Assembly (NCBI GenBank): GCA_038040445.1
Contig: JBBPIG010000001.1
Span: 154,402-218,401, forward strand
Direction of reading: 5' to 3'
From: Acidobacteriota bacterium
Lineage (GTDB): Bacteria; Acidobacteriota; Blastocatellia; UBA7656
Length of the DNA: 64,000 nucleotides
Each line of letters starts with the position of its first letter. Within the stretch, counting starts at the first letter, position 1. The position numbers and the translations under genes were made by a program. Positions 1 through 64,000 of the stretch are shown here, piece after piece. The notes below the pieces were generated by a model, which saw only the letters and a list, made by a program, of their open reading frames with translations, was not told where the DNA came from and ran no database searches.

Positions 1-287
1 CGCCTTCAGGGGGACGAATAATGGGAACATACTTACGCGAATGTTAGGAGTACTAGCGACTCGCTTACGGCTGCCGCTGCGACTTTGGGTTGCACACGCA
101 GATTTAAGTCAAGACAATCTCGTGACGGTAGGGAAGATAGTGAGGCGTCTTTCTTTGACCTTAGTGCCGAGCGATGTGCGGTGGGCGGGTCTGAAAGCCA
201 TCGCCTAGAAAAGCCGAGCAAATCGCGAATTAATCTCTCGTGCTTGCGCGCGGCGGTGTGCAATCTGATCAAGCTAGCAAACCGAAT
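1..287. other. Left-edge stretch with no supportable gene
   Basis: I see no protein family in any frame here. The open frames are short and mutually overlapping. The position before the broken trpA copy would normally hold the end of trpB, but no trpB-like C-terminus is present. The stretch may be scrambled DNA left by the rearrangement that produced the trpA duplication. Confidence 0.4.
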
Positions 288-565
288 GAGAAGAATCGAA
301 ATGAGTTCAACGGCCCGAGGCGCGAAGGGCGTCAGGGGTTCATCCCATACATGACCGCAGGCGATCCTTCTCTCGAATCAACAGAGCAAATCATTCTCGA
401 ACTCGAAAGCAGCGGGGCTGACATCATCGAACTCGGCGTGCCGTTCTCTGATCCGATGGCCGACGGTCCGGTGATTCAAAGAGCTTCGGGCAGAGCCCTC
501 ACCGATCACATTAGTGTTCGCGACTGTCTCGAACTCGTGCGGCGAGTCCGAAGAACGAAGTCCAC
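288..565 (+). pseudogene. Truncated, frameshifted copy of the trpA 5' end
   Basis: This is a partial duplicate of the first third of tryptophan synthase alpha. The ATG at 288 begins MRRIE, matching MSRIE of the intact copy at 2172. The frame then shifts by one base, and from about 330 to 555 the product again parallels TrpA, including ITAGDPS-like and GVPFSDPMADG motifs. Similarity stops near codon 90, just after the VRRVR segment, and the frame runs into unrelated sequence ending at 590. The duplicated block differs from the intact gene at many third positions, so it is either old or came from a relative. It lacks most of the TIM barrel and cannot be functional. Both the start and the end are broken. 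Confidence 0.85.
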
Positions 566-611
566 ATGGTCTGTTCACCTCTTTGGTTGATCTCTATCAT
601 CGGAACTGAGA

Positions 612-1946
612 TCAGCGTATTCGCCTGATCATCTCAGCGGGAGTCTCAAAGGCTAATTGTCCGATCAATGGATGAGTTAGAAGATAGTTGACGGTTTGGT
701 CCAGGTGAGAATGTTGATCGGGGTGGATTGATACATCACTCCTCACAACGAGGGCTAAATACGGACTGTCGGAACTGGTCAGCACAGTGTTTACGATTCT
801 ACACAAACTCCATGGGTTGAACGCTAAGTTCAACGTCAGATAATCCTCATCATTCGCCTCGTAACAAGTGAGCTCCTTTGGAGAGCTATTCAGATAGAAA
901 TTGGCGCCTGCTACCTTCACCTGGATCGAATGTGGCTTTCCGTCCTTCAACCAGGTTGGGACGGGGACGTTAAAAGAATGCTTACCGTCACCCTTGCCGG
1001 CGGCTAGCAGATCCTGCCTAAAGGTAGCGGCGATGGCTGTAGTCAGTGGATGGTCACCTTCATATATTTCCACCTCGATGGGTATCCCGGATCGGTTCTT
1101 ATCATATGCCCAACCTGAAATGAACTCGCAATCAGCTCGATCCAGATATCCTTCATACATTCCATTTGAAGGATGCGGCTTAGAACCAGAACCTCGCGGA
1201 AGCGCCGATCCTACTTGAGGGTTGATATTCTCTGAGCACGCTTTCAGCTCAACCTGGCTGGACGATATGGCGGGCCAATCAGGGCGACCGGCGCTCAACG
1301 GGATAATCCATAGTCTTCGTCTCAGGTACGAGCCAGGTTTTCTAAAATCGGTTCTGGAGGGGCGATACGGACGTTGCGGGATCTGTGAATAATCGAGAAA
1401 GTTGCCGGTGAAAGGTTCCTCAATGTGCCCTCCTTTCTGCCCCGGCTCCAAGGTCAGGTCAAAGCGCGCTCCAAGCTTTTCTATCAGTTTTAGGGTCGCA
1501 TTGTTCATCCAGTGATCGCCGAAGCGGAAGTATGAGCAACGTTCATTAAGCGATTCGCGAAAGGACTCAAAGCCCATTCGTAAGCAGGAGTTAATCCAGT
1601 CCTGACTTGCGAGGTCTACAATCCATTTATCTAAGCTCTCATTCCACCGCCAGGGATGCGCGTGCAATCCAATCGCATCACCAGCCCGTTTGATTTCTTT
1701 TATCAACGAGTGGTAGCGCGTCACGGCCCACGAGGCTGATCCGTAGGTGCTTGCTATCTGAGGGTCGATCCGAAAGAACCATGAGAAATGTACGGGTGAT
1801 CCCGTTGCAGCCTCGAGACGAGGTCTAAGCTTGCTGAAGAGTTCATAGGTGGCTTCAAAACCGCTCCAGTCCTTTTGAACACTCGGATCAATCAGACGCT
1901 CGTCCGGCTCGACATCAATGCACATTACAACTGGTATCTTCTTCAT
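612..1946 (-). CDS. Polysaccharide deacetylase-like protein with an inserted carbohydrate-associated beta domain
   Basis: The N-terminus (MCIDVEPDER, then a GLHAHPWRW motif near residue 100) resembles the NodB-type deacetylase fold with its early Asp and HxH metal ligands. At about residues 255-355 there is a separate segment with GYLDRADCEFISGWAYD, FRQDLLAAGKGDGKHSF and LKDGKPHSI motifs. This is a beta-rich module often seen attached to bacterial glycosyltransferases and surface-sugar proteins. Deacetylase-like sequence seems to resume afterwards (VVRSDVSIHPDQHSHLDQT), so the module sits inside the catalytic region. I chose the ATG at 1946 because the family core starts there; an ATG at 1970 is also possible and neither has a clear ribosome site. 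It lies opposite to and between the two trpA copies and looks less GC-rich than its neighbours, which suggests acquisition. The substrate is unknown. Confidence 0.6.
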   Translation of the reverse strand: MKKIPVVMCIDVEPDERLIDPSVQKDWSGFEATYELFSKLRPRLEAATGSPVHFSWFFRIDPQIASTYGSASWAVTRYHSLIKEIKRAGDAIGLHAHPWRWNESLDKWIVDLASQDWINSCLRMGFESFRESLNERCSYFRFGDHWMNNATLKLIEKLGARFDLTLEPGQKGGHIEEPFTGNFLDYSQIPQRPYRPSRTDFRKPGSYLRRRLWIIPLSAGRPDWPAISSSQVELKACSENINPQVGSALPRGSGSKPHPSNGMYEGYLDRADCEFISGWAYDKNRSGIPIEVEIYEGDHPLTTAIAATFRQDLLAAGKGDGKHSFNVPVPTWLKDGKPHSIQVKVAGANFYLNSSPKELTCYEANDEDYLTLNLAFNPWSLCRIVNTVLTSSDSPYLALVVRSDVSIHPDQHSHLDQTVNYLLTHPLIGQLAFETPAEMIRRIR

Positions 1947-2171
1947 AGATAGTGAGCCAGCCAAGTGCATCTGCCACTCAGAGTGACTGATGCTGTGACT
2001 GACAAAACCGCCTGACGTATATAATTATCAAGTCTAGGCGGCTCAAGAACAAGCGGACGTTCTGCTCAAACCTGAGGTATAGTGAAAACGGAAATACTGA
2101 TCGATCGAAAGTCGTTCAGCGTTCGGTTCGCCCGGCAAGCCGGCGTTGGGAGAACAATCGAAGCAAAGAGT

Positions 2172-2972
2172 ATGAGCCGAATCGAAACAAAGTTCGATGA
2201 CCTCAAGCGCAAAGGGCGCAAGGGTTTTGTCCCGTACATCACCGCCGGAGATCCTTCTCTCGAGGCGACGGAACAAATCATACTCGAGCTCGAACGCGGC
2301 GGGGCTGACATAATCGAGCTCGGTGTGCCGTTCTCGGATCCGATGGCCGACGGGCCGGTGATTCAAAGAGCTTCAGCGCGAGCGCTCGCCAATCACGTGA
2401 GTGTCCGTGGCTGTCTTGAACTTGTGCGTCGAGTCCGAAAGCAGAGCGAAGTCCCGATAGTCTTATTCAGCTATCTGAATCCGCTTCTGTCACTCGGGGT
2501 TGAGCGGCTCAGCGACGAGCTTCGAGGCGCGGGCGTTGATGGTGTGTTGGCCACTGACCTCGTGCCGGAAGAAGCCGATGAGTTTCGAGCCGCGATGCAA
2601 GCTGCAGAGATCGACTTGATCTTTCTTGTTGCGCCCACGAGCACCGATGAACGCATCAAGCGCGTGACCGAAGCCAGCAGCGGGTTCGTGTATGCGGTCT
2701 CTCGAACCGGAGTGACCGGAGTTCAGCAGAGCTTGTCTGAAGCCGCTGCGCATCTCGTTGAGCGCGTCAGGCGATTCACTGATCTGCCAGTCGCCGTCGG
2801 GTTCGGCGTCTCGACTCCCGAGCACGTTGCTGAAGTCTGGCAGCACGCAGACGCCGCGGTCGTGGGTAGCCGCATTGTCGCCGAGATAGAAAGCAACGCA
2901 GGCGATTCGGCTTTGGTAGAGAAGGTCGGTAGGCTCGCTCGGTGGCTGATTTCAAGTCGATCCGAGTGTTGA
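2172..2972 (+). CDS. trpA: Tryptophan synthase alpha subunit
   Basis: The enzyme cleaves indole-3-glycerol phosphate to indole and glyceraldehyde 3-phosphate and passes indole to TrpB. It has 266 residues, the usual length. The catalytic acids are in register with the classic enzyme: Glu49 in DIIELGVPFSD and Asp60 in PMADGP. The phosphate-binding GFGVSTPE loop is near the C-terminus. The frame is open from 2082, but the ATG at 2172 gives the standard MSRIE start and matches the start of the broken copy at 288. It leads a rightward set of aromatic amino acid genes (chorismate mutase, DAHP synthase, prephenate dehydrogenase). No trpB is adjacent in the window, which is unusual. Confidence 0.95.
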   Translation: MSRIETKFDDLKRKGRKGFVPYITAGDPSLEATEQIILELERGGADIIELGVPFSDPMADGPVIQRASARALANHVSVRGCLELVRRVRKQSEVPIVLFSYLNPLLSLGVERLSDELRGAGVDGVLATDLVPEEADEFRAAMQAAEIDLIFLVAPTSTDERIKRVTEASSGFVYAVSRTGVTGVQQSLSEAAAHLVERVRRFTDLPVAVGFGVSTPEHVAEVWQHADAAVVGSRIVAEIESNAGDSALVEKVGRLARWLISSRSEC

Positions 2973-3057
2973 CCATCCTCACATTGCGCTCTTCAAATCC
3001 TGGGTTATCATTGCTGCTTTTGCTTCGCGCGACTAAACTAGACAGTCCGAGCGGGCG

Positions 3058-3384
3058 GTGACTGACTTGACCATAGAAGACTGGCGAGACGAAATCGATC
3101 GGTTGGATGAGCAGCTGGTGAAGCTGCTCAATGCTCGCTCGCAGTGCGCTATCGAGCTTGGACGAATCAAACGCGAGCTTGGGCTGGCGATCTACTCGCC
3201 GGATCGTGAAAGGGAAGTCATCGCTCACGTGACGGGGATCAACCCGGGGCCGTTGGATCGGGACGCGGTTCGCCGCCTGTTCGAGAGAATCATCGATGAA
3301 TCTCGGAGCATCGAACGGGTCACGGTTGAGAAGGAAACGAAGGGCGGGAACTCGGGGAAGCGGAAGAAACGGGAGAAGGGTTGA
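3058..3384 (+). CDS. Chorismate mutase, AroQ class
   Basis: This converts chorismate to prephenate, the branch toward phenylalanine and tyrosine. The 108-residue all-helical protein has the AroQ pattern: Arg10 in the first helix (EDWRDEIDRLDEQL), Arg27 in LLNARSQCA, Lys38 in GRIKRE and the SPDRERE segment with Asp49, Arg50 and Glu51. It is a stand-alone mutase, not fused to dehydratase or dehydrogenase. The start is GTG at 3058, just after a GAGCGGGCG stretch. The C-terminus is a lysine/glycine-rich tail of low complexity. It sits 85 bases after trpA and before aroF, consistent with co-transcription. Confidence 0.9.
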   Translation: MTDLTIEDWRDEIDRLDEQLVKLLNARSQCAIELGRIKRELGLAIYSPDREREVIAHVTGINPGPLDRDAVRRLFERIIDESRSIERVTVEKETKGGNSGKRKKREKG

Positions 3385-3385
3385 T

Positions 3386-3462
3386 ACTTTGCGGCTTGGC
3401 GTCTGAGTGACGTTTTGTTTCGCGCAAAGAACGCTAAGATACGCAAAGCTCGCTAAGAAAAG
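3386..3462. repeat. CGCAAAG/CGCTAAG-type intergenic repeat
   Basis: The gap between the chorismate mutase gene and aroF holds CGCAAAG-AACGCTAAG-ATACGCAAAG-CTCGCTAAG on the right. A reversed counterpart (CTTTGCGGCTTGGCGT) lies on the left, so the two arms could pair. The type resembles the CGCAGAG arrays at 42.9 kb and 52.8 kb. Confidence 0.6.
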
Positions 3463-3471
3463 AGGTCACGC

Positions 3472-4515
3472 ATGGTCATCGTAATGGAGGAGACTGCTAC
3501 CGAGGAGCAGATCTCCGGCGTAATAGATAAGCTGGTACGGTTAGGTTTTGACATACACCGATCGACGGGGGTTCGGCACACTGTGCTCGGGGCTGTTGGT
3601 GAACGCGACATCGATTGGCGAGACATTGAGTTGCTCGATGGCGTCAAGGAGGTGCTGCGAATAACCGCGCCCTATAAGCTCGCCAGCCGCGGCTTTAAAC
3701 CCGAAGGCACGCAGATCACTATCAAGGACGTGACTATAGGCGGGCGCGAAGTCGTGATGATGGCCGGGCCTTGCACTGTCGAAAGCCGCGATCAGGTCAT
3801 GGACATTGCCGAGATCGTGTCGCGCCATGGAGCCAAGGTGCTGCGCGGCGGAGCCTTCAAACCGCGCACGTCGCCTTATTCGTTTCAGGGACTCGGTGAA
3901 GAAGGGCTGAAGTATATGAGGCAAGCCGCCGACCGTCACGACTTGCTCGTGGTGTCCGAGGTGATGGAACCTTCGCAGATACCTTTGTTCATTCGATACG
4001 TCGATATACTTCAGATCGGCGCGCGCAATATGCAGAATTTCAATCTGCTTCGTGAGGTTGGCCGAATCAACAAACCGGTGCTCTTAAAGCGCGGGCCGTC
4101 GGCGACCATCGAAGAAACGCTGCTCGCGGCCGAGTACATAATGGCGGGCGGCAATCACGAGGTCATGCTCTGCGAGCGAGGCATCCGCACCTTCGAGCCT
4201 TATCTCAGAAACACGTTTGATATCGCCGCGATTCCGGTGTTCAAGAAGCTGTCTCATCTTCCGGTCGTTGCCGATCCGAGCCATGCAACCGGCCGCCGCG
4301 ATAAGGTGCCTCCTGTTGCGCAGGCGGCGGTAGCCGCGGGAGCGGATGCCTTGTTGATCGAGGTTCACAACGATCCTGAGAACGCATTGTGCGATGGCGC
4401 GCAGTCGTTGTTGCCGGACCAGTTTGAGCAGTTGATGCACCGGCTTCGATTGATCGCTCAGGCGGTCGACCGGGAAGTTGCTCCGGGTGTGGAGGAAGCA
4501 GCGGTGAAGGACTGA
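3472..4515 (+). CDS. aroF: 3-deoxy-7-phosphoheptulonate (DAHP) synthase, type I-beta
   Basis: This catalyses the first step of the shikimate pathway, condensing phosphoenolpyruvate and erythrose 4-phosphate. Residues 1-70 form a ferredoxin-like (ACT-like) N-terminal domain of the Thermotoga type, which in that family mediates feedback by aromatic amino acids. The KDPS-type TIM barrel follows from about residue 85. The metal-ligand Cys101 sits in MAGPCTVES, followed by GGAFKPRTSPYSFQG, IGARNMQNF and ADPSHATGRR motifs. The 347-residue length is typical. The start is ATG 3472 behind AAGAGG. It is placed between chorismate mutase and prephenate dehydrogenase. Confidence 0.95.
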   Translation: MVIVMEETATEEQISGVIDKLVRLGFDIHRSTGVRHTVLGAVGERDIDWRDIELLDGVKEVLRITAPYKLASRGFKPEGTQITIKDVTIGGREVVMMAGPCTVESRDQVMDIAEIVSRHGAKVLRGGAFKPRTSPYSFQGLGEEGLKYMRQAADRHDLLVVSEVMEPSQIPLFIRYVDILQIGARNMQNFNLLREVGRINKPVLLKRGPSATIEETLLAAEYIMAGGNHEVMLCERGIRTFEPYLRNTFDIAAIPVFKKLSHLPVVADPSHATGRRDKVPPVAQAAVAAGADALLIEVHNDPENALCDGAQSLLPDQFEQLMHRLRLIAQAVDREVAPGVEEAAVKD

Positions 4516-4641
4516 GAGGACGAACGACCGAGGACGGAGGACCGAGGACGATCGCCGGTCGGCCGGCATCGGTCCCCGGTCGGCCGTCATAGGTCAGCAG
4601 TTTGGTCACCGGTCGCCCGTCATCGGTCAGCAGTTTTGGTT
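4516..4641. repeat. Heptad-period degenerate tandem repeat (GAGGACG / GGTCGGC type)
   Basis: The whole aroF-tyrA gap is repeat. It begins with 7-base units GAGGACG-AACGACC-GAGGACG-GAGGACC-GAGGACG, then turns into GGTCGGC-CGGCATC-GGTCCCC-GGTCGGC-CGTCATA-GGTCAGC and a second near copy ending in GTCAGCAGTTTTGG. The left arm (GGACC, GACC) is partly complementary to the right arm (GGTC), so a fold-back is possible. Confidence 0.8.
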
Positions 4642-5541
4642 ATGCGATTCAAACATGTCGCAATTGTGGGAGTCGGTCTGATAGGCGGGTCGTTTGCGCT
4701 TGCTGCACGGCGGGCGGGTCTCGCCGAGCGCATAACCGGCTGGGACCGTAAAGATGCGCTTGATGAAGCTCGCGCGCGCGGCGTGATTGATGGCATCGAA
4801 AGCACGTTCGATTCGGATCGGGTCAGCGAGGCTGATCTCATCTACCTCGCTGCGCCGGTGGGAGCGATTTTGAATTTTCTGCGCACGCGCGCGAACTCGT
4901 TAAAGCCTGGCGCGATTGTAACCGACGCCGGCAGCACCAAGCGCGAGATCTGCCGCGCGGCGCGTGAGGCGCTTCCGCATGAAGTCGCTTTTGTAGGCGG
5001 GCACCCGATGGCCGGAAGCGAACGAACGGGCATTGAATTCGCAGACGCGGATCTCTTCAGTGGGGCTGCCTACGCCCTGGTTGCAGACGGGGGCCCGGAC
5101 TCAGATGCTATGCGCGCGGTCACTCAAGTTGTGAGCAGCATCGGAGCAAATCCGATCGCGATGACTGCTGAGCGGCACGATCGAATCGCCGCACGGATCA
5201 GTCATACGCCTGAGATGCTGTCGATAGCGCTTGCGCTGGCGGTCGCGCGAACGGGCGAAGCTGAAACGCTTGCGCTGGCGGGAAGCGGCTTCATGGAAAT
5301 GACCCGGCTTGCCGAGAGCCGGTGGTCGGTATGGGAAGATATCTGCCGCACGAACGCCGATGAAGTTTCCTCCGCGCTTGATGAAGCGATTGCGGAGATC
5401 GAAGCCGTCCGGGCCGCGATCTTCAGCGGCGACTTCGCGGCCCTTAGCGAAATGTTCGACGCGGCCGGGACGTTGATGCGCCGTTTTCACGATCAGAGGA
5501 AACACAATGCCGATTCATCTGGACGGCTGGAAGGTAAGTGA
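4642..5541 (+). CDS. tyrA: Prephenate dehydrogenase
   Basis: This NAD(P)-dependent enzyme oxidatively decarboxylates prephenate to 4-hydroxyphenylpyruvate for tyrosine synthesis. The Rossmann motif GVGLIGG lies at residues 10-16. The family motifs GGHPMAGSERTG and ISHTPEMLS follow, and the helical dimerisation domain fills the C-terminal half. There is no ACT domain, so allosteric control by tyrosine would have to come from elsewhere. I use ATG 4642; a TTG at 4636 is also in frame. The stop is three bases before the next ATG, so translational coupling with the phosphatase gene is likely. Confidence 0.92.
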   Translation: MRFKHVAIVGVGLIGGSFALAARRAGLAERITGWDRKDALDEARARGVIDGIESTFDSDRVSEADLIYLAAPVGAILNFLRTRANSLKPGAIVTDAGSTKREICRAAREALPHEVAFVGGHPMAGSERTGIEFADADLFSGAAYALVADGGPDSDAMRAVTQVVSSIGANPIAMTAERHDRIAARISHTPEMLSIALALAVARTGEAETLALAGSGFMEMTRLAESRWSVWEDICRTNADEVSSALDEAIAEIEAVRAAIFSGDFAALSEMFDAAGTLMRRFHDQRKHNADSSGRLEGK

Positions 5542-5544
5542 TAG

Positions 5545-6294
5545 ATGCCGACTTACGTCATAGGCGACATACACGGCCGATCGAGGCTGCTCGATCAGCT
5601 CATACAAAATGTGCCCTGGGATGTCGCTCAAGACAAAATCATCTTTCTGGGTGACTTGATAGATCGAGGCAAGGATGCGCCGGGCGTCGTCAATCGAGTG
5701 ATTGAGCTTGTGAAGGAAAATCCAAACATCGTCGTTCTGCGCGGCAACCACGAACAGATGCTGCTCGATTGCCTCGACCACGGCGATCTGCAGTGGCTGA
5801 TTCCGGAGAACGGAGGCCTGGCGACTTTGTCGGCTTACGGTTTTGAGCTTGATCAGTTGAAGGACGTGTCCGACATAAAGATTCCGGCCGAGCACGTCGA
5901 ATTTTTCAGGAGCTTGCCGTACTTCCACGAGGACGAGCAAGCGATCTACGTTCATGCAGGACTGGTTCCCGGAGAACATCCGTCGGAGACGGATTGCGAC
6001 GTGCTTGTGTGGACGCGCGACCTCGACTTTTTTAAAGGCTACGACGGCAAGCTGTGTTTCTTCGGCCACACGCCTACGGCCTTTCTCCCGCGCGAGGGGC
6101 GCAGCAGGCGCTGGGGCATCTATATTCACAACGGTTGCGTAGGAATTGATACGAGCGGAGAAGATGGAAGCCCGCTTTCGTGCATTCAAGTCGAGACCTT
6201 CACTCTCTACCAGTCTTATCCTTCCGGCACCACTCAGGTCGAGAGACTGAGGCACCGCAAGCCATCGAGCCCCTTTGCTCGGATCGCACCGTGA
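5545..6294 (+). CDS. Serine/threonine protein phosphatase (PP2A-like metallophosphoesterase)
   Basis: A cytoplasmic calcineurin-like phosphoesterase with the complete metal-site set. Asp8 and His10 are in GDIHG, Asp37 is in GDLIDRG, and Asn68/His69 are in GNHE. VHAG and FGHTP follow later. At 249 residues it matches bacterial PrpA/PP2A-type phosphatases and the related diadenosine tetraphosphatases; sequence alone does not separate these roles. It starts three bases after tyrA, giving an apparent operon, though no functional tie to tyrosine synthesis is known. Confidence 0.88.
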   Translation: MPTYVIGDIHGRSRLLDQLIQNVPWDVAQDKIIFLGDLIDRGKDAPGVVNRVIELVKENPNIVVLRGNHEQMLLDCLDHGDLQWLIPENGGLATLSAYGFELDQLKDVSDIKIPAEHVEFFRSLPYFHEDEQAIYVHAGLVPGEHPSETDCDVLVWTRDLDFFKGYDGKLCFFGHTPTAFLPREGRSRRWGIYIHNGCVGIDTSGEDGSPLSCIQVETFTLYQSYPSGTTQVERLRHRKPSSPFARIAP

Positions 6295-6301
6295 CGCGCT
6301 G

Positions 6302-6988
6302 ATGATCAGATCGGTTTCGAATCGGCGTGCGCTTCTTACCTTCCTCATTCGCAGGTGTCTGCACTGTTTCGCCGCCGTGGCTGCGATCGTGCATTGCGGC
6401 TGCGGTAACAGCGTGTTGCTCGACGAGCGCTTTCACGATACGCGTCTGATCGAATGGACGGTTGTTGACGATCCCGACACCATCGAAGGGCCGTCGGATT
6501 GGCGCGTCCAGGAAGATGGACGAGTGCATCAGCACGGTAACGTCTGGGGTCGCCGCGGCGATTTCATCGGGTGCTGGTATGGCACTTATCTCATCGCCGG
6601 CGGGGCTGGCTGGAAAGACTACAAATTGTCTGTGAAGGCAAAACCGGAGGATGACGACGGCTTCGGAGTGGTCTTTCGATATCAGGATGCAGAGCATTTC
6701 TATCGCCTGCTGTTCTTGCAAGACGGCTTGAGCGGCGGTCCGATCACCAGGTTGGACAGGCGGGAAGGCGCGGATTACACTGAGCTTTGGTCCACTGCGA
6801 AAGGCTATCGGCCAGGTATCGAAACGCTGATCGACGTGAGCGTCGAGGGAGATGTGATCAAGGCTTCGGTGGATGGAAGGCCGTTGTTAGAGGTGAAAGA
6901 TGGTTCTTACAGGCACGGTAAGATCGGTCTATTCTGCTACGCGCAAAAGGGCCAGGCGTTCGATGATGTGAGGGTTGTGAAGGAATAG
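6302..6988 (+). CDS. Putative secreted lectin-like/DUF1080-like protein
   Basis: The start at ATG 6302 gives an arginine-rich N-terminus, a hydrophobic helix and cysteines (IVHCGCGNS), so it is exported and may be a lipoprotein, although the lipobox is imperfect. The remaining 200 residues look like a concanavalin-type jelly roll. There is an FHDTRLIEWTVVDD start, a WKDYKLSVKAKP strand, GFGVVFRYQD, and a closing GKIGLFCYAQKGQAFDDVRV motif, as in DUF1080/LamG-like sugar-binding or 3-keto-glycoside hydrolase-like domains. No catalytic residue can be assigned. A TTG at 6275 would overlap the phosphatase gene. Confidence 0.6.
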   Translation: MIRSVSNRRALLTFLIRRCLHCFAAVAAIVHCGCGNSVLLDERFHDTRLIEWTVVDDPDTIEGPSDWRVQEDGRVHQHGNVWGRRGDFIGCWYGTYLIAGGAGWKDYKLSVKAKPEDDDGFGVVFRYQDAEHFYRLLFLQDGLSGGPITRLDRREGADYTELWSTAKGYRPGIETLIDVSVEGDVIKASVDGRPLLEVKDGSYRHGKIGLFCYAQKGQAFDDVRVVKE

Positions 6989-7098
6989 CATGTGGTCAGC
7001 CTTCATTCTATTCAGATGTGGTACCTAATGGCGAGCGTAGCCGAGCATTACACGTCAGGCCTCCGCTCGGAAAGGACGAAGAATTGAATCGCTCTACT

Positions 7099-7713
7099 AT
7101 GACCTTTATGTCTGTCTTGGCAGCGATGATACTTATGGCTTTGGTTGCTTGTCCTTTGTTAGCAGAAGCAACTCTTCAGACGGAACACGATTCACGAGGC
7201 CCAAACTCTGGGATGAACCTGGCGCCAAATCCATCTTTTGAGGACGGAGAAGACTATCCGATTGGTTGGGAAATAGAAGGTCGAGGCGAGGGCACGATCA
7301 GATGGAAGGCCGCGCAAGGACATGCTGGAAATCACTCATTGTCCATTCGAAATCCTGGAGCCGGCTCGAATCTACGGTGGACTGCGCGACAATTGATCCA
7401 GATCGAGCCTGATCACGACTATGAAATATCAGCTTGGTATCGAAATACAACCCAAACCAGCAGCGTCGCTTTTCTTGCAGTCTTTTGGGGAGAAGATCAA
7501 TTTGCCTTGGGCAGCACAGGTATCTGGCAGATGAAACCGACTACAGAATGGAACTACCGCAGATTTGTAATCACCGGGAGTCAGATAAGAAAAAACTTTC
7601 CCGGAGCGAACAGAGTGCAACTTTCTTTCGGCGGCTCGACTCGCATTCAAGAGCGTGGAGCGATATGGATTGACGATGTGGGTTTCAAAGATGTTACAGC
7701 AAATCAACGATAG
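7099..7713 (+). CDS. Secreted carbohydrate-binding-module-like protein
   Basis: From ATG 7099 the protein has a signal peptide (MTFMSVLAAMILMALVACP...AEA). One domain of about 160 residues follows, opening with NLAPNPSFEDGED and a W-rich core and closing with IWIDDVGFKDV. This is the layout of the CBM4/9 family of jelly-roll carbohydrate-binding modules. It carries no catalytic domain, so it is probably a stand-alone binder or surface protein. A GAAAGGACG ribosome site lies closer to a TTG at 7084, which would add five residues before the same signal peptide. The following gap to 7852 shows nothing clear. Confidence 0.6.
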   Translation: MTFMSVLAAMILMALVACPLLAEATLQTEHDSRGPNSGMNLAPNPSFEDGEDYPIGWEIEGRGEGTIRWKAAQGHAGNHSLSIRNPGAGSNLRWTARQLIQIEPDHDYEISAWYRNTTQTSSVAFLAVFWGEDQFALGSTGIWQMKPTTEWNYRRFVITGSQIRKNFPGANRVQLSFGGSTRIQERGAIWIDDVGFKDVTANQR

Positions 7714-7852
7714 AATTCGCAAGCAAAAGCAGGTCGAAAAGACGCCTTGGCCGAGATCGCAAGAGCGTTTCTTATGGTTTCTAAGGCGCTGCTCGCGGCC
7801 CCGCTGATGCAACAGGATAGATCGCGGCTGGACACCAGTAGAAGAGGATTCA

Positions 7853-9031
7853 ATGTCAAAAGCAGTTATCGTGAGCGGAGCCCGAACCGCGATCGGATCA
7901 TTCGGCGGCGCGTTGGCCGATGTTCCCGCGAATGAGCTTGGCCGCATCGTGATCGAGAGCGCGATAGAACGCGCGGGGATCGATCGCTCCGATGTCGAAG
8001 AAGTAATAATGGGCAACGTGCTTCAAGCGGGTGTCGGTATGAACCCGGCTCGTCAGTCGGCTATCGCCGCGGGCATTCCTGACAGCGTCCCTTCGTTCAC
8101 CGTAAACAAAGTATGTGGATCAGGCTTGAAGGCTGTCGCGCTCGCAGCGCAAGCCATCGCCGCAGGCGATGAGGACTTGATCGTAGCGGGCGGAATGGAG
8201 TCCATGAGCCGAGCGCCGTATCTACTGAAGAAGGCCCGCTGGGGATATCGGCTCGGCAACGACGAGATTGTTGATTCGATGTTGAGCGAAGGACTCACCT
8301 GTGCGATGGCGAGTTGCCATATGGGAGTCACGGCCGAGAACGTTGCCGCGCTGGGTTCTGTCTCGCGAGAGGCGCAGGATGAATTCGCCGTCGAAAGCCA
8401 GCGCCGCGCCGAAGCCGCGATATCCGCCGGACGCTTCGATGAAGAGATCGTTCCGGTGATGATCACGCAGAAGAAAGGCGAGCCGTTGGCGTTCAAAGTA
8501 GACGAATACCCGCGCGCCCGAACAACCATCGACACGCTCTCACGCTTGAAGCCTGCGTTTCAAAAAGACGGTACTGCGACAGCAGGCAACGCTTCGGGGA
8601 TCAACGACGGCGCGGCTGCGGTGGTGGTGGTCAGTGAGGAACGAGCCCGTTTGATGGAGCTCGCCCCGATGGCCAAGGTGGTTTCGTATGCATCGGCAGG
8701 CGTTGATCCGCGCTACATGGGAATGGGTCCAGTGCCTGCGATCGAACGGGCGCTTGATAAGGCCGGGCTCGAATTGAAGGACATCGACCTGTTTGAGCTG
8801 AACGAAGCCTTCGCTGCTCAAAGCGTCGCCGTGATGAGCAAGCTGGGGCTGGATGCTTCGCGGGTCAACGTCAACGGTGGCGCAATCGCGCTAGGGCATC
8901 CGATTGGAGCGAGCGGCGCGCGCGTCCTGGTCACGCTGCTTTACGAAATGAGAAGGCGCGATGTGAGACGGGGGCTTGCTGCATTGTGCATAGGCGGAGG
9001 GCAGGGAATCGCGATGATAGTCGAAAGGTAA
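7853..9031 (+). CDS. Acetyl-CoA acetyltransferase (thiolase II)
   Basis: This condenses two acetyl-CoA to acetoacetyl-CoA, or runs in reverse in beta-oxidation. The 392 residues are the usual length and all catalytic motifs are present: nucleophile Cys88 in [10 protein letters not shown], the NEAFA motif, His in [15 protein letters not shown] near residue 349, and Cys379 in CIGGGQG. The ATG follows an AGAAGAGG ribosome site. It stands alone between secreted-protein genes, so its pathway (fatty acid, isoprenoid or storage polymer) cannot be read from context. Confidence 0.93.
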
Positions 9032-9033
9032 TT

Positions 9034-9120
9034 ATTTGCCATTTGTCATTTCTGATTTGTCACTACTTGCAGGGCAATGACAAATCACAAATGGCAAATT
9101 GAAAATGGAAAATGAAAATC
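9034..9120. repeat. Heptad-period repeat (ATTTGYC / ACAAATG type), inverted arms
   Basis: Units of seven bases, ATTTGCC-ATTTGTC-ATTTCTG-ATTTGTC, form the left arm. After about 18 bases the complementary arm follows as ACAAATC-ACAAATG-GCAAATT-GAAAATG-GAAAATG. The arms can pair into a long A/T-rich hairpin immediately downstream of the thiolase gene. Confidence 0.85.
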
Positions 9121-9160
9121 GCAGAATGAAACCCGAGAATTGCGCAAAGTAAGGGGTTCG

Positions 9161-9493
9161 ATGGCGGAGATTGAGCACTCAGGTATGGGTATCGAGCCGG
9201 GAGCACCGGTGATTGTTTACCTGCATAGCCCGCGCGAAAAGACTTGGGGAGTTCTGCGCGAGCTAAGTGCGGCCGGTGCCTTCGTGCGCGGAATAGACTT
9301 GAACACCTTCGATGACTGGGTCCAGATGATTGTTCGCGGAGAACGCAACATGGGGCTCACTCACGTGTTTCTGCCGATGTGGCGAGTCGAGCGTGTCGTT
9401 CTGGACGAATCAGTCGACGACATACCATCTCTCTCCGATCAGTTCTACGCCCGCGTTGGATTGACGGTTAGTGAGTATCTAGCCTCGGACTGA
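9161..9493 (+). CDS. Conserved small protein of unknown function
   Basis: I do not recognise the family with certainty. The product has 110 residues, is acidic, and lacks signal or membrane segments. The region APVIVYLHSPREKTWGVL followed by GIDLNTFDDWVQM looks like a small beta barrel (possibly Sm-like). A helix and a LTHVFLPMWRVERVVLDES strand pair follow. ATG 9161 is preceded by GTAAGGGG, which favours it over a TTG at 9140. Confidence 0.6.
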   Translation: MAEIEHSGMGIEPGAPVIVYLHSPREKTWGVLRELSAAGAFVRGIDLNTFDDWVQMIVRGERNMGLTHVFLPMWRVERVVLDESVDDIPSLSDQFYARVGLTVSEYLASD

Positions 9494-9571
9494 GTGCCGG
9501 CCGCTCCCACCCTGCCGAGCTAATACGTGGGCGCCAATGGAAATGCACCCGAAGAGCGAGAAGCGCCCGGC

Positions 9572-10546
9572 TCACTGTTCCTGAAGGTGTTGGAATATTT
9601 CCGGGTCCAGCTTTGCAGAGTAGATGATGTTAGTCAGCTTGATCTCTTGAACGAACTTGCCGTCCTGCTTCATCTCGCGGCGTACCGGCAGTAGCGTGTT
9701 TTGAACAACCGCTGAGCTGAACGGGGTGTAGTAGTAGTCAATCCTATACTTGGTTGGCGGCTGTCCTTCAACGAGCTTCAGCTCATATTCGCAATGAAGC
9801 ACGCGATAGCTCTTCGCGCTTAACCAGTAGCGGGTTTTCTCGCCATCAGCGTTTGTCAGATCGACGACATTCGTGACGACGCCCACAACGGTCTCCGGAC
9901 CGACGTACTCGATTTTCGAGCCGTCCTCCTTGTAACGCAGCAGAGCCATATACTCGTGTGAAAGTTGAGCGCGGAATGCGATGTCTGCTCCCGCGCGGGG
10001 ATTGACGTATTGGCCGTTCTGGGCAGACCAAACGCTGGCGCCGTTGAAGCCAATCACATACTTGATCGGAGGGGCCGTCTGACCTTGAGCATTCTCCGGC
10101 GCCGACAACTCCAGGTCAACGCGGAGCAGATCCTGCGACGACTTTTCTTTCCTCATCGAGCGCAGCAGGTAGTTGCCCGCAAGATCCCCCTGTTCGGTGG
10201 CGAGCCGGATGGTGCCTGCTTCTTGAGTAGCCGCTCTCGCTGTTTCGAGCTGCTTCCGTGTCCCGTAGGCAATCAGCGCAAGCTCTACTATTCCCTCCAC
10301 CTGAGTGAGCTTAGCCTGGGGGGCTTTCGCTTCTTCCTGCTTCTTTGCTTTTTCCAGTTCCTTTGCCCCCGGGACCTTGCCTTCATCCTTGCTCGGGACG
10401 ACTTGCGGCGCCGGTTTTCGGGCGCCGCTTTGCGGTTCCGCACCGACAAGGGAAGCCGGCAAGCAAGATAGCGAAAACGAAAGCGCAACGAGCATTGCCG
10501 CACGACTCGGGATCTGATTCCTTAAGTTCTTGGTTAGGCTTAACAT
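9572..10546 (-). CDS. Secreted protein, LolA/outer-membrane lipoprotein-sorting-like
   Basis: From ATG 10546 the protein has a basic start and a hydrophobic stretch ending SLVGAEP, then a lysine/proline/glutamate-rich linker. After that comes a beta-rich domain of about 220 residues with strands such as KYVIGFNGASVWSAQNGQYVNP and YRVLHCEYELKLVEG. The final phrase (EIKLTNIIYSAKLDPEIF) is typical of LolA-like periplasmic proteins that bind lipids. The frame is open up to 10654, but the added residues do not help. Function is inferred from fold-like features only. Confidence 0.5.
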   Translation of the reverse strand: MLSLTKNLRNQIPSRAAMLVALSFSLSCLPASLVGAEPQSGARKPAPQVVPSKDEGKVPGAKELEKAKKQEEAKAPQAKLTQVEGIVELALIAYGTRKQLETARAATQEAGTIRLATEQGDLAGNYLLRSMRKEKSSQDLLRVDLELSAPENAQGQTAPPIKYVIGFNGASVWSAQNGQYVNPRAGADIAFRAQLSHEYMALLRYKEDGSKIEYVGPETVVGVVTNVVDLTNADGEKTRYWLSAKSYRVLHCEYELKLVEGQPPTKYRIDYYYTPFSSAVVQNTLLPVRREMKQDGKFVQEIKLTNIIYSAKLDPEIFQHLQEQ

Positions 10547-10654
10547 CCTCGGCTTGGTTAACAAGTTCAGAATTCCTCCGGCACTTCCATTGAGGTAGAT
10601 CAGGCCAACTCGCGATTTGAAGCGGACCAACCGAATGAGAGTGTAGCACAGCAA

Positions 10655-11614
10655 TCACAGCAATCGCATCCTTGGAGGCGGTAGGGCCTCTGCGTGGATA
10701 CAAATATTCGTCGCGCCGAATTTCTTCCTGCCGCCTCTCTCACTCAAATAGATCACTACAGTGTAGACACCGGGCTCGCTCTTAAACAGTTTCACTGGCA
10801 TTCGAAATCTTCCCTGCTCGTAGGCTTCGATTTCCCCTATCACTCCATCCGCATACTGCGTTCCTATTGGAGCAATCAGTCGAATCGCCTTGGACTCGTC
10901 CGGCAACGAGTACGGACGTGGCGCTCGTAGCCAATCTATTCCGGGAGGCGAAGGCGGCGGCTCGAAGAATATCTCCGCATAACTCACCTGATGACCAGGG
11001 TTGAGCAGCTTACCACTGAGCTGCACAGTTGCTTTGGGTTTCGCCTGTGTCGGATACGGATCAAGACGAACGTGCTTGCCGACATAGAGTTCGACGAGTC
11101 GCAGGTCGCGGTTCGCTAAGGCTATTCCGAACCCTGCGTGGGTGTGCTGCGGTGCAAGTATAGTTCGCCGATGACCATCGTTGGGCGGAACTTCCGCGTA
11201 CATCTTCATATCCATTCGGGCGAGCATCTGGGCGATGTATTCGGGGCTTAACGCTTCGAGTTCGTCGGCCGCAGAAACGTTTTCTTGTGTGGCGTCAGAC
11301 GCTCCGGCGTCGGCGTAACGTTGATAGGGCTTTCGGCCGTCCCTGCCCCAGTGCGAAAGAAACTTCCCCGTGGCCATGTCGAGCGCGTGCTGATCTGCCA
11401 CACGACAGGCCAAATCGTCGAGCGCCAAAGAGGACGCACCGGCCAACCCCCGCTCTGCGTTGACCAGCTTGAGTAGCTCATCTCGGAATCGAGCAAAATC
11501 ATCTTTGGCTAATTGTCGCGGAGCGGAGGCGGCTCGACGGTTCAGCGAGAGCGCGAAGGCGATCGCCATTGGACGCACAGCGCTACTTAGAAACGAACGC
11601 CTCGTTGTGACCAT
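10655..11614 (-). CDS. CAP/SCP-domain secreted protein
   Basis: From ATG 11614 the N-terminus is MVTTRRSFLSSAVRP, a twin-arginine-type signal followed by a hydrophobic stretch. Residues of about 40-190 form a CAP (cysteine-rich secretory protein, SCP) domain: LLKLVNAERGLAGASSL, VADQHALDMATGKFLSHWG, a QENVSAADE stretch, and NDGHRRTILAPQHTHAGFG. These carry the usual His/Glu cavity residues. The C-terminal 120 residues look like a beta-sandwich (TVQLSGKLLNPGHQVSYAEI). The role of bacterial CAP proteins is unsettled. The leftward neighbour at 10546 may be co-transcribed. Confidence 0.75.
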   Translation of the reverse strand: MVTTRRSFLSSAVRPMAIAFALSLNRRAASAPRQLAKDDFARFRDELLKLVNAERGLAGASSLALDDLACRVADQHALDMATGKFLSHWGRDGRKPYQRYADAGASDATQENVSAADELEALSPEYIAQMLARMDMKMYAEVPPNDGHRRTILAPQHTHAGFGIALANRDLRLVELYVGKHVRLDPYPTQAKPKATVQLSGKLLNPGHQVSYAEIFFEPPPSPPGIDWLRAPRPYSLPDESKAIRLIAPIGTQYADGVIGEIEAYEQGRFRMPVKLFKSEPGVYTVVIYLSERGGRKKFGATNICIHAEALPPPRMRLL

Positions 11615-11698
11615 AAACCCGGCCTCACCTATGAGTGGCAGGATCCAAGCAAGCAAGGTAAAAAGCGACCGGCAACGGAGTGGATCGTCTCCGGCAGC

Positions 11699-12204
11699 TT
11701 ACTCACATTTCAATGCGGCCATCGGATCGACGCTTGCCGCTCGTCGAGCCGGCACGTAGCTGGCAAGCAAGGCGATACTTCCGAGCAGCAACGGTGTAGC
11801 GACAAACGTCAGCGTGTCAGTGGCGGCGACTCCGTAGAGCAGGCTCGACATGATTCGTGTCATGGAAACCGCTCCGGTCAGTCCGATGGCGATGCCGAGC
11901 GACGTCAGAACCAGGGCCTGCCGGATTACGAGTTTCAGGACGCCACCTGGCTGCGCACCGAGCGCCAAACGAATGCCGATTTCGTGAGTCCGCTCGTTTA
12001 CCGAATACGCCATGACTCCATAGATACCGATCGCGGCCAGGATCGAAGCGATAACAGCAAAGACGCCCAGCAACAACATCGAGAAGCGTCGCCGCGCAAG
12101 GGAATCGAACAACCGCTGGTCCATTGTGTTGACGTCAACCGGCATCTCGGGATCGAGTGCTTGAATTTCGGAAGGTTTTGAGCCTGGCTCGGGCCGAAGC
12201 GACT
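11699..12204 (-). pseudogene. C-terminal remnant of a MacB/FtsX-type permease (ADOP-like)
   Basis: Only the last third of an acidobacterial-type duplicated permease is left. It keeps the RLFDSLARRRFSMLLLGVFA segment, YGVMAYSVNERTHEIGIRLALG, two further membrane helices and the closing SYVPARRAASVDPMAALK. The reading frame remains sensible upstream of the first ATG (IQALDPEMPV) and then meets a stop near 12205. The remaining roughly 650 residues expected of this family are absent. It is most likely a deletion relic. Confidence 0.8.
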
Positions 12205-12281
12205 GCTAGCTTCCGCCTGAAGGCCGGACTGCGAACATCCGCCTTTAGAGCAGCCACAAGCTTAAACTGGGGCGTTCGAAA

Positions 12282-13616
12282 CTAATTATTGTTCTTGAAG
12301 CTCACCCGGTCGTGAATTGCCTTGCCGATGCATTCCCCACAAGTCAGTCCGTCGTCGTTGTCGAACGCGTAATGTATGCCGCCGTAGAGTCTGGAGATCG
12401 CTGCTTCCGCGGCTGCCTGAACGAAAGAGCTGAACGTGCGAGGCTGCTGGGCCGGAACGAGGCCGTGGTCGGTATGTGTCGTGTCCTTGAAGCCTTTGAC
12501 CCCGAACATATCGGTCAGCACGCTCGCCGCTGCGCCTGATTGTGACGAGTGCCCCGAAGTGTAGGTGGGGAAGTTCGGCGTCACTATGTACGGCCGCCAG
12601 TTGCCGTCGAAATTGCGATTGATGTAGGTCACCGGGCGCTGAAGGTTGGTAACGTACTTTTCGTTCCAGCAAGCGATGAAGGCATCGTGAACGGCTATTC
12701 CTACATGCGCGTAGGCCTCGGCCGCCCTCGCGAGCGAGAGACCGTCGTTCCGTGCGATCTGACTGACGATCGCGATCCAATGTCCCGGCGGCGTGCCGGT
12801 GGCGCTGGCGCCATCAGACCAGTAATCGGCAATAGTCTTTTGCTCAGTCGTCAGGCCAAGTCCCACGGTATAGACCTCCAATGCAGCCGCGTAGAATTCC
12901 GATGCCGTATTGGTAGAAAAAGCTGGATGGCCATGCGCAGGGCACTCCGCGCCCGAGGTCAAGACCATCGGCCGGATAAATCCCCAACAGGGCTGCAGCG
13001 GATTCGGGCTTAGCAGCGGCGGCGTCGGCTCCCAGGCGCCCGGCACCGGCCTGGCGGAGTAATGGCAGTTGTTATAAACAGAGAACCCGTCGGTAGCAGC
13101 CCACTGGAGAATTGCGGCGGCCACAGCCTGGCCGTGCGAGAGCGAGCGTTTGTACTTAGGCTTCCCAACCTCGGACCGATAACGGGATGCGAAGCTTTGC
13201 TCCAGGTTGTTGATGGCTTCCAAAGTCGCTTGAGAAATAGTTGAGTACAGACCCCGGATCGTGTTGGCGAGAACCGCGTTTGCCACCGTTGGCCAGTGGT
13301 GCTTATTGATTTTCGTCGGCTGGGGCACAAACATCAGGCTGTTCAATTGGCCAACCAGTGAACGGTTTGCTTCAGTGCCAGTCACGATCGATTCGTAGAG
13401 AGCGACGGCGGTGATGCCGTAAACCCGGGAGGCCGCTGGTGGCGTCGTCCTTTCTGCTTTCACCACGTCATAGAGAAGTTCGAACCAGGCTGACGCGACT
13501 TCCGAGGGGTAATCGTCCGCGGATATCTTTTTGGTTGACTCGACCTGGGCAAAGGCCCCGGTGTTAACAAACAGCAGTGAGACTATCAGGGTAAGCGGTA
13601 GAATTCTTCTCAACAT
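12282..13616 (-). CDS. Vanadium-dependent haloperoxidase / PAP2-superfamily protein
   Basis: Secreted: the ATG at 13616 follows an excellent GAGGGAGGAGAG ribosome site and gives a signal peptide ending AFAQ. The 444-residue helical protein carries the three vanadate/phosphate-site motifs in order: RPVTYIN (Lys is found a few residues before), PTYTSGHSSQSGAA with the catalytic-type SGH, and RLYGGIHYAFDNDDG with Arg and His. This set is typical of bacterial vanadium haloperoxidase-like enzymes, which halogenate organic substrates using peroxide. An acid phosphatase activity is the alternative. The first in-frame codon at 13718 gives an unlikely 34-residue extension. Confidence 0.85.
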   Translation of the reverse strand: MLRRILPLTLIVSLLFVNTGAFAQVESTKKISADDYPSEVASAWFELLYDVVKAERTTPPAASRVYGITAVALYESIVTGTEANRSLVGQLNSLMFVPQPTKINKHHWPTVANAVLANTIRGLYSTISQATLEAINNLEQSFASRYRSEVGKPKYKRSLSHGQAVAAAILQWAATDGFSVYNNCHYSARPVPGAWEPTPPLLSPNPLQPCWGFIRPMVLTSGAECPAHGHPAFSTNTASEFYAAALEVYTVGLGLTTEQKTIADYWSDGASATGTPPGHWIAIVSQIARNDGLSLARAAEAYAHVGIAVHDAFIACWNEKYVTNLQRPVTYINRNFDGNWRPYIVTPNFPTYTSGHSSQSGAAASVLTDMFGVKGFKDTTHTDHGLVPAQQPRTFSSFVQAAAEAAISRLYGGIHYAFDNDDGLTCGECIGKAIHDRVSFKNNN

Positions 13617-13805
13617 CTCTCCTCCCTCTGGAGTGAAACTGTTTAGTGATTTTGCGTCCGGTTGGGAACTTCGAGCCTGCCTGAATTGCTCAGGCTGAAC
13701 AGATGTTATCCGTTCCAACGGTAAACGGGCAAGGTCGAGATGCGGCGGCAGCAGGCTGACTAAAAAGCCTCTGATCTGGGGTCACTGCCTGACACGAGCC
13801 GCCTA

Positions 13806-14063
13806 TCAAGAGTCGCTCTGTTCCAGCTTTTCCAATTGCGCGTCGACATGGGCGAGCCCGCGTTCCAACACCTCAAGGTGGCGCCTCATATAAGCTCTCT
13901 CCATCTCGCGGACGATCCGCGCTCGTTCCAGCAGCAGCGCTTCCTTCCGCTTGAGTTGTTCGGTCTCACCAGGGGTCAATCTTCGTTTGCGCCGTGTTTC
14001 CTTCTTAGCCTCAGCCTCACCGATCTGGTCCTCAACGGCCTTACTTTCCCATCCTCTTGCCAT
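13806..14063 (-). CDS. Small charged coiled-coil protein, unknown function
   Basis: An 85-residue protein from MARGWESKAVEDQ: strongly charged, nearly all helical, with a heptad-like region (LLLERARIVREMERAY...LEKLEQ) that predicts a coiled coil. No domain is recognised. The start at 14063 is chosen because MARGWESKAVE looks like a natural soluble N-terminus; the longer frame to 14207 adds unrelated sequence. Its ribosome site is weak. Confidence 0.5.
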   Translation of the reverse strand: MARGWESKAVEDQIGEAEAKKETRRKRRLTPGETEQLKRKEALLLERARIVREMERAYMRRHLEVLERGLAHVDAQLEKLEQSDS

Positions 14064-14236
14064 CGCCTGAATATAACCCCAAACGGATCCAGCACACAAA
14101 GATAGCTCGACCCGGTCACAAGATTCACTTAGGCCGGCCACGAGAGACAGGAAGAGTTCCGTGCGTCCATTCACACGCGTGCGACTCACACTGTCAGCGA
14201 CGATCAAGAGAGGTGATGAGTTACGGCAGGCGCCCG

Positions 14237-15199
14237 CTACCTTCTGAGGTTGAAGTTCACTTCTACCGGCAGCGCATAGGCAACGGGCTTACCGTCTTTC
14301 ATCGCCGGCTCGAATTTGAGGTTCATTGCAGCCGAAATCGCCATTTCTGTTAATCCATGCGGAAGGGTAGTCAACGCATTCGCGGCCTTAACAGTTCCGT
14401 CCGCTCCGACGATCACGCGCACGCGCACCATGCCCTCAATGCGGTTGCGACGCGCCTCTTCGGTATATATGGGGCGAGGTATGTTCAAGAGCTTTGGCTT
14501 TCTGTCAACGCTTGACGACGAATCACGGGGCAAATCCTTCAAATTCGGCTGAGGGTCAAACGCGCCAACCGCTATGAGTAATCGAGCGACTTTCTCGTGC
14601 CCGGCTCTGATTGCATAAGTCAACGCGGTAAACCGGTCGCCATCCTCCTGGTTGATGCTCGCGCCCTTCTCAAGAAGTACCTTTGCAACTTTCTGGTCAC
14701 CGCGCATTGCTGCGAACATCAGAGCTGTTTGTAGTTTCTCCGTTTGAGCGTTGATCTCCGCACCTTCCTTGAATAAGTATGTCACGGCCTCCGATCCACC
14801 GTAGAGCGCCGCGCTCATCAGCGGAGTATTGCCGTGCTTGTTCTTCATGTTGATGTTCGCTCCGGCCTTGATCAGAGCCTTTAGCATACGCAAGTTGTTT
14901 GTCTCCGCCGCAGACATCAAGGGTGTCGTGTTTGTGTTATCTTGAGCGTCAACGTTCACACCTTGATCCAACAGTGACTTCACCTTATCAAGCGCGTTCT
15001 CGCGTACGGCTTGTATCAGCGCCTTGACCCTACTATCGTCTTCCGACACTGGAGATGTGCCGGCTTGGACAGGAAATGCCTCGAGTGAGTCATCATTAGC
15101 GTGCGCAACAACCATTGAAGGTATGATGGCCGATCCAATTCTAAAATCTAGACTACTCAAGAACGACAGCAACGCGATAGTCACCACAATGGGCTTCAT
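14237..15199 (-). CDS. Secreted ankyrin-repeat protein with C-terminal TonB domain
   Basis: ATG 15199 follows GGAGGTAAGA and begins a signal peptide (to about residue 34). Four to five ankyrin repeats occupy about residues 55-210, with recognisable phrases such as NTTPLMSAAETNNLRML, HGNTPLMSAALYGG and GDRFTALTYAIRAG. The last 80 residues form a TonB C-terminal domain: RPIYTEEARRNRIEGMVRV, GADGTVK and LKFEPAMKDGKPVAYALPV. The combination places both modules in the periplasm. TonB C-terminal domains contact outer-membrane transporters, but this protein has no N-terminal membrane anchor of the TonB type, so energy coupling is doubtful. An adaptor role is a guess. Confidence 0.8.
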   Translation of the reverse strand: MKPIVVTIALLSFLSSLDFRIGSAIIPSMVVAHANDDSLEAFPVQAGTSPVSEDDSRVKALIQAVRENALDKVKSLLDQGVNVDAQDNTNTTPLMSAAETNNLRMLKALIKAGANINMKNKHGNTPLMSAALYGGSEAVTYLFKEGAEINAQTEKLQTALMFAAMRGDQKVAKVLLEKGASINQEDGDRFTALTYAIRAGHEKVARLLIAVGAFDPQPNLKDLPRDSSSSVDRKPKLLNIPRPIYTEEARRNRIEGMVRVRVIVGADGTVKAANALTTLPHGLTEMAISAAMNLKFEPAMKDGKPVAYALPVEVNFNLRR

Positions 15200-15292
15200 A
15201 GTTCTTACCTCCAGTAAACTACTCTAACCTTAGACGGAAAATATGGTAGCTTGCCCGCTGATTGCCACCTAAACCCCCAATGCTGCGGCGGA

Positions 15293-15691
15293 CTATTCCT
15301 TCGGTTCGCGGCCATTGTCTTTAATCAACACAACGTCGGTCGTAACGACTCCGCGCGAGCACGCCATCGTCTTTCCGTCTCGCGACCAATCAAAGCTGAA
15401 AATCTGGTCGGCTGTGAACTTCGTCAGTTGCTTTGGTGAGGTGAGCTGCCATATCTGAAGCTGTCGCGACCCAGGCGTTTGATCCAACGCACTGATGACC
15501 AGGCCGCTACCATCCGCCAGCCACGCGAACCCGCCAAGCGCGAGCCACTTCTGCGATCCGATGACCTTCTCGCTGCCATCCGACACCTGAACGGCGACCA
15601 GCTCGTTTCGAAAGCCGCCGGAGATTTTCCTTGTAGCGGCAGCGATCACTTTGTCATCCGGTGACCACTCAACTTGAAGGAAAATGTCTGG
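15293..15691 (-). pseudogene. C-terminal propeller part of the kinase, separated by an in-frame TAG
   Basis: This is the same reading frame as the upstream kinase. Immediately after the TAG at 15692-15694 the frame continues PDIFLQVEWSPDDKVIAAATRK, followed by WLADGSGLVISAL and FSFDWSRDGKTMACSRG. These are typical blades of the PD40/WD40-like propeller found at the C-terminus of acidobacterial Pkn proteins. Without the stop, the product would be about 679 residues. As an independent gene it would have to start at an internal ATG (15649) without a good ribosome site, so I treat it as the cut-off tail. Confidence 0.75.
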
Positions 15692-17332
15692 CTACTTGTA
15701 AGTCAGCAGCGTTTGCTCGCCGCTGCCATCCGCGTTTGCAATAATCACCGAGCTCTCGCTGGCCGAGTGGCGGTCAAATGCGAAACGCTTTCCGTCGCGC
15801 GAGAAAGAGATCGGGCTGTCAACGTCATCGATTAGCTTCCTGGGCGTGCCGCCAAGAACCGGCACCTGATAGAGGCTGCGAATGCTCGCGCCTTTTGCTC
15901 CTTTGACGAAATAGATGTAGTTGCCGTCGCGCGAGAACGTCAGGCCGACGTACTCGCCCTCATCAGGAGGGACGATTGGAACGTTGCTCGACGTAGCAGT
16001 CTGGCGCACCCAAAGTCCCTGCGTGCCCGCTTCCTTTACTACGTGAACGACGTACTTTCCGTCGGGTGAGATGACGGCACCAAGGGCTCGCCCGGTGCTC
16101 GTGAGCTTGCTGATCGCCGTGTTCTGAAAGGCAGGTCCAGTTATCTTGCTCTGCTTCTGACCAACCAGAAAGTAGAGCGAGATCGCCGCAGTGACTGCTA
16201 ACAAGAGCAGCCCTGCGCCTATCGCGATCCGGCGTCCGTGGCCCCCTTTGCCCATTGACGTTTGCGTGATTCCAGACACCGGTCCGCTGGCGACCGCTCC
16301 GCTTGGAGCGGTGACGACTGACTGGGCATCGGTCACCGCAAGCTGAGCCGCGTGCTGGCCCGTGTGCGGTGGGTAACTCTGCGTTAGAGTCGGCTGAGCG
16401 GCATACATCCCCGAAACTCTCGGTTGAGAGTCATACTCCTTGATCAGATCGCGAAGATCGATTGCGATATCCTTGATCGACTGGTACCGCTCGGCGGGAT
16501 CCTTAGCGAGGCACTTGCGAACGATGCGTTGAAGCTCCGCGGGCGCATCAGGATTCGAGTTGCCGATCGGCGGCGCTTGCCCGTAGACGATCTTGTGCAG
16601 CGAGTCGATAAGCGAGTCGCCCTGAAAAGGCTTATGCCGGGTCGCCGCTTCGTAGAGGATGCAACCGAACGAAAAAATGTCCGAGCGCTGATCGACGTGC
16701 TTGCCCTGCGCTTGCTCGGGCGACATGTAGCCGATGGTGCCCATAACCATGCCCGGGCGCGTTTTGTCCATAACGGCGGTTGCCGCTTCGAGCGGGTCCT
16801 CGGCCGATGACGCGGCGGGCTCCGCGGCTTCGATCAGCTTGGCGAGACCGAAATCGAGGATCTTCGCGTAGCCGTCCTCGGTCACCATTATGTTTTCCGG
16901 CTTCAGGTCGCGGTGGACGATGCCCGCCGCGTGAGCCTTGGCCAGCCCGTCAGCGGTCTGCGCGAAATACTCGAGGAGCTTTCTCAGCTCGAGATCCTCG
17001 CGATGAATTTTGAGGTGCAGCGTGGCCCCGCTGATGTACTCCATCGCGATGTAATGGGCAACGTCTTGCGGGTTATCCGCGTCGAGTAGAGCTTCGCCAA
17101 TTTCGTAGATGGTGATGATGTGCGGATGATTCAAAGCAGATGCGGCCTTCGCTTCACCGATGAATCTGCGCACGCGATCCGAATCGGTTACGAGTGCGGC
17201 GGGTAGTATCTTCAACGCAACCGCGCGATCGAGGCTGGTGTCGGTGGCCTTGTAGACCTCGCCCATGCCGCCCGCGCCGATCGGCTCGATTATCGTATAG
17301 TGTCCGAGAGTCGTTCCGGTTGTGAAAGGCAT
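15692..17332 (-). CDS. Serine/threonine protein kinase (Pkn type), tail cut by in-frame stop
   Basis: A transmembrane Hanks-type kinase. The catalytic domain spans residues 11-300: glycine loop IGAGGMGEVYKA, Lys41, HRDLKPEN with Asp142, and DFG at 160-162. GTIGYMSPEQAQG and DIFSFGCILYEA follow. A Ser/Pro/Gln-rich linker leads to one membrane helix at about 370-390. The outside part begins a PD40 propeller (AVISPDGKYVVHV, LTFSRDGNYIYFV, ISFSRDGKRFAFDR). The frame ends at TAG 15692 in mid-propeller and resumes in the same frame. The kinase domain itself appears intact, so signalling may survive without the full sensor. Confidence 0.9.
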   Translation of the reverse strand: MPFTTGTTLGHYTIIEPIGAGGMGEVYKATDTSLDRAVALKILPAALVTDSDRVRRFIGEAKAASALNHPHIITIYEIGEALLDADNPQDVAHYIAMEYISGATLHLKIHREDLELRKLLEYFAQTADGLAKAHAAGIVHRDLKPENIMVTEDGYAKILDFGLAKLIEAAEPAASSAEDPLEAATAVMDKTRPGMVMGTIGYMSPEQAQGKHVDQRSDIFSFGCILYEAATRHKPFQGDSLIDSLHKIVYGQAPPIGNSNPDAPAELQRIVRKCLAKDPAERYQSIKDIAIDLRDLIKEYDSQPRVSGMYAAQPTLTQSYPPHTGQHAAQLAVTDAQSVVTAPSGAVASGPVSGITQTSMGKGGHGRRIAIGAGLLLLAVTAAISLYFLVGQKQSKITGPAFQNTAISKLTSTGRALGAVISPDGKYVVHVVKEAGTQGLWVRQTATSSNVPIVPPDEGEYVGLTFSRDGNYIYFVKGAKGASIRSLYQVPVLGGTPRKLIDDVDSPISFSRDGKRFAFDRHSASESSVIIANADGSGEQTLLTYK

Positions 17333-17440
17333 GTTGTACTCTCTTCGGTTATTGCCGCGAGATTATATCAGAAGAGTCTCAAAGTTCGCTTTTTGAAATA
17401 CTGGTTGCCAGACGATGTAGGTTAGTTCGGAGGTACTCCG

Positions 17441-17686
17441 ATGCACAATGAGTCCACAGCAATCATAGAGCAAGACGAAGACTGGTTCATCGCTTACTGT
17501 CCGGAGATCCCTGGCGCTAACGGACAGGGGCGGACGATCGACGAGTGCCGGAAGAATCTCGCCAAGGCGATTGAACTGATCCTTGAGGACCGCCGAGAAG
17601 ACGCCTTCCGAGGAGTTCCGCCGGATGACATTCGAGAAACGGTCGTCTTGCCATCCGCTGAGCCTGGTGGGAGCATGGGTGCGTGA
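17441..17686 (+). CDS. HicB-family antitoxin-like protein
   Basis: An 81-residue HicB-like protein: a beta start, the DEDWFIAYCPEIPGANGQG core and TIDECRKNLAKAIELILEDR helix of the partial RNase-H-like HicB fold. HicB normally neutralises the mRNA interferase HicA, but no HicA-like frame is next to it. The gene is instead followed by a vapBC-type pair. It lacks the extra C-terminal DNA-binding domain of longer HicB proteins. It may be a solitary antitoxin. Confidence 0.75.
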   Translation: MHNESTAIIEQDEDWFIAYCPEIPGANGQGRTIDECRKNLAKAIELILEDRREDAFRGVPPDDIRETVVLPSAEPGGSMGA

Positions 17687-17696
17687 GGTAACGCAT

Positions 17697-17960
17697 ATGC
17701 AGTCGATTTACAAAGCGATTCTTCGAGGTGATCGAATCGAATGGGACGACGATGTTCCCGAACAGATTCGAACCCAGACAGCACTGACGGTATTCGTAAC
17801 CATTCCGGATCAGCCCGTCGCACCAGACGATACACGGGGGTTGCGCATGGCGGAAGCATTGGAGCGGCTCGCTGCGAATGGTGGCGTTGGCTCCATCACA
17901 GATCCTTCGCAGTGGCAGCGTGAACGCCGCGAGGATCGGGACCTCCCCGGCCGGTCATAA
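17697..17960 (+). CDS. VapB-like antitoxin
   Basis: An 87-residue protein from ATG 17697, preceded by GTGAGG. The N-terminal part (AILRGDRIEWDDDVPEQIR) is a short beta region. The C-terminus, ITDPSQWQRERREDRDLPGR, matches the conserved toxin-wrapping tail seen in antitoxins next to PIN toxins. It ends three bases before the PIN gene, so the two are almost certainly co-translated. The family name is inferred from tail and position. Confidence 0.75.
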   Translation: MQSIYKAILRGDRIEWDDDVPEQIRTQTALTVFVTIPDQPVAPDDTRGLRMAEALERLAANGGVGSITDPSQWQRERREDRDLPGRS

Positions 17961-17963
17961 TAA

Positions 17964-18332
17964 GTGCTACTCGACAGCAACATCATCATCTACGCAGCCC
18001 AGCCGGATCACGAAGATCTCCGGCGATTGATTGCCTCGCAGTCTCCATCGGTTTCCGCGATCAGCGTAGTCGAGGTCCTGGGATACCATCGCCTCTCGGA
18101 GGTTGAACGCACGCACTTCGAGGAATTCTTTGGAGTGTCGAAGATTCTAGCGGTATCGGACCTTGTGATCAGCGAAGCGGTCAGGCTGCGTCAGCAACGG
18201 AAGATGTCCCTCGGCGATGCGCTCATTGGGGCGACGGCCATCGCTAATGATCTGACTCTGGTTACGCGCAACGTAGATGACTTCGACTGGATTGAGGGGC
18301 TTCGTATTCTCAACCCGCTTGCTTCGGCGTAG
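17964..18332 (+). CDS. PIN-domain ribonuclease toxin, VapC-like
   Basis: A 122-residue PIN domain. The acidic catalytic set is visible: Asp4 in LLDSNIIIYA, Glu in ISVVEVLGY, Asp in SLGDALIGATA, and Asp in TRNVDDF. Such toxins cleave RNA and are held inactive by the adjacent antitoxin. The start is GTG 17964 three bases after the antitoxin stop. This is a type II toxin-antitoxin arrangement. Confidence 0.88.
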   Translation: MLLDSNIIIYAAQPDHEDLRRLIASQSPSVSAISVVEVLGYHRLSEVERTHFEEFFGVSKILAVSDLVISEAVRLRQQRKMSLGDALIGATAIANDLTLVTRNVDDFDWIEGLRILNPLASA

Positions 18333-18352
18333 CTCGAACCTCTGAATCGATT

Positions 18353-18533
18353 ATGATCGTGAAGCTGAAGGAACCAAATCCGCGCTATCGAGACCTAACC
18401 TCCGGCCAGCTTTTATGACGTGATTGGCATCGAAGCCGATCAACTGCGGATCATAGACAACGCAGGCCGTCCTTTCTTATATCCCCGCGATCTGTTTTCA
18501 CTGAGGGAGAGCACAGGAGAACAATCGATGTGA
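18353..18533 (+). pseudogene. Frameshifted small conserved protein
   Basis: The first frame reads MIVKLKEPNPRYRDLTSGQ and then stops at 18416. Skipping one C at 18410 gives FYDVIGIEADQLRIIDNAGR and a proper end at 18533. The combined product of about 59 residues has the look of a widespread small protein type with a short N-terminal greeting, a GKxYEVxGIExDxxRIVDD-like core and a (L)YPxxLF end, often found near toxin-antitoxin or immunity genes. A single extra base breaks it. Its exact family is not certain. Confidence 0.55.
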
Positions 18534-18638
18534 CTGGGAGGCTTTGTGCGCAGGCATGACAAGATCGCCACGAGGATAGCAAGAGCTTGTGGAACCTGGA
18601 ATCGAAGGCGAGATCCTAGGACCTGCGGTACGAAGCGA

Positions 18639-19475
18639 CTACTGTTTGCCGGCTGGCAGACCCGGCTGAGTCGGAATATTCATTGCTTCATAATCCGCCG
18701 GTACCGCGAACAGCGAATCGTCCAACGATTTTCGTTCGATCTTAGTCGCTTCCAGCTTCATGGTGACCTTACCATCCTGCATCGCGGTGAACTTTAATGG
18801 AAACGCGCCGCCTTCCAGGAGCTTCACCCAGTCTGGATGGTTAGCCGCCTCGGCAAGCAGTTTCGGACTAAATGCCAGATTCTTCCACGATTGAGCCCCG
18901 CCTCGCGACTGACCGCCCATACCAAAGTAGCCGAGCCCCTTCGCCACGCACATGTCGAACTCTTGGTTGTCACCCATCAACCAGTGCTCGCACGTGTAGC
19001 CGGCAATTGTTTCTTGTTTGCCTGTGGGCGTGAGCTTGGGAAACTTCTCTTCTTCGCCGCCAGGAGACTTCTTCATCTCCTTAGCCGAAGCCTTCATAGC
19101 TTCGGCCGTTTCCTTCAGGTCCATCGTCATGTAAATTTTTCTCGCCGGCATAAGAGTAGTTATTTTGCTCCCTTCCAAGTCCCAGAGCATAACTGCCTCT
19201 CCCTCAGGAACGTCGGGAACTTTCGTCTCGATGCGAGTGTGCGGGCCTTTGAGGAAGTAGGTCATTTCCATCCGGCCTTGATTCTCGGTCTCCACTTTCA
19301 TGGCGATCGTTCCTTCAAAGTCCCCACCCGCAGAGGGGGCAGCCGAAGGAGATGAGGCGGTCGAGTTAGTCGATGGCTGCTCAGACTTGCTGCAAGCGGC
19401 AGCAAACACGGCTAAGCACAGAAGTGTGGGTAATAGAAACTCGTTGAATCGGTGATTGGTCCTTGGTAGAAACAT
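18639..19475 (-). CDS. DUF4412-like lipoprotein
   Basis: ATG 19475 follows AAAGGGAGAG. The N-terminus has a hydrophobic stretch ending VFAAAC, a clear lipobox. A Ser/Thr/Ala-rich linker follows, then a beta-rich domain starting GGDFEGTIAMKVETENQG with YFLKGPHTRIET, LMPARKIYMTMDL and GYTCEHWLMGD motifs, as in the DUF4412 family. It is probably a periplasmic-face lipoprotein; ligand and role are unknown. It ends with a proline/glycine tail. Confidence 0.72.
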   Translation of the reverse strand: MFLPRTNHRFNEFLLPTLLCLAVFAAACSKSEQPSTNSTASSPSAAPSAGGDFEGTIAMKVETENQGRMEMTYFLKGPHTRIETKVPDVPEGEAVMLWDLEGSKITTLMPARKIYMTMDLKETAEAMKASAKEMKKSPGGEEEKFPKLTPTGKQETIAGYTCEHWLMGDNQEFDMCVAKGLGYFGMGGQSRGGAQSWKNLAFSPKLLAEAANHPDWVKLLEGGAFPLKFTAMQDGKVTMKLEATKIERKSLDDSLFAVPADYEAMNIPTQPGLPAGKQ

Positions 19476-19644
19476 GATCTCTCCCTTTCGTGTCGATCTG
19501 TTTGCTGCGTTGCGCATAGCACCGGGTGATCATAGACCGAATCTCGCACGACGCGCCAACGCATCGAGCTTCTTACAGAGGACACATCAGACTCTCGCGC
19601 ATACGCCGCCAGAGACTATGAAATCTCCCCAACGACAGTGACTC

Positions 19645-19919
19645 TGTGAAAACTCCGAGGATGCCACGGGCTTGTCCCGTTGGAGGGTCACGGTGGCTGC
19701 TACACAAGGCCGGGTTGTGGGGGCAAGGATGCCACGGGCTTGCCCCGTGGAGGTTCACGCTCGCTGCTAACCGCCGAATAGCCGTTCCGCCAGACTAGCA
19801 GCCAGCGTGAATCTCCACGGGGCAAGCCCGTGGCATCTCGCGAGTCGCATGTGATCGTTGTAGCGGCCATCGTGAACCTCCAACGGGACAAGCCCGTGGC
19901 ATCCTCGGAGTCTTCACAC
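19645..19919. repeat. Large nested inverted repeat built from a REP-like palindrome
   Basis: Four copies of a core GATGCCACGGGCTTG(T/C)CCCG occur as two forward and two reverse copies in nested order. The outer arms (about 19645-19700 and 19868-19919) match from GTGAAAACTCCGAGG inward, and the inner arms (about 19727-19775 and 19795-19842) pair separately. The core is itself palindromic (CACGGGCTTGCCCCGTG). No ORF is credible inside. The element could be a nonautonomous mobile unit or a REP cluster. Confidence 0.85.
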
Positions 19920-20027
19920 AGTCTCGGTAGAGGGTGGGATTCAGCAAGGCGCTGTTGGTGCGGGCGGTTGCAACGGCTCGGAGGCCTACTATAGAATTCG
20001 CCGCGTCATCACTGCGGAGGAGCACAA

Positions 20028-20989
20028 TGAAAATCGGCATTCTCGTGGGCCGTGAAGGAACTTTTCCTCAGGCTCTCATCAGCGAGATCAACAAACGCAA
20101 CGCCGGCGTCACCGCTGAATACCTCAAGCTCGGCGGTGTGAAGATGGCCGAGCCTTGCCCGTACGACACGATCATCGATCGAATCTCACACGATGTGCCG
20201 TTCTATCGAGCTTACCTCAAGAGCGCAGTGCTCGCAGGCGCCAAGGTCATTAACAATCCTTTCTGGTGGAACGCCGACGATAAGTTTTTCAACTACTCGC
20301 TCGCGACTTATCTTGGCATCGCCGTGCCAAAGACGATTCTGCTGCCGCAGAAGGAATACAAAGAAGGCGTTGTTACCGAGTCGCTCAGGAACCTCGAATA
20401 TCCACTCGATTGGGATGGCATTATCGAGCATGTCGGCTTGCCTGCGTTCATCAAGCCATTCGACGGGGGCGGCTGGCGCGGGGTGTCTCGCGTGAACACT
20501 CGCGAGGAGCTGATGGAAAAATACGACGCCAGCGGGACCGATTGCATGGTGTTGCAAAAGTACGTTCCGTTTACTCACTACGTCAGGTCTTATTGCATCG
20601 GCAAGAAGGAAGTGTGTCCGATGCCTTACGATCCGATCTTCCAACGCTACCTCGTCGTGGACAACTATCTCGATCCCGAAATGGAAGCGCGAGTGCGTCG
20701 CGAGACGATTCAGATCAACGAAGCGCTCGGCTACGACATCAACACCGTCGAGTTTGCGATCGCGAATGGGACGCCTTACGCGATCGACTATATGAATCCC
20801 GCGCCGGATGCGGATTGGTGGTCGGTAGGTTCGATCTACTTTAAATGGATGGTTGAGAAGGTCGCCGATCTGGCGATTGAAACCTCGCTGCACGGAGAGC
20901 CGACGATAAGAAGTCACAGGTGGAATGAGCTTCTGAACCACGAGATCAAACGGCTGAGCGTAAGTAAGCCGGCGGCCGGAGCAGATTAA
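20028..20989 (+). CDS. ATP-grasp ligase
   Basis: A cytoplasmic 320-residue ATP-grasp protein starting at ATG 20028 behind GGAGGAGCAC. The preceding fold is MKIGILVGREGTFP. The ATP-grasp core shows INNPFWWNADDKFFNY, LPAFIKPFDGGGWRGVSRV (ATP-binding lysine and glycine-rich loop), MVLQKYVPFTHYVRSY, and the metal-binding closing acid/Asn pair in VEFAIANGTPYAIDYMNPAPD. Such enzymes join a carboxylate and an amine through an acyl phosphate. It heads a block with two further amide-bond ligases, so it probably makes one bond of a small peptide-like product. The substrate is unknown. Confidence 0.82.
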
Positions 20990-21000
20990 GACGGCGGCGG

Positions 21001-21061
21001 TTCAGAGTACAACCTTCAGGTTGCTGAGTTAACGCTGGCAAGCTAAAGCTTGGACTCTGAA
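21001..21061. repeat. Hairpin element with internal palindromes
   Basis: TTCAGAGT at the left is matched by ACTCTGAA at the right. Two smaller palindromes, AACCTTCAGGTT and AAGCTAAAGCTT, lie between. The element leads directly into the heptad repeat that follows. Confidence 0.65.
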
Positions 21062-21109
21062 CCCGGAACCCTGAACCCGGAACCCTGAACCCGGAACCCT
21101 GAACTCTAG
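21054..21109. repeat. Heptad tandem repeat (ACCCGGA/ACCCTGA)
   Basis: Eight consecutive 7-base units alternate between ACCCGGA and ACCCTGA, bracketed by ACTCTGA and ACTCTAG. This is the most regular heptad array in the window. It lies just before the circularly permuted ATP-grasp gene. Confidence 0.9.
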
Positions 21110-21111
21110 GT

Positions 21112-22449
21112 ATGACCAGTCAAGCAGCCCACGACTACAACTCACTGATCGAGCGCAAGCCGGCGCTGCTCGAAGAATCGCGCGCTTTCCTTGAGCAGCG
21201 ATTGAATGAAGTGCGATTCGTCTTCGGTGGTCGCATGCTTTCTCCCTATCTGCGGCCGCACTTCGTCACGCGCAGCGAATGGCAGCAGATCACAAGAACC
21301 TGTGAGACCGTGTGGAGCGCAATCGAAAAAGTCGGGCGCATCGCACCGGCGAATAAGTTGATGCTCGAGCAGATAGGCCTGACCGAAGGCGAGCGCGAAC
21401 TGGTCGCCGTTGATCCCGGCTATGAAGAAGTTTCGGTCACTTCGCGACTGGATTCTTTTCTGACCGGCGAGACTTACCAGTTTGTCGAGTTGAATGCCGA
21501 GTGCCCGGCAGGAATCGCTTATCAAGACGTGGCAGCGGAGATCTTTTGCGAGCTGCCGTTGATGCGCGAGTTCACGCGGCAGCATTCAGTCACCCCGATG
21601 TATTGCCGGCAGAACATGCTTGAAGCTCTGCTTACGATTTACCAGCGTGTTCGAGGTCGTGGAGAGACGCCTCAGATCGCGATCGTGGATTACAAGGGCT
21701 TGCCGACCCAGCGAGAGTTCGAGCTATTCAAAGAATTCTTTGAGGGTCGCGGTTATTCGACGACGATTGCCGACCCGCGCGATCTGGAGTTGAGGGAAGG
21801 GAAGTTGCACCACGGCGATTTCAAGATCGACCTGGTCTACAGGCGCGCCCTCACGACCGAGCTGCTTGAAAAGATTAATGAATGCCAGGCATTCATCGAG
21901 GCCTACAAAACAGGCGCGGCCGTGTTCGTGAATTCGTTTCGAACCAAATACGTTCACAAGAAAATGCTCTTTGCCGTGCTCACCGATGAACGCCATCAAC
22001 ACTACTTCTCAGAAGCGGAGCAAGAGGCAATTCGCAAGTCCGTGCCGTGGACGCGCAGAGTCGAAGAGGCCAAGACAACTCACAACGGCCAGGAAGTCGA
22101 TCTCCTGGAATTCGTGCGGACCAGGCGAGAGATACTCGTGTTAAAGCCGAACGACGACTACGGCGGGCACGGAATATTCATCGGTTGGGAATCGGATGAA
22201 AGCGCCTGGGAAGCCGCGATAAAGCAAGCGCTCGCTGGCGACTACCTCGCTCAAGAGCGGGTGACTACCTCACGCGAGGTGTTTCCGTTTGTAGACGAGA
22301 GCGGGGTGCATATGATAGAGCAACTGCTCGATCTCGATCCGCTGTTGTTTTTTGGGAAGGTTTCGGGGGCGTTCACGCGGCTGTCATCGTCGTCGCTTGC
22401 GAACGTGACGTCCGGGGCCGGGATGGTCCCGACTATGATCGCCGAGTGA
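21112..22449 (+). CDS. Circularly permuted ATP-grasp / glutathionylspermidine synthase-like ligase
   Basis: A 445-residue protein. The segments VELNAECPAGIAYQD (residues about 125-140), FVNSFRTKYVHKKMLFAVL (about 265-285), EILVLKPNDDYGGHGIFIG (about 340-360) and YLAQERV follow the circularly permuted ATP-grasp order, with the nucleotide lysine in LKPNDDYGG. This group includes glutathionylspermidine synthase-type and COG2308-type ligases that form amide bonds. It is separated from the first ATP-grasp gene by a repeat-filled gap of about 120 bases and followed by the GCS2-like ligase. ATG 21112 is used; its ribosome site is poor and the upstream repeat lies right against it. Confidence 0.8.
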   Translation: MTSQAAHDYNSLIERKPALLEESRAFLEQRLNEVRFVFGGRMLSPYLRPHFVTRSEWQQITRTCETVWSAIEKVGRIAPANKLMLEQIGLTEGERELVAVDPGYEEVSVTSRLDSFLTGETYQFVELNAECPAGIAYQDVAAEIFCELPLMREFTRQHSVTPMYCRQNMLEALLTIYQRVRGRGETPQIAIVDYKGLPTQREFELFKEFFEGRGYSTTIADPRDLELREGKLHHGDFKIDLVYRRALTTELLEKINECQAFIEAYKTGAAVFVNSFRTKYVHKKMLFAVLTDERHQHYFSEAEQEAIRKSVPWTRRVEEAKTTHNGQEVDLLEFVRTRREILVLKPNDDYGGHGIFIGWESDESAWEAAIKQALAGDYLAQERVTTSREVFPFVDESGVHMIEQLLDLDPLLFFGKVSGAFTRLSSSSLANVTSGAGMVPTMIAE

Positions 22450-22553
22450 ATTGCCGATTGTAGATTTCCGATTGGCGATTTCCTGGTGCCGGTTTTGGGG
22501 ATTGCAGATTCGGGCTAGTGCGCGCGCTCCACTAATCGGCAATCGGAAATCCT
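22450..22553. repeat. Heptad repeat (ATTGCCG/ATTTCCG type) with inverted right arm
   Basis: The left arm reads ATTGCCG-ATTGTAG-ATTTCCG-ATTGGCG-ATTTCC, starting right after the stop of the previous gene. The right arm at 22533-22550 is AATCGGCAATCGGAAATC, its reverse complement. The loop contains a further GATTGCAGATT unit. Confidence 0.85.
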
Positions 22554-22562
22554 GGAGTTGTG

Positions 22563-23663
22563 ATGCCTGACTTCACGCTTGGAATCGAAGAAGAGTTTCA
22601 GATCATCGACCCGGTGACCCGCGAGCTGCGTTCGCACATAACCGAGATGATGGAGGAAGGGCGCATGCTCCTGGGCGAGCAGGTGAAGCCCGAAATGCAC
22701 CAGTCGATGATTGAAGTCGGGACTGGCATATGCGCCAACGTTCAAGAAGCGCGCGCGGATGTAATCAAGCTCCGCCGCACGGTCTCCACGCTTGCCCAGA
22801 GCAAAGGGCTTCGCATAGCCGCCGCCTCGACTCATCCGTTTTCGAGCTGGAAGGACCAGAAGATCACTCCTCACGAACACTACGAGGCGCTCATAAGCGA
22901 AATGCAAGTGCTGGCCGAGTCGCTGTTGATCTTCGGGATGCACGTGCACGTCGGCATCGCAGACCGCGAAGCCCAGATACACCTGATGAATGCCGCGCGC
23001 TATTTCTTGCCGCACCTGTTGGCGCTCTCAACAAGCTCGCCGTTTTGGATGGGAACCCAGACAGGTCTGAAGAGCTATCGCTCGGAGATCTTCAAGAAGT
23101 TCCCGCGAACCGACATTCCTGATTATTTCGGTTCGTATTCCGAGTTCGATAACTACGTGAATCTTCTGCTCAAGACAGGGTGCATCGACAAGCCGAAGAA
23201 GATCTGGTGGGACGTACGCCCTCATCCTACCTTCCCAACGTTGGAGTTTCGTATTTGCGATATCCCTTCGCGGGTCGACGAAGTCATCGCGCTGGCGGCG
23301 TTGATTCAGGCGATCGTCGCGAAGCTGTCGAAGCTCTATCGGATGAACATGGGTTTTCGACTTTATCGCCGCGCGCTTATTCAGGAGAACAAATGGCGAG
23401 CGGTGCGATGGGGATTGGATGGCAAGCTGATCGACTTTGGCAAGCAGATCGAAGTTCCAACGCGTGATTTGATTCTTGAGTTGCTCGACTTCGTCGATGA
23501 CGTCGTTGATGAACTGGGAAGCCGCAAGGAGCTTGAGTACATCCACACGATTCTAGAAGGCGGCACCAGTGCCGACCGACAACTAAAGACGTTCTATCAA
23601 GCGGGCGATTTCAATGCAGTGGTTGATCAGTTGATCGCTGAGACAATGGAAGGCGTCAGCTAA
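22563..23663 (+). CDS. Carboxylate-amine ligase, GCS2 (YbdK) family
   Basis: A glutamine-synthetase-fold ligase of the glutamate-cysteine ligase 2 family. The signature MPDFTLGIEEEFQIID opens the protein. VNIHVG-like metal motifs appear as GMHVHVGIADRE around residue 125, and ARYFLPHLLALSTSSPFWMGTQTGLKSYR follows at about 145. DVRPHPTFPTLEFRICD lies near 220. ATG 22563 is used (a GTG directly precedes it). The 366-residue length is normal. YbdK-type enzymes join an amino group to a carboxylate. Here the enzyme is the third ligase in a row, which argues for a multi-step amidoligase pathway, not glutathione synthesis. No glutathione synthetase (gshB) was seen nearby. Confidence 0.88.
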   Translation: MPDFTLGIEEEFQIIDPVTRELRSHITEMMEEGRMLLGEQVKPEMHQSMIEVGTGICANVQEARADVIKLRRTVSTLAQSKGLRIAAASTHPFSSWKDQKITPHEHYEALISEMQVLAESLLIFGMHVHVGIADREAQIHLMNAARYFLPHLLALSTSSPFWMGTQTGLKSYRSEIFKKFPRTDIPDYFGSYSEFDNYVNLLLKTGCIDKPKKIWWDVRPHPTFPTLEFRICDIPSRVDEVIALAALIQAIVAKLSKLYRMNMGFRLYRRALIQENKWRAVRWGLDGKLIDFGKQIEVPTRDLILELLDFVDDVVDELGSRKELEYIHTILEGGTSADRQLKTFYQAGDFNAVVDQLIAETMEGVS

Positions 23664-23830
23664 TCATCGTTGAATAGCTTACCAACAATACCCGCCATTC
23701 CAGCGTTTACGCCTTCTGATCCCCATCTCGAATTCGCAGTGAAATTCTTCTACGCTCGCGGAGTCCGGTTTGCTAACACAAGGTGTTTGCCTCTTGCGCA
23801 GAGAAATAGTTCGACGTGATGAGGAGCGAT

Positions 23831-24883
23831 ATGAACAGTGATCGGGAGCGAGATGAGATGCAAGAAGATCCATTGGCTTCGAAGGAAGAAAAGCAGCATC
23901 ACTGGGACGAAGTTCACCCTACCGCTCAACAAACAGCTCGGCACGCTCCCTCGCGTGGCCCGACAAGTTGGAGAGCGCGATTCGCAATGCACCGCGGTCT
24001 GTCTGCCGCGATCATTCTCGCCGGCTTGGTAGTGGCCGCCGTCGCAGCATACCTCGTCCTCGGCCGCTCGAGCCCGACTCCTGCTCAGCCGTCGAAGCCC
24101 GCCTCACCTCCTGCATCACAGGCCGCGCCTGCGCCAATTGCGCAACCGCCCGAAAAAGGGGCCGAGTCAGGGCTACTGGGTCTATTCGGCGCGCCGGCTT
24201 CAGAGCAAGAGAAGGAGCCCTGGCTGACGGCGGCCGCAAGGATCACGCTGAAGCTCGCGCTCGCATCGCTGCTGGCGGCATTGCTTGCGTTCAGGCCGCG
24301 GCGAAACTCGCCCCTTACCATGCGAAATCCTTACGTCGCCCAAACCCAGATACTGCTTGCCATAGTTGCCGCGGCGCTGATGATGGTAGTTTCTGACAAT
24401 GCGGCTCGCGCGTTCGGAATCTTCGCGGCCGCTTCGCTAGTCAGGTTTCGAACGAACATCCGTGACCCGAAGGAGATCACCGTCTTACTGATCAGCCTCG
24501 CAATAGGACTGGGCTGCGGTGTTGGAAAGATCGAGGTAGCGATCATTCTCTCGCTGTTCTCACTTCTGGTGGTGTCGCTGCTCGAATACTACGAACCCGA
24601 ACAGGTCTTTCGCGCGATGGAACTGACCGTTACAACCCGTAAGGTCGAAGAGACCGATGAGGTGCTTAAGGAGATATTCGAGAAGCGAAACATGACCAGC
24701 GAACTAAGGAAGGTCGATCGCGAGGATCCCGACGATCCTATGGGAAAGATCGTCTACTTCGTGAACGTCCCCGGGGACCTCGGCACCGATAAGCTCAGTG
24801 AAGAGATCTTCACATCTGATCCGGATAACATAGACTCCGTTCAGTGGGACCAAAAGAAAACCAGTTCATACATCTATCGCTAG
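23831..24883 (+). CDS. DUF4956-like multi-pass membrane protein
   Basis: The start ATG 23831 is six bases after GAGG; two earlier starts (23816, 23819) lack such a site. About 50 charged residues precede a membrane helix (AAIILAGLVVAAVAAYLVL). A Pro/Ala/Ser-rich linker follows, then four more hydrophobic helices. The conserved block AFGIFAAASLVRFRTNIRDPKEITVLL identifies the DUF4956 type, which resembles MgtC/SapB membrane proteins. The cytosolic C-terminal 120 residues have an ACT-like look (TVTTRKVEETDEVLKEIF). It follows the ligase genes by 170 bases and may be part of the same unit, perhaps handling the product. This link is inferred. Confidence 0.7.
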   Translation: MNSDRERDEMQEDPLASKEEKQHHWDEVHPTAQQTARHAPSRGPTSWRARFAMHRGLSAAIILAGLVVAAVAAYLVLGRSSPTPAQPSKPASPPASQAAPAPIAQPPEKGAESGLLGLFGAPASEQEKEPWLTAAARITLKLALASLLAALLAFRPRRNSPLTMRNPYVAQTQILLAIVAAALMMVVSDNAARAFGIFAAASLVRFRTNIRDPKEITVLLISLAIGLGCGVGKIEVAIILSLFSLLVVSLLEYYEPEQVFRAMELTVTTRKVEETDEVLKEIFEKRNMTSELRKVDREDPDDPMGKIVYFVNVPGDLGTDKLSEEIFTSDPDNIDSVQWDQKKTSSYIYR

Positions 24884-24890
24884 CGTTCAC

Positions 24891-25013
24891 AGTTCCGGGT
24901 TCGTGGTTCCGGGTTCGGGGTTCGTAGTTTCAATTTTAAGCCGCTCTACGTCCCGACTAAGTGAACAGGACTCTCAAACCCGGAGCCCGGAACCCTGAAC
25001 CCGGAACTCTGAA
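24891..25013. repeat. Heptad repeat (TTCCGGG / CCCGGAA), inverted arms
   Basis: The left arm is TTCCGGG-TTCGTGG-TTCCGGG-TTCGGGG-TTCGTAG. The right arm, 60 bases later, is CCCGGAG-CCCGGAA-CCCTGAA-CCCGGAA-CTCTGAA. The right arm uses the same units as the array at 21054. Together the arms can pair over about 35 bases. The rest of the gap up to 25179 shows no gene. Confidence 0.88.
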
Positions 25014-25179
25014 ATCGTTGGTGTAGATCGTTCAGCTATTGAAGGTGCTGTATGGTTCGCATCCATGCGAACAAAATAGGAATTGTCCTTAGTGTTCCCT
25101 TTCTCTTTTCCTGACGCCACTTAGTATCGCGGTGACGAATCCACGATAGCTGGCATTCGCCTTGCCCTTTCGCAAGAAC

Positions 25180-27969
25180 ATGAGCTCAGCAATTGACGTC
25201 CAGCCAGTGAAGGGCGCAAAGCGACGACCTAAGACCGTAGTTCTGCGTGACTCCCCTTATCCGGCTCGTCGCTCGTTTAAGGATAGACTCTTTGAGATAC
25301 TGAATCCCGTACTCGACAGGGTGAGACCGTATGCGACTCCTCTGGCTAAGCCACGAACGCTTATCATCCTAAGCGTTCTCGCCGGCGCGCTCCTCGTCGG
25401 GGCGATCTATTACTACAACAAGCTGGCGACCGAGATCGATGCCCGGCTTCAGGGCAGTTCGCTAGATAATTCGGTTGGAATCTTCACCGCGCCTCTTAAG
25501 CTTTCGATCGGAGACCGCTTGCCCGTCGATCAGTTGACCACCTACCTCGGCACGGTTGGATATCAGCAGCGGTCGGCCGGTGAAGAAAACGTCGTCGGGT
25601 CTTTCGAAATCGATGGCAACGCGATACTAGTATTCCCGGGGGAAGCGGCCTCGCCGGGTCTTAATCCTGTGCGAATTCAGGAAGACAAGAACGGGCGCAT
25701 TGTGTCCCTGACGAGTCCGCTGACGGGTGAGCGGCTAACATCGGCAAGCATCCAGGGTGAGTTACTAGCAATGGTCCGGGACGGCGACCGTCGAAAGAAG
25801 ATAGCCGTGCAGTTTTCTGATATCCCTGAAAACCTACGAAGTGCAATCCTTGCGACGGAAGACCGCCGATTCTTCAGTCACAACGGTATCGACTGGCGTG
25901 GCATCCTTCGGGCGCTGAAGGCCGACCTGGATAACGGTGGGGTTGTTCAGGGCGGCTCGACGCTTACGCAGCAACTCATCAAGAACGATTTCCTGACTGC
26001 CGACCGGACCCTGAGTCGAAAGCTGAAAGAAGCCGCGATGGCGATCATCCTGGAATCGCGGCTCTCGAAGCAGGAGATATTCACTCTATACTGCAATGAT
26101 GTGTACCTCGGACAGAGCGGTACTTTCGCAATAAACGGGTTCGCCCAGGCCGCACAGGTTTATTTCGACAAGGACCTTGGCGATCTGACGCTTGGAGAGA
26201 CAGCGTTTCTCGCGGGCTTAATTTGCGGGCCAAATAGATACTCGGCGCATCGGGATCAAGCGCGCGCATTGGAGAGGCGCAACATAGTTCTCGACGCGAT
26301 GGTGGATACGGACGCGATCACCCCCGAAGTAGCCGCGTCAGCGAAGAGCGAGCCGCTTCAGATCAAGAAGCACGAGATTCAGAATGATTCCGGCACGAGC
26401 TACTTCATCGACTATGTGCAGAGATTTGCAGACGACCGGCTCGGACCGCACCGCATGTCGTCTCAGCAGCGACTCACGACGACGCTGGACCCTCGGCTCC
26501 AGCGTGCGGCTTATGGAGCCGTCACGAGACAAACGGAAAAACTGGATAAGATCTTCTCCCGCACGGCTCGAAAGGGGCAGGTTCCCCAGCAAGTACAAGG
26601 AGCGCTCGTTGCCCTGGACGCGCACACCGGTGAGGTGCTCGCGATGGTTGGAGGGCGCAGCTACGACGAGAGCCAACTCAATCGCGCGACCGATGCGAAG
26701 CGCCAGCCCGGTTCTGCGTTCAAGCCTTTTGTTTATGCGACGGCGCTTAGCACCCGTTCATATACAGCGGCGAGTCTGATTTCAGACACGCCTCAGACGT
26801 TTACGTACGATGGCGGGAGGAAAGAGTATAAGCCGAGCAATTATCATGGCGGCTTTACGAATCGAAACGTGACCCTGCGCGAAGCCTTGAGGCGTTCGCT
26901 TAACGTCCCGGCGGTCGCGCTTGCGATGAGCGTCGGGCTTAGCCAGGTTGCCGATGTGGCTGAGAAAAGCGGGCTGGATAGGCCGCGGGTATATCCTTCG
27001 ATGGCGTTGGGCACAAGCGAGGTCTCGCCGATCGAGTTGGCAGCCGCGTATACGGCCTTTGCGAACGAAGGTACGGCCCTTAGACCGATTCCGATCAAGA
27101 GCATCAGTCGCGGTGATAAGGTCGGAACAACCGAACTTCTTCAAGCCTACCGCGTGAGCGTTTTCTCACCACAGGTCGCTTACTTGATGACCAACCTATT
27201 GCAGTCGGTCGTTGATGAAGGAACTGCATCGAGGCTCCGCGCAATGGGGCTAAAGGGCGCAATAGCTGGAAAGACCGGCACGACTAGCGATGGTTGGTTC
27301 GTCGGCTACACACCCAGGATTGTTTGCGTTGCGTGGTTGGGATTCGACGATAACACCGATCTTCGACTGAAAGCATCAGAAGCGGCGGTTCCAATGTGGG
27401 CTGATTTCATGAAACAGGCTCTCGATCTTCGTCCTGAGCTTGGCGGCGATTCGTTTGCCAAACCTGGCGGAATTGTCACTGTGGAGATCGACCCGGCGAC
27501 AGGTTGTCTCGCAGGCCCTGATTCTCTTTCGCGCAGACCCGAAGTATTCATCGCGGGTACCGAGCCATATTCCAATTGCTCGCAGGAGTTGATAGCCGAG
27601 GCGTCGGTCGATGAGACCCTCGATGAGCCCATGGACGAGCAAGGACCGCGCGACCACCTGGGATCGGAGACCGAGGCGGAATTCCGTGATTACGACAAGA
27701 TCCAACTTGAAGTCTGCGCCGACACCGGTTTGCTGGCTTCGCCCGAGTGCCCCCGAACCCAGAAGCGGACGTTTGATCTCAGCAGGGAGCCACGCGACAT
27801 GTGCAGCAGCGAGCTGCACGGCAGGACGACCCGTAGACAGCCGCCTGCAACCGAGCCGGTCGGCGACCCTGAAACAGGCGCCGACAACCGAACTGGAACA
27901 AATCCCTGGCTTCGCGTAAGACCCGTTGAGAAAAAGGCGCGAAACCGAAATGGCAATCCAATGTTCTAG
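25180..27969 (+). CDS. Bifunctional class A penicillin-binding protein, PBP1B-like
   Basis: An inner-membrane glycosyltransferase/transpeptidase of 929 residues that polymerises and crosslinks peptidoglycan. One membrane helix lies at about 61-79. A UB2H-like domain follows (SIGDRLPVDQLTTYLGTVGY). The GT51 motifs are EDRRFF, GGSTLTQQLIKN and LSKQEIFTLYCNDVYLGQ. The transpeptidase motifs are the nucleophile serine in RQPGSAFKPF, SLNVP and KTGTT. The long C-terminus has paired cysteines (ATGCLAG, SNCSQEL, VCADTGLLASPEC, DMCSSEL) and a disordered tail. ATG 25180 is preferred over TTG 25162. Its promoter is not evident in the repeat-filled upstream gap. Confidence 0.93.
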   Translation: MSSAIDVQPVKGAKRRPKTVVLRDSPYPARRSFKDRLFEILNPVLDRVRPYATPLAKPRTLIILSVLAGALLVGAIYYYNKLATEIDARLQGSSLDNSVGIFTAPLKLSIGDRLPVDQLTTYLGTVGYQQRSAGEENVVGSFEIDGNAILVFPGEAASPGLNPVRIQEDKNGRIVSLTSPLTGERLTSASIQGELLAMVRDGDRRKKIAVQFSDIPENLRSAILATEDRRFFSHNGIDWRGILRALKADLDNGGVVQGGSTLTQQLIKNDFLTADRTLSRKLKEAAMAIILESRLSKQEIFTLYCNDVYLGQSGTFAINGFAQAAQVYFDKDLGDLTLGETAFLAGLICGPNRYSAHRDQARALERRNIVLDAMVDTDAITPEVAASAKSEPLQIKKHEIQNDSGTSYFIDYVQRFADDRLGPHRMSSQQRLTTTLDPRLQRAAYGAVTRQTEKLDKIFSRTARKGQVPQQVQGALVALDAHTGEVLAMVGGRSYDESQLNRATDAKRQPGSAFKPFVYATALSTRSYTAASLISDTPQTFTYDGGRKEYKPSNYHGGFTNRNVTLREALRRSLNVPAVALAMSVGLSQVADVAEKSGLDRPRVYPSMALGTSEVSPIELAAAYTAFANEGTALRPIPIKSISRGDKVGTTELLQAYRVSVFSPQVAYLMTNLLQSVVDEGTASRLRAMGLKGAIAGKTGTTSDGWFVGYTPRIVCVAWLGFDDNTDLRLKASEAAVPMWADFMKQALDLRPELGGDSFAKPGGIVTVEIDPATGCLAGPDSLSRRPEVFIAGTEPYSNCSQELIAEASVDETLDEPMDEQGPRDHLGSETEAEFRDYDKIQLEVCADTGLLASPECPRTQKRTFDLSREPRDMCSSELHGRTTRRQPPATEPVGDPETGADNRTGTNPWLRVRPVEKKARNRNGNPMF

Positions 27970-28105
27970 GATTGGAACGCAAGGCGGAAAGGCTCCGGCG
28001 AACCCTACAACGTTTTGGGTGGCGTAAGAATCCTAAATCTCGGGCGTACTCCCTAGCCCAATATCCAATCGTGCGTTAATGTATGAGCACCAACCTGGAG
28101 GTTAC

Positions 28106-29584
28106 ATGAACACGGTGAGCAAGTTAAGAGCGAACGTCAGCGTTTTGGTGTTGCTATTATTGTTCGCATCTCCTATCGCGGTATTCGCGCAGACGCGCGT
28201 TGTAGCCCCGAAAAATCCCTACGATGAAGCAAAGGACGTGGAGCTTGGCAGGCAGGCCGCGCGGCAAGCCGAACAGCAACTGCCATTGCTCGACGACCGG
28301 GACGTGCAGTCTTACGTGGAGCGCGTCGGCCGCCGGCTTGCTGAGGCGATTCCGGTTGAGTTTCAGCACCGGCAATTCACCTACTCATTCAAGGTAGTAG
28401 ATGCTCGCGACCTCAACGCCTTTGCACTGCCGGGCGGTTTCACCTACATCAATCGTGGCTTGATCGAGGGGGCCAAAAATGAGGGTGAGATGGCTGGCGT
28501 GATGGCGCACGAAATGAGCCACGTCGCGCTGCGTCACGGGACAGCTCAAGTCGCCAAGGCGCGGAAGTATCAAACCGGAGCCGCGGTCGTCGGGATATTG
28601 GGCGCCATCCTGGGCGGGCCGGCTGTCGGGCAGTTGGGCGCGGCAGGAATCGGAGCTTACTTTTTGAAGTTCAGCCGCGAGTACGAGAAACAGGCGGATA
28701 TACTCGGCGCGCAAATCATGGCCAGCGCTGGGTACGATCCTCACGATCTGGCGAATATGTTTCGCACTTTGGAGCGACAGGGCGGCAGCGGCGGTCCGCA
28801 ATGGATGAGCGATCACCCGAACCCGGGTAATCGATTTGAATACATAAATCGCGAAGCTGACGCTTTGCGTGTCACCAATCCCACCCGCAATACGAACGAC
28901 TTCGTTCACATTCAAGCTGTGTTGCGTGATATGCCTCGGGCACGCTCGATGCAGGAAATCGGCCGCAGCCAACAGCGTTATCCTCAGCAGGGCGATCAGC
29001 GTTATCCTCAGCAGGGCGATCAGCGCTATCCGCAGCAGGGCGACCAGCGTTATCCTCAGCAGGGCGATCAGCGCTATCCGCAGCAGAGCGGCCGCCAACA
29101 GGTCGAGCATCCTTCATCGCGGTTTCGAACCTACAGCGGGAACGCCTTCCGAGTCAGCGTGCCCGACAACTGGCGCGAGCTGCCTGAGGGAGACAACATC
29201 ACGTTCGCTCCGGAGGGTGCGTACGGCAATAGTCAGGGGCAGTTTGTTTTCACTCATGGAATTCAGGTTGGCGCCACTCGTGGAGCTTCTGGATCGTTGC
29301 GAGCGGCAACCGATCAGTTCATCAACGGGCTCGGGCAGGGCAATCGGAACCTGCGCAAATACAGCGGGTACGAGCGCGAATACATCGGTAGACGCGAGGG
29401 ACTCTCGATTGGACTAAGCAACGTCTCGGAGGTAACCGGCCGCCCCGAGATTGTCACGGTGTACACCACGCTGTTGCGAAACGGCAATTTGTTCTACGTG
29501 TTTGCCGTCGCGCCGCAGGACGAGTACCAGAGTTATCAAAGGACTTTTCTGGCGATAGTTCGCACAGTTGAGCTAAGCGATTGA
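28106..29584 (+). CDS. Secreted M48-family metalloprotease with QRYPQQGD repeats
   Basis: ATG 28106 follows GGAGG at a good distance and opens a signal peptide ending VFAQ. Residues 25-250 form an M48 domain of the BepA/LoiP type: ALPGGFTYINRGLI, the zinc site VMAHEMSHVALRHG, and FSREYEKQADILGAQ with the third ligand. A linker with five 8-residue repeats (QRYPQQGD) comes next. The C-terminal 150 residues form a second domain of unknown type (FRVSVPDNWRELPEGDNITF). Such periplasmic proteases check outer-membrane proteins. The repeat linker is low-complexity and is probably flexible. Confidence 0.88.
   Translation: MNTVSKLRANVSVLVLLLLFASPIAVFAQTRVVAPKNPYDEAKDVELGRQAARQAEQQLPLLDDRDVQSYVERVGRRLAEAIPVEFQHRQFTYSFKVVDARDLNAFALPGGFTYINRGLIEGAKNEGEMAGVMAHEMSHVALRHGTAQVAKARKYQTGAAVVGILGAILGGPAVGQLGAAGIGAYFLKFSREYEKQADILGAQIMASAGYDPHDLANMFRTLERQGGSGGPQWMSDHPNPGNRFEYINREADALRVTNPTRNTNDFVHIQAVLRDMPRARSMQEIGRSQQRYPQQGDQRYPQQGDQRYPQQGDQRYPQQGDQRYPQQSGRQQVEHPSSRFRTYSGNAFRVSVPDNWRELPEGDNITFAPEGAYGNSQGQFVFTHGIQVGATRGASGSLRAATDQFINGLGQGNRNLRKYSGYEREYIGRREGLSIGLSNVSEVTGRPEIVTVYTTLLRNGNLFYVFAVAPQDEYQSYQRTFLAIVRTVELSD
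28973..29092 (+). repeat. Five in-frame 24-bp tandem repeats inside the M48 gene
   Basis: The unit encodes QRYPQQGD. Copies 1, 2 and 4 share CAGCGTTATCCTCAGCAG; copies 3 and 5 use CAGCGCTATCCGCAGCAG. The order A-A-B-A-B' suggests expansion by unequal recombination or slippage. The number of copies could vary between strains without breaking the frame. Confidence 0.9.
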
Positions 29585-29618
29585 ACTAGCCGCCGATAAA
29601 CGCAGACGGTTCAGCAGG

Positions 29619-29695
29619 GGTAGCACAGAACTTTAGCCTGTGAATTCACTTCCGCAGGTGAACGCACACAGACTAAAGGCTGTGCTACCTTTTTC
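29619..29695 (+). terminator. Palindromic element with T-tract, likely terminator after the M48 gene
   Basis: GGTAGCACAG...TTTAGCCTGTG at the left pairs with CACAGACTAAAGGCTGTGCTACC at the right (whole span about 72 bases, with an inner ACTTCCGCAGGT palindrome). It is followed by TTTTTC. It lies between convergent genes and would best stop rightward transcription. It also belongs to the REP-like elements of this genome. Confidence 0.65.
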
Positions 29696-29698
29696 TTG

Positions 29699-30748
29699 CT
29701 ACTTCTGCGGCAGAGGCGGCTCGACAAGCCTGCAGTCAACGTTCAGCGATCTCAAGTATTCCAACAGGTCACGCCTTTGTTCAGGCGTCATGACTCGCTT
29801 CTCAAGATTCTTCTTGTCCAAGTATGGGTTGGGCTTGCCCCCGTTCAGCATGAAATCCACAGCTTCCTCCAGCGTCGCAGCGCTGCCGTCGTGAAAATAC
29901 GGAGCCGACTTGGCAACATCTCTGAGCGTGGGCGTCTTGAACGCGCCTGTGTCTTCCTCTTTCTTTGTGGCGTTGAATCGCCCCTTGTCGGGCTCCGGCG
30001 CGTCCATCCCTACCCCGGCGTTGTGAAACTGCTGATCGGTTATGAGCACGCCGTCGTGGCAGTTGGTGCACTTCGCCGACTTGAAGACCTCCCACCCGCG
30101 CTTCGCTCCTTCGGATACGGCCGACTGGTCGCCAGCTTGCCAGCGGTCCCAGGCGGTATCGCCGCTGATGATCGTGCGTTCGAAGGCAGAAATCGCCTGC
30201 ATCATGTTCTCCGCGGTAGCGTCCCCGCCGAAGATCTTCTGGAATTGGGAGTGGTACCCCTGCAGCCCATTGATCTTTGCAATGATGTCGTTCTCATGGT
30301 CCTTGGCGCCCATGTTGCCGCCTGTCCAAGCAGCCATCGCTTGCTTCTCTAGAGAGGGGCTGCGCCCGTCCCAGTAGAACATCTTGTGGTAGCCGATGTT
30401 CCAGAGTGTCGGGCTGCTGCGAGGCAGCGGCTTATTGAACGCCCCGATCGCTTTCGCCAATCCGTCGGTGAGCCCGCGCTCACAGACGTGGCAGGAATAG
30501 CACGAGCGTGACTCATCACCGCTCAGCCGCTTGTCGAAGAACAACTGCCTTCCCAGAGCGACCTTTTCCGGCGTCATCGGGTTATCTGCCGGAATCTCCA
30601 TCGCCTCATAACGGGCAAGCGTCGCGGGAAGCGGGAGGACCTCCGGCTTGAATTCGGATGTTTCCTTTTTCTCGCAGGCGAACGCTGAAAGCGCGAGCAA
30701 GAATGTTATCGCCGCCACGGTCTTCCTAAATTCAACTTTTGATTTCAT
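29699..30748 (-). CDS. Di-haem cytochrome c peroxidase (MauG/CcpA family) lipoprotein
   Basis: ATG 30748 follows AAAGGAGGG. The N-terminus ends LSAFAC, a lipobox. Two haem-attachment motifs are present, CYSCH (in ESRSCYSCHVC, about residue 81) and CTNCH (about residue 222), as in bacterial cytochrome c peroxidases. GYHKMFYWDGRSPSLEKQA and AFKTPTLRDVAKSAPYFHDGSA, including the axial-ligand region, also fit. The length of 349 residues is usual. It reduces hydrogen peroxide in the periplasm, or oxidises a protein partner if it is MauG-like. An unusual VC pair directly follows the first haem motif. Confidence 0.9.
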   Translation of the reverse strand: MKSKVEFRKTVAAITFLLALSAFACEKKETSEFKPEVLPLPATLARYEAMEIPADNPMTPEKVALGRQLFFDKRLSGDESRSCYSCHVCERGLTDGLAKAIGAFNKPLPRSSPTLWNIGYHKMFYWDGRSPSLEKQAMAAWTGGNMGAKDHENDIIAKINGLQGYHSQFQKIFGGDATAENMMQAISAFERTIISGDTAWDRWQAGDQSAVSEGAKRGWEVFKSAKCTNCHDGVLITDQQFHNAGVGMDAPEPDKGRFNATKKEEDTGAFKTPTLRDVAKSAPYFHDGSAATLEEAVDFMLNGGKPNPYLDKKNLEKRVMTPEQRRDLLEYLRSLNVDCRLVEPPLPQK

Positions 30749-30771
30749 TTGAAACCCTCCTTTGAGCAGTC

Positions 30772-30842
30772 CGACAAACTTCAGTTTGTCGTGATTCGTA
30801 AAGTGCCGCCCTCAGCCGTCAGCGGCAAACTTAAGTTTGCCG
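30772..30842. repeat. Pair of 20-bp perfect palindromes
   Basis: CGACAAACTTCAGTTTGTCG at 30772-30791 and CGGCAAACTTAAGTTTGCCG at 30823-30842 share the CAAACTT core. They also have outer TCCG/CGGA bases that let them pair as one element. They sit between the peroxidase start and the end of the carboxylase gene. Confidence 0.85.
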
Positions 30843-30873
30843 GACATAGCGCCGCTTCGAGATAACACTGCAA

Positions 30874-32523
30874 CTAGCGATCGATCTCGCTTGGCGCGCT
30901 GTAGGGTAGAACCGGGACGCCAAGATGCGGCCCGGGATTGTTGAGCGTGGTTCGCAGCGCAAGCTCGATCGCCGCGCGTGTGTCTTCAGGAGCGAGTATC
31001 GCATCAACGAAGCCTCGTGCCGCGGCGAAGCGGGCCTCAAGTTCGTGTTCATACTTCGCGCGAACTCGCTCCATCTCGGCGAGCATCTTCTCATCCGGCT
31101 CGAGGCCTTTGCGCTCGAGCTTCTCAATCTCCGAGCTGAACAGCGCCATCACCGCGGACTCGCCTTCCATCACGCCCATCCTGCCGGTCGGCCAGGTGAA
31201 TATGAAGTCAGGATCGAACCCCTGACCCGCCATCGCATAGTAACCTGCGCCCGATGCATGGTTGATCGTCAACACCAGCTTCGGCACAGTCGCGGTAGCC
31301 ATTGCTTCCACGAAGCGAGCGCCTGCGCGGATAATCCCCGAGTGTTCGGCTTCCGTTCCAACCATGAAACCGGAAACGTCCTGCAAGAACAAAAGCGGAG
31401 TTTCGTGACGGTTGCACATCTCGATGAAGTAGGCGGCCTTCTCTGCCGAGTCTGTGTAGATGATCCCCCCAAACTTCGGCGGTCTTCCCGCGGGTCCTCG
31501 AACCAGTCCTCTTTGATTGGCTACTATGCCAACCGGGATACCTCCGATGCGCGCGTAGCCGGTGATCATCTCCCTGGCGTAATCCGCCTGAAACTCATCC
31601 AGCTCGCCAGAGTCCAGCAAGCAGTCCAGCACGTCGCGCATATCGTAAGGGAGCCGATGATCGGCAGGTATGATGTCGTAGATGTCAGCCAGCGGCCGTG
31701 GCGGACCGCAAGCGTCCTTGATCTGCACCCGCAGCGGCAGCGGCGGCGGAAGCTCGGTCACCAGCTCACGCAGTTTCATGATACATTCGTCATCGTTCTT
31801 CACTCGGAAGTGCGCGACCCCGGAAATCTCATTGTGAGTCAGCGCGCCGCCCAGAGTCTCGCTGTCAACGATCTGGCCTATTGCGCCTTTGACAAGGTTC
31901 GGTCCACCCAGCCCCATGAAAGAGGTGCCTTCAACCATGATGATGAAGTCGGAAAGCGCGGGGAGGTAAGCTCCTCCCGCCACGCATTGCCCCATCACCG
32001 CCGCGAGTTGAGGCACCTTTAGATAGCGGCGCATGACCGAGTTGTAAAAGAAAATTCTCCCGCCGCCATATTGCCCGGGGAACACGCCGCTCTGATAGGG
32101 AAGATTTACCCCGGCCGAGTCGACGAGATAGACAATCGGCACCCGGCAGCGCATCGCGATCTCCTGTGCGCGAAGAACCTTGCGCACGGTCTCTGGCCAC
32201 CACGAGCCGGCCTTCACCGTAGCATCGTTGGCAACGACCACAGCTTCGCGTCCGGCGATGCGGCCTATGCCAGTTACGACGCCAGCCGCTGGAGCCTGGC
32301 CGTCGTAAAGGTCGTAAGCTACCAGTAAGCCGACCTCTTGAAAGTGAGAATCCTGATCCAACAGCAGGTTTATGCGCTCGCGGGCGGTAAGCTTGCCTCT
32401 GCTGTGCTCTCGTTCTATGCGGTCGGCTCCGCCACCAGGACGAAGACGTTCTTCGAGCGACTTCAATTCACCAACCAGTCTTTCGAAGTGTTCGCGGTTG
32501 GTCGTGGTGGTCAGAGTATCCAT
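30874..32523 (-). CDS. Acyl-CoA carboxylase, carboxyltransferase (beta) subunit
   Basis: A 549-residue biotin-dependent carboxyltransferase of the propionyl-/methylcrotonyl-CoA carboxylase group. The two crotonase-like halves are visible. The N-terminal half has GKLTARERINLLLDQDSHFQEVG, GGRIFFYNS and FMGLGGPNLVKGAIGQ. The C-terminal half has GIVANQRGLVRGPAGRPPKFGG, PLLFLQDVSGFMVG and ASGAGYYAMAGQGFDPDF. FIFTWPTGRMGVMEGESAV follows. It carboxylates an acyl-CoA using carboxybiotin. No biotin carboxylase or carrier gene is adjacent. ATG 32523 is preferred to TTG 32562. Confidence 0.9.
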   Translation of the reverse strand: MDTLTTTTNREHFERLVGELKSLEERLRPGGGADRIEREHSRGKLTARERINLLLDQDSHFQEVGLLVAYDLYDGQAPAAGVVTGIGRIAGREAVVVANDATVKAGSWWPETVRKVLRAQEIAMRCRVPIVYLVDSAGVNLPYQSGVFPGQYGGGRIFFYNSVMRRYLKVPQLAAVMGQCVAGGAYLPALSDFIIMVEGTSFMGLGGPNLVKGAIGQIVDSETLGGALTHNEISGVAHFRVKNDDECIMKLRELVTELPPPLPLRVQIKDACGPPRPLADIYDIIPADHRLPYDMRDVLDCLLDSGELDEFQADYAREMITGYARIGGIPVGIVANQRGLVRGPAGRPPKFGGIIYTDSAEKAAYFIEMCNRHETPLLFLQDVSGFMVGTEAEHSGIIRAGARFVEAMATATVPKLVLTINHASGAGYYAMAGQGFDPDFIFTWPTGRMGVMEGESAVMALFSSEIEKLERKGLEPDEKMLAEMERVRAKYEHELEARFAAARGFVDAILAPEDTRAAIELALRTTLNNPGPHLGVPVLPYSAPSEIDR

Positions 32524-32729
32524 AGGAGGACGACGTGTTCTAACGAGAATGAAGAATAGCAATGCGTTGATATGGTGACAAGCTAGCCGGGTACATCGTC
32601 ACGCCGAAAGTTTTGTCGCGCTTGTTGCGAGCCGCGCGCGCTTCTGGAATAATCACAATGGTCGCCGGGTGCAACTCAATCGTGGCAAAAAGACTTACCC
32701 AAGCTGGTTCAAAAGCTCGACAGTCAACG

Positions 32730-33647
32730 ATGCAGCCAAGATCACGCGGTACGCTGATAGGTTCTCTGGTTATTCTGACACTGGCCTCCGTTGTCGTGGT
32801 TGGCTCTGCGCAGTCAGGGAAGGGAACCGCCGCCGGGCGGCGTAGCGTCACTCTCAACGTGATTGCCCACGCGCCGGACGGCAAGCAGGTAACACGCGAA
32901 GACTTCGATCTTTATGATGGTGGGGCTCCCCAGGAGATCGAAAGCTTCAGCCGCTTGGATAGCGGTTCACGACTCGTATTACTTGTGGACAGCAGCTCCA
33001 ACCTCAAGGCCGAAGCAGCCGCGTTGCAGAAAGCGATGGAGGCCATCATCAATGAGCTGTATCAGGACGATCAGATGATGGTAGTGGGCTACAGCGAGAC
33101 TGCCGAGATCATCGAGGATATGACCGCCGAGCTAGCCAAGCTGCAAGCCACGCCGGCGAAACTCATCCGTAAGGGAGTTCCCAGTCTGTTCGACGCACTT
33201 GTCGCCGTAGCCGATGCGCTTGCGGGTCAGGCCAGCACCGGCGTTGAGAAACGAGCGATCATACTGATAAGCGACGGCTATGATAGTGAAAGCAAAACCA
33301 AGTTCGATGACACGTTGCGGGTGCTTCAAGACGGGAACATCGTGCTCTACACTATCCAGGTTCCCGACCGCACACGAGGCGCGCTTCTTCGCGACAAGCC
33401 AAAGCCGCCGGCTGCGATCGAGCAGTTGACCGTCGGCACAGGCGGCGCTGTCTATCCGTTTGCGAAAGCCGCCGAGGCCGCAAAGACCATCTCAGATGAT
33501 CTGAGAAAGAACTGGTACAGGCTGGTATACACGCCATCGGGAATCAACACTCTCAACCTACGCCGAATACTCTTGATGTCTCATAACCAGAGCATCGAGC
33601 TTCGCACTAAAGGTTCTCACCCTCCGAGGTACCATAGGCCCTACTAG
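32730..33647 (+). CDS. Secreted vWFA-related acidobacterial-type protein
   Basis: From ATG 32730 there is a signal peptide (LIGSLVILTLASVVVVGSAQ). A short beta region, VTLNVIAHAPDGKQVTREDFDLYDGG, and a von Willebrand A domain from about residue 85 follow. The metal-site motif is LVLLVDSSSNLK (a DxSxS form); the later IILISDGYDSESK carries the conserved Asp. This layout is that of the vWFA-related family that is expanded in Acidobacteriota. It is a periplasmic adhesion or scaffold protein of unknown partner. Earlier starts (32613, 32658) would bury the signal peptide. Confidence 0.75.
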   Translation: MQPRSRGTLIGSLVILTLASVVVVGSAQSGKGTAAGRRSVTLNVIAHAPDGKQVTREDFDLYDGGAPQEIESFSRLDSGSRLVLLVDSSSNLKAEAAALQKAMEAIINELYQDDQMMVVGYSETAEIIEDMTAELAKLQATPAKLIRKGVPSLFDALVAVADALAGQASTGVEKRAIILISDGYDSESKTKFDDTLRVLQDGNIVLYTIQVPDRTRGALLRDKPKPPAAIEQLTVGTGGAVYPFAKAAEAAKTISDDLRKNWYRLVYTPSGINTLNLRRILLMSHNQSIELRTKGSHPPRYHRPY

Positions 33648-33719
33648 TCCGCTTTGAAGGTCCTTGTCGTACGTTGAGCGTACGCCGTTCCGTTGGTCTT
33701 TTCTGGGTCCGAAAGAAAA

Positions 33720-33750
33720 AGGCACCGAATAAATCCGGTGCCTCTTGGCC
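33720..33750 (-). terminator. Rho-independent terminator for the leftward fhaA-pbpA-rodA operon
   Basis: Read on the minus strand, GAGGCACCGG and CGGTGCCT pair around a seven-base loop, followed by TTTTTCTTT. It lies about 225 bases past the rodA-like stop. The rest of the 33648-33973 gap holds a short GTACG...CGTAC palindrome and no gene that I can support. Confidence 0.75.
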
Positions 33751-33973
33751 CCTCAGGTTGTATCTTGCGAGCATCGTTGGTGGGTGATGCTCATAAGTAT
33801 GGCTTCGAGTTGAGCAATGAGTGTGCCGAAAATGAACGGCTCTTCAGGATTTTTACTTAAGTGCTCAAAACACTGCTATAAGTATGCAGGATGGGTTATT
33901 GAGACTCCTATTGACGTCCTAGCCTTCTTGAGACACAAATGCTCCGTAGTGTGGAAAGCTGGCGCAATAACCA

Positions 33974-35617
33974 TCATTTGACCGCAATGAACTGAGGCTG
34001 CGGCTCGATCACAGGATGGGCGGTTGCGTTTCTGTGCGAAAAGGCTAGAAGAATGCCGAGCATGGCAAAGGACGTGATCAAAGACCAACCACCGTGGCTT
34101 ACGAAAGGAAGCGTGATGCCGGTCATCGGAAGCAGCCGGAGCACGCCGCCCATGTTGACAATCGCTTGAAAGCCTATAAACGCTGTGAGCCCGGCAGCCA
34201 GTAACTTGGTGAACATATCGGAAGCCGTTATGCTGATAGCCGCACCTGCAAACACGAACGCGCTCAGTCCGATCAGTATAGCCAGCCCGCCGGCCAGCCC
34301 AGTCTCCTCCGCGAGGGCAGCGTAGATGAAATCCGAATCCGAAATTGGAATCGTCTCTGGGAACCCGAGGCCTAAGCCTTGACCCAGCGTGCCTCCTGAG
34401 TTTATGCCGAAGAGTCCCTGCGATTGCTGGAGCACCTTGTCAGCCCACGCCTCGTTGTTTCTTTGCCTGGTCTCCTGTGGATCGTTGACATCAAGCATGA
34501 GCTTCTTTGCTTGAAGGTATCTCTGGAAGTCCGGCTTCCACCACCAGGTGTCAGGCGGTGGCGCTTCCCAGGTGTGCTGCCATTGGTAGAAGCGAAAATA
34601 GACCCTGCCGGGAACGCCGAATCCGGTCGTGGCTCTCGTCGCGCCAAAGAACATCGCGAACAGAACAGCCACAAGTGCTACGGCATAAACCAACTGAGCT
34701 TTTCTCCGAACCGCAACAACGTAGAGCATCAGGTACACGCCAAAGAAAACGAGCATCTGGCCGAAGTCAGACAGGGCGAAGAAGGGAAGCACGGGCATTG
34801 CGGCGATGACGATGAATGGGAGAAAGTAGCGCGCGGGTGGCAGACCCCAGCGTGTGCGCCTCAGATGCCTATACGTATCTGCGAGCATTCCGGCGAAGCT
34901 CAGAAGAAAAAGTATCTTCACACCCTCCCAGGGTGTCGTCTGCCCGAGAAACTTTCCATCCTCGCTGATCAGCACGACAATCCCAAACGGGACGAGGGTT
35001 GCAAGCCCGAGTATCAGGGCGTGTCGCTGAAACCAGAGCAAGAACTTGTCGCTCTTAAAAAGCCGAAAGCCCGCCGCCATCGCAAGCAGAGCAGCGATTG
35101 GAATGTACGTATTGACCGAAGTGAGAACGTCCTTCAGCGAATACTCATACACGGGAAGCCTCTCACCGCCGGCTATCTTCGGAACCGCTGCAGGCGAGCC
35201 GAACATGAAGTTCTTCTTCTCGTCGTCGTAGCCAGTCTCTACGTTGAGAAGGCGTACGGTTTGAGCCTTTGCCTCGCGAGCCTTTGCACGCGCGGCGCCA
35301 CGCGCTCCATATTCCGGGTCGGAGAAGAGGCGGAATTGCATCAACTGTCCAACCGCGAAGAGAAAGATGGCTGCGGTCAGCACTATCATCTCGCCGCGGA
35401 ACTTCTGCTCGCGCATCAGCCAGAAAAAGACCGCGAGCACCGGGATAAACAACGCGAGATCGCGCGCCGCTACGATCTTGCTCGGTTCGTAGCCGCGAAT
35501 TTCGGCGGACCAAATCACGGCAACGTATCCCACCAGCGCCACGCCGAAAATGACGATAAACATCAGCAGGTGCAGTGAGGGCCTCATTCGCGCGGTCCGT
35601 GCCTTAGTACTTGCCAT
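33974..35617 (-). CDS. SEDS-family glycosyltransferase, RodA/FtsW-like
   Basis: A multi-pass inner-membrane peptidoglycan polymerase of 547 residues, longer than the usual 370-400 because of a soluble insertion around residues 100-160 and another near 340-400. Conserved SEDS phrases close the protein: IYAALAEETGLAGGLAILIG, GFQAIVNMGGVLRLLPMTGITLPFVSHGG, and SFAMLGILLAFSHRN. The start has AAGGGACGA upstream. It follows a class B PBP gene by 80 bases in the same direction, the classical SEDS-PBP polymerase pairing. Whether it serves elongation or division is not decidable here. Confidence 0.9.
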   Translation of the reverse strand: MASTKARTARMRPSLHLLMFIVIFGVALVGYVAVIWSAEIRGYEPSKIVAARDLALFIPVLAVFFWLMREQKFRGEMIVLTAAIFLFAVGQLMQFRLFSDPEYGARGAARAKAREAKAQTVRLLNVETGYDDEKKNFMFGSPAAVPKIAGGERLPVYEYSLKDVLTSVNTYIPIAALLAMAAGFRLFKSDKFLLWFQRHALILGLATLVPFGIVVLISEDGKFLGQTTPWEGVKILFLLSFAGMLADTYRHLRRTRWGLPPARYFLPFIVIAAMPVLPFFALSDFGQMLVFFGVYLMLYVVAVRRKAQLVYAVALVAVLFAMFFGATRATTGFGVPGRVYFRFYQWQHTWEAPPPDTWWWKPDFQRYLQAKKLMLDVNDPQETRQRNNEAWADKVLQQSQGLFGINSGGTLGQGLGLGFPETIPISDSDFIYAALAEETGLAGGLAILIGLSAFVFAGAAISITASDMFTKLLAAGLTAFIGFQAIVNMGGVLRLLPMTGITLPFVSHGGWSLITSFAMLGILLAFSHRNATAHPVIEPQPQFIAVK

Positions 35618-35697
35618 TCGTCCCTTACTCTTCGCTGAATCAGTGGCGCAAACTGCGGGTCGCGCCTGCTAATCACGCAAGTCAGGTTGCCCGTCGG

Positions 35698-37479
35698 TTA
35701 GCGGCGAGCAACTGATCTGGAGTTCACGCCTCCAGCCCACTTCAGATAGTCCAGTGAAGCTGCCTTGGCGACTATCCTCGCCGCTATGGGCGCCGCAGCC
35801 TTGGCGCCCTGGCCTCCGTCCTCGACAAGCACGGCAAATGCGATCCGAGGATCGTCGAAGGGCGCGAACCCGACAAACCACGAGTCGGTAGAACCGGTTC
35901 TTTTGTAGTGTGTGCGCCCCTCTTCATCAACCTGATCGATGATAGGATTACCCTGTCGATCATAGGCGTAAACATCGCGGTCTGCGGTGCCCGTCTTGCC
36001 TGCCACCGCGATTCGTCCTGCCAGCGATGCGAAAGCGCCTGCAGCAGTTCCGCTTTCAACTACCGAGCGCATCATCGCTCGAAGCCGCGTCGCAGACTGA
36101 GCGGATATGAACGGGCCAATCACTTTTCGCGTCGCGCCGAGCTCGAACGTTGGCGCGACCAATGAACCATCCGGGCTAGCCGCAGCCGCGGCTATCAAAG
36201 CCATCGACATCACGGTCAAGTCGTCGTAGCCTTGCCCGAAACTCTGAAGCGCGACGTCGAATCTGCTTACTTTGCTCGATAGGTTCATTCGAGGGGTGGG
36301 CGGCGCAAAGACGTAATCGAATTGGTCTTTCTCGCCGTGCGTCACCTGCCAGAGATCGAACGCGCGCGCCGTTTTGTCTTCGGGCGACGTAGCAAACCTC
36401 AGCCTCTTCGCGTAGTTTGCCAATCGCTCTGCGCCGATCTTCAATCCCAACTGCGCGAAGTATTGATTACACGAAACGCGAAACGCGTCGTGAATCCCGA
36501 TCACGCCGTGCACCTCGCCGCCGTAATCCCTGATCGCGCGATTTGAGCCTTCGGGAGTGAAGCCGCCGGCGCGACACGTGAATCTTTCGCCTGTAATCCC
36601 CAAGTCGATTGCCGCGGCCGCGACGAAAGTTTTGAAGGTTGACCCCGGCCGATAGTAGAACGCCGCACCGCCGGTCACCAGAGTGCCCAGCGCGCGATTG
36701 ACCAGGGGGCTCAACGGCTGGGTAGTGAAGTCTTCGGCTTGCTCGCTCAGCAGCCGCCACCTGCTCTCATCGATAATCGTTGACGGTTCGAAACTGGGTG
36801 TCGAGGCCATCGCCAGCACCTCGTTATTCGCCAAGAGCAGCACAACGGCGGCGGCAGGCTTCCCGCTGGCTTGGAGAAGGCTGAACACTTCGCGTTGAAG
36901 CCTCGAGTCAACCGAGACCTTCAGGTCTTTGCCGACCGGGTTGGGCGATTTGAGCTGGTTGTACGTGCTGATCGGTTCGGTGAGCCAATCTCGGAAAGCG
37001 GCTTCCATGCCTCCCGCGCCGAAGATGAAGTCCGAATAACCGGTAATATGAAGGGCTGCGGCGCCCAGTGGGTATTCCCGCTTGATTACGCCGGCATCGG
37101 CCCTGTATCTGATAAGCGCGTTCTCAAGCTTGCCGGTACGGTCCAGCACCCAGCCCTTTAACCCGCTTTCGGCCAATCTGAGGTTGCGCGCGTCGAACCG
37201 CTTGGCCTTGTTGAAATGCGAGTCCCTGCTCGAATCGGCCCAGAACACCCAGTAGCTGTGAAAGCCTAGAACGGTGAGAACCAATACCAGAAAGGAAACT
37301 CTTAGCCCGCGGAGCCAGCGGTTGGTTTCAGCCGGCCCAAAGTCTTTCGCCTCGATTTGAGATTCGGTGCGGATCGGAACCGGCGGATTTCGATGACGCC
37401 AAGCCGCCCATGCCAGGATGAGCACTATCAGAATTCCGAGCAGTACAAATATGAAAGTGAGGATGACGGGCGCCCACAT
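35698..37479 (-). CDS. Class B penicillin-binding protein (PbpA-like transpeptidase)
   Basis: A 593-residue protein with two N-terminal membrane helices (TFIFVLLGILIVLILAWAAW and one near 65-85). A PBP dimerisation region with ENALIRYRADAGVIKREYPLG, then the transpeptidase, come after. The nucleophile serine lies in YRPGSTFKTFVAAAA, followed by SCNQYFAQLG (SxN) and GKTGTADRD (KTG). The layout resembles actinobacterial PbpA (short dimerisation part, HITGYSD). It crosslinks glycan made by the SEDS partner downstream. ATG 37479 has GGAG ten bases upstream. Confidence 0.92.
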   Translation of the reverse strand: MWAPVILTFIFVLLGILIVLILAWAAWRHRNPPVPIRTESQIEAKDFGPAETNRWLRGLRVSFLVLVLTVLGFHSYWVFWADSSRDSHFNKAKRFDARNLRLAESGLKGWVLDRTGKLENALIRYRADAGVIKREYPLGAAALHITGYSDFIFGAGGMEAAFRDWLTEPISTYNQLKSPNPVGKDLKVSVDSRLQREVFSLLQASGKPAAAVVLLLANNEVLAMASTPSFEPSTIIDESRWRLLSEQAEDFTTQPLSPLVNRALGTLVTGGAAFYYRPGSTFKTFVAAAAIDLGITGERFTCRAGGFTPEGSNRAIRDYGGEVHGVIGIHDAFRVSCNQYFAQLGLKIGAERLANYAKRLRFATSPEDKTARAFDLWQVTHGEKDQFDYVFAPPTPRMNLSSKVSRFDVALQSFGQGYDDLTVMSMALIAAAAASPDGSLVAPTFELGATRKVIGPFISAQSATRLRAMMRSVVESGTAAGAFASLAGRIAVAGKTGTADRDVYAYDRQGNPIIDQVDEEGRTHYKRTGSTDSWFVGFAPFDDPRIAFAVLVEDGGQGAKAAAPIAARIVAKAASLDYLKWAGGVNSRSVARR

Positions 37480-37582
37480 TAGAGCTAGCTCCTATACTCA
37501 CACCGTGGACATCGATATTCGACCGGGATGTTGAGCCCGGAAACGTCAGCGAGCGTTGGGGCCTCGCTCCAGTGTCTCGCCC

Positions 37583-38362
37583 TTAAGTGATTTCCGACAC
37601 GGTTAGCCTGAAGTCGCCCACTCCAACAACGTCGCCAGCCTGGAGCAGGCGCGTCTCGTCTCGGCCGAGAAGATGCTCATTCACATAAGTGCCGTTGGCA
37701 CTGCCCACATCGGCTATTAGCGCGGCTCCGCTGCTTTTAAGAGTTAGCGAACAGTGCAGCCGCGAAACGCTCGGGTCGTCCAGTCGCACAGCGTTCCCAG
37801 CGGCGCGGCCTATATAAGCTTGAGCGCCATCCGGCTTCAACTCGACTCGATAAGCCAGTCCGTTGGTGCTGTTGAAACAAACGTGCTTCGATTGTTCCGA
37901 TTGGGGGACCGGACTGGTTTGCGACGAACCAACTGCCTGATCGTTGACGCCGTCGAAACTCGCTTTCACCGCCGTTGTTTTTGTGAACAGGTCTCGACTC
38001 GCATTTACCTCAACGGGCCCGCGCGTGGCGTACCGCCGGTTGTTGATGTACTCGAAGACCGTGGCCGTCAATTCCTTACCCACCGCTTCAATATACTGCT
38101 CGCTGAGCGCGGAAGTTTCCTCGTAGGTGAAAAGCACCTTGAACCGATTGGGCGCGACTTTTCGAACGCCGTGTTCGTCTTCTTTGAGACCGGAATCGAC
38201 GACGTGCTCGATGCGTGAGGCGAGATCGCTGATGACCTGCGGGCTGAGCGTCTGCTCTTTTCCTGAGGCGAGTTTGCTGTCGACCCTGGACCCAAGCCGC
38301 TCCAGGACCCGTCGAGCGAGGTTCTCGGCTTTGTCAAGCACGGTGTCATTCGCGTCTGCCAT
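37583..38362 (-). CDS. FHA-domain protein with DUF3662-like N-terminus (FhaA-like)
   Basis: The N-terminal 130 residues (LSPQVISDLASRIEHVVD..., RKVAPNRFKVLFTYEE, RRYATRGPVEV) resemble the DUF3662 domain of actinobacterial FhaA. After a Ser/Gln-rich linker the C-terminal 90 residues form an FHA domain: AYIGRAAGNAVRLDDPSVSRLHCSL and DVGSANGTYVNEHLLG, with the Arg/Ser/Asn phosphothreonine contacts. FHA domains read Ser/Thr phosphorylation. This gene heads the pbpA-rodA operon, which suggests kinase control of wall synthesis. Its start lies 86 bases from the divergent GNAT gene. Confidence 0.85.
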   Translation of the reverse strand: MADANDTVLDKAENLARRVLERLGSRVDSKLASGKEQTLSPQVISDLASRIEHVVDSGLKEDEHGVRKVAPNRFKVLFTYEETSALSEQYIEAVGKELTATVFEYINNRRYATRGPVEVNASRDLFTKTTAVKASFDGVNDQAVGSSQTSPVPQSEQSKHVCFNSTNGLAYRVELKPDGAQAYIGRAAGNAVRLDDPSVSRLHCSLTLKSSGAALIADVGSANGTYVNEHLLGRDETRLLQAGDVVGVGDFRLTVSEIT

Positions 38363-38448
38363 TCTTCAAAAGAGTATACGCTCGATCAAACGAGAGCAGC
38401 CAGCTCAGTGCTTGAATGTGTTAGGCTCGCTAACTATACTGCTCGGCT

Positions 38449-39234
38449 ATGGCTGAGGCCGAGGTCGCTATCAGAGAGTGTTCTTCAATCGAAGACTTCC
38501 AGCAATGCATCGAGCTCGAGCGAGAGGTCTGGAAAGATCACGACCTCGGGATAATGCCGATCAGGCTTTACATGATTTCCAGGGCTTGCAACGCACCAAC
38601 CATCGGCGCGTTCGAATCGTCAGGCCGGCTGGTGGGCTTCGTCCATACGATGATCGCGTTGATGGGTAAGCATGTGGTGTATCACTCGCATCTGGCCGCG
38701 GTTCGGGAAGACTTGCGGCACAAGGACATCGGCTACAGGATGAAACTCGCGCAACGTCAGCACGCGATGAAGGCCGGCGTCCCTCTGATAATCTGGACCT
38801 TTGATCCGCTTCAGTCACGCAACGCGCACCTGAACGTCAACAAGCTCGGCGCAATCATTCGCCGTTACGAGGTCAACTACTACAGTGAAGGGCTATCAAC
38901 CGTTTTCGATTCACAAGTGCCGAGCGATCGCGTATTCGCAGAATGGTGGGTATCGTCGCCTCACGTCGAGTCGGTGCTTGCGGGTAATCGCCCAACCGTT
39001 GAAGGTGAGCCTGAATCTGTTCTAATTCCCGAGAACATAAACAACGTGCGCGACCAGTCTGTTGAAAAGCACCTCAACTGGCGGCTGCGCGTTCGTGAGG
39101 ATTTTCAACGCAAACTCGCGGGCGGTCTTATCGTGCGCGGCTTCGAGCGGGAGAGGGGTACCAGCCGGTACCTGCTGGGGCTCGATGAGCCGCAGTTTCA
39201 GTTTCGAAGCGCGCAGCGAAATCCATTGAGATGA
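38449..39234 (+). CDS. GNAT acyltransferase, COG3375-like; candidate D-amino acid N-succinyltransferase
   Basis: A 261-residue acyltransferase. The GNAT core is RLVGFVHTMIALMGKHVVYHSHLAAVREDLRHKDIGYRMK with the acyl-CoA loop (RHKDIGYRMK), then VPLIIWTFDPLQSRNAHLNVNKLG, a COG3375 hallmark. The next gene, eight bases away, encodes an NSAR/OSBS enzyme. In Geobacillus a GNAT succinyltransferase, NSAR and a desuccinylase convert D- to L-amino acids (established knowledge), so this assignment is by context. No desuccinylase is adjacent. Confidence 0.75.
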   Translation: MAEAEVAIRECSSIEDFQQCIELEREVWKDHDLGIMPIRLYMISRACNAPTIGAFESSGRLVGFVHTMIALMGKHVVYHSHLAAVREDLRHKDIGYRMKLAQRQHAMKAGVPLIIWTFDPLQSRNAHLNVNKLGAIIRRYEVNYYSEGLSTVFDSQVPSDRVFAEWWVSSPHVESVLAGNRPTVEGEPESVLIPENINNVRDQSVEKHLNWRLRVREDFQRKLAGGLIVRGFERERGTSRYLLGLDEPQFQFRSAQRNPLR

Positions 39235-39241
39235 TCAGATT

Positions 39242-40360
39242 ATGAGACTAGCAATTGAACGAATCGAACTGCGGGAAATCGAATTGCCTTTGAAGTCGCC
39301 GTTCGAAACCAGCTTCGGACGCACGACGCGCAGACGGATCATGATCGTGCGCGCTTTCGACAAGTCCGGGGCTTACGGTTACGGCGAGTGTACTGCCCCC
39401 GAAGACCCCTTCTATAACCACGAGACTATCGACACAGCATGGACCATCGTACGCGATTTTGTTGGCCCGATTCTCGCGGCTGCACGAATCGAACGCGCCG
39501 ACGAAGTAAACGGCGCGCTGGCGCGAATACGCGGCAACCGCATGGCCAAGGGTGGAGTGGAAGCCGCAGTCTGGGACCTCGAAGCCAGGCTTTGCTCGAT
39601 GCCACTCTGGGAGCGCATCGGTGGAACGTTCGCAGAGATCGCCTGTGGCGTTTCGATCGGCTTGCAAGCGAGCATTGAAGCACTGGTCGAAAAAGTTGCG
39701 CGCGAAGTTGAAGCGGGTTATCAGCGCATCAAGATCAAGATCAAACCACAACAAGACGTTGCACTGGTGGAAGCCGTTCGATCCAAGTTCCCTGACATTA
39801 GACTCTCCGTGGACGCCAACTCTGCCTACTCGCTTGCGGACATCAAGGTGATGAAGAGATTGGATGAGTTCAACTTGATTATGATCGAGCAGCCGCTGAC
39901 AGCGGGGGATCTGGTCGATCATGCCAAGCTGCAGCGCGAGATCAACACGCCGATCTGTTTGGATGAATCCATCCTCACGGTAGCCGACGCCCGTCACGCT
40001 CATGAGCTCGGCTCGTGCAAGATCGTAAACGTCAAACTAGGCCGCGTGGGCGGCCACGCCGAAGCCTGGGCGATTCAGAAGTTCTGCTCCGACCGCGGGA
40101 CGCCGGTATGGTGCGGGGGCATGCTTGAATCAGGCGTCGGCCGCGCGCACAACATAGCGATGTCGACGCTCGAAGGCTTTACTTTGCCTGGCGATGTTTC
40201 GGCATCGGCGCGCTATTGGGAAGAAGACATTATCGAGCCTCCGGTCACCGTGAGCCCCCGAGGCACGATTGCCGCGCCTGCCGGCCCGGGCATCGGATAC
40301 GAGGTAAACGAGAGCCGGGTCGAAGCGCTTTGTAAAAGGCGTGAACAAGTGCGTCTTTAG
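39242..40360 (+). CDS. N-succinylamino acid racemase / o-succinylbenzoate synthase (enolase superfamily)
   Basis: The 372-residue barrel carries the muconate-lactonising-enzyme-subgroup set at nearly the same positions as the characterised Amycolatopsis enzyme. Lys164-x-Lys166 is in IKIKIKP, Asp191 is in VDANSAY, Glu216 is in IEQPL, Asp241 is in LDES and Lys265 is in VKLGRVGG. The enzyme either makes o-succinylbenzoate for menaquinone (menC role) or racemises N-succinylamino acids. The upstream GNAT favours the second; ubiE/menG at 61.6 kb is too far to help. The spacing of eight bases indicates an operon. Confidence 0.85.
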   Translation: MRLAIERIELREIELPLKSPFETSFGRTTRRRIMIVRAFDKSGAYGYGECTAPEDPFYNHETIDTAWTIVRDFVGPILAAARIERADEVNGALARIRGNRMAKGGVEAAVWDLEARLCSMPLWERIGGTFAEIACGVSIGLQASIEALVEKVAREVEAGYQRIKIKIKPQQDVALVEAVRSKFPDIRLSVDANSAYSLADIKVMKRLDEFNLIMIEQPLTAGDLVDHAKLQREINTPICLDESILTVADARHAHELGSCKIVNVKLGRVGGHAEAWAIQKFCSDRGTPVWCGGMLESGVGRAHNIAMSTLEGFTLPGDVSASARYWEEDIIEPPVTVSPRGTIAAPAGPGIGYEVNESRVEALCKRREQVRL

Positions 40361-40396
40361 TAAATCACAGGCGGATGGAGATACTCAGGGAAGCCC

Positions 40397-41143
40397 ATGT
40401 CAGAATTTGAGGGAAGAGCGGCAATAGTGACCGGCGGGTCGCGAGGCATTGGACGAGCAATAGTGAAGGAGCTTGCCTCGCGAGGCGCAAACGTGGCTTT
40501 CAGCTTTACCAGGAATCGCGAGATGGCTGATCAGCTTGTCGCCGAGCTTCAGAACGCCGGGAGCCGGGCGCAGGCGTTTCAGGCTGATGTAACCGATCTG
40601 GGTGCAGCGGAGGGAATGGTAAAGGCGGTGAAGAGCGAGTTCGGATCAGTCGACTATCTCGTCAATAACGCCGGCATCACTCGTGACAAATTGATAATGA
40701 TGATGACGACAGAAGACTGGGACGCGGTCCTCGATACAAACCTGAAGGGCGTTTTCAACATTACGAAACACGCGGTATCGGTTATGGTCCGCCAGCGACG
40801 CGGTTCGATTCTAAATATCGCATCCATCAGCGGGATCGTCGGAATGGCGGGACAGACTAACTATTCGGCATCGAAGGCCGGGCTGATCGGTTTCACCAAG
40901 GCGCTCGCCAAGGAAGTTGGCCGGCGTAACATAACAGTGAACGCTCTTGCGCTGGGCTTGATCGAAACTGATATGAGCGCGGCGTTACCCGCAGACTACA
41001 AGCAAAAGATGCTCGATCAGATTCCGCTGGGACGTTACGGGACCGTGGAAGAGGTCGCCCGAGTTGCCGCCTTTCTTCTGTCGGACGACGCGCGATACAT
41101 AACCGGGCAGGTGATCCAGGCCGATGGCGGTCTCGCGATGTGA
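40397..41143 (+). CDS. fabG: 3-oxoacyl-ACP reductase
   Basis: A 248-residue short-chain dehydrogenase. The NADP loop TGGSRGIGRAIVKEL lies at 12-26, NNAGITRD near 88, catalytic Ser in SISGIVG, and the YSASK tetrad motif near 155. The ending AAFLLSDDARYITGQVIQADGG is the FabG signature. It reduces 3-oxoacyl-ACP in fatty acid elongation. It lies 36 bases after the enolase-superfamily gene, with AGGG upstream. No other fab gene is next to it, so a related reductase role remains possible. Confidence 0.88.
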   Translation: MSEFEGRAAIVTGGSRGIGRAIVKELASRGANVAFSFTRNREMADQLVAELQNAGSRAQAFQADVTDLGAAEGMVKAVKSEFGSVDYLVNNAGITRDKLIMMMTTEDWDAVLDTNLKGVFNITKHAVSVMVRQRRGSILNIASISGIVGMAGQTNYSASKAGLIGFTKALAKEVGRRNITVNALALGLIETDMSAALPADYKQKMLDQIPLGRYGTVEEVARVAAFLLSDDARYITGQVIQADGGLAM

Positions 41144-41236
41144 ACTGCGAGAGTCGGCGATTGATGCGACCCCGAAAAAATGAAGGCGGGTGACAAACCC
41201 TTCTTCAACTGCTTTGACCCGCTCGATGACCGGGCG

Positions 41237-42796
41237 CTACTCCAGCGTAACCTTCAAGAAGGCGGTCCGGCCTTTTCGCTCTACTTCGATGAGGTACTCA
41301 CCAGGAGGGATCGACCGCACGGCATTCACCAGATCTTCAACCGTCTTGATCTCGGTTTGATCGAAGTTGTGAATCACGTCGCCGTGCTGCACGCCCGCGT
41401 CAGCGCCGGGGCTGTTAGGCTGAACCGCGACAACCAGCGCGCCGGCCGGCGTCTTTAGCTTTGGCTTTATCTGGTCGACAAGCTCCGGCGTAACGGTTCG
41501 CGCTTGAATGCCGAGGCGGCTTTGCTGAACTGCGTCCGGGTCTCCATCTCCTCCCTGGCCTCTTGGTATGGCGCGAGCGTTCGGGTCCGATGGCCGCTCG
41601 ACAAGCTCAACGGTGACTGACTGGGGTTGGCCCTTTCGTATGAAGTCCACTCGCGCCTGCTGACCGACTGATGTAGATGCAACTGCGTCGGTCAGCTCTT
41701 GCCCGGCCTTCACCGGCTTGCCGTTGAAAGCCGTTATCACGTCCTTGGGCTGTAGTCCCGCTTTGCCGGCCGGGCTGTTGGGATCCGGAACATCACTGAC
41801 GAAAACACCGGTGTTTGGTTCCAAGCCAACGGCGCGCGCATGTGCCTGGTCAAGGTCGCTCACCAGCACGCCCAGATAGCCGCGGCTGACCCTGCCGTTC
41901 TTCACCAGACTGGGAAAAACTTTTCGCGCGCCGTTCGACGCGATAGCGAATCCAATTCCGATATTGCCCTGACTGAAGGGTCCCCCGGTCAGGATCATGG
42001 TGTTGATTCCGATCACTTCGCCTTTCATATTAACCAGCGGACCGCCGGAGTTACCGGGATTGATCGAAGCGTCGGTCTGAATGAACCGGCTGAACATCTG
42101 GTTGTTGCGTCCATCGCGTAGCTCGCGCCCGGTGGCGCTGACTATGCCGGCGGTCAACGTTTGCTGAAGCCCAAACGGACTGCCCAGAGCAAGCACCCAA
42201 TCGCCTTGCTCGACCTCGTCCGAATCGCGAGCAAGCATTGCGACCGGCAAACCCGTGGCATCGATCTTGATGACGGCGAGGTCGGTGGGCGCATCTTTTC
42301 CGATCACTGTCGCCTTGAACTTGCGACCATCAGCGAGAGTGACGTTGATCTTGCTGGCGTTGCCCACGACGTGATTGTTCGTGAGAATGTAGCCGTCCTC
42401 GGTCACTATGAAACCGGAGCCTGCCCCTTCACGCCGCTGTCCCCTGGGCTCTGAGAACCCAAACGGATCGGTCTGGGTCGGATCGGCCTCGGAGCGTTCG
42501 ACTACGTCGACATACACGACGGCGGGCTTCACGGCTTTGGCCACCTCGCGAAACGAGTTTGAAAGCTCGGTGGGCGATGGCGCGCTGGTAGACGCGACCG
42601 CGCGTGGCTCAGGCAGCACGGGCACGTTTTTTGACGAGCGATGATATGCGCCTTGGATGATGGCTACGGTGACCACCAGCGCAGCGACCAGGAAAGAGAT
42701 AGCTATCCATGCGCCGCGAGCACCCCGCCGTTGCTTCCGTGGATCCTGGGGGTTCTGTTGCCCGATGGACCCGCTATCATTGCCAGTGTCGTTCAT
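41237..42796 (-). CDS. HtrA/DegP-family serine endoprotease with two PDZ domains
   Basis: A membrane-anchored periplasmic protease of about 519 residues. A basic N-terminus (RKQRRGARG) precedes one membrane helix. The trypsin-like domain shows the triad His in ILTNNHVVG, Asp in APTDLAVIKID and Ser in NPGNSGGPLVN. Two PDZ domains follow at about 300-390 (GVFVSDVPDPNSPAGKAGLQ) and 420-519 (GALVVAVQPNSPGADAGVQHGD). ATG 42796 has GAGGATGAAG upstream; the frame is open from a GTG at 42811. It degrades or refolds damaged envelope proteins. Confidence 0.93.
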   Translation of the reverse strand: MNDTGNDSGSIGQQNPQDPRKQRRGARGAWIAISFLVAALVVTVAIIQGAYHRSSKNVPVLPEPRAVASTSAPSPTELSNSFREVAKAVKPAVVYVDVVERSEADPTQTDPFGFSEPRGQRREGAGSGFIVTEDGYILTNNHVVGNASKINVTLADGRKFKATVIGKDAPTDLAVIKIDATGLPVAMLARDSDEVEQGDWVLALGSPFGLQQTLTAGIVSATGRELRDGRNNQMFSRFIQTDASINPGNSGGPLVNMKGEVIGINTMILTGGPFSQGNIGIGFAIASNGARKVFPSLVKNGRVSRGYLGVLVSDLDQAHARAVGLEPNTGVFVSDVPDPNSPAGKAGLQPKDVITAFNGKPVKAGQELTDAVASTSVGQQARVDFIRKGQPQSVTVELVERPSDPNARAIPRGQGGDGDPDAVQQSRLGIQARTVTPELVDQIKPKLKTPAGALVVAVQPNSPGADAGVQHGDVIHNFDQTEIKTVEDLVNAVRSIPPGEYLIEVERKGRTAFLKVTLE

Positions 42797-42900
42797 TATC
42801 TTCATCCTCACGGTCGAGAGATTAACAAGCCAAGCTTAGCTAAGGTGTGTACATCTGCGCAACTGAGTGGTCAAACGCGTAGTGTCCTGATTCGAATGTC

Positions 42901-43003
42901 GTCTCTGCGTGACCTTTGCGTCCTCTGCGTCTCTGCGGTTAACCGAACGCCGAAATCACGCACCGCAGAGTCGCGGAGCACGCAGAGAGGGCGCAGAGAA
43001 ACT
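42901..43003. repeat. CGCAGAG-type array, inverted arms
   Basis: The left arm has CTCTGCGTGACC-TTTGCGTC-CTCTGCGTC-TCTGCGGTTAA. The right arm has CACCGCAGAG-TCGCGGAG-CACGCAGAG-AGGGCGCAGAG. The units run at about 8-10 bases, unlike the 7-base arrays. It fills the middle of the 340-base gap between the divergent htrA and ntrC-like ends; the rest of that gap shows no gene. Confidence 0.85.
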
Positions 43004-43137
43004 TCAAGCGGTCAGCAGTCTCTCTTGGAAGGTTGAGGATATCGATGAGCTGTTAAGCATCTCCCCCGGTCGTTAACTCTATGCGGAGCGCTCAAACCGG
43101 ACGCCCGCTTCAACTCGATCAACGTTCGAGACTGATA

Positions 43138-44529
43138 TCAGAACGCTTGCTCGTGGATCCTCCTCGATCGCGTGAGGCCATACTCCTTGAGCTGCCGGTA
43201 TAGCGTGCTCGGCGAGATACCGAGAATCTCCGATGCTTTGCCCTGATGCCAGCCCGTCTGTTCGAGCACCGAAAGTATCTGCTTGCGACGCAGCTCGTCG
43301 AGGCTGCCGGCCTTGGACTCGTCGCCGTCGGCCGCTTCCATGCTCATCATGCGGTGCGTTCGCAGCTCGAGCGGCAAATCGTCGGCTCCGATCTCATCCC
43401 CGGTTGAGAGTATCACCGCGCGCTCGATCACGTTTCTCAACTCGCGCACGTTGCCGGGCCATGCGTAGTTCATCAGCACTTGCATCGCGTCGTCGCTCAG
43501 GCGCACGCGGTCGCCGCCGCTAACCAACCCGAGGAAGTGGTCGGCAAGCGCCGGAATGTCTTCGGGCCTTTCGCGCAGAGCAGGCAGCTTGATGGTGAAG
43601 TTGTTTATGCGGAAGAGAAGGTCGCTTCTGAACTTTCCTTCGACTACGTCTTGATTCAGGTCGCGGTTGGTTGCCGCGATGAATCGCACATCGACTTCGA
43701 CTTTCTTTGTGCCGCCTACTCGATAAAATGATTGCGTCTCGAGCACGCGGAGCAGCTTTGACTGAAGCGTCAAACTCATCTCGCCAATCTCATCGAGAAA
43801 CAGGGTCCCGCCGTGAGCGAGTTCCAGCAGCCCGAGCTTCCGTTTTCGCGCGCCGGTGAATGCGCCGGGCTCGTAGCCGAACAGCTCGGATTCAAGCAGC
43901 GTCTCCTGGATCGCCGCGCAACTTATGTCGATGAACGGACCCCCGTTCCTTGGCGAGAAGCAGTGAACCGTGTTGGCAACCAGTTCCTTTCCAGTGCCTG
44001 AATCACCGGTCACCAGCACGGTCGCGTTCGAAGCCGCGATCTTGCGAACTAGCGCCATCACGTCGTTCATCTTCTGACTGCGCACCACGATGTCCGGCGC
44101 CTTCTCTTTGTAGGTGAGCCGCGACTGCAGAATCATGTTTTCAACCCTGAGCTGTCGCTTCTCATAGGCCTTGCTGATTATCGCCTCCAGCTCGCGGATA
44201 TGGCATGGCTTTGTGAGATAGTCGTAGGCGCCGAGCTTCATTGCCTGGAGCGCCGTCTCCACCGTCGCGTGCCCGGTCATCATTAACACCTCGGGTGGCT
44301 GCTCTTGTTGACGCAGCTCGCGCAGAACTTCGAGCCCGCTGCGTCCCGGCATCATTATGTCCAGCAGCGCAACGTCGAACTCAGCTTCGCGCGACGCCTT
44401 GATCGCAGCCTCCGCATCGTGCACCAGTGTGACCTCATGGCCGAGCCTTGACATCTCTTTTTCAAGAACCAGACCGAGATTCTTTTCGTCCTCGGCTATC
44501 AACAGTCTTATGTTTGAGTTTGAACTCAC
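43138..44529 (-). CDS. Sigma-54-dependent response regulator (NtrC family)
   Basis: A 463-residue regulator with a receiver (EDE pocket, phospho-acceptor Asp in ALLDIMMPGRSG, Lys in YLTKP). The AAA+ domain has GDSGTGKELVAN (Walker A), the sigma-54 contact GAFTGA in PGAFTGARKRK and GTLFLDEIGEM (Walker B). The C-terminal Fis-type helix-turn-helix reads LDELRRKQILSVLEQTGWHQGK. It activates sigma-54 promoters when phosphorylated. The start overlaps the histidine kinase stop by four bases, giving coupled translation. Target promoters are not evident in this window. Confidence 0.94.
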   Translation of the reverse strand: MSSNSNIRLLIAEDEKNLGLVLEKEMSRLGHEVTLVHDAEAAIKASREAEFDVALLDIMMPGRSGLEVLRELRQQEQPPEVLMMTGHATVETALQAMKLGAYDYLTKPCHIRELEAIISKAYEKRQLRVENMILQSRLTYKEKAPDIVVRSQKMNDVMALVRKIAASNATVLVTGDSGTGKELVANTVHCFSPRNGGPFIDISCAAIQETLLESELFGYEPGAFTGARKRKLGLLELAHGGTLFLDEIGEMSLTLQSKLLRVLETQSFYRVGGTKKVEVDVRFIAATNRDLNQDVVEGKFRSDLLFRINNFTIKLPALRERPEDIPALADHFLGLVSGGDRVRLSDDAMQVLMNYAWPGNVRELRNVIERAVILSTGDEIGADDLPLELRTHRMMSMEAADGDESKAGSLDELRRKQILSVLEQTGWHQGKASEILGISPSTLYRQLKEYGLTRSRRIHEQAF

Positions 44530-47192
44530 AGCACTCCCTCCATTTCAAGTATGGCTCCGAATGATTGCTCGCGCGCGTGCGCGCTCATTTCATGATGCGG
44601 TGGCATCAACAAACGGAACGTCGTTCCCACGCCTTCAGTTGAATCGACCTCGATTCTTCCGCCGTGTTCGGAGACAATCCCGTAACAGACCGACAGGCCC
44701 AGTCCGGTCCCCCGGCCCAGCGGTTTGGTTGTAAAGAAAGGGTCAAATATTCTCGGCAAATGCTGAGCCGGGATTCCGCAGCCGGTGTCGCTGAGCTCAA
44801 CGCAGATCAGGCGTTCTGTCTCTGAATCGCTCCAATGCGTTCGAATCGTCATGCTGCCATCAGCCTCCAGCGCGTCAAACGCATTCGACATCAGCGCAAT
44901 TAAGATTTGCTTCATCTGGCCTTCGTTCACGTAAACCGGCGGAAGCGAGTTATCGAGCTCCCTGATTATCCGCATCTTCCCAAGCTTGGGGTGATGCCTG
45001 ATGAGCTGAAGCGTTTGCTCGATGATTTGATTGATATCGCCCGCAAGCTTTTCTGCCTGACGCTGGTGAGAGAATTCGAGCAGGCTGTTGGTAATCGTCT
45101 TGCATCTGAATGCTTCATCGCGAATGATCTGCAGATACTCGCCGAAGTCCAGGTGCAGAGTGGCATCCTCAACATCTTCGACGCGCGCAGTCAGCGCCTC
45201 CGAGCAAGCTGCGATCGTTGCCAGCGGATTGTTGATCTCGTGTACCACGCCGGCGGCGAGCCTGCCAATCGAAGCGAGTTTCTCAGCGTGGATGACCGCC
45301 TCGTTCATTTTCTTCTGCTCGGTTATGTCTTCGCCGACGGTGATGACGTGGGTGACCTCGGCGTTATCGACCCGCATAGGGATCTTGCTGATCTTCCACG
45401 TTTTCTTCTGACCGTCGAACCATGACTCCTGCTCCATGTGAACCATTTCGCCGCTTCGGAACACATCGACGAACTCATTTTCGAGCTTGCGGCGCGGTTG
45501 GCGGACCAGCACTTGAAACACATTGCGGCCGAGCACCTGTTCGCGATTGATGCCGAGCCCTCCGACTTCGCGATTGCGGTTCCACGCCACTATGCGCATA
45601 TCGCGATCGACGACGTAGAGCGAGACAGGAAGGGAATCGATGATCTTTTCAGTGAATCGCTTTTGTTCTTCCGCCTCGCGCGTTCGCTGCGAGACCTCGA
45701 CCGCAAGGTTGATCGAGGTGTCCTTGGTCCGCCGGTATAGTTCCGTGTTTCTGATAGCCAGGCTCAGTTGCTGCGCGACGGCGCCCAGCAGTTTTTGATC
45801 GTCGGCGCTGATCGGGTGCGCCGCGTAGCTCCCGCAGATGAGAATTCCCAGCATTCGATCATCGAACATGAGAGGAACGACGGTTTCAAGCAGTATGCCC
45901 GGATCGCGAAGGAAGCGTTCGGCGGTTCTTATTTGAATGGACGGCTGCACGCGCCAGTCGGCCGAGCTTAGATAGCTGACGACACGCTCCCTGCTAAACC
46001 AGTCATCGCCGGCGGGTTGATCCTGGTGCGAGCGCGAGCAAATCGCCGACGCGAGATCGTTCGAGTCGGTTGAGCTTCTAACCACAACGGCGCACGCGTC
46101 GCATTCCAGGCTCTTGCCGACGGTGAACACGGCATAGCTCAATAGCTCGTCCATCTCGAGCGAGGTCATCAAGTTGTGGCCGAGGTTGTAGACAAAGGAA
46201 AGCTGCGCGGCGCTCTTCTTGGTTTCCAAATAGAGCCGCGCGTTCTCCAGCGCGACAGTCAGTTGATTGCAGACAGTGGAAAGCAGCTCCGTCTGATGGC
46301 TGGGAAACGGCGTTTCGTCGTTTGAAAGCAGGCATACGGCGCCCAATACTTTCCCCTTCAGCGTGAGTTGCGCGCACGCCAAACCGCGTACATCCTTCAA
46401 GATCTCACTTGCCCCTCCTCTGCGCGCCGAGTCGGGCAGTGGCACAAGCACCAGCGGTTTTCCATTTATCAGCGGGACGATTCGAGAGTACCACTCGAGC
46501 AGGCTCGTCTGAGCGCCCTCATCCATCGTCAGCCCTTGCACGGAGGCGATGCCAATCGGCCTCTCATCGGCTTCGCGCAGAAAGACCACGCCGGCGTTCG
46601 CGCGAACGTACTTGATCAGCGCGGCGAGTGTGCCTTGCAACAACACCTCGGGCTCCAGCGAGCTGGCCAGCACCGAGGAGACCGTGTGAAGCACGTTCAG
46701 TTGCTCGAATCTTTCAGCTCTTTCGCGCTCATAGCGCGAGGAGCGTAGATGCGCTTTGACTCGAGAAAGCAGCTCCGCTCTCTGATAAGGTCTGATGATG
46801 TAATCGGTCGCGCCCTGGTTCAGGCAAGCAACTTTATCTTGCGGGCGATGGCTCTTGGAGATGACCAGGATCGGCACATCGGCCGTTGAGGTATCAGCGC
46901 GAACATCCTCGCAAAAGGTCAATGCGTGATGAGCCCAGCGGAGCCGCCGCAGGCTCTCACCCGAGTCGTCATTGGAAGGAACTAAGGAAGAGCCGGTGAG
47001 GCGTGAAGCGGAAGATTCGATGATGATCAGCGAGACTTCGCGGGCGCGCATCTCGTCGCGAGCAGCTTCGGCGGAAGCGAGTGATACTGCATCATAGCCT
47101 GAGGCCTCCAGCAACCGCTGCATAGCTCGCGCTGACTTCGTTTCGTCCGCGAGTATGAGGATGCTGTCGGATAACCCGCTAGGGTTAGACAT
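44526..47192 (-). CDS. Sensor histidine kinase with N-terminal pseudo-receiver, two GAF domains and a PAS domain
   Basis: An 888-residue soluble-looking kinase with no clear membrane helix. Residues 1-155 look like a receiver, but the usual acceptor Asp is Glu59 in SLIIIESSAS, with an insertion near 65-100. GAF domains lie at about 170-330 and 345-500, the PAS at about 535-645, and the HisKA/HATPase core at about 650-870. Its His lies in VVHEINNPL, and the ATP site shows DTGCGIPAQHLPRIFDPFFTTK and GTGLGLSVC. It is the cognate partner of the NtrC-type regulator encoded next to it. The signal may be a small molecule bound by GAF or PAS. Confidence 0.92.
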   Translation of the reverse strand: MSNPSGLSDSILILADETKSARAMQRLLEASGYDAVSLASAEAARDEMRAREVSLIIIESSASRLTGSSLVPSNDDSGESLRRLRWAHHALTFCEDVRADTSTADVPILVISKSHRPQDKVACLNQGATDYIIRPYQRAELLSRVKAHLRSSRYERERAERFEQLNVLHTVSSVLASSLEPEVLLQGTLAALIKYVRANAGVVFLREADERPIGIASVQGLTMDEGAQTSLLEWYSRIVPLINGKPLVLVPLPDSARRGGASEILKDVRGLACAQLTLKGKVLGAVCLLSNDETPFPSHQTELLSTVCNQLTVALENARLYLETKKSAAQLSFVYNLGHNLMTSLEMDELLSYAVFTVGKSLECDACAVVVRSSTDSNDLASAICSRSHQDQPAGDDWFSRERVVSYLSSADWRVQPSIQIRTAERFLRDPGILLETVVPLMFDDRMLGILICGSYAAHPISADDQKLLGAVAQQLSLAIRNTELYRRTKDTSINLAVEVSQRTREAEEQKRFTEKIIDSLPVSLYVVDRDMRIVAWNRNREVGGLGINREQVLGRNVFQVLVRQPRRKLENEFVDVFRSGEMVHMEQESWFDGQKKTWKISKIPMRVDNAEVTHVITVGEDITEQKKMNEAVIHAEKLASIGRLAAGVVHEINNPLATIAACSEALTARVEDVEDATLHLDFGEYLQIIRDEAFRCKTITNSLLEFSHQRQAEKLAGDINQIIEQTLQLIRHHPKLGKMRIIRELDNSLPPVYVNEGQMKQILIALMSNAFDALEADGSMTIRTHWSDSETERLICVELSDTGCGIPAQHLPRIFDPFFTTKPLGRGTGLGLSVCYGIVSEHGGRIEVDSTEGVGTTFRLLMPPHHEMSAHAREQSFGAILEMEGVL

Positions 47193-47359
47193 ACGAGCGC
47201 CTGCATGAATTTTGGGGCTTTGAGGAAACTGGTCGAGGGGCAGAAGTCGGGGTCTTTAGGAGTGCGGCAAATCTAAGTCATTTTGACGGATGCGTCAATA
47301 GTATTGTCAGCCAAAACATTGGCCCGGCAGGCGCGCACGCGGTTCGCGCGATAGTTTAT

Positions 47360-47387
47360 TTGACTTAGTTGTCGTTTTGAGTACGAT
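47360..47387 (+). promoter_or_regulatory. Candidate sigma-70-type promoter for the 47449 gene
   Basis: TTGACT at 47360 and TACGAT at 47382 are separated by 16 bases, about 60 bases before the ATG at 47449. The surrounding sequence is A/T-rich relative to neighbours. This is a pattern match only. Confidence 0.35.
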
Positions 47388-47448
47388 AGCCTAGCGACAA
47401 TTTCAATTTGATGAATAAGAAGTAAGTCACAAACATCAGGAGGGCTCA

Positions 47449-48003
47449 ATGAAAACACTTCTACTAATTTCCCTTTTGTTCCTTCCCGTGCCGTTTATTG
47501 TTGCGGCTCGAAGCGAGGCTCCGGTCGCAAGGCCGGCTTTGTCACGCCAGACCCCACCGGCCAAAGTTCTTGTTGACGGAGCGGTCAATCCGGAGCTGAT
47601 CTCTGATTACCGAGCGTACTCGTTGTTCTTCCGATTCATTTCAAACCGTGTGGGTCGGGAGCGGAATGCCATTAGGGCTTACATCCGACAGATTTTCAGG
47701 GACGGATCTTGCCCAGACTCCTCCGAAGATTTGACCGAAGTAGAGAAACAGATCGACAACCTAATAGCCGCTGGAGAAGAGTTTTCTACCAGTGCGCAGC
47801 CGCTGGATGTGAGGATTAAGGAACTAGCCGAGCAACTGCTAAGCGATGGGCCGGACACCGAACAGGACCGAATTCGACGGGAAAAGGAATTGATTTGCGG
47901 CGCAGCTATCGCCTCCCTAACGAATCGGCTTGGTTTCGCCAGTGCGGCCAAAGTGCGATTACATATTGAGGGAATGAAGCGCAAGATGACGATTATGCAT
48001 TAA
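47449..48003 (+). CDS. Secreted protein of unknown function
   Basis: The ATG follows CAGGAGGGCTCA, an excellent ribosome site. A signal peptide (LLLISLLFLPVPFIVAA) is followed by a mostly helical 160-residue domain beginning VDGAVNPELISDYRAYSLFF. It contains two cysteines (GSCPDS, ELICGA) that could form a disulfide. No family is recognised. It is the first of three genes with a lower-GC look, and they share direction. Confidence 0.6.
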   Translation: MKTLLLISLLFLPVPFIVAARSEAPVARPALSRQTPPAKVLVDGAVNPELISDYRAYSLFFRFISNRVGRERNAIRAYIRQIFRDGSCPDSSEDLTEVEKQIDNLIAAGEEFSTSAQPLDVRIKELAEQLLSDGPDTEQDRIRREKELICGAAIASLTNRLGFASAAKVRLHIEGMKRKMTIMH

Positions 48004-48065
48004 GCCAAGTGGTATGCACCACCAAGATACTGTCCGGACAAAAGTAAACTTTAGGAGGTATTGTG

Positions 48066-48710
48066 ATGACACTAGTTGCTCATACGGTGAACAGGTTTGG
48101 AGCGATGCTTCGCCTTTTGGTCGGAGCAACTCTCCTATTGCTGGTTTTTGTGACTTCCGGCTATGCCACGGGGTCGAGCTATTCGGATATGTGGGCAGAG
48201 CAGAATGGAGATGGTAGTGTGACTGTCTGGGGACTTGGAGTTTCGGATGACACTCCGATGCACGGTTACGAGCATCTTGTGGAGGTCGCTACGACACTGA
48301 CAGGGCCCAACGGCAACTATGACGACGTGCTCTCTAGCTATGGTTACATCGATGCCCTTGTAGAGCTACCGGCCGTGGTGGGAGATTATCAGTTATCCAG
48401 TTTTCACTCGTTATGGTGTGGCGGATCCTTTTCGTCGTCTAAGTCGGGCGGGATCGCAATCACGATTCGGTCGTTGGAGCGCCAATACTTCCTTAGCTCG
48501 TCACTCGCTCATTATAAACCTTGCAACACAGGTGGCATATGTCGAAACGAGATTAATATAAGTACAAGCCAAAGCGGTGGGGCTGGGACGCTAACCCTGT
48601 ATGTCTACGTGGACTATTTGTCCTTTTCGGCATTCGGTTTGAGAGTTTGCTTTGTATCCGATGTTGATCCCACAGAGGCAGTGACTTGTCCACCCGATCC
48701 GCTCCCTTGA
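48066..48710 (+). CDS. Secreted beta-rich protein of unknown function
   Basis: ATG 48066 lies after TTAGGAGGTATTGTG, so the ATG is preferred over the adjacent GTG 48063. A hydrophobic signal (LLVGATLLLLVFVTSGYA) is followed by about 170 residues rich in Ser, Gly, Tyr and Thr, with no clear domain. It opens SYSDMWAEQNGDGSVTVWG. Five cysteines (LWCGG, KPCNT, GICRN, RVCFV, VTCPP) suggest disulfides. Its sequence gives no function. Confidence 0.55.
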   Translation: MTLVAHTVNRFGAMLRLLVGATLLLLVFVTSGYATGSSYSDMWAEQNGDGSVTVWGLGVSDDTPMHGYEHLVEVATTLTGPNGNYDDVLSSYGYIDALVELPAVVGDYQLSSFHSLWCGGSFSSSKSGGIAITIRSLERQYFLSSSLAHYKPCNTGGICRNEINISTSQSGGAGTLTLYVYVDYLSFSAFGLRVCFVSDVDPTEAVTCPPDPLP

Positions 48711-48846
48711 GGTGCAAGGAATGGAATCCTTTAATCTATTGAAACTTACAATGCTATAGAAACAGGACCAACTAGCTCGCTTGAAATTTGTGCAGCGGCT
48801 CAGTTCGAATCTGATTGTTCTCAATGAACGCGAAAGGCGTTAGAAT

Positions 48847-49473
48847 ATGGGAGTTGCATCCGCGCTGTGTTACTTTTGCCTGCTTTTACATCCAATGGTT
48901 ATAGAATTCACTTTTTCGAACGAAGACTTTCAGATCCGCCATGCACAGGTTGCCGTCTTCCGTATGGATGCGCTGACTGGTATTAAGACATTGGCGAAGA
49001 AAGCAAAAGAACAATTATATCGCAACGAGGAATCTATCAGGAATTATTTCGGCCCCGATGAGGGAGAGATATCCGGTGGTTTGTGGAGGTCTACACTCTC
49101 TTCACCTGGACTGTACCGTGCAGTGCTCGGACAGATCGCAATCGTAAGGACCAGCGACCGGAAGGAATTTACGGTCCCTGTCTATACTAAGGATTTCACG
49201 ATCGCGGAAGGCGACGTAGAAGCAGGGCGTTACAAGATCGAGATAAGCGAACCATTGTTCAGGATTATTGTGCTGGATCAAAACGGGCAGCGCGTCGCTG
49301 ACAGACTCGAGCTGGGCTTTGAACTGCACGCGACGGATGGGGGTACTGAGATGACATTTGAACTGGAGACGGATGGGAATGGGGAGATGACTTTCCTGGG
49401 TGACCCTTCAAAATATACGCCAGAGGTTCTGGATAAGCCGTGGCTACGTATCAAGACCGAGCGTCTCCCCTAG
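48847..49473 (+). CDS. Protein of unknown function with putative carboxypeptidase-regulatory-like end
   Basis: A 208-residue protein whose start (MGVASALCYFCLLLHPMV) is hydrophobic and may be a signal or anchor. The rest is beta-rich with charged loops, for example FSNEDFQIRHAQVAVFRMD and VPVYTKDFTIAEGDVEAGRYKIEI. No known motif was found, and the ribosome site is weak (GAACGCGAAAGG further up). It ends shortly before the convergent cpoB gene. Confidence 0.5.
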   Translation: MGVASALCYFCLLLHPMVIEFTFSNEDFQIRHAQVAVFRMDALTGIKTLAKKAKEQLYRNEESIRNYFGPDEGEISGGLWRSTLSSPGLYRAVLGQIAIVRTSDRKEFTVPVYTKDFTIAEGDVEAGRYKIEISEPLFRIIVLDQNGQRVADRLELGFELHATDGGTEMTFELETDGNGEMTFLGDPSKYTPEVLDKPWLRIKTERLP

Positions 49474-49488
49474 TTGGCTCGGTCTGTC

Positions 49489-50274
49489 TCACCTTTCGAG
49501 CTGTTGCCTGGCGAGCACTGCTTCAGTGCTTCGAGGATAGAGCTTGATTAGCGCTTGAAGCTCGGCGCGGCCTGCATCGACCTGGCCGAGATCGGTCAAC
49601 GCCAGCGCTTTCTTGAATCGAGCGGCCGGGACCTTATCACCCTTCGGGAACAACAAAGACACCTTGTCGAATTCGGCGATTGCTTCATTCAACAGCTTCT
49701 TGCTGAAATAGCACTCACCTATCCAGTACTGCGCGTTGTCGGCCATCTCGCTCGTGGGATAAGTCTCGACGTACTGGCGGAACTCACTTATCGCGAGGTC
49801 GTAGTTACCTCGGCTGTAGTCGCCATAAGCAGCAGCAAACAGTTGATCCGGATTGCCGGGGGTGATCTGGGTGAAGGTAGGAAGCTTCGGCAGGTTCTCA
49901 ACCAGCTTTTTGAGCTGGGCCAACTGCTCTGACACGCGATCGATGCGCTGATTGGTGGAGCTCAGTTGCTCGCTCAGCCCGCTGACCGATTGAATCGCGC
50001 TCGAGCTGCCTTCGCTGATGCGGCTTTGTGCCTGGCTGATTGCATTCACCTTATCGGCGATCTGAACGACCAGAGTATTTAGCTGCCCGCTGTTCTTATC
50101 CATCGCTTCTTGCATCGTGCGGACCTGGCGTTCGAGCACGATCACTTCGGCCTTCAACTCATCGAGCGCAAGCTTGAGTTGAGCCTCGCTTTTTTGATCC
50201 GCGAGTCCGCTTCTACCCATCGACGCCAGTAAGACGAGGCTAAGTGCGGCGGCGGTGATGAACTTCAACGACAT
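49489..50274 (-). CDS. cpoB: Tol-Pal system protein CpoB (YbgF)
   Basis: A periplasmic protein of 261 residues. ATG 50274 follows AAGAGGAGAG. A signal peptide ending SGLADQ is followed by a long coiled coil (about 25-130), the YbgF trimerisation type. TPR-like repeats fill the C-terminus: DQLFAAAYGDYSRGNYDLAI, ADNAQYWIGECYFSKKLLNEA and FKKALALTDLGQVDAGRAE. It coordinates outer-membrane constriction with wall synthesis in model species. It is the last gene of the leftward tol-pal operon. Confidence 0.9.
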   Translation of the reverse strand: MSLKFITAAALSLVLLASMGRSGLADQKSEAQLKLALDELKAEVIVLERQVRTMQEAMDKNSGQLNTLVVQIADKVNAISQAQSRISEGSSSAIQSVSGLSEQLSSTNQRIDRVSEQLAQLKKLVENLPKLPTFTQITPGNPDQLFAAAYGDYSRGNYDLAISEFRQYVETYPTSEMADNAQYWIGECYFSKKLLNEAIAEFDKVSLLFPKGDKVPAARFKKALALTDLGQVDAGRAELQALIKLYPRSTEAVLARQQLER

Positions 50275-50299
50275 AGTGCTCTCCTCTTGATTCCGTCCT

Positions 50300-50386
50300 G
50301 GGAGCGCAGGCATCCTTGCCTGCTTGGTGGTGGCGCGAGAAGAGGCAGGCAGGGATGCCTGCGCTCCCAGGGACGCCTGCGCTCCC
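50300..50386. repeat. Inverted repeat GGGAGCGCAGGCATC in the pal-cpoB gap
   Basis: The left arm GGGAGCGCAGGCATC-CTTGCCTGC is matched on the right by GGCAGGGATGCCTGCGCTCCC. A shortened third copy, GACGCCTGCGCTCCC, follows. The element fills almost the entire gap between the pal stop and the cpoB start. It resembles other REP-like units here. Confidence 0.85.
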
Positions 50387-50401
50387 GGTGACGACGACTG
50401 C

Positions 50402-51382
50402 CTACGGATTGCGTGGCGTTCCGCCGCTCACGTAGATGAAGTCATCGCGGCGATCGTGTCCCCACGAAGGCCGAGTCTCCGGCGATCCTTCGCTCGAGCC
50501 TGCCGCGCGCTCCTTGCCGTAGCTGACCGTTTGAATTCTCGATGCTTCGACTCCCAGCGAAGTCAAAAACTCCTTCGCTGTCTGCGCGCGCCGCTCGCCC
50601 AGGCCGATGTTGTATTCTTCGGTACCGCGCGGGTCGCAGTTTCCTTCAATGCGAAACACGATGGATCGGTTTGGACCCTGCGTCAGCCACTCTGCCGCGC
50701 GGCGCAATTTGTCCTTGGACTGCGGAAGTAAATCGGCTTTGTCCAAATCAAAATAGACCGCCTGAACCCATTGATTGAACAGCGCGGCGATCGTTGGGTT
50801 GGGGGCGGTGGTGTTGGTTCTCGGCCTATCCCCCGGGGGAGTTTCTTCGGTCACCGTCACGCGAGCGGAAGCGTTGTCGGTTCCACCAGGGCCTGTCGCG
50901 CTCGCATCGTAGGTCGTGGATTGCGAAGGACTGACAACGCGTGATCCAGAACTCGGTACGGTTCCGAGGTCGCTGATCGTTACTCGATCTGCGTTGTTGG
51001 AAGTCCATCGAAGCGTTGTGCTCTGTCCTCGCACAATGGCTTCCTGGTCTGCTGATATGCGAATGCTCGGTTTAGCAGGTCGCGCCGTAACGGCGACAAC
51101 CTTGCTGTCTCGCGCTTCTTTGTTGCCGCGCTTCGCCACTGCCATGTAGGTTGTCGTGTTATTGGGCGTGAAGACTTGCACCCCGGTCTTTTCTACCGTT
51201 TGTCCGTTGAGTTGAACCTGTTTCGCATCCTTCGAGGTCCAGCTCACGCGGACGTCCTCGCCTTGCTGAAGGCGGTCGCGCGAGACCTGTAACTGAACTT
51301 TCGGCTTTGCGCATCCCACTACGCCAATCAGAACAGAAGTAGTAAAGATGATCGCAGCTATTCGCGAAAACTTTCTCTCCAT
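50402..51382 (-). CDS. pal: Peptidoglycan-associated lipoprotein (Pal) with two Ig-like domains
   Basis: ATG 51382 follows AAAAAGGAG. The lipobox is LIGVVGC. Unlike the short classical Pal, about 200 residues separate the lipid anchor from the C-terminal OmpA-like domain. They contain two Ig-like repeats, LQQGEDVRVSWTSKDAKQV and IVRGQSTTLRWTSNNADRV. The OmpA domain has VYFDLDKADLLPQSKDKL, GNCDPRGTEEYNIGLGERRA and the diaminopimelate-binding Asp and Arg. It tethers the outer membrane to peptidoglycan as part of Tol-Pal. The frame is open to 51556 but the lipobox fixes the start. Confidence 0.88.
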   Translation of the reverse strand: MERKFSRIAAIIFTTSVLIGVVGCAKPKVQLQVSRDRLQQGEDVRVSWTSKDAKQVQLNGQTVEKTGVQVFTPNNTTTYMAVAKRGNKEARDSKVVAVTARPAKPSIRISADQEAIVRGQSTTLRWTSNNADRVTISDLGTVPSSGSRVVSPSQSTTYDASATGPGGTDNASARVTVTEETPPGDRPRTNTTAPNPTIAALFNQWVQAVYFDLDKADLLPQSKDKLRRAAEWLTQGPNRSIVFRIEGNCDPRGTEEYNIGLGERRAQTAKEFLTSLGVEASRIQTVSYGKERAAGSSEGSPETRPSWGHDRRDDFIYVSGGTPRNP

Positions 51383-51468
51383 CACAAGCTCCTTTTTGCG
51401 CGGCCAGTATCGAGTGTGAAACCTCAGGTTTTCGGCCGCGAGGTCTCGACTCTGGGCGCTAAGTGAAA

Positions 51469-52776
51469 TCATTTTGCCCACGTCGGTGAACGGCCGCCGC
51501 CACGAGTGAGCTGGCGTTGGCCGGTGCCGTCGATGTGCGCTTGCCAAACTTCCCATCGGCCCGAACGGTTTGATTGAAACGAGACGTGCCGGCTATCGGG
51601 CGACCAGGTCGGGCTCTCGTTTCGCCCTTGAGATGTTAGCTGAATAAGCTGACCGGATGCTACGTCTGCCACGAAAACTTGAAAGCTGCCCGCCCCGCCG
51701 TAGGTGAAGGCGACATAGCGCCCATCAGGCGACCACGAAGGTGAATCAGCCTGGCCGCCTCTGGCGATGAGAGGCCGCTGATTCGCGCCGCTCGAGTCCA
51801 TTACGTATACCTGAGGCGTGCCGGCGCGGTCAGATATGAAAGCTATCTCGCGCCCGGTTTGCGGATTCCATCGCGGCGAGATGTTGATCCCTTTAGCGGT
51901 TCGCGTCAATCTTCTCGAGTGCGAACCGTCAAGGTTTGAAACATATATCTCCATCGACCCATCGCCGCCGATCGCCGAGCTGAAAGCAAGCTGTCCGCTC
52001 GAAGAAATCGTCGGCGAAGTGGTGGTCGAATTGAAACTGGTGCCGCCGATGAGACCGCCTTCCGCCGAGCGCACTACAATATTGGGAACGCCGGTCTTGT
52101 AGCTAACATAAGCCAGATAACGCCCGTCGGGCGAGAACTGCGGAAACCGCACTATCGGGCCGTCACTGGCGAAGCCGCGCTGATTGAAGCCGTCGTAGTC
52201 CATCAACTTGATCGAGTCGCCCGCAACATAGGCGAGCTTCGAAGTTGCGATGCCGTCACGGCCGGTCAGCAACTTTACTACCTCATCCGCAAACTCATGC
52301 GCGATGCGTCGCGGGTCACCGGTGTGCCGCGAAGCAATAAGCTGTTGCTTCGTCTTTACGTCAAAAAGATATGTGTCGGCAGAGATCGCGCCGCCGGTGC
52401 TCTGGAGATTGCCAAACGCAACGTAGTCAGCCTTGACCGGGTCGGCGCTCCAGTCGTCAAACTTCAGCGAAGCCGGGTCTGGGACCAGCGTCTTAGGATA
52501 AAGGCTCTTGCCGACCAGGCCGGATACTGCCGCGAAATCAAGGTCGGCCCACAACACTTGATTGAATGTGCCGGTCGCCGCTTCCAGTCCGGCCGAACGC
52601 GCTATGAAATCGGCGACCGCGAGATTCGGACCATTCCCCGGCGTGACGATGATGGTGCCGATTTGTTTGCGCAGGTCTTCCTGTGGCTGAGGTTCTTGAC
52701 GTGCAACGACTACGGATACGCCCGACGGTATTAAAGCAACGAACGTTGCGAGCGCTATTAGTGCTTTTGTCTTCAT
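51469..52776 (-). CDS. tolB: Tol-Pal system beta-propeller protein TolB
   Basis: A periplasmic 435-residue protein with a signal peptide ending VVVARQ, a small N-terminal domain (GTIIVTPGNGPNLAVADFIA), and a six-bladed PD40 propeller. The propeller repeats are clear: RFPQFSPDGRYLAYVS, SPRWNPQTGREIAFIS, SPSWSPDGRYVAFTY and SPTWSPDSRHVSFQS. TolB binds Pal and shuttles between Pal and TolA. It lies in the expected place between tolA and pal. Confidence 0.93.
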   Translation of the reverse strand: MKTKALIALATFVALIPSGVSVVVARQEPQPQEDLRKQIGTIIVTPGNGPNLAVADFIARSAGLEAATGTFNQVLWADLDFAAVSGLVGKSLYPKTLVPDPASLKFDDWSADPVKADYVAFGNLQSTGGAISADTYLFDVKTKQQLIASRHTGDPRRIAHEFADEVVKLLTGRDGIATSKLAYVAGDSIKLMDYDGFNQRGFASDGPIVRFPQFSPDGRYLAYVSYKTGVPNIVVRSAEGGLIGGTSFNSTTTSPTISSSGQLAFSSAIGGDGSMEIYVSNLDGSHSRRLTRTAKGINISPRWNPQTGREIAFISDRAGTPQVYVMDSSGANQRPLIARGGQADSPSWSPDGRYVAFTYGGAGSFQVFVADVASGQLIQLTSQGRNESPTWSPDSRHVSFQSNRSGRWEVWQAHIDGTGQRQLTRGGGRSPTWAK

Positions 52777-52797
52777 AGCTCAGACTCGAGAATGCCC

Positions 52798-52900
52798 GTC
52801 TCACCGCAGAGGCGCAGAGAACGCCGAGGTTACGCAGAGACTCTCAAACTTTTCTCTGCGCTGGCTCCGCGGTCTCTGCGTCTCGGCGGTGAACCCTTTC
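52798..52900. repeat. CGCAGAG-type array with inverted arms (tolA-tolB gap)
   Basis: The left arm is CACCGCAGAGGCGCAGAG-AACGCCGAGG-TTACGCAGAG. The right arm is TCTCTGCGCTGGCTCCGCGG-TCTCTGCGTCTCGGCGGTGAA. The arms are complementary with a short A/T loop (CTCAAACTTT). It nearly fills the 130-base gap. Confidence 0.85.
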
Positions 52901-52907
52901 CACAATA

Positions 52908-53774
52908 TCACTTCGGATACCGGAACCAAACTTCAGCGGTCGCTTCTTGCGCGCTAGGCAAGAACCCTGAGGGAAACGGCGGCAGCGGATCAGATGCGAT
53001 CACCGCTCGCTCGGCCGCGTAGTTCACTTGCGCGTTTGCTGAGCGCTGCCTGATGTAAGAAGGCGCTACTCGGCCGCCGGAGAGGGAAAGTATCCGGCCG
53101 TCTCGTGAGATCTTAATCAGTATCACGACGTACTGGATTCCGCCCGAATCGATCGCCGGCGGCGTGTAGTTTCTACCGAGGATCGCCTGAATCCTGCGGC
53201 CATACTCAGATCCTCCGGGCAACCCGGTGCCGCCGCCAACCCCGCCGCCAGAGCCAATTCCAACGCCTCCGATCAGCGCCGCAGGTGTAGGGCTGCCGAA
53301 AGTGCGGCCAACCTGCGCAGTTGGATTCGTCGAGCGTCCGCGCTCTTCTTTGCCAGTAAAGATTTTTTCCTGTTGATTGACCACCGGCCGATCAGTCTTG
53401 AGCGACTTCGGGTCCGGAATAACTTTTTCGGTTGGGGGAAGCAGCGCTTCGGAATTCGCGTCCGGTGTGCGAACGGATTCGACCCGTGCGTTGTTGATCG
53501 GATCATTCGTGTCGCCAACATAAGAGACCGGCTGAGGCTTTGCGAACCCGAGTATGGCCGAACTGTCGGCTACCCCGACTTCGATTGAGCCGCCTCCGCC
53601 TTCGCCGCCTTCGCCCGGACCCGCGGCTACGATTTCAGAGGAAACGACTCGATTGAACGCCACGAACAACGCAGCGAAGATGATCAGGTGCAAGGCTACG
53701 GACAGGACAACGCCCAGGCGCGGCGACCTTTCGCCGACTTCAACTTCTTTCCTGAAAGTGACAAGCGATTCCAT
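52908..53774 (-). CDS. tolA: TolA/TonB-family energy-transducing protein
   Basis: A 288-residue protein with a short cytoplasmic start, one membrane helix (VLSVALHLIIFAALFVAFN), and a Gly/Pro-rich periplasmic stretch. The C-terminal 80-residue TonB-like domain has RIQAILGRNYTPPAID, VVILIKISRDGRILSLSGG and ATAEVWFRYPK. Its place between tolR and tolB and the membrane start identify the TolA role, though its C-terminal domain is closer to TonB than to the E. coli TolA domain III. The ribosome site is weak. Confidence 0.82.
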   Translation of the reverse strand: MESLVTFRKEVEVGERSPRLGVVLSVALHLIIFAALFVAFNRVVSSEIVAAGPGEGGEGGGGSIEVGVADSSAILGFAKPQPVSYVGDTNDPINNARVESVRTPDANSEALLPPTEKVIPDPKSLKTDRPVVNQQEKIFTGKEERGRSTNPTAQVGRTFGSPTPAALIGGVGIGSGGGVGGGTGLPGGSEYGRRIQAILGRNYTPPAIDSGGIQYVVILIKISRDGRILSLSGGRVAPSYIRQRSANAQVNYAAERAVIASDPLPPFPSGFLPSAQEATAEVWFRYPK

Positions 53775-53796
53775 AGCTGCGTTCGTAAGATGCGTT

Positions 53797-53887
53797 CGTA
53801 GTACCGCCTTCAGGCGGAAGTTTGAAACATCAATAGGCGCGTAGCTCCGACCTGTTTACAAACTTCCGCATAAATGCGGGACTACGA
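53797..53887. repeat. REP-like inverted repeat in the tolR-tolA gap
   Basis: CGTAGTACCGCCTTCAGG on the left and GCATAAATGCGGGACTACG on the right carry matching ends (CGTAGT/ACTACG) and matching CGGAAGTTTG/CAAACTTCCG parts. The gap is 120 bases and contains no gene. Confidence 0.8.
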
Positions 53888-53897
53888 GCCTCTCTCT

Positions 53898-54332
53898 TCA
53901 CTTCTTCTTCAGCGTTGGCTCGGTCACCAGGCTCACGTCCGCCCCGGCCTGCTTGGCGACATCCAGCACGTACGCAATTATCCGATATGGAGTCTCGCCG
54001 TCACCACGCACATAAACTTTGCGCTCACCCGACTGGCCGAGCTTCTCTGAAAGCAACGCCGGAAGATCGTTCACGTTTACTTGTTTCGCTTCGGCTTGAG
54101 TGCTGAGGTAGACATTCCCCTCTTTATCGATACTGACGACAACGGCTTTGGGTTTCGGCTGCTCGGTGCGGGTCTCCTGGGTCTTTGGCAGATTGACCTC
54201 AATGCCGGTCTGAAGAATCGGCGCCGTCACCATGAAGATGACTAGGAGCACCAGCATAACGTCAACCAGCGGCGTCACGTTGATTTCGGAAAGGGAAGTT
54301 TGAGTGCGTCCTCGTTGATCTGTAAAAGCCAT
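53898..54332 (-). CDS. tolR: ExbD/TolR-family biopolymer transport protein
   Basis: A 144-residue single-pass protein. The conserved N-terminal stretch LSEINVTPLVDVMLVLLVIF includes the proton-path Asp in the membrane helix, followed by an ETRTEQPKPKAV linker and a periplasmic ExbD domain (VVSIDKEGNVYLSTQ..., RKVYVRGDGETPYRIIAYVLD). ATG 54332 is used, since the residues before it are not typical of the family. With TolQ it forms the proton-driven motor. Confidence 0.92.
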   Translation of the reverse strand: MAFTDQRGRTQTSLSEINVTPLVDVMLVLLVIFMVTAPILQTGIEVNLPKTQETRTEQPKPKAVVVSIDKEGNVYLSTQAEAKQVNVNDLPALLSEKLGQSGERKVYVRGDGETPYRIIAYVLDVAKQAGADVSLVTEPTLKKK

Positions 54333-54362
54333 AGTCTTTAGATCTTCTTCTGAACTTGGGCG

Positions 54363-54449
54363 GTGATGCGTGATGCGTGATGCGTGACAAAAAGAGGTTC
54401 GGTCACGAATCACGCGTCACGCATCACGTTCCCGCATCACGCATCACTC
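54363..54449. repeat. Heptad repeat (GTGATGC / GCATCAC) with inverted arms, tolQ-tolR gap
   Basis: The left arm reads GTGATGC-GTGATGC-GTGATGC-GTGACAA. The right arm reads GAATCAC-GCGTCAC-GCATCAC-GTTCCC-GCATCAC-GCATCAC. It is a near-perfect 7-base pattern that fills the gap completely. Confidence 0.9.
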
Positions 54450-54451
54450 TC

Positions 54452-55171
54452 CTACACATTCGCTTTGACGTAATGCCGCTCCACAAGGTTGATCAGCTCC
54501 AAAGAAAACCGGTCGATAATTGCTGTCAGCGCCTTGATCCTGTTCAGGAAATGGTTGTAGAAGATCGCGGCGGGCACGGCAGCGGCGATTCCAGCAGCGG
54601 TTGCAATCAGCGCCTCTGCGATTCCAGGCGCCACCGCCTGAATTGAAGAAGCCGACGCGGTGCTCAAACCATGAAACGCAATGATGATTCCGACGACCGT
54701 CCCAAACAGTCCGATGAACGGAGAAGCGTTTGCGGTAGTAGCCAGCCAGGTCAGCCGCCGCTCCATCTGTGAGACTTCGCCGATGGTTGCCGATTGGAGG
54801 ACTCGACTGAGCGCGTCGATGCTCCGAACCTGGCCGCCGGCTTCAGCTAGCTGATTGTTTATTTCGTCGTAACCGGCCGTGAACACTCGCACGAGCGGAC
54901 TACGGCCATCGGGATCTGTAGCTTGATGAAACTCGGACAGCTTGCCTCCGCGTTGGAATCGGGAGAGGAATGCTTTCGTTTCCTTCTCGGCGTCGCGAAG
55001 CCAGAGCCATTTCGTGATGATTATCGCCCACGAGTAAATCGAGAACACCAGCAACAGAATCAGGACTCCTTTGGCGATAGGGCTGGCGCGCAGCAAGAGC
55101 TCGAAGAAGGTGCTGGTCTGAGTTTGAGTGGACTGAATCAAAGAGAGTGCGAACCCAACAGGTATCGTCAA
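54452..55171 (-). CDS. tolQ: MotA/TolQ/ExbB proton channel protein
   Basis: I start at TTG 55171, which is preceded by GGAGAACGAGG and gives MTIPVGFALSLIQSTQTQT; the frame itself opens at 55243. It has 239 residues with three membrane helices (VLILLLVFSIYSWAIIITKW, and two near 140-200). The MotA-type motifs ANASPFIGLFGTVVGIIIAF and AVAPGIAEALIATAAGIAAAVPA are visible. It forms the inner-membrane channel with TolR. It is the first gene of the tol-pal operon, although no promoter was identified. Confidence 0.9.
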   Translation of the reverse strand: MTIPVGFALSLIQSTQTQTSTFFELLLRASPIAKGVLILLLVFSIYSWAIIITKWLWLRDAEKETKAFLSRFQRGGKLSEFHQATDPDGRSPLVRVFTAGYDEINNQLAEAGGQVRSIDALSRVLQSATIGEVSQMERRLTWLATTANASPFIGLFGTVVGIIIAFHGLSTASASSIQAVAPGIAEALIATAAGIAAAVPAAIFYNHFLNRIKALTAIIDRFSLELINLVERHYVKANV

Positions 55172-55434
55172 TCCTCGTTCTCCTCGGTTGTTGCCTGCGA
55201 GATGAATTCTAGATTGCGGGCTCGGGGGTGTCAAACAACGCAACTTGGAGGTCTTGAAATACTTCGCCGGCGGCGAGTTTCAGCATCTCGATGATTAGCT
55301 GCACTTGCTTGAGGTCTTTCTCATCTATGGTGATTCTCCTCTTCGTTCCCCACGTTCGCTAACCAGGAGTTGACCGCGCCCGAAGTTTGATCGTCAAACA
55401 CAACAACCTTGGCACGGCTAGGGTTGAACGAATG

Positions 55435-55893
55435 TTAGGCACCTGCGCCTCGATGTGACCGCCTGCGTGATATGAACGCGGCTATCGGAACAACTATCGC
55501 CATAAGCAACCATGATCCCGGGGGAACGACAACGAACACGAAAGCGTGCGGCGACCCGGCGGGCGGCAAAACTACACCCCCGTAGATGGCCAAAGAGCCC
55601 AGCGTGATAACGAGCGTCACGCAATAAAGCGTCGCTCGGGTAAGAACCGACCAACGCTTCGAAACGATGTTGGCCCATGCGAGGGCCACGAACGGCGACA
55701 GTACCCAGATTACGAAAAGAACCAGCAGGAGACGGGGTGTGCTACGACCTGCACGGAGCATCAAACCGAGCGAGCCCCCGGCCCCAGCCACCACCGCGAT
55801 TAGGGCCACTGCGCGCAGGGGGCCAAGTAACCCACCATCGGGCCTTCCCAGGCTCGCTTCAGAGGTTATCTCACCGGAACCATTAATGCTCAT
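55435..55893 (-). CDS. Small membrane protein of unknown function
   Basis: ATG 55893 follows CCAGGAGAG and gives 152 residues. After a charged/Gly start there are four hydrophobic helices: LRAVALIAVVAGAGGSLGLM, LLLVLFVIWVLSPFVALAWA, ATLYCVTLVITLGSLAIYGG and WLLMAIVVPIAAFIS. It ends in a basic RRRSHRG tail. No domain is recognised. It lies in a small accessory region upstream of tolQ. The gap to 55171 holds only a start-less frame (see rejected). Confidence 0.6.
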   Translation of the reverse strand: MSINGSGEITSEASLGRPDGGLLGPLRAVALIAVVAGAGGSLGLMLRAGRSTPRLLLVLFVIWVLSPFVALAWANIVSKRWSVLTRATLYCVTLVITLGSLAIYGGVVLPPAGSPHAFVFVVVPPGSWLLMAIVVPIAAFISRRRSHRGAGA

Positions 55894-56006
55894 TGATCTC
55901 TCCTGGTGCATTAACGTTCGGCGTAACCGGGCCGCGCACCGAACAATGGATAAAGGATTCGAAACTCGCTTGCGCGGCTCCGGTTGACGCCGTTGTTAGG
56001 TGCGTA

Positions 56007-56603
56007 CTACTCCATAAGCCGGAACCAGTCGCGCATGCTCAGTTGCAGCCGAAGGACCTCATCTTCCGCAAGCGGACTGCAATGAGCGATTGGACCTCGA
56101 AGCATATTGAGACTCGCCATGACTTTTTCAACCGCTTTCGGACTATTGAAGATGGCTCCGAAAATCGGCCAGTTGGATTTGATAATCTCGCCGAGTTCGC
56201 CGAACGTCGTGAAGTCAATAGGCTCGTCGGATCGGAGTGTCACTCCGGCGTCCTTTTCCCGTTGCATTCTATCGCGTACAGCGTCGCCTACTTTCTGCGG
56301 AATGCGTCCGGAGTCCCACCACTTGTCGCCCTCCACCGCTTCTAGTGACTCTTCGATCAGTGTCCGTATCGACTTTTCCAGACAGTAGAATATCTCGTAA
56401 TGTCGCGACATGGCGGCGGCCTCGGATCGAATCTTCTCATCAAACTGCGGATAGTACTGCGCATCCGCCTCTGCTGCAGAACGTAAGCCACGGCCGAGAT
56501 CGATTTGAAGGGTTGCTTCGACTTGATCAAGATCAGTTTCGATCAACTGGTTTGTCATACCGAAGACTTTGATACCATCAGCGATTGATCTGAATCTATT
56601 CAT
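56007..56603 (-). CDS. Swt1-type HEPN-domain protein
   Basis: A helical 198-residue protein. The C-terminal part shows a HEPN-type Arg-x4-His motif within LRGPIAHCSPL, followed by LQLSMRDWFRLME. Upstream helices YEIFYCLEKSIRTLIEESLEA fit the Swt1-like HEPN group, which contains RNases in toxin and defence systems. It overlaps by eight bases with the DUF5343 gene upstream of it and is therefore co-translated. A nuclease role is inferred from the motif; activity is not shown. Confidence 0.72.
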   Translation of the reverse strand: MNRFRSIADGIKVFGMTNQLIETDLDQVEATLQIDLGRGLRSAAEADAQYYPQFDEKIRSEAAAMSRHYEIFYCLEKSIRTLIEESLEAVEGDKWWDSGRIPQKVGDAVRDRMQREKDAGVTLRSDEPIDFTTFGELGEIIKSNWPIFGAIFNSPKAVEKVMASLNMLRGPIAHCSPLAEDEVLRLQLSMRDWFRLME

Positions 56604-57222
56604 GTCTTAACAAATGTTCACGTAGGCTTTTGAAAATCGCGTCGAACACTTTGATATCCGTCGTAGCGGGCAGATTCAAGTTTATCGTATAGCCGAGATT
56701 CAATCCGATGCCACCTCCATGGCGTGAGTTCTCTGCCATTCGAGGTTCGACAGCAGCTATGTCCTCCCGATCCGACTCACTGCTAGGCGCTGTTGCCTCG
56801 AAATCGGCTCGGTCTCTAAGTACTTTGAATGTCGAGAAAGTCAGCTGCACGACTTTGTCGTCCTTCTTTCGGCCCGTTACTTCTACAATCAGGTTCTTAA
56901 GCTTGTTATCGTCAAGGTCGTGCGCATATTCATTGACTGAGTAGAGATTTGCGTAGGCCTCTCTGATTCCCTCACCAAGCGCAATTCGCGAGTAGTCAGG
57001 GTTTCGGTATCGATGGTAGCGCTGCGTAGGCGTTCCATCGGTCCCGATCAACCCTAGTTTCTTAAGGAGCGGAATGATAGCGTTAGCCGATCCGCCTTTG
57101 ACGCTGAGCTTTGTGTTGAGAAAATCTCGCGTGAAGCGAGGCGGAGTCGCGGCCTGGTTCATTCGCTCCAACGCTCTTTCAAGCATTCCGGGCGAGTATA
57201 CGTAAGGTAGTTTCTCTGCCAT
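56596..57222 (-). CDS. DUF5343-like protein
   Basis: A 208-residue protein. The N-terminal 150 residues show PYVYSPGMLERALERMNQAATPPRFT, KLSVKGGSANAIIPLLKKLGLIG and RYHRYRNPDYSRIALGEGIREAYANLY, a winged-helix-like DUF5343 layout. ELYSVNEYAHDLDDNKLKNLI-type text follows. The C-terminal 50 residues (GGGIGLNLGYTINLNLPATT) differ from the N-terminal part. Overlap with the HEPN gene suggests that the pair acts together, possibly as antitoxin/regulator and effector. This is inference. Confidence 0.72.
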   Translation of the reverse strand: MAEKLPYVYSPGMLERALERMNQAATPPRFTRDFLNTKLSVKGGSANAIIPLLKKLGLIGTDGTPTQRYHRYRNPDYSRIALGEGIREAYANLYSVNEYAHDLDDNKLKNLIVEVTGRKKDDKVVQLTFSTFKVLRDRADFEATAPSSESDREDIAAVEPRMAENSRHGGGIGLNLGYTINLNLPATTDIKVFDAIFKSLREHLLRHE

Positions 57223-57469
57223 TGTTTATCCTCCGAAACGTCAATCACGCGATCCTCAGCACCTAACTTGAAGTATCCGTACTAAAAGCGGTGTGAATGT
57301 TACCGCCGTTAGTGCACCTATTCAAGTCGCCTTAGAGCGTGCGATCAACGATTGCAGCGCTTTGGCTCGACCCAGTTCTGAGATAAGCCAACGAAAAGGA
57401 AGGGCAACTCGATGAGGTTGTGAGTTAGTTCCTTGACTCGAGCACGACCATCAAACATATTGATCCGCA

Positions 57470-59302
57470 GTGTCAGCGAGAACTCAGCGACGTTTGCCCT
57501 CAACCCTAAGCCTAACCACTGGTCTCGTGTACGTGTTTCTCTATACGCCGATCGTCGTGCTCGTGGCTTTGTCCTTCAATAGCTCCCGCTTCAGCACGAT
57601 CTGGCAAGGCTTCACCTGGCGATGGTACGCACTTGCCTGGCAAGACGCCGAACTCATCGCGTCGCTTCGGGCCAGCCTTATCGTTGCGTTCATGACTACG
57701 CTGTTCGCCACGATCATCGGGACGGCGGCGGCGATTGGGCTGGCGCGTTATAGGATTAAGTTCAAGCGCGCGGCTGAAGGGCTGATCTTCCTTCCAGTCA
57801 TCATCCCCGAGATCGTCATAGGCTTTGCAACGGCCGGGCTGTTCGGCATGCTCGGCTTTGCGTTCGGGCTCGGCACCATCATCGCAGCCCACGTTGCGTT
57901 CTCGATTTCATACGTCGTGTTTATCGTCCGAGCGAAGCTGGTAACTCTCGATCGCTCGCTTGAAGAAGCAGCGCTGGATTTGGGCGCAACCCGCTGGCAA
58001 ACCTTCCTCAGAGTCACCCTGCCTCTGATCCTTCCCGCCATCACGTCGGCGGCGTTGCTCGTGTTTACGCTCTCTCTCGACGACTATGTGATCACGAGTT
58101 TTGTAGCCGGTCCCGGAAGCGCGACGTTGCCGCTCAAGATCTACTCGATGGTTAAGACCGGCGTGACGCCGGAGATCAACGCAATTTCGACCGTGCTGCT
58201 GGTGGTCACGATGATGCTCGTTTTGGTTTCGGAACGACTGGCATCGGGGCGGCATTCGCGTTGGACATTGGGAGCAGCGGCTTGCGGCTTCGCCGTGCTG
58301 GTTGTGTTCGCTTTGGGAGGCCAGGCGCAGCGGGCAAGAGGCGGCGAGCTGAACGTCTTCATATGGTCAAACTATCTTCCGGATAGCGTCATCGCGGAAT
58401 TCGAACGCCGTTATGACGCGAAGCTCAACGTCGAACTCTATGACTCCAACGAGGCTCTGCTTGCGAAGCTGCAATCAGGCGGCGTGAGCTACGACATTAT
58501 TGTGCCGAGCGACTATATGGTTACGGTGCTTCGCGAGCAAGGACTGCTTCAAGAGCTGAACCGCGATGTGCTCACGAACTTCTCTAACCTCGACCCGCAG
58601 TTCGTGGGGCTGCCCTACGATCAGACAAATCAGCATTCGATTCCATACATGTGGGGAACTACGGGCATCGCATATCGGAAAGACAAAGTCACTGGAAACA
58701 TCGATAGCTGGGCGGCACTGTGGGACATCCGGTACAAGGACCGGATAGCTATGCTTGACGACGTGCGCGAGACGCTCGGCGCGGCGCTTAAGTTTCTTGG
58801 GAAGTCCGAGAACAGCACCGACGCGGGCGAGGTGCAGGCGGCAGCCGGGTTGCTGTTGGAGCAAAAGCCGCTGGTGAAGGCTTATGACAGCGGCGGCTTC
58901 GATCAGATGCTCCTCTCCGGCGATGCGTGGATAGCCCAGGCGTACAGCGGTCAGATCGCCAAGGCGATTGCCGAGAATCCCGCGATCGGCTATGTGATCC
59001 CGAAGGAAGGCTGCACGATCTTCGTTGACAATATGTGCGTCCCTCGAAACTCGTTCCACAAGGAGCTGGCGCACGAGTTCATCAACTTTGTGCATGAAGC
59101 GAAGACCGCGGCAGCAATCGCGAACGGCACGGGCTACTCATCGCTGAACCTGGCCGCGCGTTCGCTGATTCGTCCCGACCTACTAACCAACGAGGCAGCT
59201 TATCCGCCGCGCGATGCGCTCGAGCGCTGTGAGTTCATCAAAGAGATCGGCCCGATGATTGTTGTCTATGACAGGTGGTGGACGGAGATTAAATCGAGAT
59301 GA
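57470..59302 (+). CDS. Spermidine/putrescine ABC transporter: PotC permease fused to PotD binding protein
   Basis: A 610-residue fusion. Residues 1-255 form a permease like PotC: six helices, with the EAA-type loop EEAALDLGATRWQTFLRVTLP. A further helix (AACGFAVLVVFALGG) at 265-280 anchors the second half. Residues 285-610 are a PotD-type polyamine-binding protein: LNVFIWSNYLPDSVIAEFE and SYDIIVPSDYMV. The expected ATPase (potA) and second permease (potB) are not next to it; the upstream side holds the HEPN/DUF5343 block. The start is GTG 57470 with no clear ribosome site. Confidence 0.88.
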   Translation: MSARTQRRLPSTLSLTTGLVYVFLYTPIVVLVALSFNSSRFSTIWQGFTWRWYALAWQDAELIASLRASLIVAFMTTLFATIIGTAAAIGLARYRIKFKRAAEGLIFLPVIIPEIVIGFATAGLFGMLGFAFGLGTIIAAHVAFSISYVVFIVRAKLVTLDRSLEEAALDLGATRWQTFLRVTLPLILPAITSAALLVFTLSLDDYVITSFVAGPGSATLPLKIYSMVKTGVTPEINAISTVLLVVTMMLVLVSERLASGRHSRWTLGAAACGFAVLVVFALGGQAQRARGGELNVFIWSNYLPDSVIAEFERRYDAKLNVELYDSNEALLAKLQSGGVSYDIIVPSDYMVTVLREQGLLQELNRDVLTNFSNLDPQFVGLPYDQTNQHSIPYMWGTTGIAYRKDKVTGNIDSWAALWDIRYKDRIAMLDDVRETLGAALKFLGKSENSTDAGEVQAAAGLLLEQKPLVKAYDSGGFDQMLLSGDAWIAQAYSGQIAKAIAENPAIGYVIPKEGCTIFVDNMCVPRNSFHKELAHEFINFVHEAKTAAAIANGTGYSSLNLAARSLIRPDLLTNEAAYPPRDALERCEFIKEIGPMIVVYDRWWTEIKSR

Positions 59303-59319
59303 GGGTCATTGGTCATTGT

Positions 59320-59931
59320 TCAATTTCTGAGCTTCGACATCAAGTCGTCATCCTTATCAAACGCTCTGAGCGGACTTGAATGCTCGCGGTTTATTCGCCC
59401 GGTCAACGGGCGTGGGAAGTTCTCAGGCGGAGGTTCGGAGGGTAGCGCTGTACCGCCAGGTTCTACAAGCCCAGCACGAGTATGAGCCGGCTGCCCGATG
59501 CTCAAGCGCTGGCTTGCTCGAACGTTTGCCGGCAACGACTGGCCGTTGTTGAGCCCGCCGGTGCCCCGAGGCTGCAGCGCCGGATCGACCAGCTTCGGAC
59601 CAACCTTGGAATCGATAATGCTGCCGATGCCGCGAAAGAGTTTGACGATGCCGGCTAGCGCAAGCAACAACGAGGCGGTGTACACCCACGGAGTCCTGGG
59701 GATGAGAAAGTAGGGCAGCGCCGCTGCGACTAACAACGCGGCGCCGACAGCCGAGCCCTGTATGCCATCGCTTACTTGCTTGCGCGCTCGCTTGAACTCG
59801 CGGTCGCGTGATGGATCAGAGATAAACGCGCCGCCGCTTAGCGCCTGGGTGACAACACCCAAGTTCATGCCGCATGACTTGCAGAACTTTGCGCCGTCGC
59901 TGGCATGTGTTGAGCAGGTAGGGCAATACAT
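59320..59931 (-). CDS. Zinc-ribbon membrane protein
   Basis: A 203-residue protein with an N-terminal four-cysteine ribbon (MYCPTC...FCKSCG). Two hydrophobic helices follow (GSAVGAALLVAAALPYFLIP and VYTASLLLALAGIVKLFRG). A long Pro/Gly-rich disordered C-terminus ends DDDLMSKLRN. Similar ribbon-membrane proteins are common in Acidobacteriota. The role is unknown. It is convergent with the potCD gene. Confidence 0.7.
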   Translation of the reverse strand: MYCPTCSTHASDGAKFCKSCGMNLGVVTQALSGGAFISDPSRDREFKRARKQVSDGIQGSAVGAALLVAAALPYFLIPRTPWVYTASLLLALAGIVKLFRGIGSIIDSKVGPKLVDPALQPRGTGGLNNGQSLPANVRASQRLSIGQPAHTRAGLVEPGGTALPSEPPPENFPRPLTGRINREHSSPLRAFDKDDDLMSKLRN

Positions 59932-60118
59932 TCAAGCTCTCCGGTTATGAGGCGGGGCTTCAACCGACAGCTTCGCAGCAAGGGCTGCTTGTTCAGGTGA
60001 TCAATCCCCAAGATCGGCTATGTGGCAGGGGCAACGCGCGCAGTATAGCACGGACAGTTGACGGTCTCTAGACTTCATAGCTACACTCGATTCAAATTCG
60101 AGAACCGTGGAGGAATCT

Positions 60119-61525
60119 TTGGGATTGAAGAAGTGGGCCGCGCTTGCGAGCGTTTCTGCGGGCGTATTACCGTTATCGCTATGGTTCAGCCTTGGAGTTC
60201 ACGGTTCCGTCCTGGTGCGTGGCAATCCTGGTCCTCAAACCTCTCCGTTCGTGCTGCCGATCGTTAAGCGGGATTCACTGCTAAACGGCCTTCAGCTCAT
60301 AACGCTGGAGCAGCAGAGCACCGGCAGCGTTTCCGCCCATCTGCGTATCAACAGTGGCGGGTTGTTTGATCTTGCCGCAAAGGGCGGGCTCGCGGACATA
60401 ACCGCGGGCATGCTGTTGAAAGGCGGCGGTGGATTGAACGCGCGGAATGTCGCTGACACCGTCGAGCAGTTGGGCCTGGCGGTGACGGTCACGACCGGAT
60501 GGGACTCGACTGACATCGTGACCAGCGGTCCCCCCGAATCGCTCGATGCGATCTTCGACTTGCTCGGCAAGCTTGTGATAACGCCGTCATTTGACCAGAA
60601 GGAACTGGAGATGCTCAAGGCCGCGCGAACGGCAACTCTTGTTAAGGAAGGACAGGATGATTCCGTGGCCGTAAGGCGCAAGGCTCTGGAGGCCGTTTAC
60701 GGGTCACACCCGTTTGGCCGTCCCGCGCGTGGAACGCCGGAATCGATCGCGCAAATAACCCGGCCGGATTTGGTCTACTTTCACAACCGGTTTTATATCG
60801 CTAATAACGCTGAGTTGCTGGTAAGAGGCGATGCAACCGCCGAGCAGGTGACTCGCCTGGCCAGATCGAAGCTGGGCGCGTGGAAGAAGGGCGAGAGGAT
60901 CCCGCCGACATTCAAGTCGCTGGATGCGCCGCCATCGCGTCGCGTTCTCTTAATTGATCGCACAGACGAACAGCCGGCGAGAGCCGAGATAGCTCAGATT
61001 GGTGTTTCAAGGCGAGCGGAGGACTACTTCGCCGCGGTAGTAATGGCCGACGTGCTTCATCAGCAGGCGTCCAACATTACTGCGGTGCATTCGGGTACAA
61101 CGATCACCAGCGATCTCGAGGCTCGGCTGCTTGCGGGGCCCTTCATTGTGAGTATCAAGTCGGCGCCGAGCGATCTGACCGGCGACCTGGACGTTGTGCT
61201 CGACACAATGACCCGGATGCAGACCAGCGTCTCAACAAACGAACGTGTGGAATCAGCAAAGGCGAAACTGATTGCGTCGATGGCCGAGCGGCTCAAGACG
61301 ACCGCGGGAGCCACAGAGGTCATATTGGATATTGAAACCTACGGACTGGGCCGCGATTACGTGATACGATTCGCCGAGCGGGTCAATTCAATCACGCCGG
61401 CCGATGTCCAGCGCGCCGCGCAGACTTACTTGAAGCCGCGGTCCGTGACTATAGTAATCGCCGGTTCCGCCAACCGATTCGAGAGTCAAATGAAGAAGCT
61501 CGGTACGGTCGCCGTGCTGAAGTAA
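60119..61525 (+). CDS. M16-like peptidase homologue lacking the zinc motif
   Basis: A secreted or anchored insulinase-fold protein. GGAGG at 60109-60113 points to TTG 60119 (or TTG 60125), though the frame opens at GTG 60107. A hydrophobic start precedes LLNGLQLITLEQQSTGSVSAH. Where an active M16 enzyme would have HxxEH, this protein has GLADITAGMLLKGGG, so the catalytic zinc site is gone. It still has the paired M16 domains, ending in AQTYLKPRSVTIVIAG. It is probably the non-catalytic partner of a heterodimer encoded elsewhere, as no active copy is adjacent. Confidence 0.82.
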   Translation: MGLKKWAALASVSAGVLPLSLWFSLGVHGSVLVRGNPGPQTSPFVLPIVKRDSLLNGLQLITLEQQSTGSVSAHLRINSGGLFDLAAKGGLADITAGMLLKGGGGLNARNVADTVEQLGLAVTVTTGWDSTDIVTSGPPESLDAIFDLLGKLVITPSFDQKELEMLKAARTATLVKEGQDDSVAVRRKALEAVYGSHPFGRPARGTPESIAQITRPDLVYFHNRFYIANNAELLVRGDATAEQVTRLARSKLGAWKKGERIPPTFKSLDAPPSRRVLLIDRTDEQPARAEIAQIGVSRRAEDYFAAVVMADVLHQQASNITAVHSGTTITSDLEARLLAGPFIVSIKSAPSDLTGDLDVVLDTMTRMQTSVSTNERVESAKAKLIASMAERLKTTAGATEVILDIETYGLGRDYVIRFAERVNSITPADVQRAAQTYLKPRSVTIVIAGSANRFESQMKKLGTVAVLK

Positions 61526-61561
61526 CTAACCCTCTCGCGCGAGAGAATGTTTTGAACGTCG

Positions 61562-62281
61562 ATGGAAACCCAGGCAAGTAATCTCGGGCCGAGCAGCAAA
61601 GCCTTGCGAGTGCGCTCGATGTTTGCAGAGATCGCTCCGAGATACGACTTTCTCAATCATGCGCTGTCGCTGAACATAGACAAGCGCTGGCGCAGGCTTG
61701 TAATCAAGACGGTAGCCGGCCGCCTGCGCCTTCCCGGCGCGATGGCGCTCGATCTTTGTTGCGGGACGGCCGACCTGTCGCTTGAGCTAGGGGCTCTGGC
61801 GCCGACTTTTGGCGTCGACTTCTGCCATCCAATGCTGCAAATCGGCGCCAAGAAGGTTCGACGGGCGGCGCTTCCGATCGAGCTTATCGAAGGAGACGCG
61901 CTAAGCGTGCCTTTCGCCGATTCGCTGTTCGATGTCGTGACCGTGGCATTCGGGCTCAGAAACCTGGACGACCCGGAATCGGGGCTGCGTGAGATTTATC
62001 GCCTGGTGAAGCCTGGGGGCCGCTGCGTGGTGCTCGAGTTCTCTCATCCCCATCTCCCGGTTTTCCGGAATCTGTTTCATTTCTATTTCACGCGGCTGCT
62101 TCCTCTCATTGGTAGCGCGGTGTCCGGGTCAAGGTTCGCTTATCAGTATCTGCCGGACTCGGTGCAGAAATTCCCCGGTCAAAAGGAACTGGCCGCGATG
62201 ATGGAGGCGGTTGGTTTTTCCGATATCAGCTACTACAATCTGTTCGGTGGTGTTGCCTCATTACACCTTGGCGAAAAATAG
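61562..62281 (+). CDS. ubiE: Demethylmenaquinone/ubiquinone C-methyltransferase
   Basis: A SAM-dependent methyltransferase of 239 residues that methylates demethylmenaquinone (menaquinone is more likely in this phylum). The UbiE/MenG motifs are complete: RYDFLNHALSLNIDKRWRR, ALDLCCGTADLSLEL (SAM site), VTVAFGLRNLDDPESGL and VVLEFSHPHLP. YQYLPDSVQKFPGQKEL follows. It is a single gene between an M16 homologue and tldD. The name menG would also fit. Confidence 0.93.
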   Translation: METQASNLGPSSKALRVRSMFAEIAPRYDFLNHALSLNIDKRWRRLVIKTVAGRLRLPGAMALDLCCGTADLSLELGALAPTFGVDFCHPMLQIGAKKVRRAALPIELIEGDALSVPFADSLFDVVTVAFGLRNLDDPESGLREIYRLVKPGGRCVVLEFSHPHLPVFRNLFHFYFTRLLPLIGSAVSGSRFAYQYLPDSVQKFPGQKELAAMMEAVGFSDISYYNLFGGVASLHLGEK

Positions 62282-62355
62282 AGCCAGATCGCAAGAGCGC
62301 CGGGGGCAGGGAAGAAGTCCGGCGCCGAGTCTCCGCTTCCTCTGAAAGGGATAGA

Positions 62356-63792
62356 ATGAGCACAGATGCAATCAAGTTTTTCTTCGATCGGTATGGCCTC
62401 ACCGACGGCGATATCGACAAGCTACTCGCGACTGCACTGGCGCGCGGCGGTGACTATGCGGATTTGTACTTCGAATACAGGGTTGCAAACAGCGTCAACA
62501 TCGAAGAACAGATCGTCAAACAGGCCGCAAAGTCAATCGCCCAGGGTGTTGGCGTGCGCGTGATCATCGGCGACAAGACAGGCTATGCTTACACCGACGA
62601 AATAGCCTTCGACGCAATCCGTCACGCGGCCGAAACCGCAAGCCACATAGCTCGCAGCGGGGGGAGCAAGAGACTCGAGGGTGTGAACGCGACGCCGACC
62701 GCGTTGAACCTGTATCCAGTCGAGGTTCCCGTGTCGTCGATTGAACTGTCGAGAAAGATCGAGCTGATCAAACGCGGGGATAGAGCGGCGCGCGGAGCCG
62801 ACCCGCGCATACGAGAGGTGCAGTCATCAGTCAACGACGAAATGAAGTACGTGATGATCGCCTCTTCCGATGGGAGGTTGGCCGGTGACGTCCAGCCGCT
62901 GGCGCGATTCGGCATCTCGTGTATAGCCGATGACGACGGCAATCTTCAGGTCGGCCGCGCGGGAGGGGGTGGCCGCGTCGGTATTGACTTCTTCGAAACC
63001 GAAATGACCCCGGACCACTTCGCCCGCGAAGCGGCGCGTCAGGCGATCATCCAACTGGACGCGGTCGCGACTCCCGCGGGAACGATGGAAGTCGTGCTGG
63101 GGCCAGGCTGGCCGGGCATACTGCTTCACGAGGCTGTCGGCCACGGTCTGGAATCGGACTTCAATCGAAAACAAACTTCGGCCTTTTCCGGCCTCATCGG
63201 ACAGCGCGTTGCCTCAGAGCGTTGCACCGTGGTCGACGACGGCACGATTCCCGATCGCCGCGGGTCGCTCAATATTGACGATGAAGGCGAGCCAACAAGC
63301 CGGACAGTGTTGATAGAGGACGGGATCCTCCGAGCTTACATGAGCGACTATCTGAACGCCGGTCTGACGAAGTCCGCGCGAACCGGAAACGGACGAAGGC
63401 AAAGCTACAAGCACATGCCGTTGCCGCGAATGACCAACACGTTCATGCTCGCCGGCCTGGACGCAAAAGAAGACATAATTCGCTCGGTCAAGCGAGGGTT
63501 GTATGCCGTACAGTTTGGAGGCGGACAGGTCGACATCACCAGCGGTGAGTTCGCGTTCAGCGCGTCCGAAGCCTACTTGATCGAAGATGGAAAGGTGACC
63601 GCACCGGTAAAAGGCGCAACGCTTCGCGGGAATGGACCTCAATCTCTCAAACACGTGACGGCTATCGGCAACGATCTCGAGCTCGATCCCGGTGTAGGCG
63701 TATGCGGTAAGGACGGGCAAAACGTGCCGGTCGGAGTTGGTATCCCGACTATCAAGATAAGCGAAATGACGGTCGGTGGCACGCAGAAATAA
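62356..63792 (+). CDS. tldD: TldD metalloprotease subunit
   Basis: The active subunit of the TldD/TldE (PmbA) heterodimer, which trims peptides such as microcins and modified precursor peptides. The zinc motif HEAVGH lies at residues 258-263, followed by LESDFNRKQTSAFSG. The closing text ISEMTVGGTQK is also typical. ATG 62356 follows AAAGGGATAG. Its length of 478 residues matches the family. The partner tldE usually lies directly after it, but the remaining 200 bases here carry no such start, so it would lie beyond the window or elsewhere. Confidence 0.92.
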   Translation: MSTDAIKFFFDRYGLTDGDIDKLLATALARGGDYADLYFEYRVANSVNIEEQIVKQAAKSIAQGVGVRVIIGDKTGYAYTDEIAFDAIRHAAETASHIARSGGSKRLEGVNATPTALNLYPVEVPVSSIELSRKIELIKRGDRAARGADPRIREVQSSVNDEMKYVMIASSDGRLAGDVQPLARFGISCIADDDGNLQVGRAGGGGRVGIDFFETEMTPDHFAREAARQAIIQLDAVATPAGTMEVVLGPGWPGILLHEAVGHGLESDFNRKQTSAFSGLIGQRVASERCTVVDDGTIPDRRGSLNIDDEGEPTSRTVLIEDGILRAYMSDYLNAGLTKSARTGNGRRQSYKHMPLPRMTNTFMLAGLDAKEDIIRSVKRGLYAVQFGGGQVDITSGEFAFSASEAYLIEDGKVTAPVKGATLRGNGPQSLKHVTAIGNDLELDPGVGVCGKDGQNVPVGVGIPTIKISEMTVGGTQK

Positions 63793-64000
63793 GTTTCGGA
63801 CCTAGGCTGCACGGGCGTCCCTCTTTTGGCGCCGCTCATTCCGCAGTTCGGCAGTAGCATGCGGGGAGGGCGCCCAAAGAGTGACGCCGATACAGGTGTA
63901 TACCAGAGATCATCCGCGCTGAATGACATTCCACCTTACTAAAGAATTCGCGGCCGGCGTCGCCCAGCAATCTGTAGAGCGAGGAGCGAGCGCCGCTGAA
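63793..64000. other. Right-edge stretch without a supportable gene
   Basis: There is a possible hairpin around GGGCGTCCCTCTTTTGGCGCC and GGGCGCCCAAAGAG. No PmbA/TldE start or other family is visible before the window ends. Confidence 0.4.

Follow-up and report, generated by a model that had tools for sequence, protein, structure and literature searches.

We found that three genes for unlike amide-bond-forming ligases lie in one conserved order in an acidobacterial genome and its relatives. The trio is probably a conserved biosynthetic unit that makes one small pseudopeptide through a series of ATP-dependent amide ligations, without a ribosome or a template. Assembly of this kind is suggested by the conserved order of the three ligases, together with the lack of a carrier protein, a non-ribosomal peptide synthetase (NRPS) or a conserved precursor ORF alongside them. 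By analogy with known ligases, the product is most likely a small gamma-glutamyl-type pseudopeptide. The gene list of the original prediction was corrected in the course of the analysis, with a DUF4956 membrane protein taken out and an alpha/beta-hydrolase brought in. Blastocatellia are common in soil and have few characterised metabolites. The set could yield small peptides of a new class, or biocatalysts useful for ligation, and, being a compact group of stand-alone ligases with a short list of candidate partners, it is tractable in vitro in one experiment.

The ligase genes and their immediate neighbours

The window is the whole stretch of DNA analysed, 64,000 nucleotides from the genome of a blastocatellian acidobacterium. 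Its ORF map shows four collinear ORFs, all on the plus strand and placed as originally predicted. The claim that three collinear amide-bond-forming enzymes are encoded here was confirmed for each of them:

20027-20989, plus strand: RimK-fold ATP-grasp ligase, 320 aa, ATG at 20027
21112-22449, plus strand: circularly permuted (CP) ATP-grasp with the glutathione synthetase / glutathionylspermidine synthetase / YgiC fold, 445 aa
22563-23663, plus strand: GCS2 / YbdK-type carboxylate-amine ligase of the PRK13515 group, with a GTG start at 22560 or an ATG at 22563

An SD-like GGAGGAG lies shortly upstream of the ATG at 20027; the mechanical ORF list opens the same frame further upstream, at 19934. 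The spacers between the ligase genes measure 111-123 nt and bear interspersed repeats, namely a 14-nt direct repeat (GAACCCGGAACCCT) inside 20990-21111 and an 18-nt inverted repeat inside 22450-22559. The description of these spacers as nothing but repeat DNA was roughly right, in that both hold repeats. A 19-mer of the GAACCCGGAACCCT repeat was found in 26 copies across the window genome and in 0 copies in the reversed control, and the 14-nt repeats were ruled out as part of the cluster, being genome-wide interspersed DNA. Promoter and terminator scans gave signals near the background level.

A family profile search identified the genes flanking the ligases in the window as DUF4412, DUF4956, a PBP1A-type penicillin-binding protein and an M48 peptidase. 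The fourth ORF carries the DUF4956 domain (45.8 bits against a cut-off of 30.6), and this protein had been proposed to export or sense the product. The family does not bear this out. In a genome of the same genus the GCS2 stop is followed, after about 130 bp, by the M48 peptidase gene, and in three other genera of the family GCS2 is followed by M48 without DUF4956 or PBP1A. None of the other family genomes read has DUF4956 at this position. Its homologues elsewhere in the phylum are unlinked to the ligases, lying on another contig in one genome and about 410 kb off in another. As it is missing beside the ligases in relatives, including one of the same genus, DUF4956 was rejected as a pathway member. 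Most simply, the window lineage gained DUF4956 and PBP1A between GCS2 and M48, and the two are chance neighbours.

Conserved linkage and recurrent partners

The CP gene was found in 7 of the 8 genomes searched in the order, and all 7 of these (the window genome and six others) carry the trio in identical order and strand. This arrangement is also kept in five relatives from the class and in one distant genome. Of 199 genomes sampled across the phylum, 9, drawn from four families, have the three genes on one strand in a stretch of no more than 7 kb. A scan of named genomes detected it in Candidatus Obscuribacterales contigs as well (L087, L089, L096 and L121). Another contig with the trio, L088, is labelled Proteobacteria and groups within the Obscuribacterales clade. 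Because the same order and strand recur across further families and in another phylum, the linkage exceeds chance, and a lack of conserved linkage, on which the original prediction was to be abandoned, does not apply to the trio. In Pyrinomonadaceae-like relatives the three ligase genes are partly or wholly dispersed.

We compared the histories of the three proteins and found that their trees agree, with patristic distances correlating at r 0.71-0.89. Each of the three trees unites the Obscuribacterales sets in a single clade, and in the concatenated tree with midpoint rooting these sets are nested among the acidobacterial ones. The agreeing trees and the position of this clade suggest that the set moved as a unit. 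The simplest reading of the sequences is that the trio appears to have been both inherited and transferred in this way.

The most consistent partner of the set is an alpha/beta-hydrolase that was absent from the original gene list. It precedes the three ligases in 4 of 5 Obscuribacterales-like contigs, the exception being L096. In the phylum sample of 199 genomes, where genomes and species are not independent and p-values overstate significance, ATP-grasp and hydrolase co-occur in 56 and one of them is found alone in 5 (3 and 2). The two are linked within 2 kb in 24 genomes of this sample, and the ATP-grasp adjoins GCS2 in 24. Among the 30 of the 199 that bear CP, ATP-grasp is present in 29 and GCS2 in 25; a search for GCS2 in these 30 did not find it in the other five. 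Many acidobacterial families have a pair consisting of ATP-grasp and GCS2 only. From the co-occurrence and linkage counts, therefore, the core is ATP-grasp with the alpha/beta-hydrolase, and GCS2 and the CP ATP-grasp are frequent add-ons. The families with ATP-grasp and GCS2 only, and the five CP genomes without GCS2, mark CP and GCS2 as optional modules, not obligatory ones.

The hydrolase homologue of the window genome (nucleophile motif GASLG) lies away from the ligases, at 52416-53123 of contig C5, with a short-chain dehydrogenase, an amino-acid permease and an amidohydrolase as neighbours. In relatives its neighbours are nuclease-like, response regulator, AMP-binding and aldehyde dehydrogenase proteins. 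Comparison of the hydrolase neighbours in the window genome and relatives gave no consistent substrate hint.

Some relatives occasionally have a type-1 amidotransferase-like protein, an M29-type peptidase or a PGM1/BesA-like ATP-grasp ligase beside the set, and such neighbours are typical of peptide ligation or turnover. In a groundwater acidobacterium the three ligases are followed by the amidotransferase-like gene. The suggested link with a type-1 glutamine amidotransferase stood only to this extent: the gene is a downstream neighbour in a few distant relatives, and it is absent from the window genome and the class sample. Since 13 of the 199 genomes have it, and no listed member of the Blastocatellia does, it is optional, and it was rejected as a required partner.

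Enzyme assignments and the likely product

The best family match of the first enzyme was rimK_fam (TIGR00768), at 35.7 bits against a curated cut-off of 143.4, which leaves it outside the RimK family. Its match to Pfam CPSase_L_D2 was slightly over the cut-off (20.2 bits, cut-off 19.8). The AlphaFold model (pLDDT 88) superposes on RimK with Z 23.2 (rmsd 2.7, 261 aligned) and on LysX/ArgX with Z 22. The KP..GGGW motif of the P-loop region and the C-terminal D-F/Y-M-N-P (DFMNP) motif are nearly invariant in 27 homologues. A plasmid search with this ATP-grasp gave no match.

The third enzyme matched GCS2 in Pfam with 216 bits and is placed by curated cut-offs among the YbdK / PRK13515 carboxylate-amine ligases (NF010039/PRK13515, 552 bits, cut-off 371; TIGR02050, 314 bits, cut-off 176). 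It aligned to the YbdK structures 1r8g/1tt4 with E about 1e-50, and its GIEEE and HVHVG motifs are conserved in 21 homologues. Plasmid matches of GCS2, as well as those of CP, were distant, and the idea that the set is carried on plasmids was rejected.

The CP ATP-grasp belongs marginally to CP_ATPgrasp_1 (PF04174), with 24.0 bits against a cut-off of 23.1, and scored 27.7 bits against CP_ATPgrasp_2, below the cut-off of 32. Its model (pLDDT 92) superposed over the full length on YgiC (Z 31.7), YjfC (Z 31-32) and GspS (Z 29.8). It also matched human glutathione synthetase with Z 29.1 (Z 29-30 for the plant and human enzymes, Z 28-30 for the eukaryotic ones), trypanothione synthetase with Z 26-27 and Cp1B (9cjn) with Z 26, whereas ordinary non-permuted ATP-grasps gave Z 8-9. 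Z values of 27-32 over 353-417 residues, together with R-x-D and E-x-N motifs, place the enzyme in the glutathione synthetase / GspS / YgiC fold. All of 20 CP homologues keep R112-x-D114 and E126-x-N128, and hhalign set these four residues against the R-x-D and E-x-N motifs that are likewise invariant in GspS, YgiC and YjfC of E. coli (probability 80, E 1.3e-5). The GspS counterparts, numbered along the gss gene, are R316, D318, E330 and N332, which we take to be the catalytic arginine and magnesium ligands. Two lysine motifs, KPND-YGG and HKK, are also conserved in the 20 homologues; judged by pattern, their lysines may correspond to GspS K533 and K498.

By analogy with these enzymes, GCS2 would activate a glutamate-type gamma-carboxylate and join it to an amino acid or amine, giving a gamma-glutamyl amide. 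The CP ATP-grasp would activate the new carboxylate and add an amino acid or (poly)amine, in the way of glutathione synthetase, the peptide-spermidine ligases YgiC/YjfC and the fungal E-64 ligase Cp1B (PMC12568646). The RimK-fold ATP-grasp would add a further residue, perhaps glutamate, and the alpha/beta-hydrolase probably trims, releases or recycles the product. Direct support comes from folds, conserved catalytic motifs, gene order, co-occurrence and co-inheritance; that three ligations lead to one molecule, in what order and from which substrates, we infer.

The set had been said to come without glutathione synthesis or nonribosomal genes, and this agrees with our searches: no NRPS lies beside the ligases, and the genome has no match to the canonical glutathione synthetase family. 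GSH-S_ATP (PF02955) matched neither the window genome nor the five closest relatives tested, and the positive controls matched. By its family assignments the set, in which GSH-S_ATP is missing, is not canonical glutathione synthesis (GshA plus GshB). A bolder proposal, which we offer tentatively and regard as less likely than not, is that the hydrolase and the ligases constitute a hitherto undescribed four-enzyme pathway, common to Acidobacteriota and Obscuribacterales and passed from one to the other as a unit. Its product would be a new gamma-glutamyl peptidyl-amine with a role akin to that of glutathionylspermidine, in bacteria that lack canonical glutathione synthesis.

A product specifically like glutathionylspermidine or trypanothione seems unlikely to us. 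Here GCS2 would make gamma-Glu-X, another ligase would make a tripeptide and CP would cap it with a polyamine. The three enzyme types do parallel GshA, GshB and GspS, and CP matches YgiC, GspS and trypanothione synthetase over the full length (Z 26-32, against 8-9 for non-permuted enzymes) and has the R/D/E/N catalytic set in common with GspS, YgiC and YjfC. However, CP is matched about equally well (Z 28-30) by the eukaryotic glutathione synthetases, whose added residue is glycine or beta-alanine, and the fold is thus no guide to whether the acceptor is an amino acid or a polyamine. CP also falls outside the GSP_synth family: PF03738 had no match in the window genome, despite the presence of CP there, and none in its family relatives.

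It is also improbable that the ligases modify a protein or a ribosomal precursor peptide, by tagging or as in a graspetide-type RiPP, and make no free small molecule. RimK has the fold nearest to that of the first enzyme and glutamylates a ribosomal protein, and some circularly permuted ATP-grasps have been proposed, from comparative genomics, as parts of tagging systems. Yet no small conserved ORF was found between or beside the genes in the relatives inspected, some of which have no room for one. GCS2 falls in the small-molecule YbdK group, not in the Pup-ligase group, and the window has no transglutaminase, alpha-E or proteasome-like gene next to the ligases. The set was also compared with the CP/alpha-E/transglutaminase/Ntn-hydrolase tagging system and lies outside it, as none of these partners occurs among the window flanks or the recurrent neighbours tested.

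We hold it to be very improbable that the set makes the main low-molecular-weight thiol and so replaces glutathione. GCS2 enzymes can act as gamma-Glu-Cys ligases, and no GSH-S_ATP match was found in the window genome or its family relatives, but this ligase activity is only weak in YbdK-type enzymes. Moreover, BshC, the last enzyme of bacillithiol synthesis, matched above its cut-off in 10 of 10 genomes tested, which points to bacillithiol, so that a thiol cofactor would already be provided. Separate roles for three ligases that adjoin by accident of genome organisation are scarcely credible: the genes are dispersed in some class relatives, but order and strand are kept over four families and a second phylum, and the trees agree.

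Relation to known systems

A passage of PMC4431377 that cites the 2009 amidoligase survey describes operons with several unlike peptide ligases (ATP-grasp, GCS/COOH-NH2) and predicted successive ligations. As relayed there, the amidoligase neighbourhoods of that survey (Iyer, Abhiman, Burroughs and Aravind, Mol BioSyst 2009) likewise hold different ATP-grasp and GCS/COOH-NH2 ligases in one operon. In the literature searched, which lay outside the 2009 survey, we found no description of the present set, a RimK-fold ATP-grasp, a CP ATP-grasp and a PRK13515-type GCS2 with a hydrolase. Several unlike peptide ligases in one operon are thus an established theme, of which this combination is, in the literature searched, an uncharacterised variant.

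RimK, LysX and ArgX are the nearest solved folds to the window ATP-grasp (Z 22-23). The window enzyme differs from RimK in a family score far under the cut-off, and the set differs from LysX/ArgX in that no LysW-like carrier gene was seen among the genes neighbouring the ligases. E. coli YbdK and the window GCS2 have the GCS2 family in common (E about 1e-50), but the latter falls in the PRK13515 group (552 bits) and has two further ligases as neighbours.

E. coli YgiC/YjfC and GspS match CP in fold over the full length (Z 30-32) and have the R/D/E/N catalytic set in common with it. They differ from it in sequence, with about 11-14% identity, and CP lies outside GSP_synth; GspS, unlike CP, carries an extra amidase domain. 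To our knowledge, none of YgiC, YjfC and GspS is found beside a GCS2 and a RimK-fold ligase. YgiC and YjfC are peptide-spermidine ligases (cited in PMC12568646). The same paper describes Cp1B, the fungal E-64 ligase with a CP-type fold, which makes a pseudodipeptide in an NRPS-independent pathway. Cp1B is a stand-alone ligase whose fold is common with that of the window CP (9cjn, Z 26), but it is fungal, works with other partner enzymes and begins from another starting acid.

Genes between GCS2 and M48

In the window genome only, GCS2 is separated from the M48 peptidase gene by two additional genes, most simply explained as a lineage-specific gain:

Window 23816-27969: DUF4956 membrane protein and PBP1A-type penicillin-binding protein

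Ligase neighbourhoods in relatives

L052:6437-7310, L055:8258-8750, L056:8727-9071 (Pyrinomonadaceae-like relatives): genes for PilZ-like and Pfam-less proteins, adjoining GCS2
L060:6789-12885, L071:8176-13989: two unlike circularly permuted ATP-grasps, either side of a TPR/thioredoxin-like protein
L176:8566-17361: gene run with a distant ATP-grasp/alpha/beta-hydrolase pair

In the Pyrinomonadaceae-like relatives, the short PilZ-like protein (likeness judged by eye) and the 177-186 aa protein, which had no Pfam match, are encoded between GCS2 and the permuted ATP-grasp where both occur. The protein separating the paired permuted ATP-grasps has 705 aa and was likewise assigned by eye. The L176 run also contains another ATP-grasp and glycosyltransferase-like proteins, which hints at a surface-polymer version.

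Repeats and small genes around the ligase block

Window 17583-18332: two neighbouring small genes, candidate antitoxin and PIN-domain toxin
Window 19622-19941, ahead of the ATP-grasp gene on its 5' side: inverted repeats, nested, that include GGATGCCACGGGCTTG
Window 20990-21111, 24886-25013: short tandem repeats of the 14-nt unit GAACCCGGAACCCT

The small genes, judged by eye from their translation, look like an antitoxin and a VapC-like toxin. The tandem repeats occur in both orientations around the ligase block; their 19-mer occurs 26 times in the window genome (13 on each strand), with some copies adjacent to one another. The inverted repeats, with arms of 83 nt (86% complementary) and 42 nt (95%), resemble a REP-type interspersed element.
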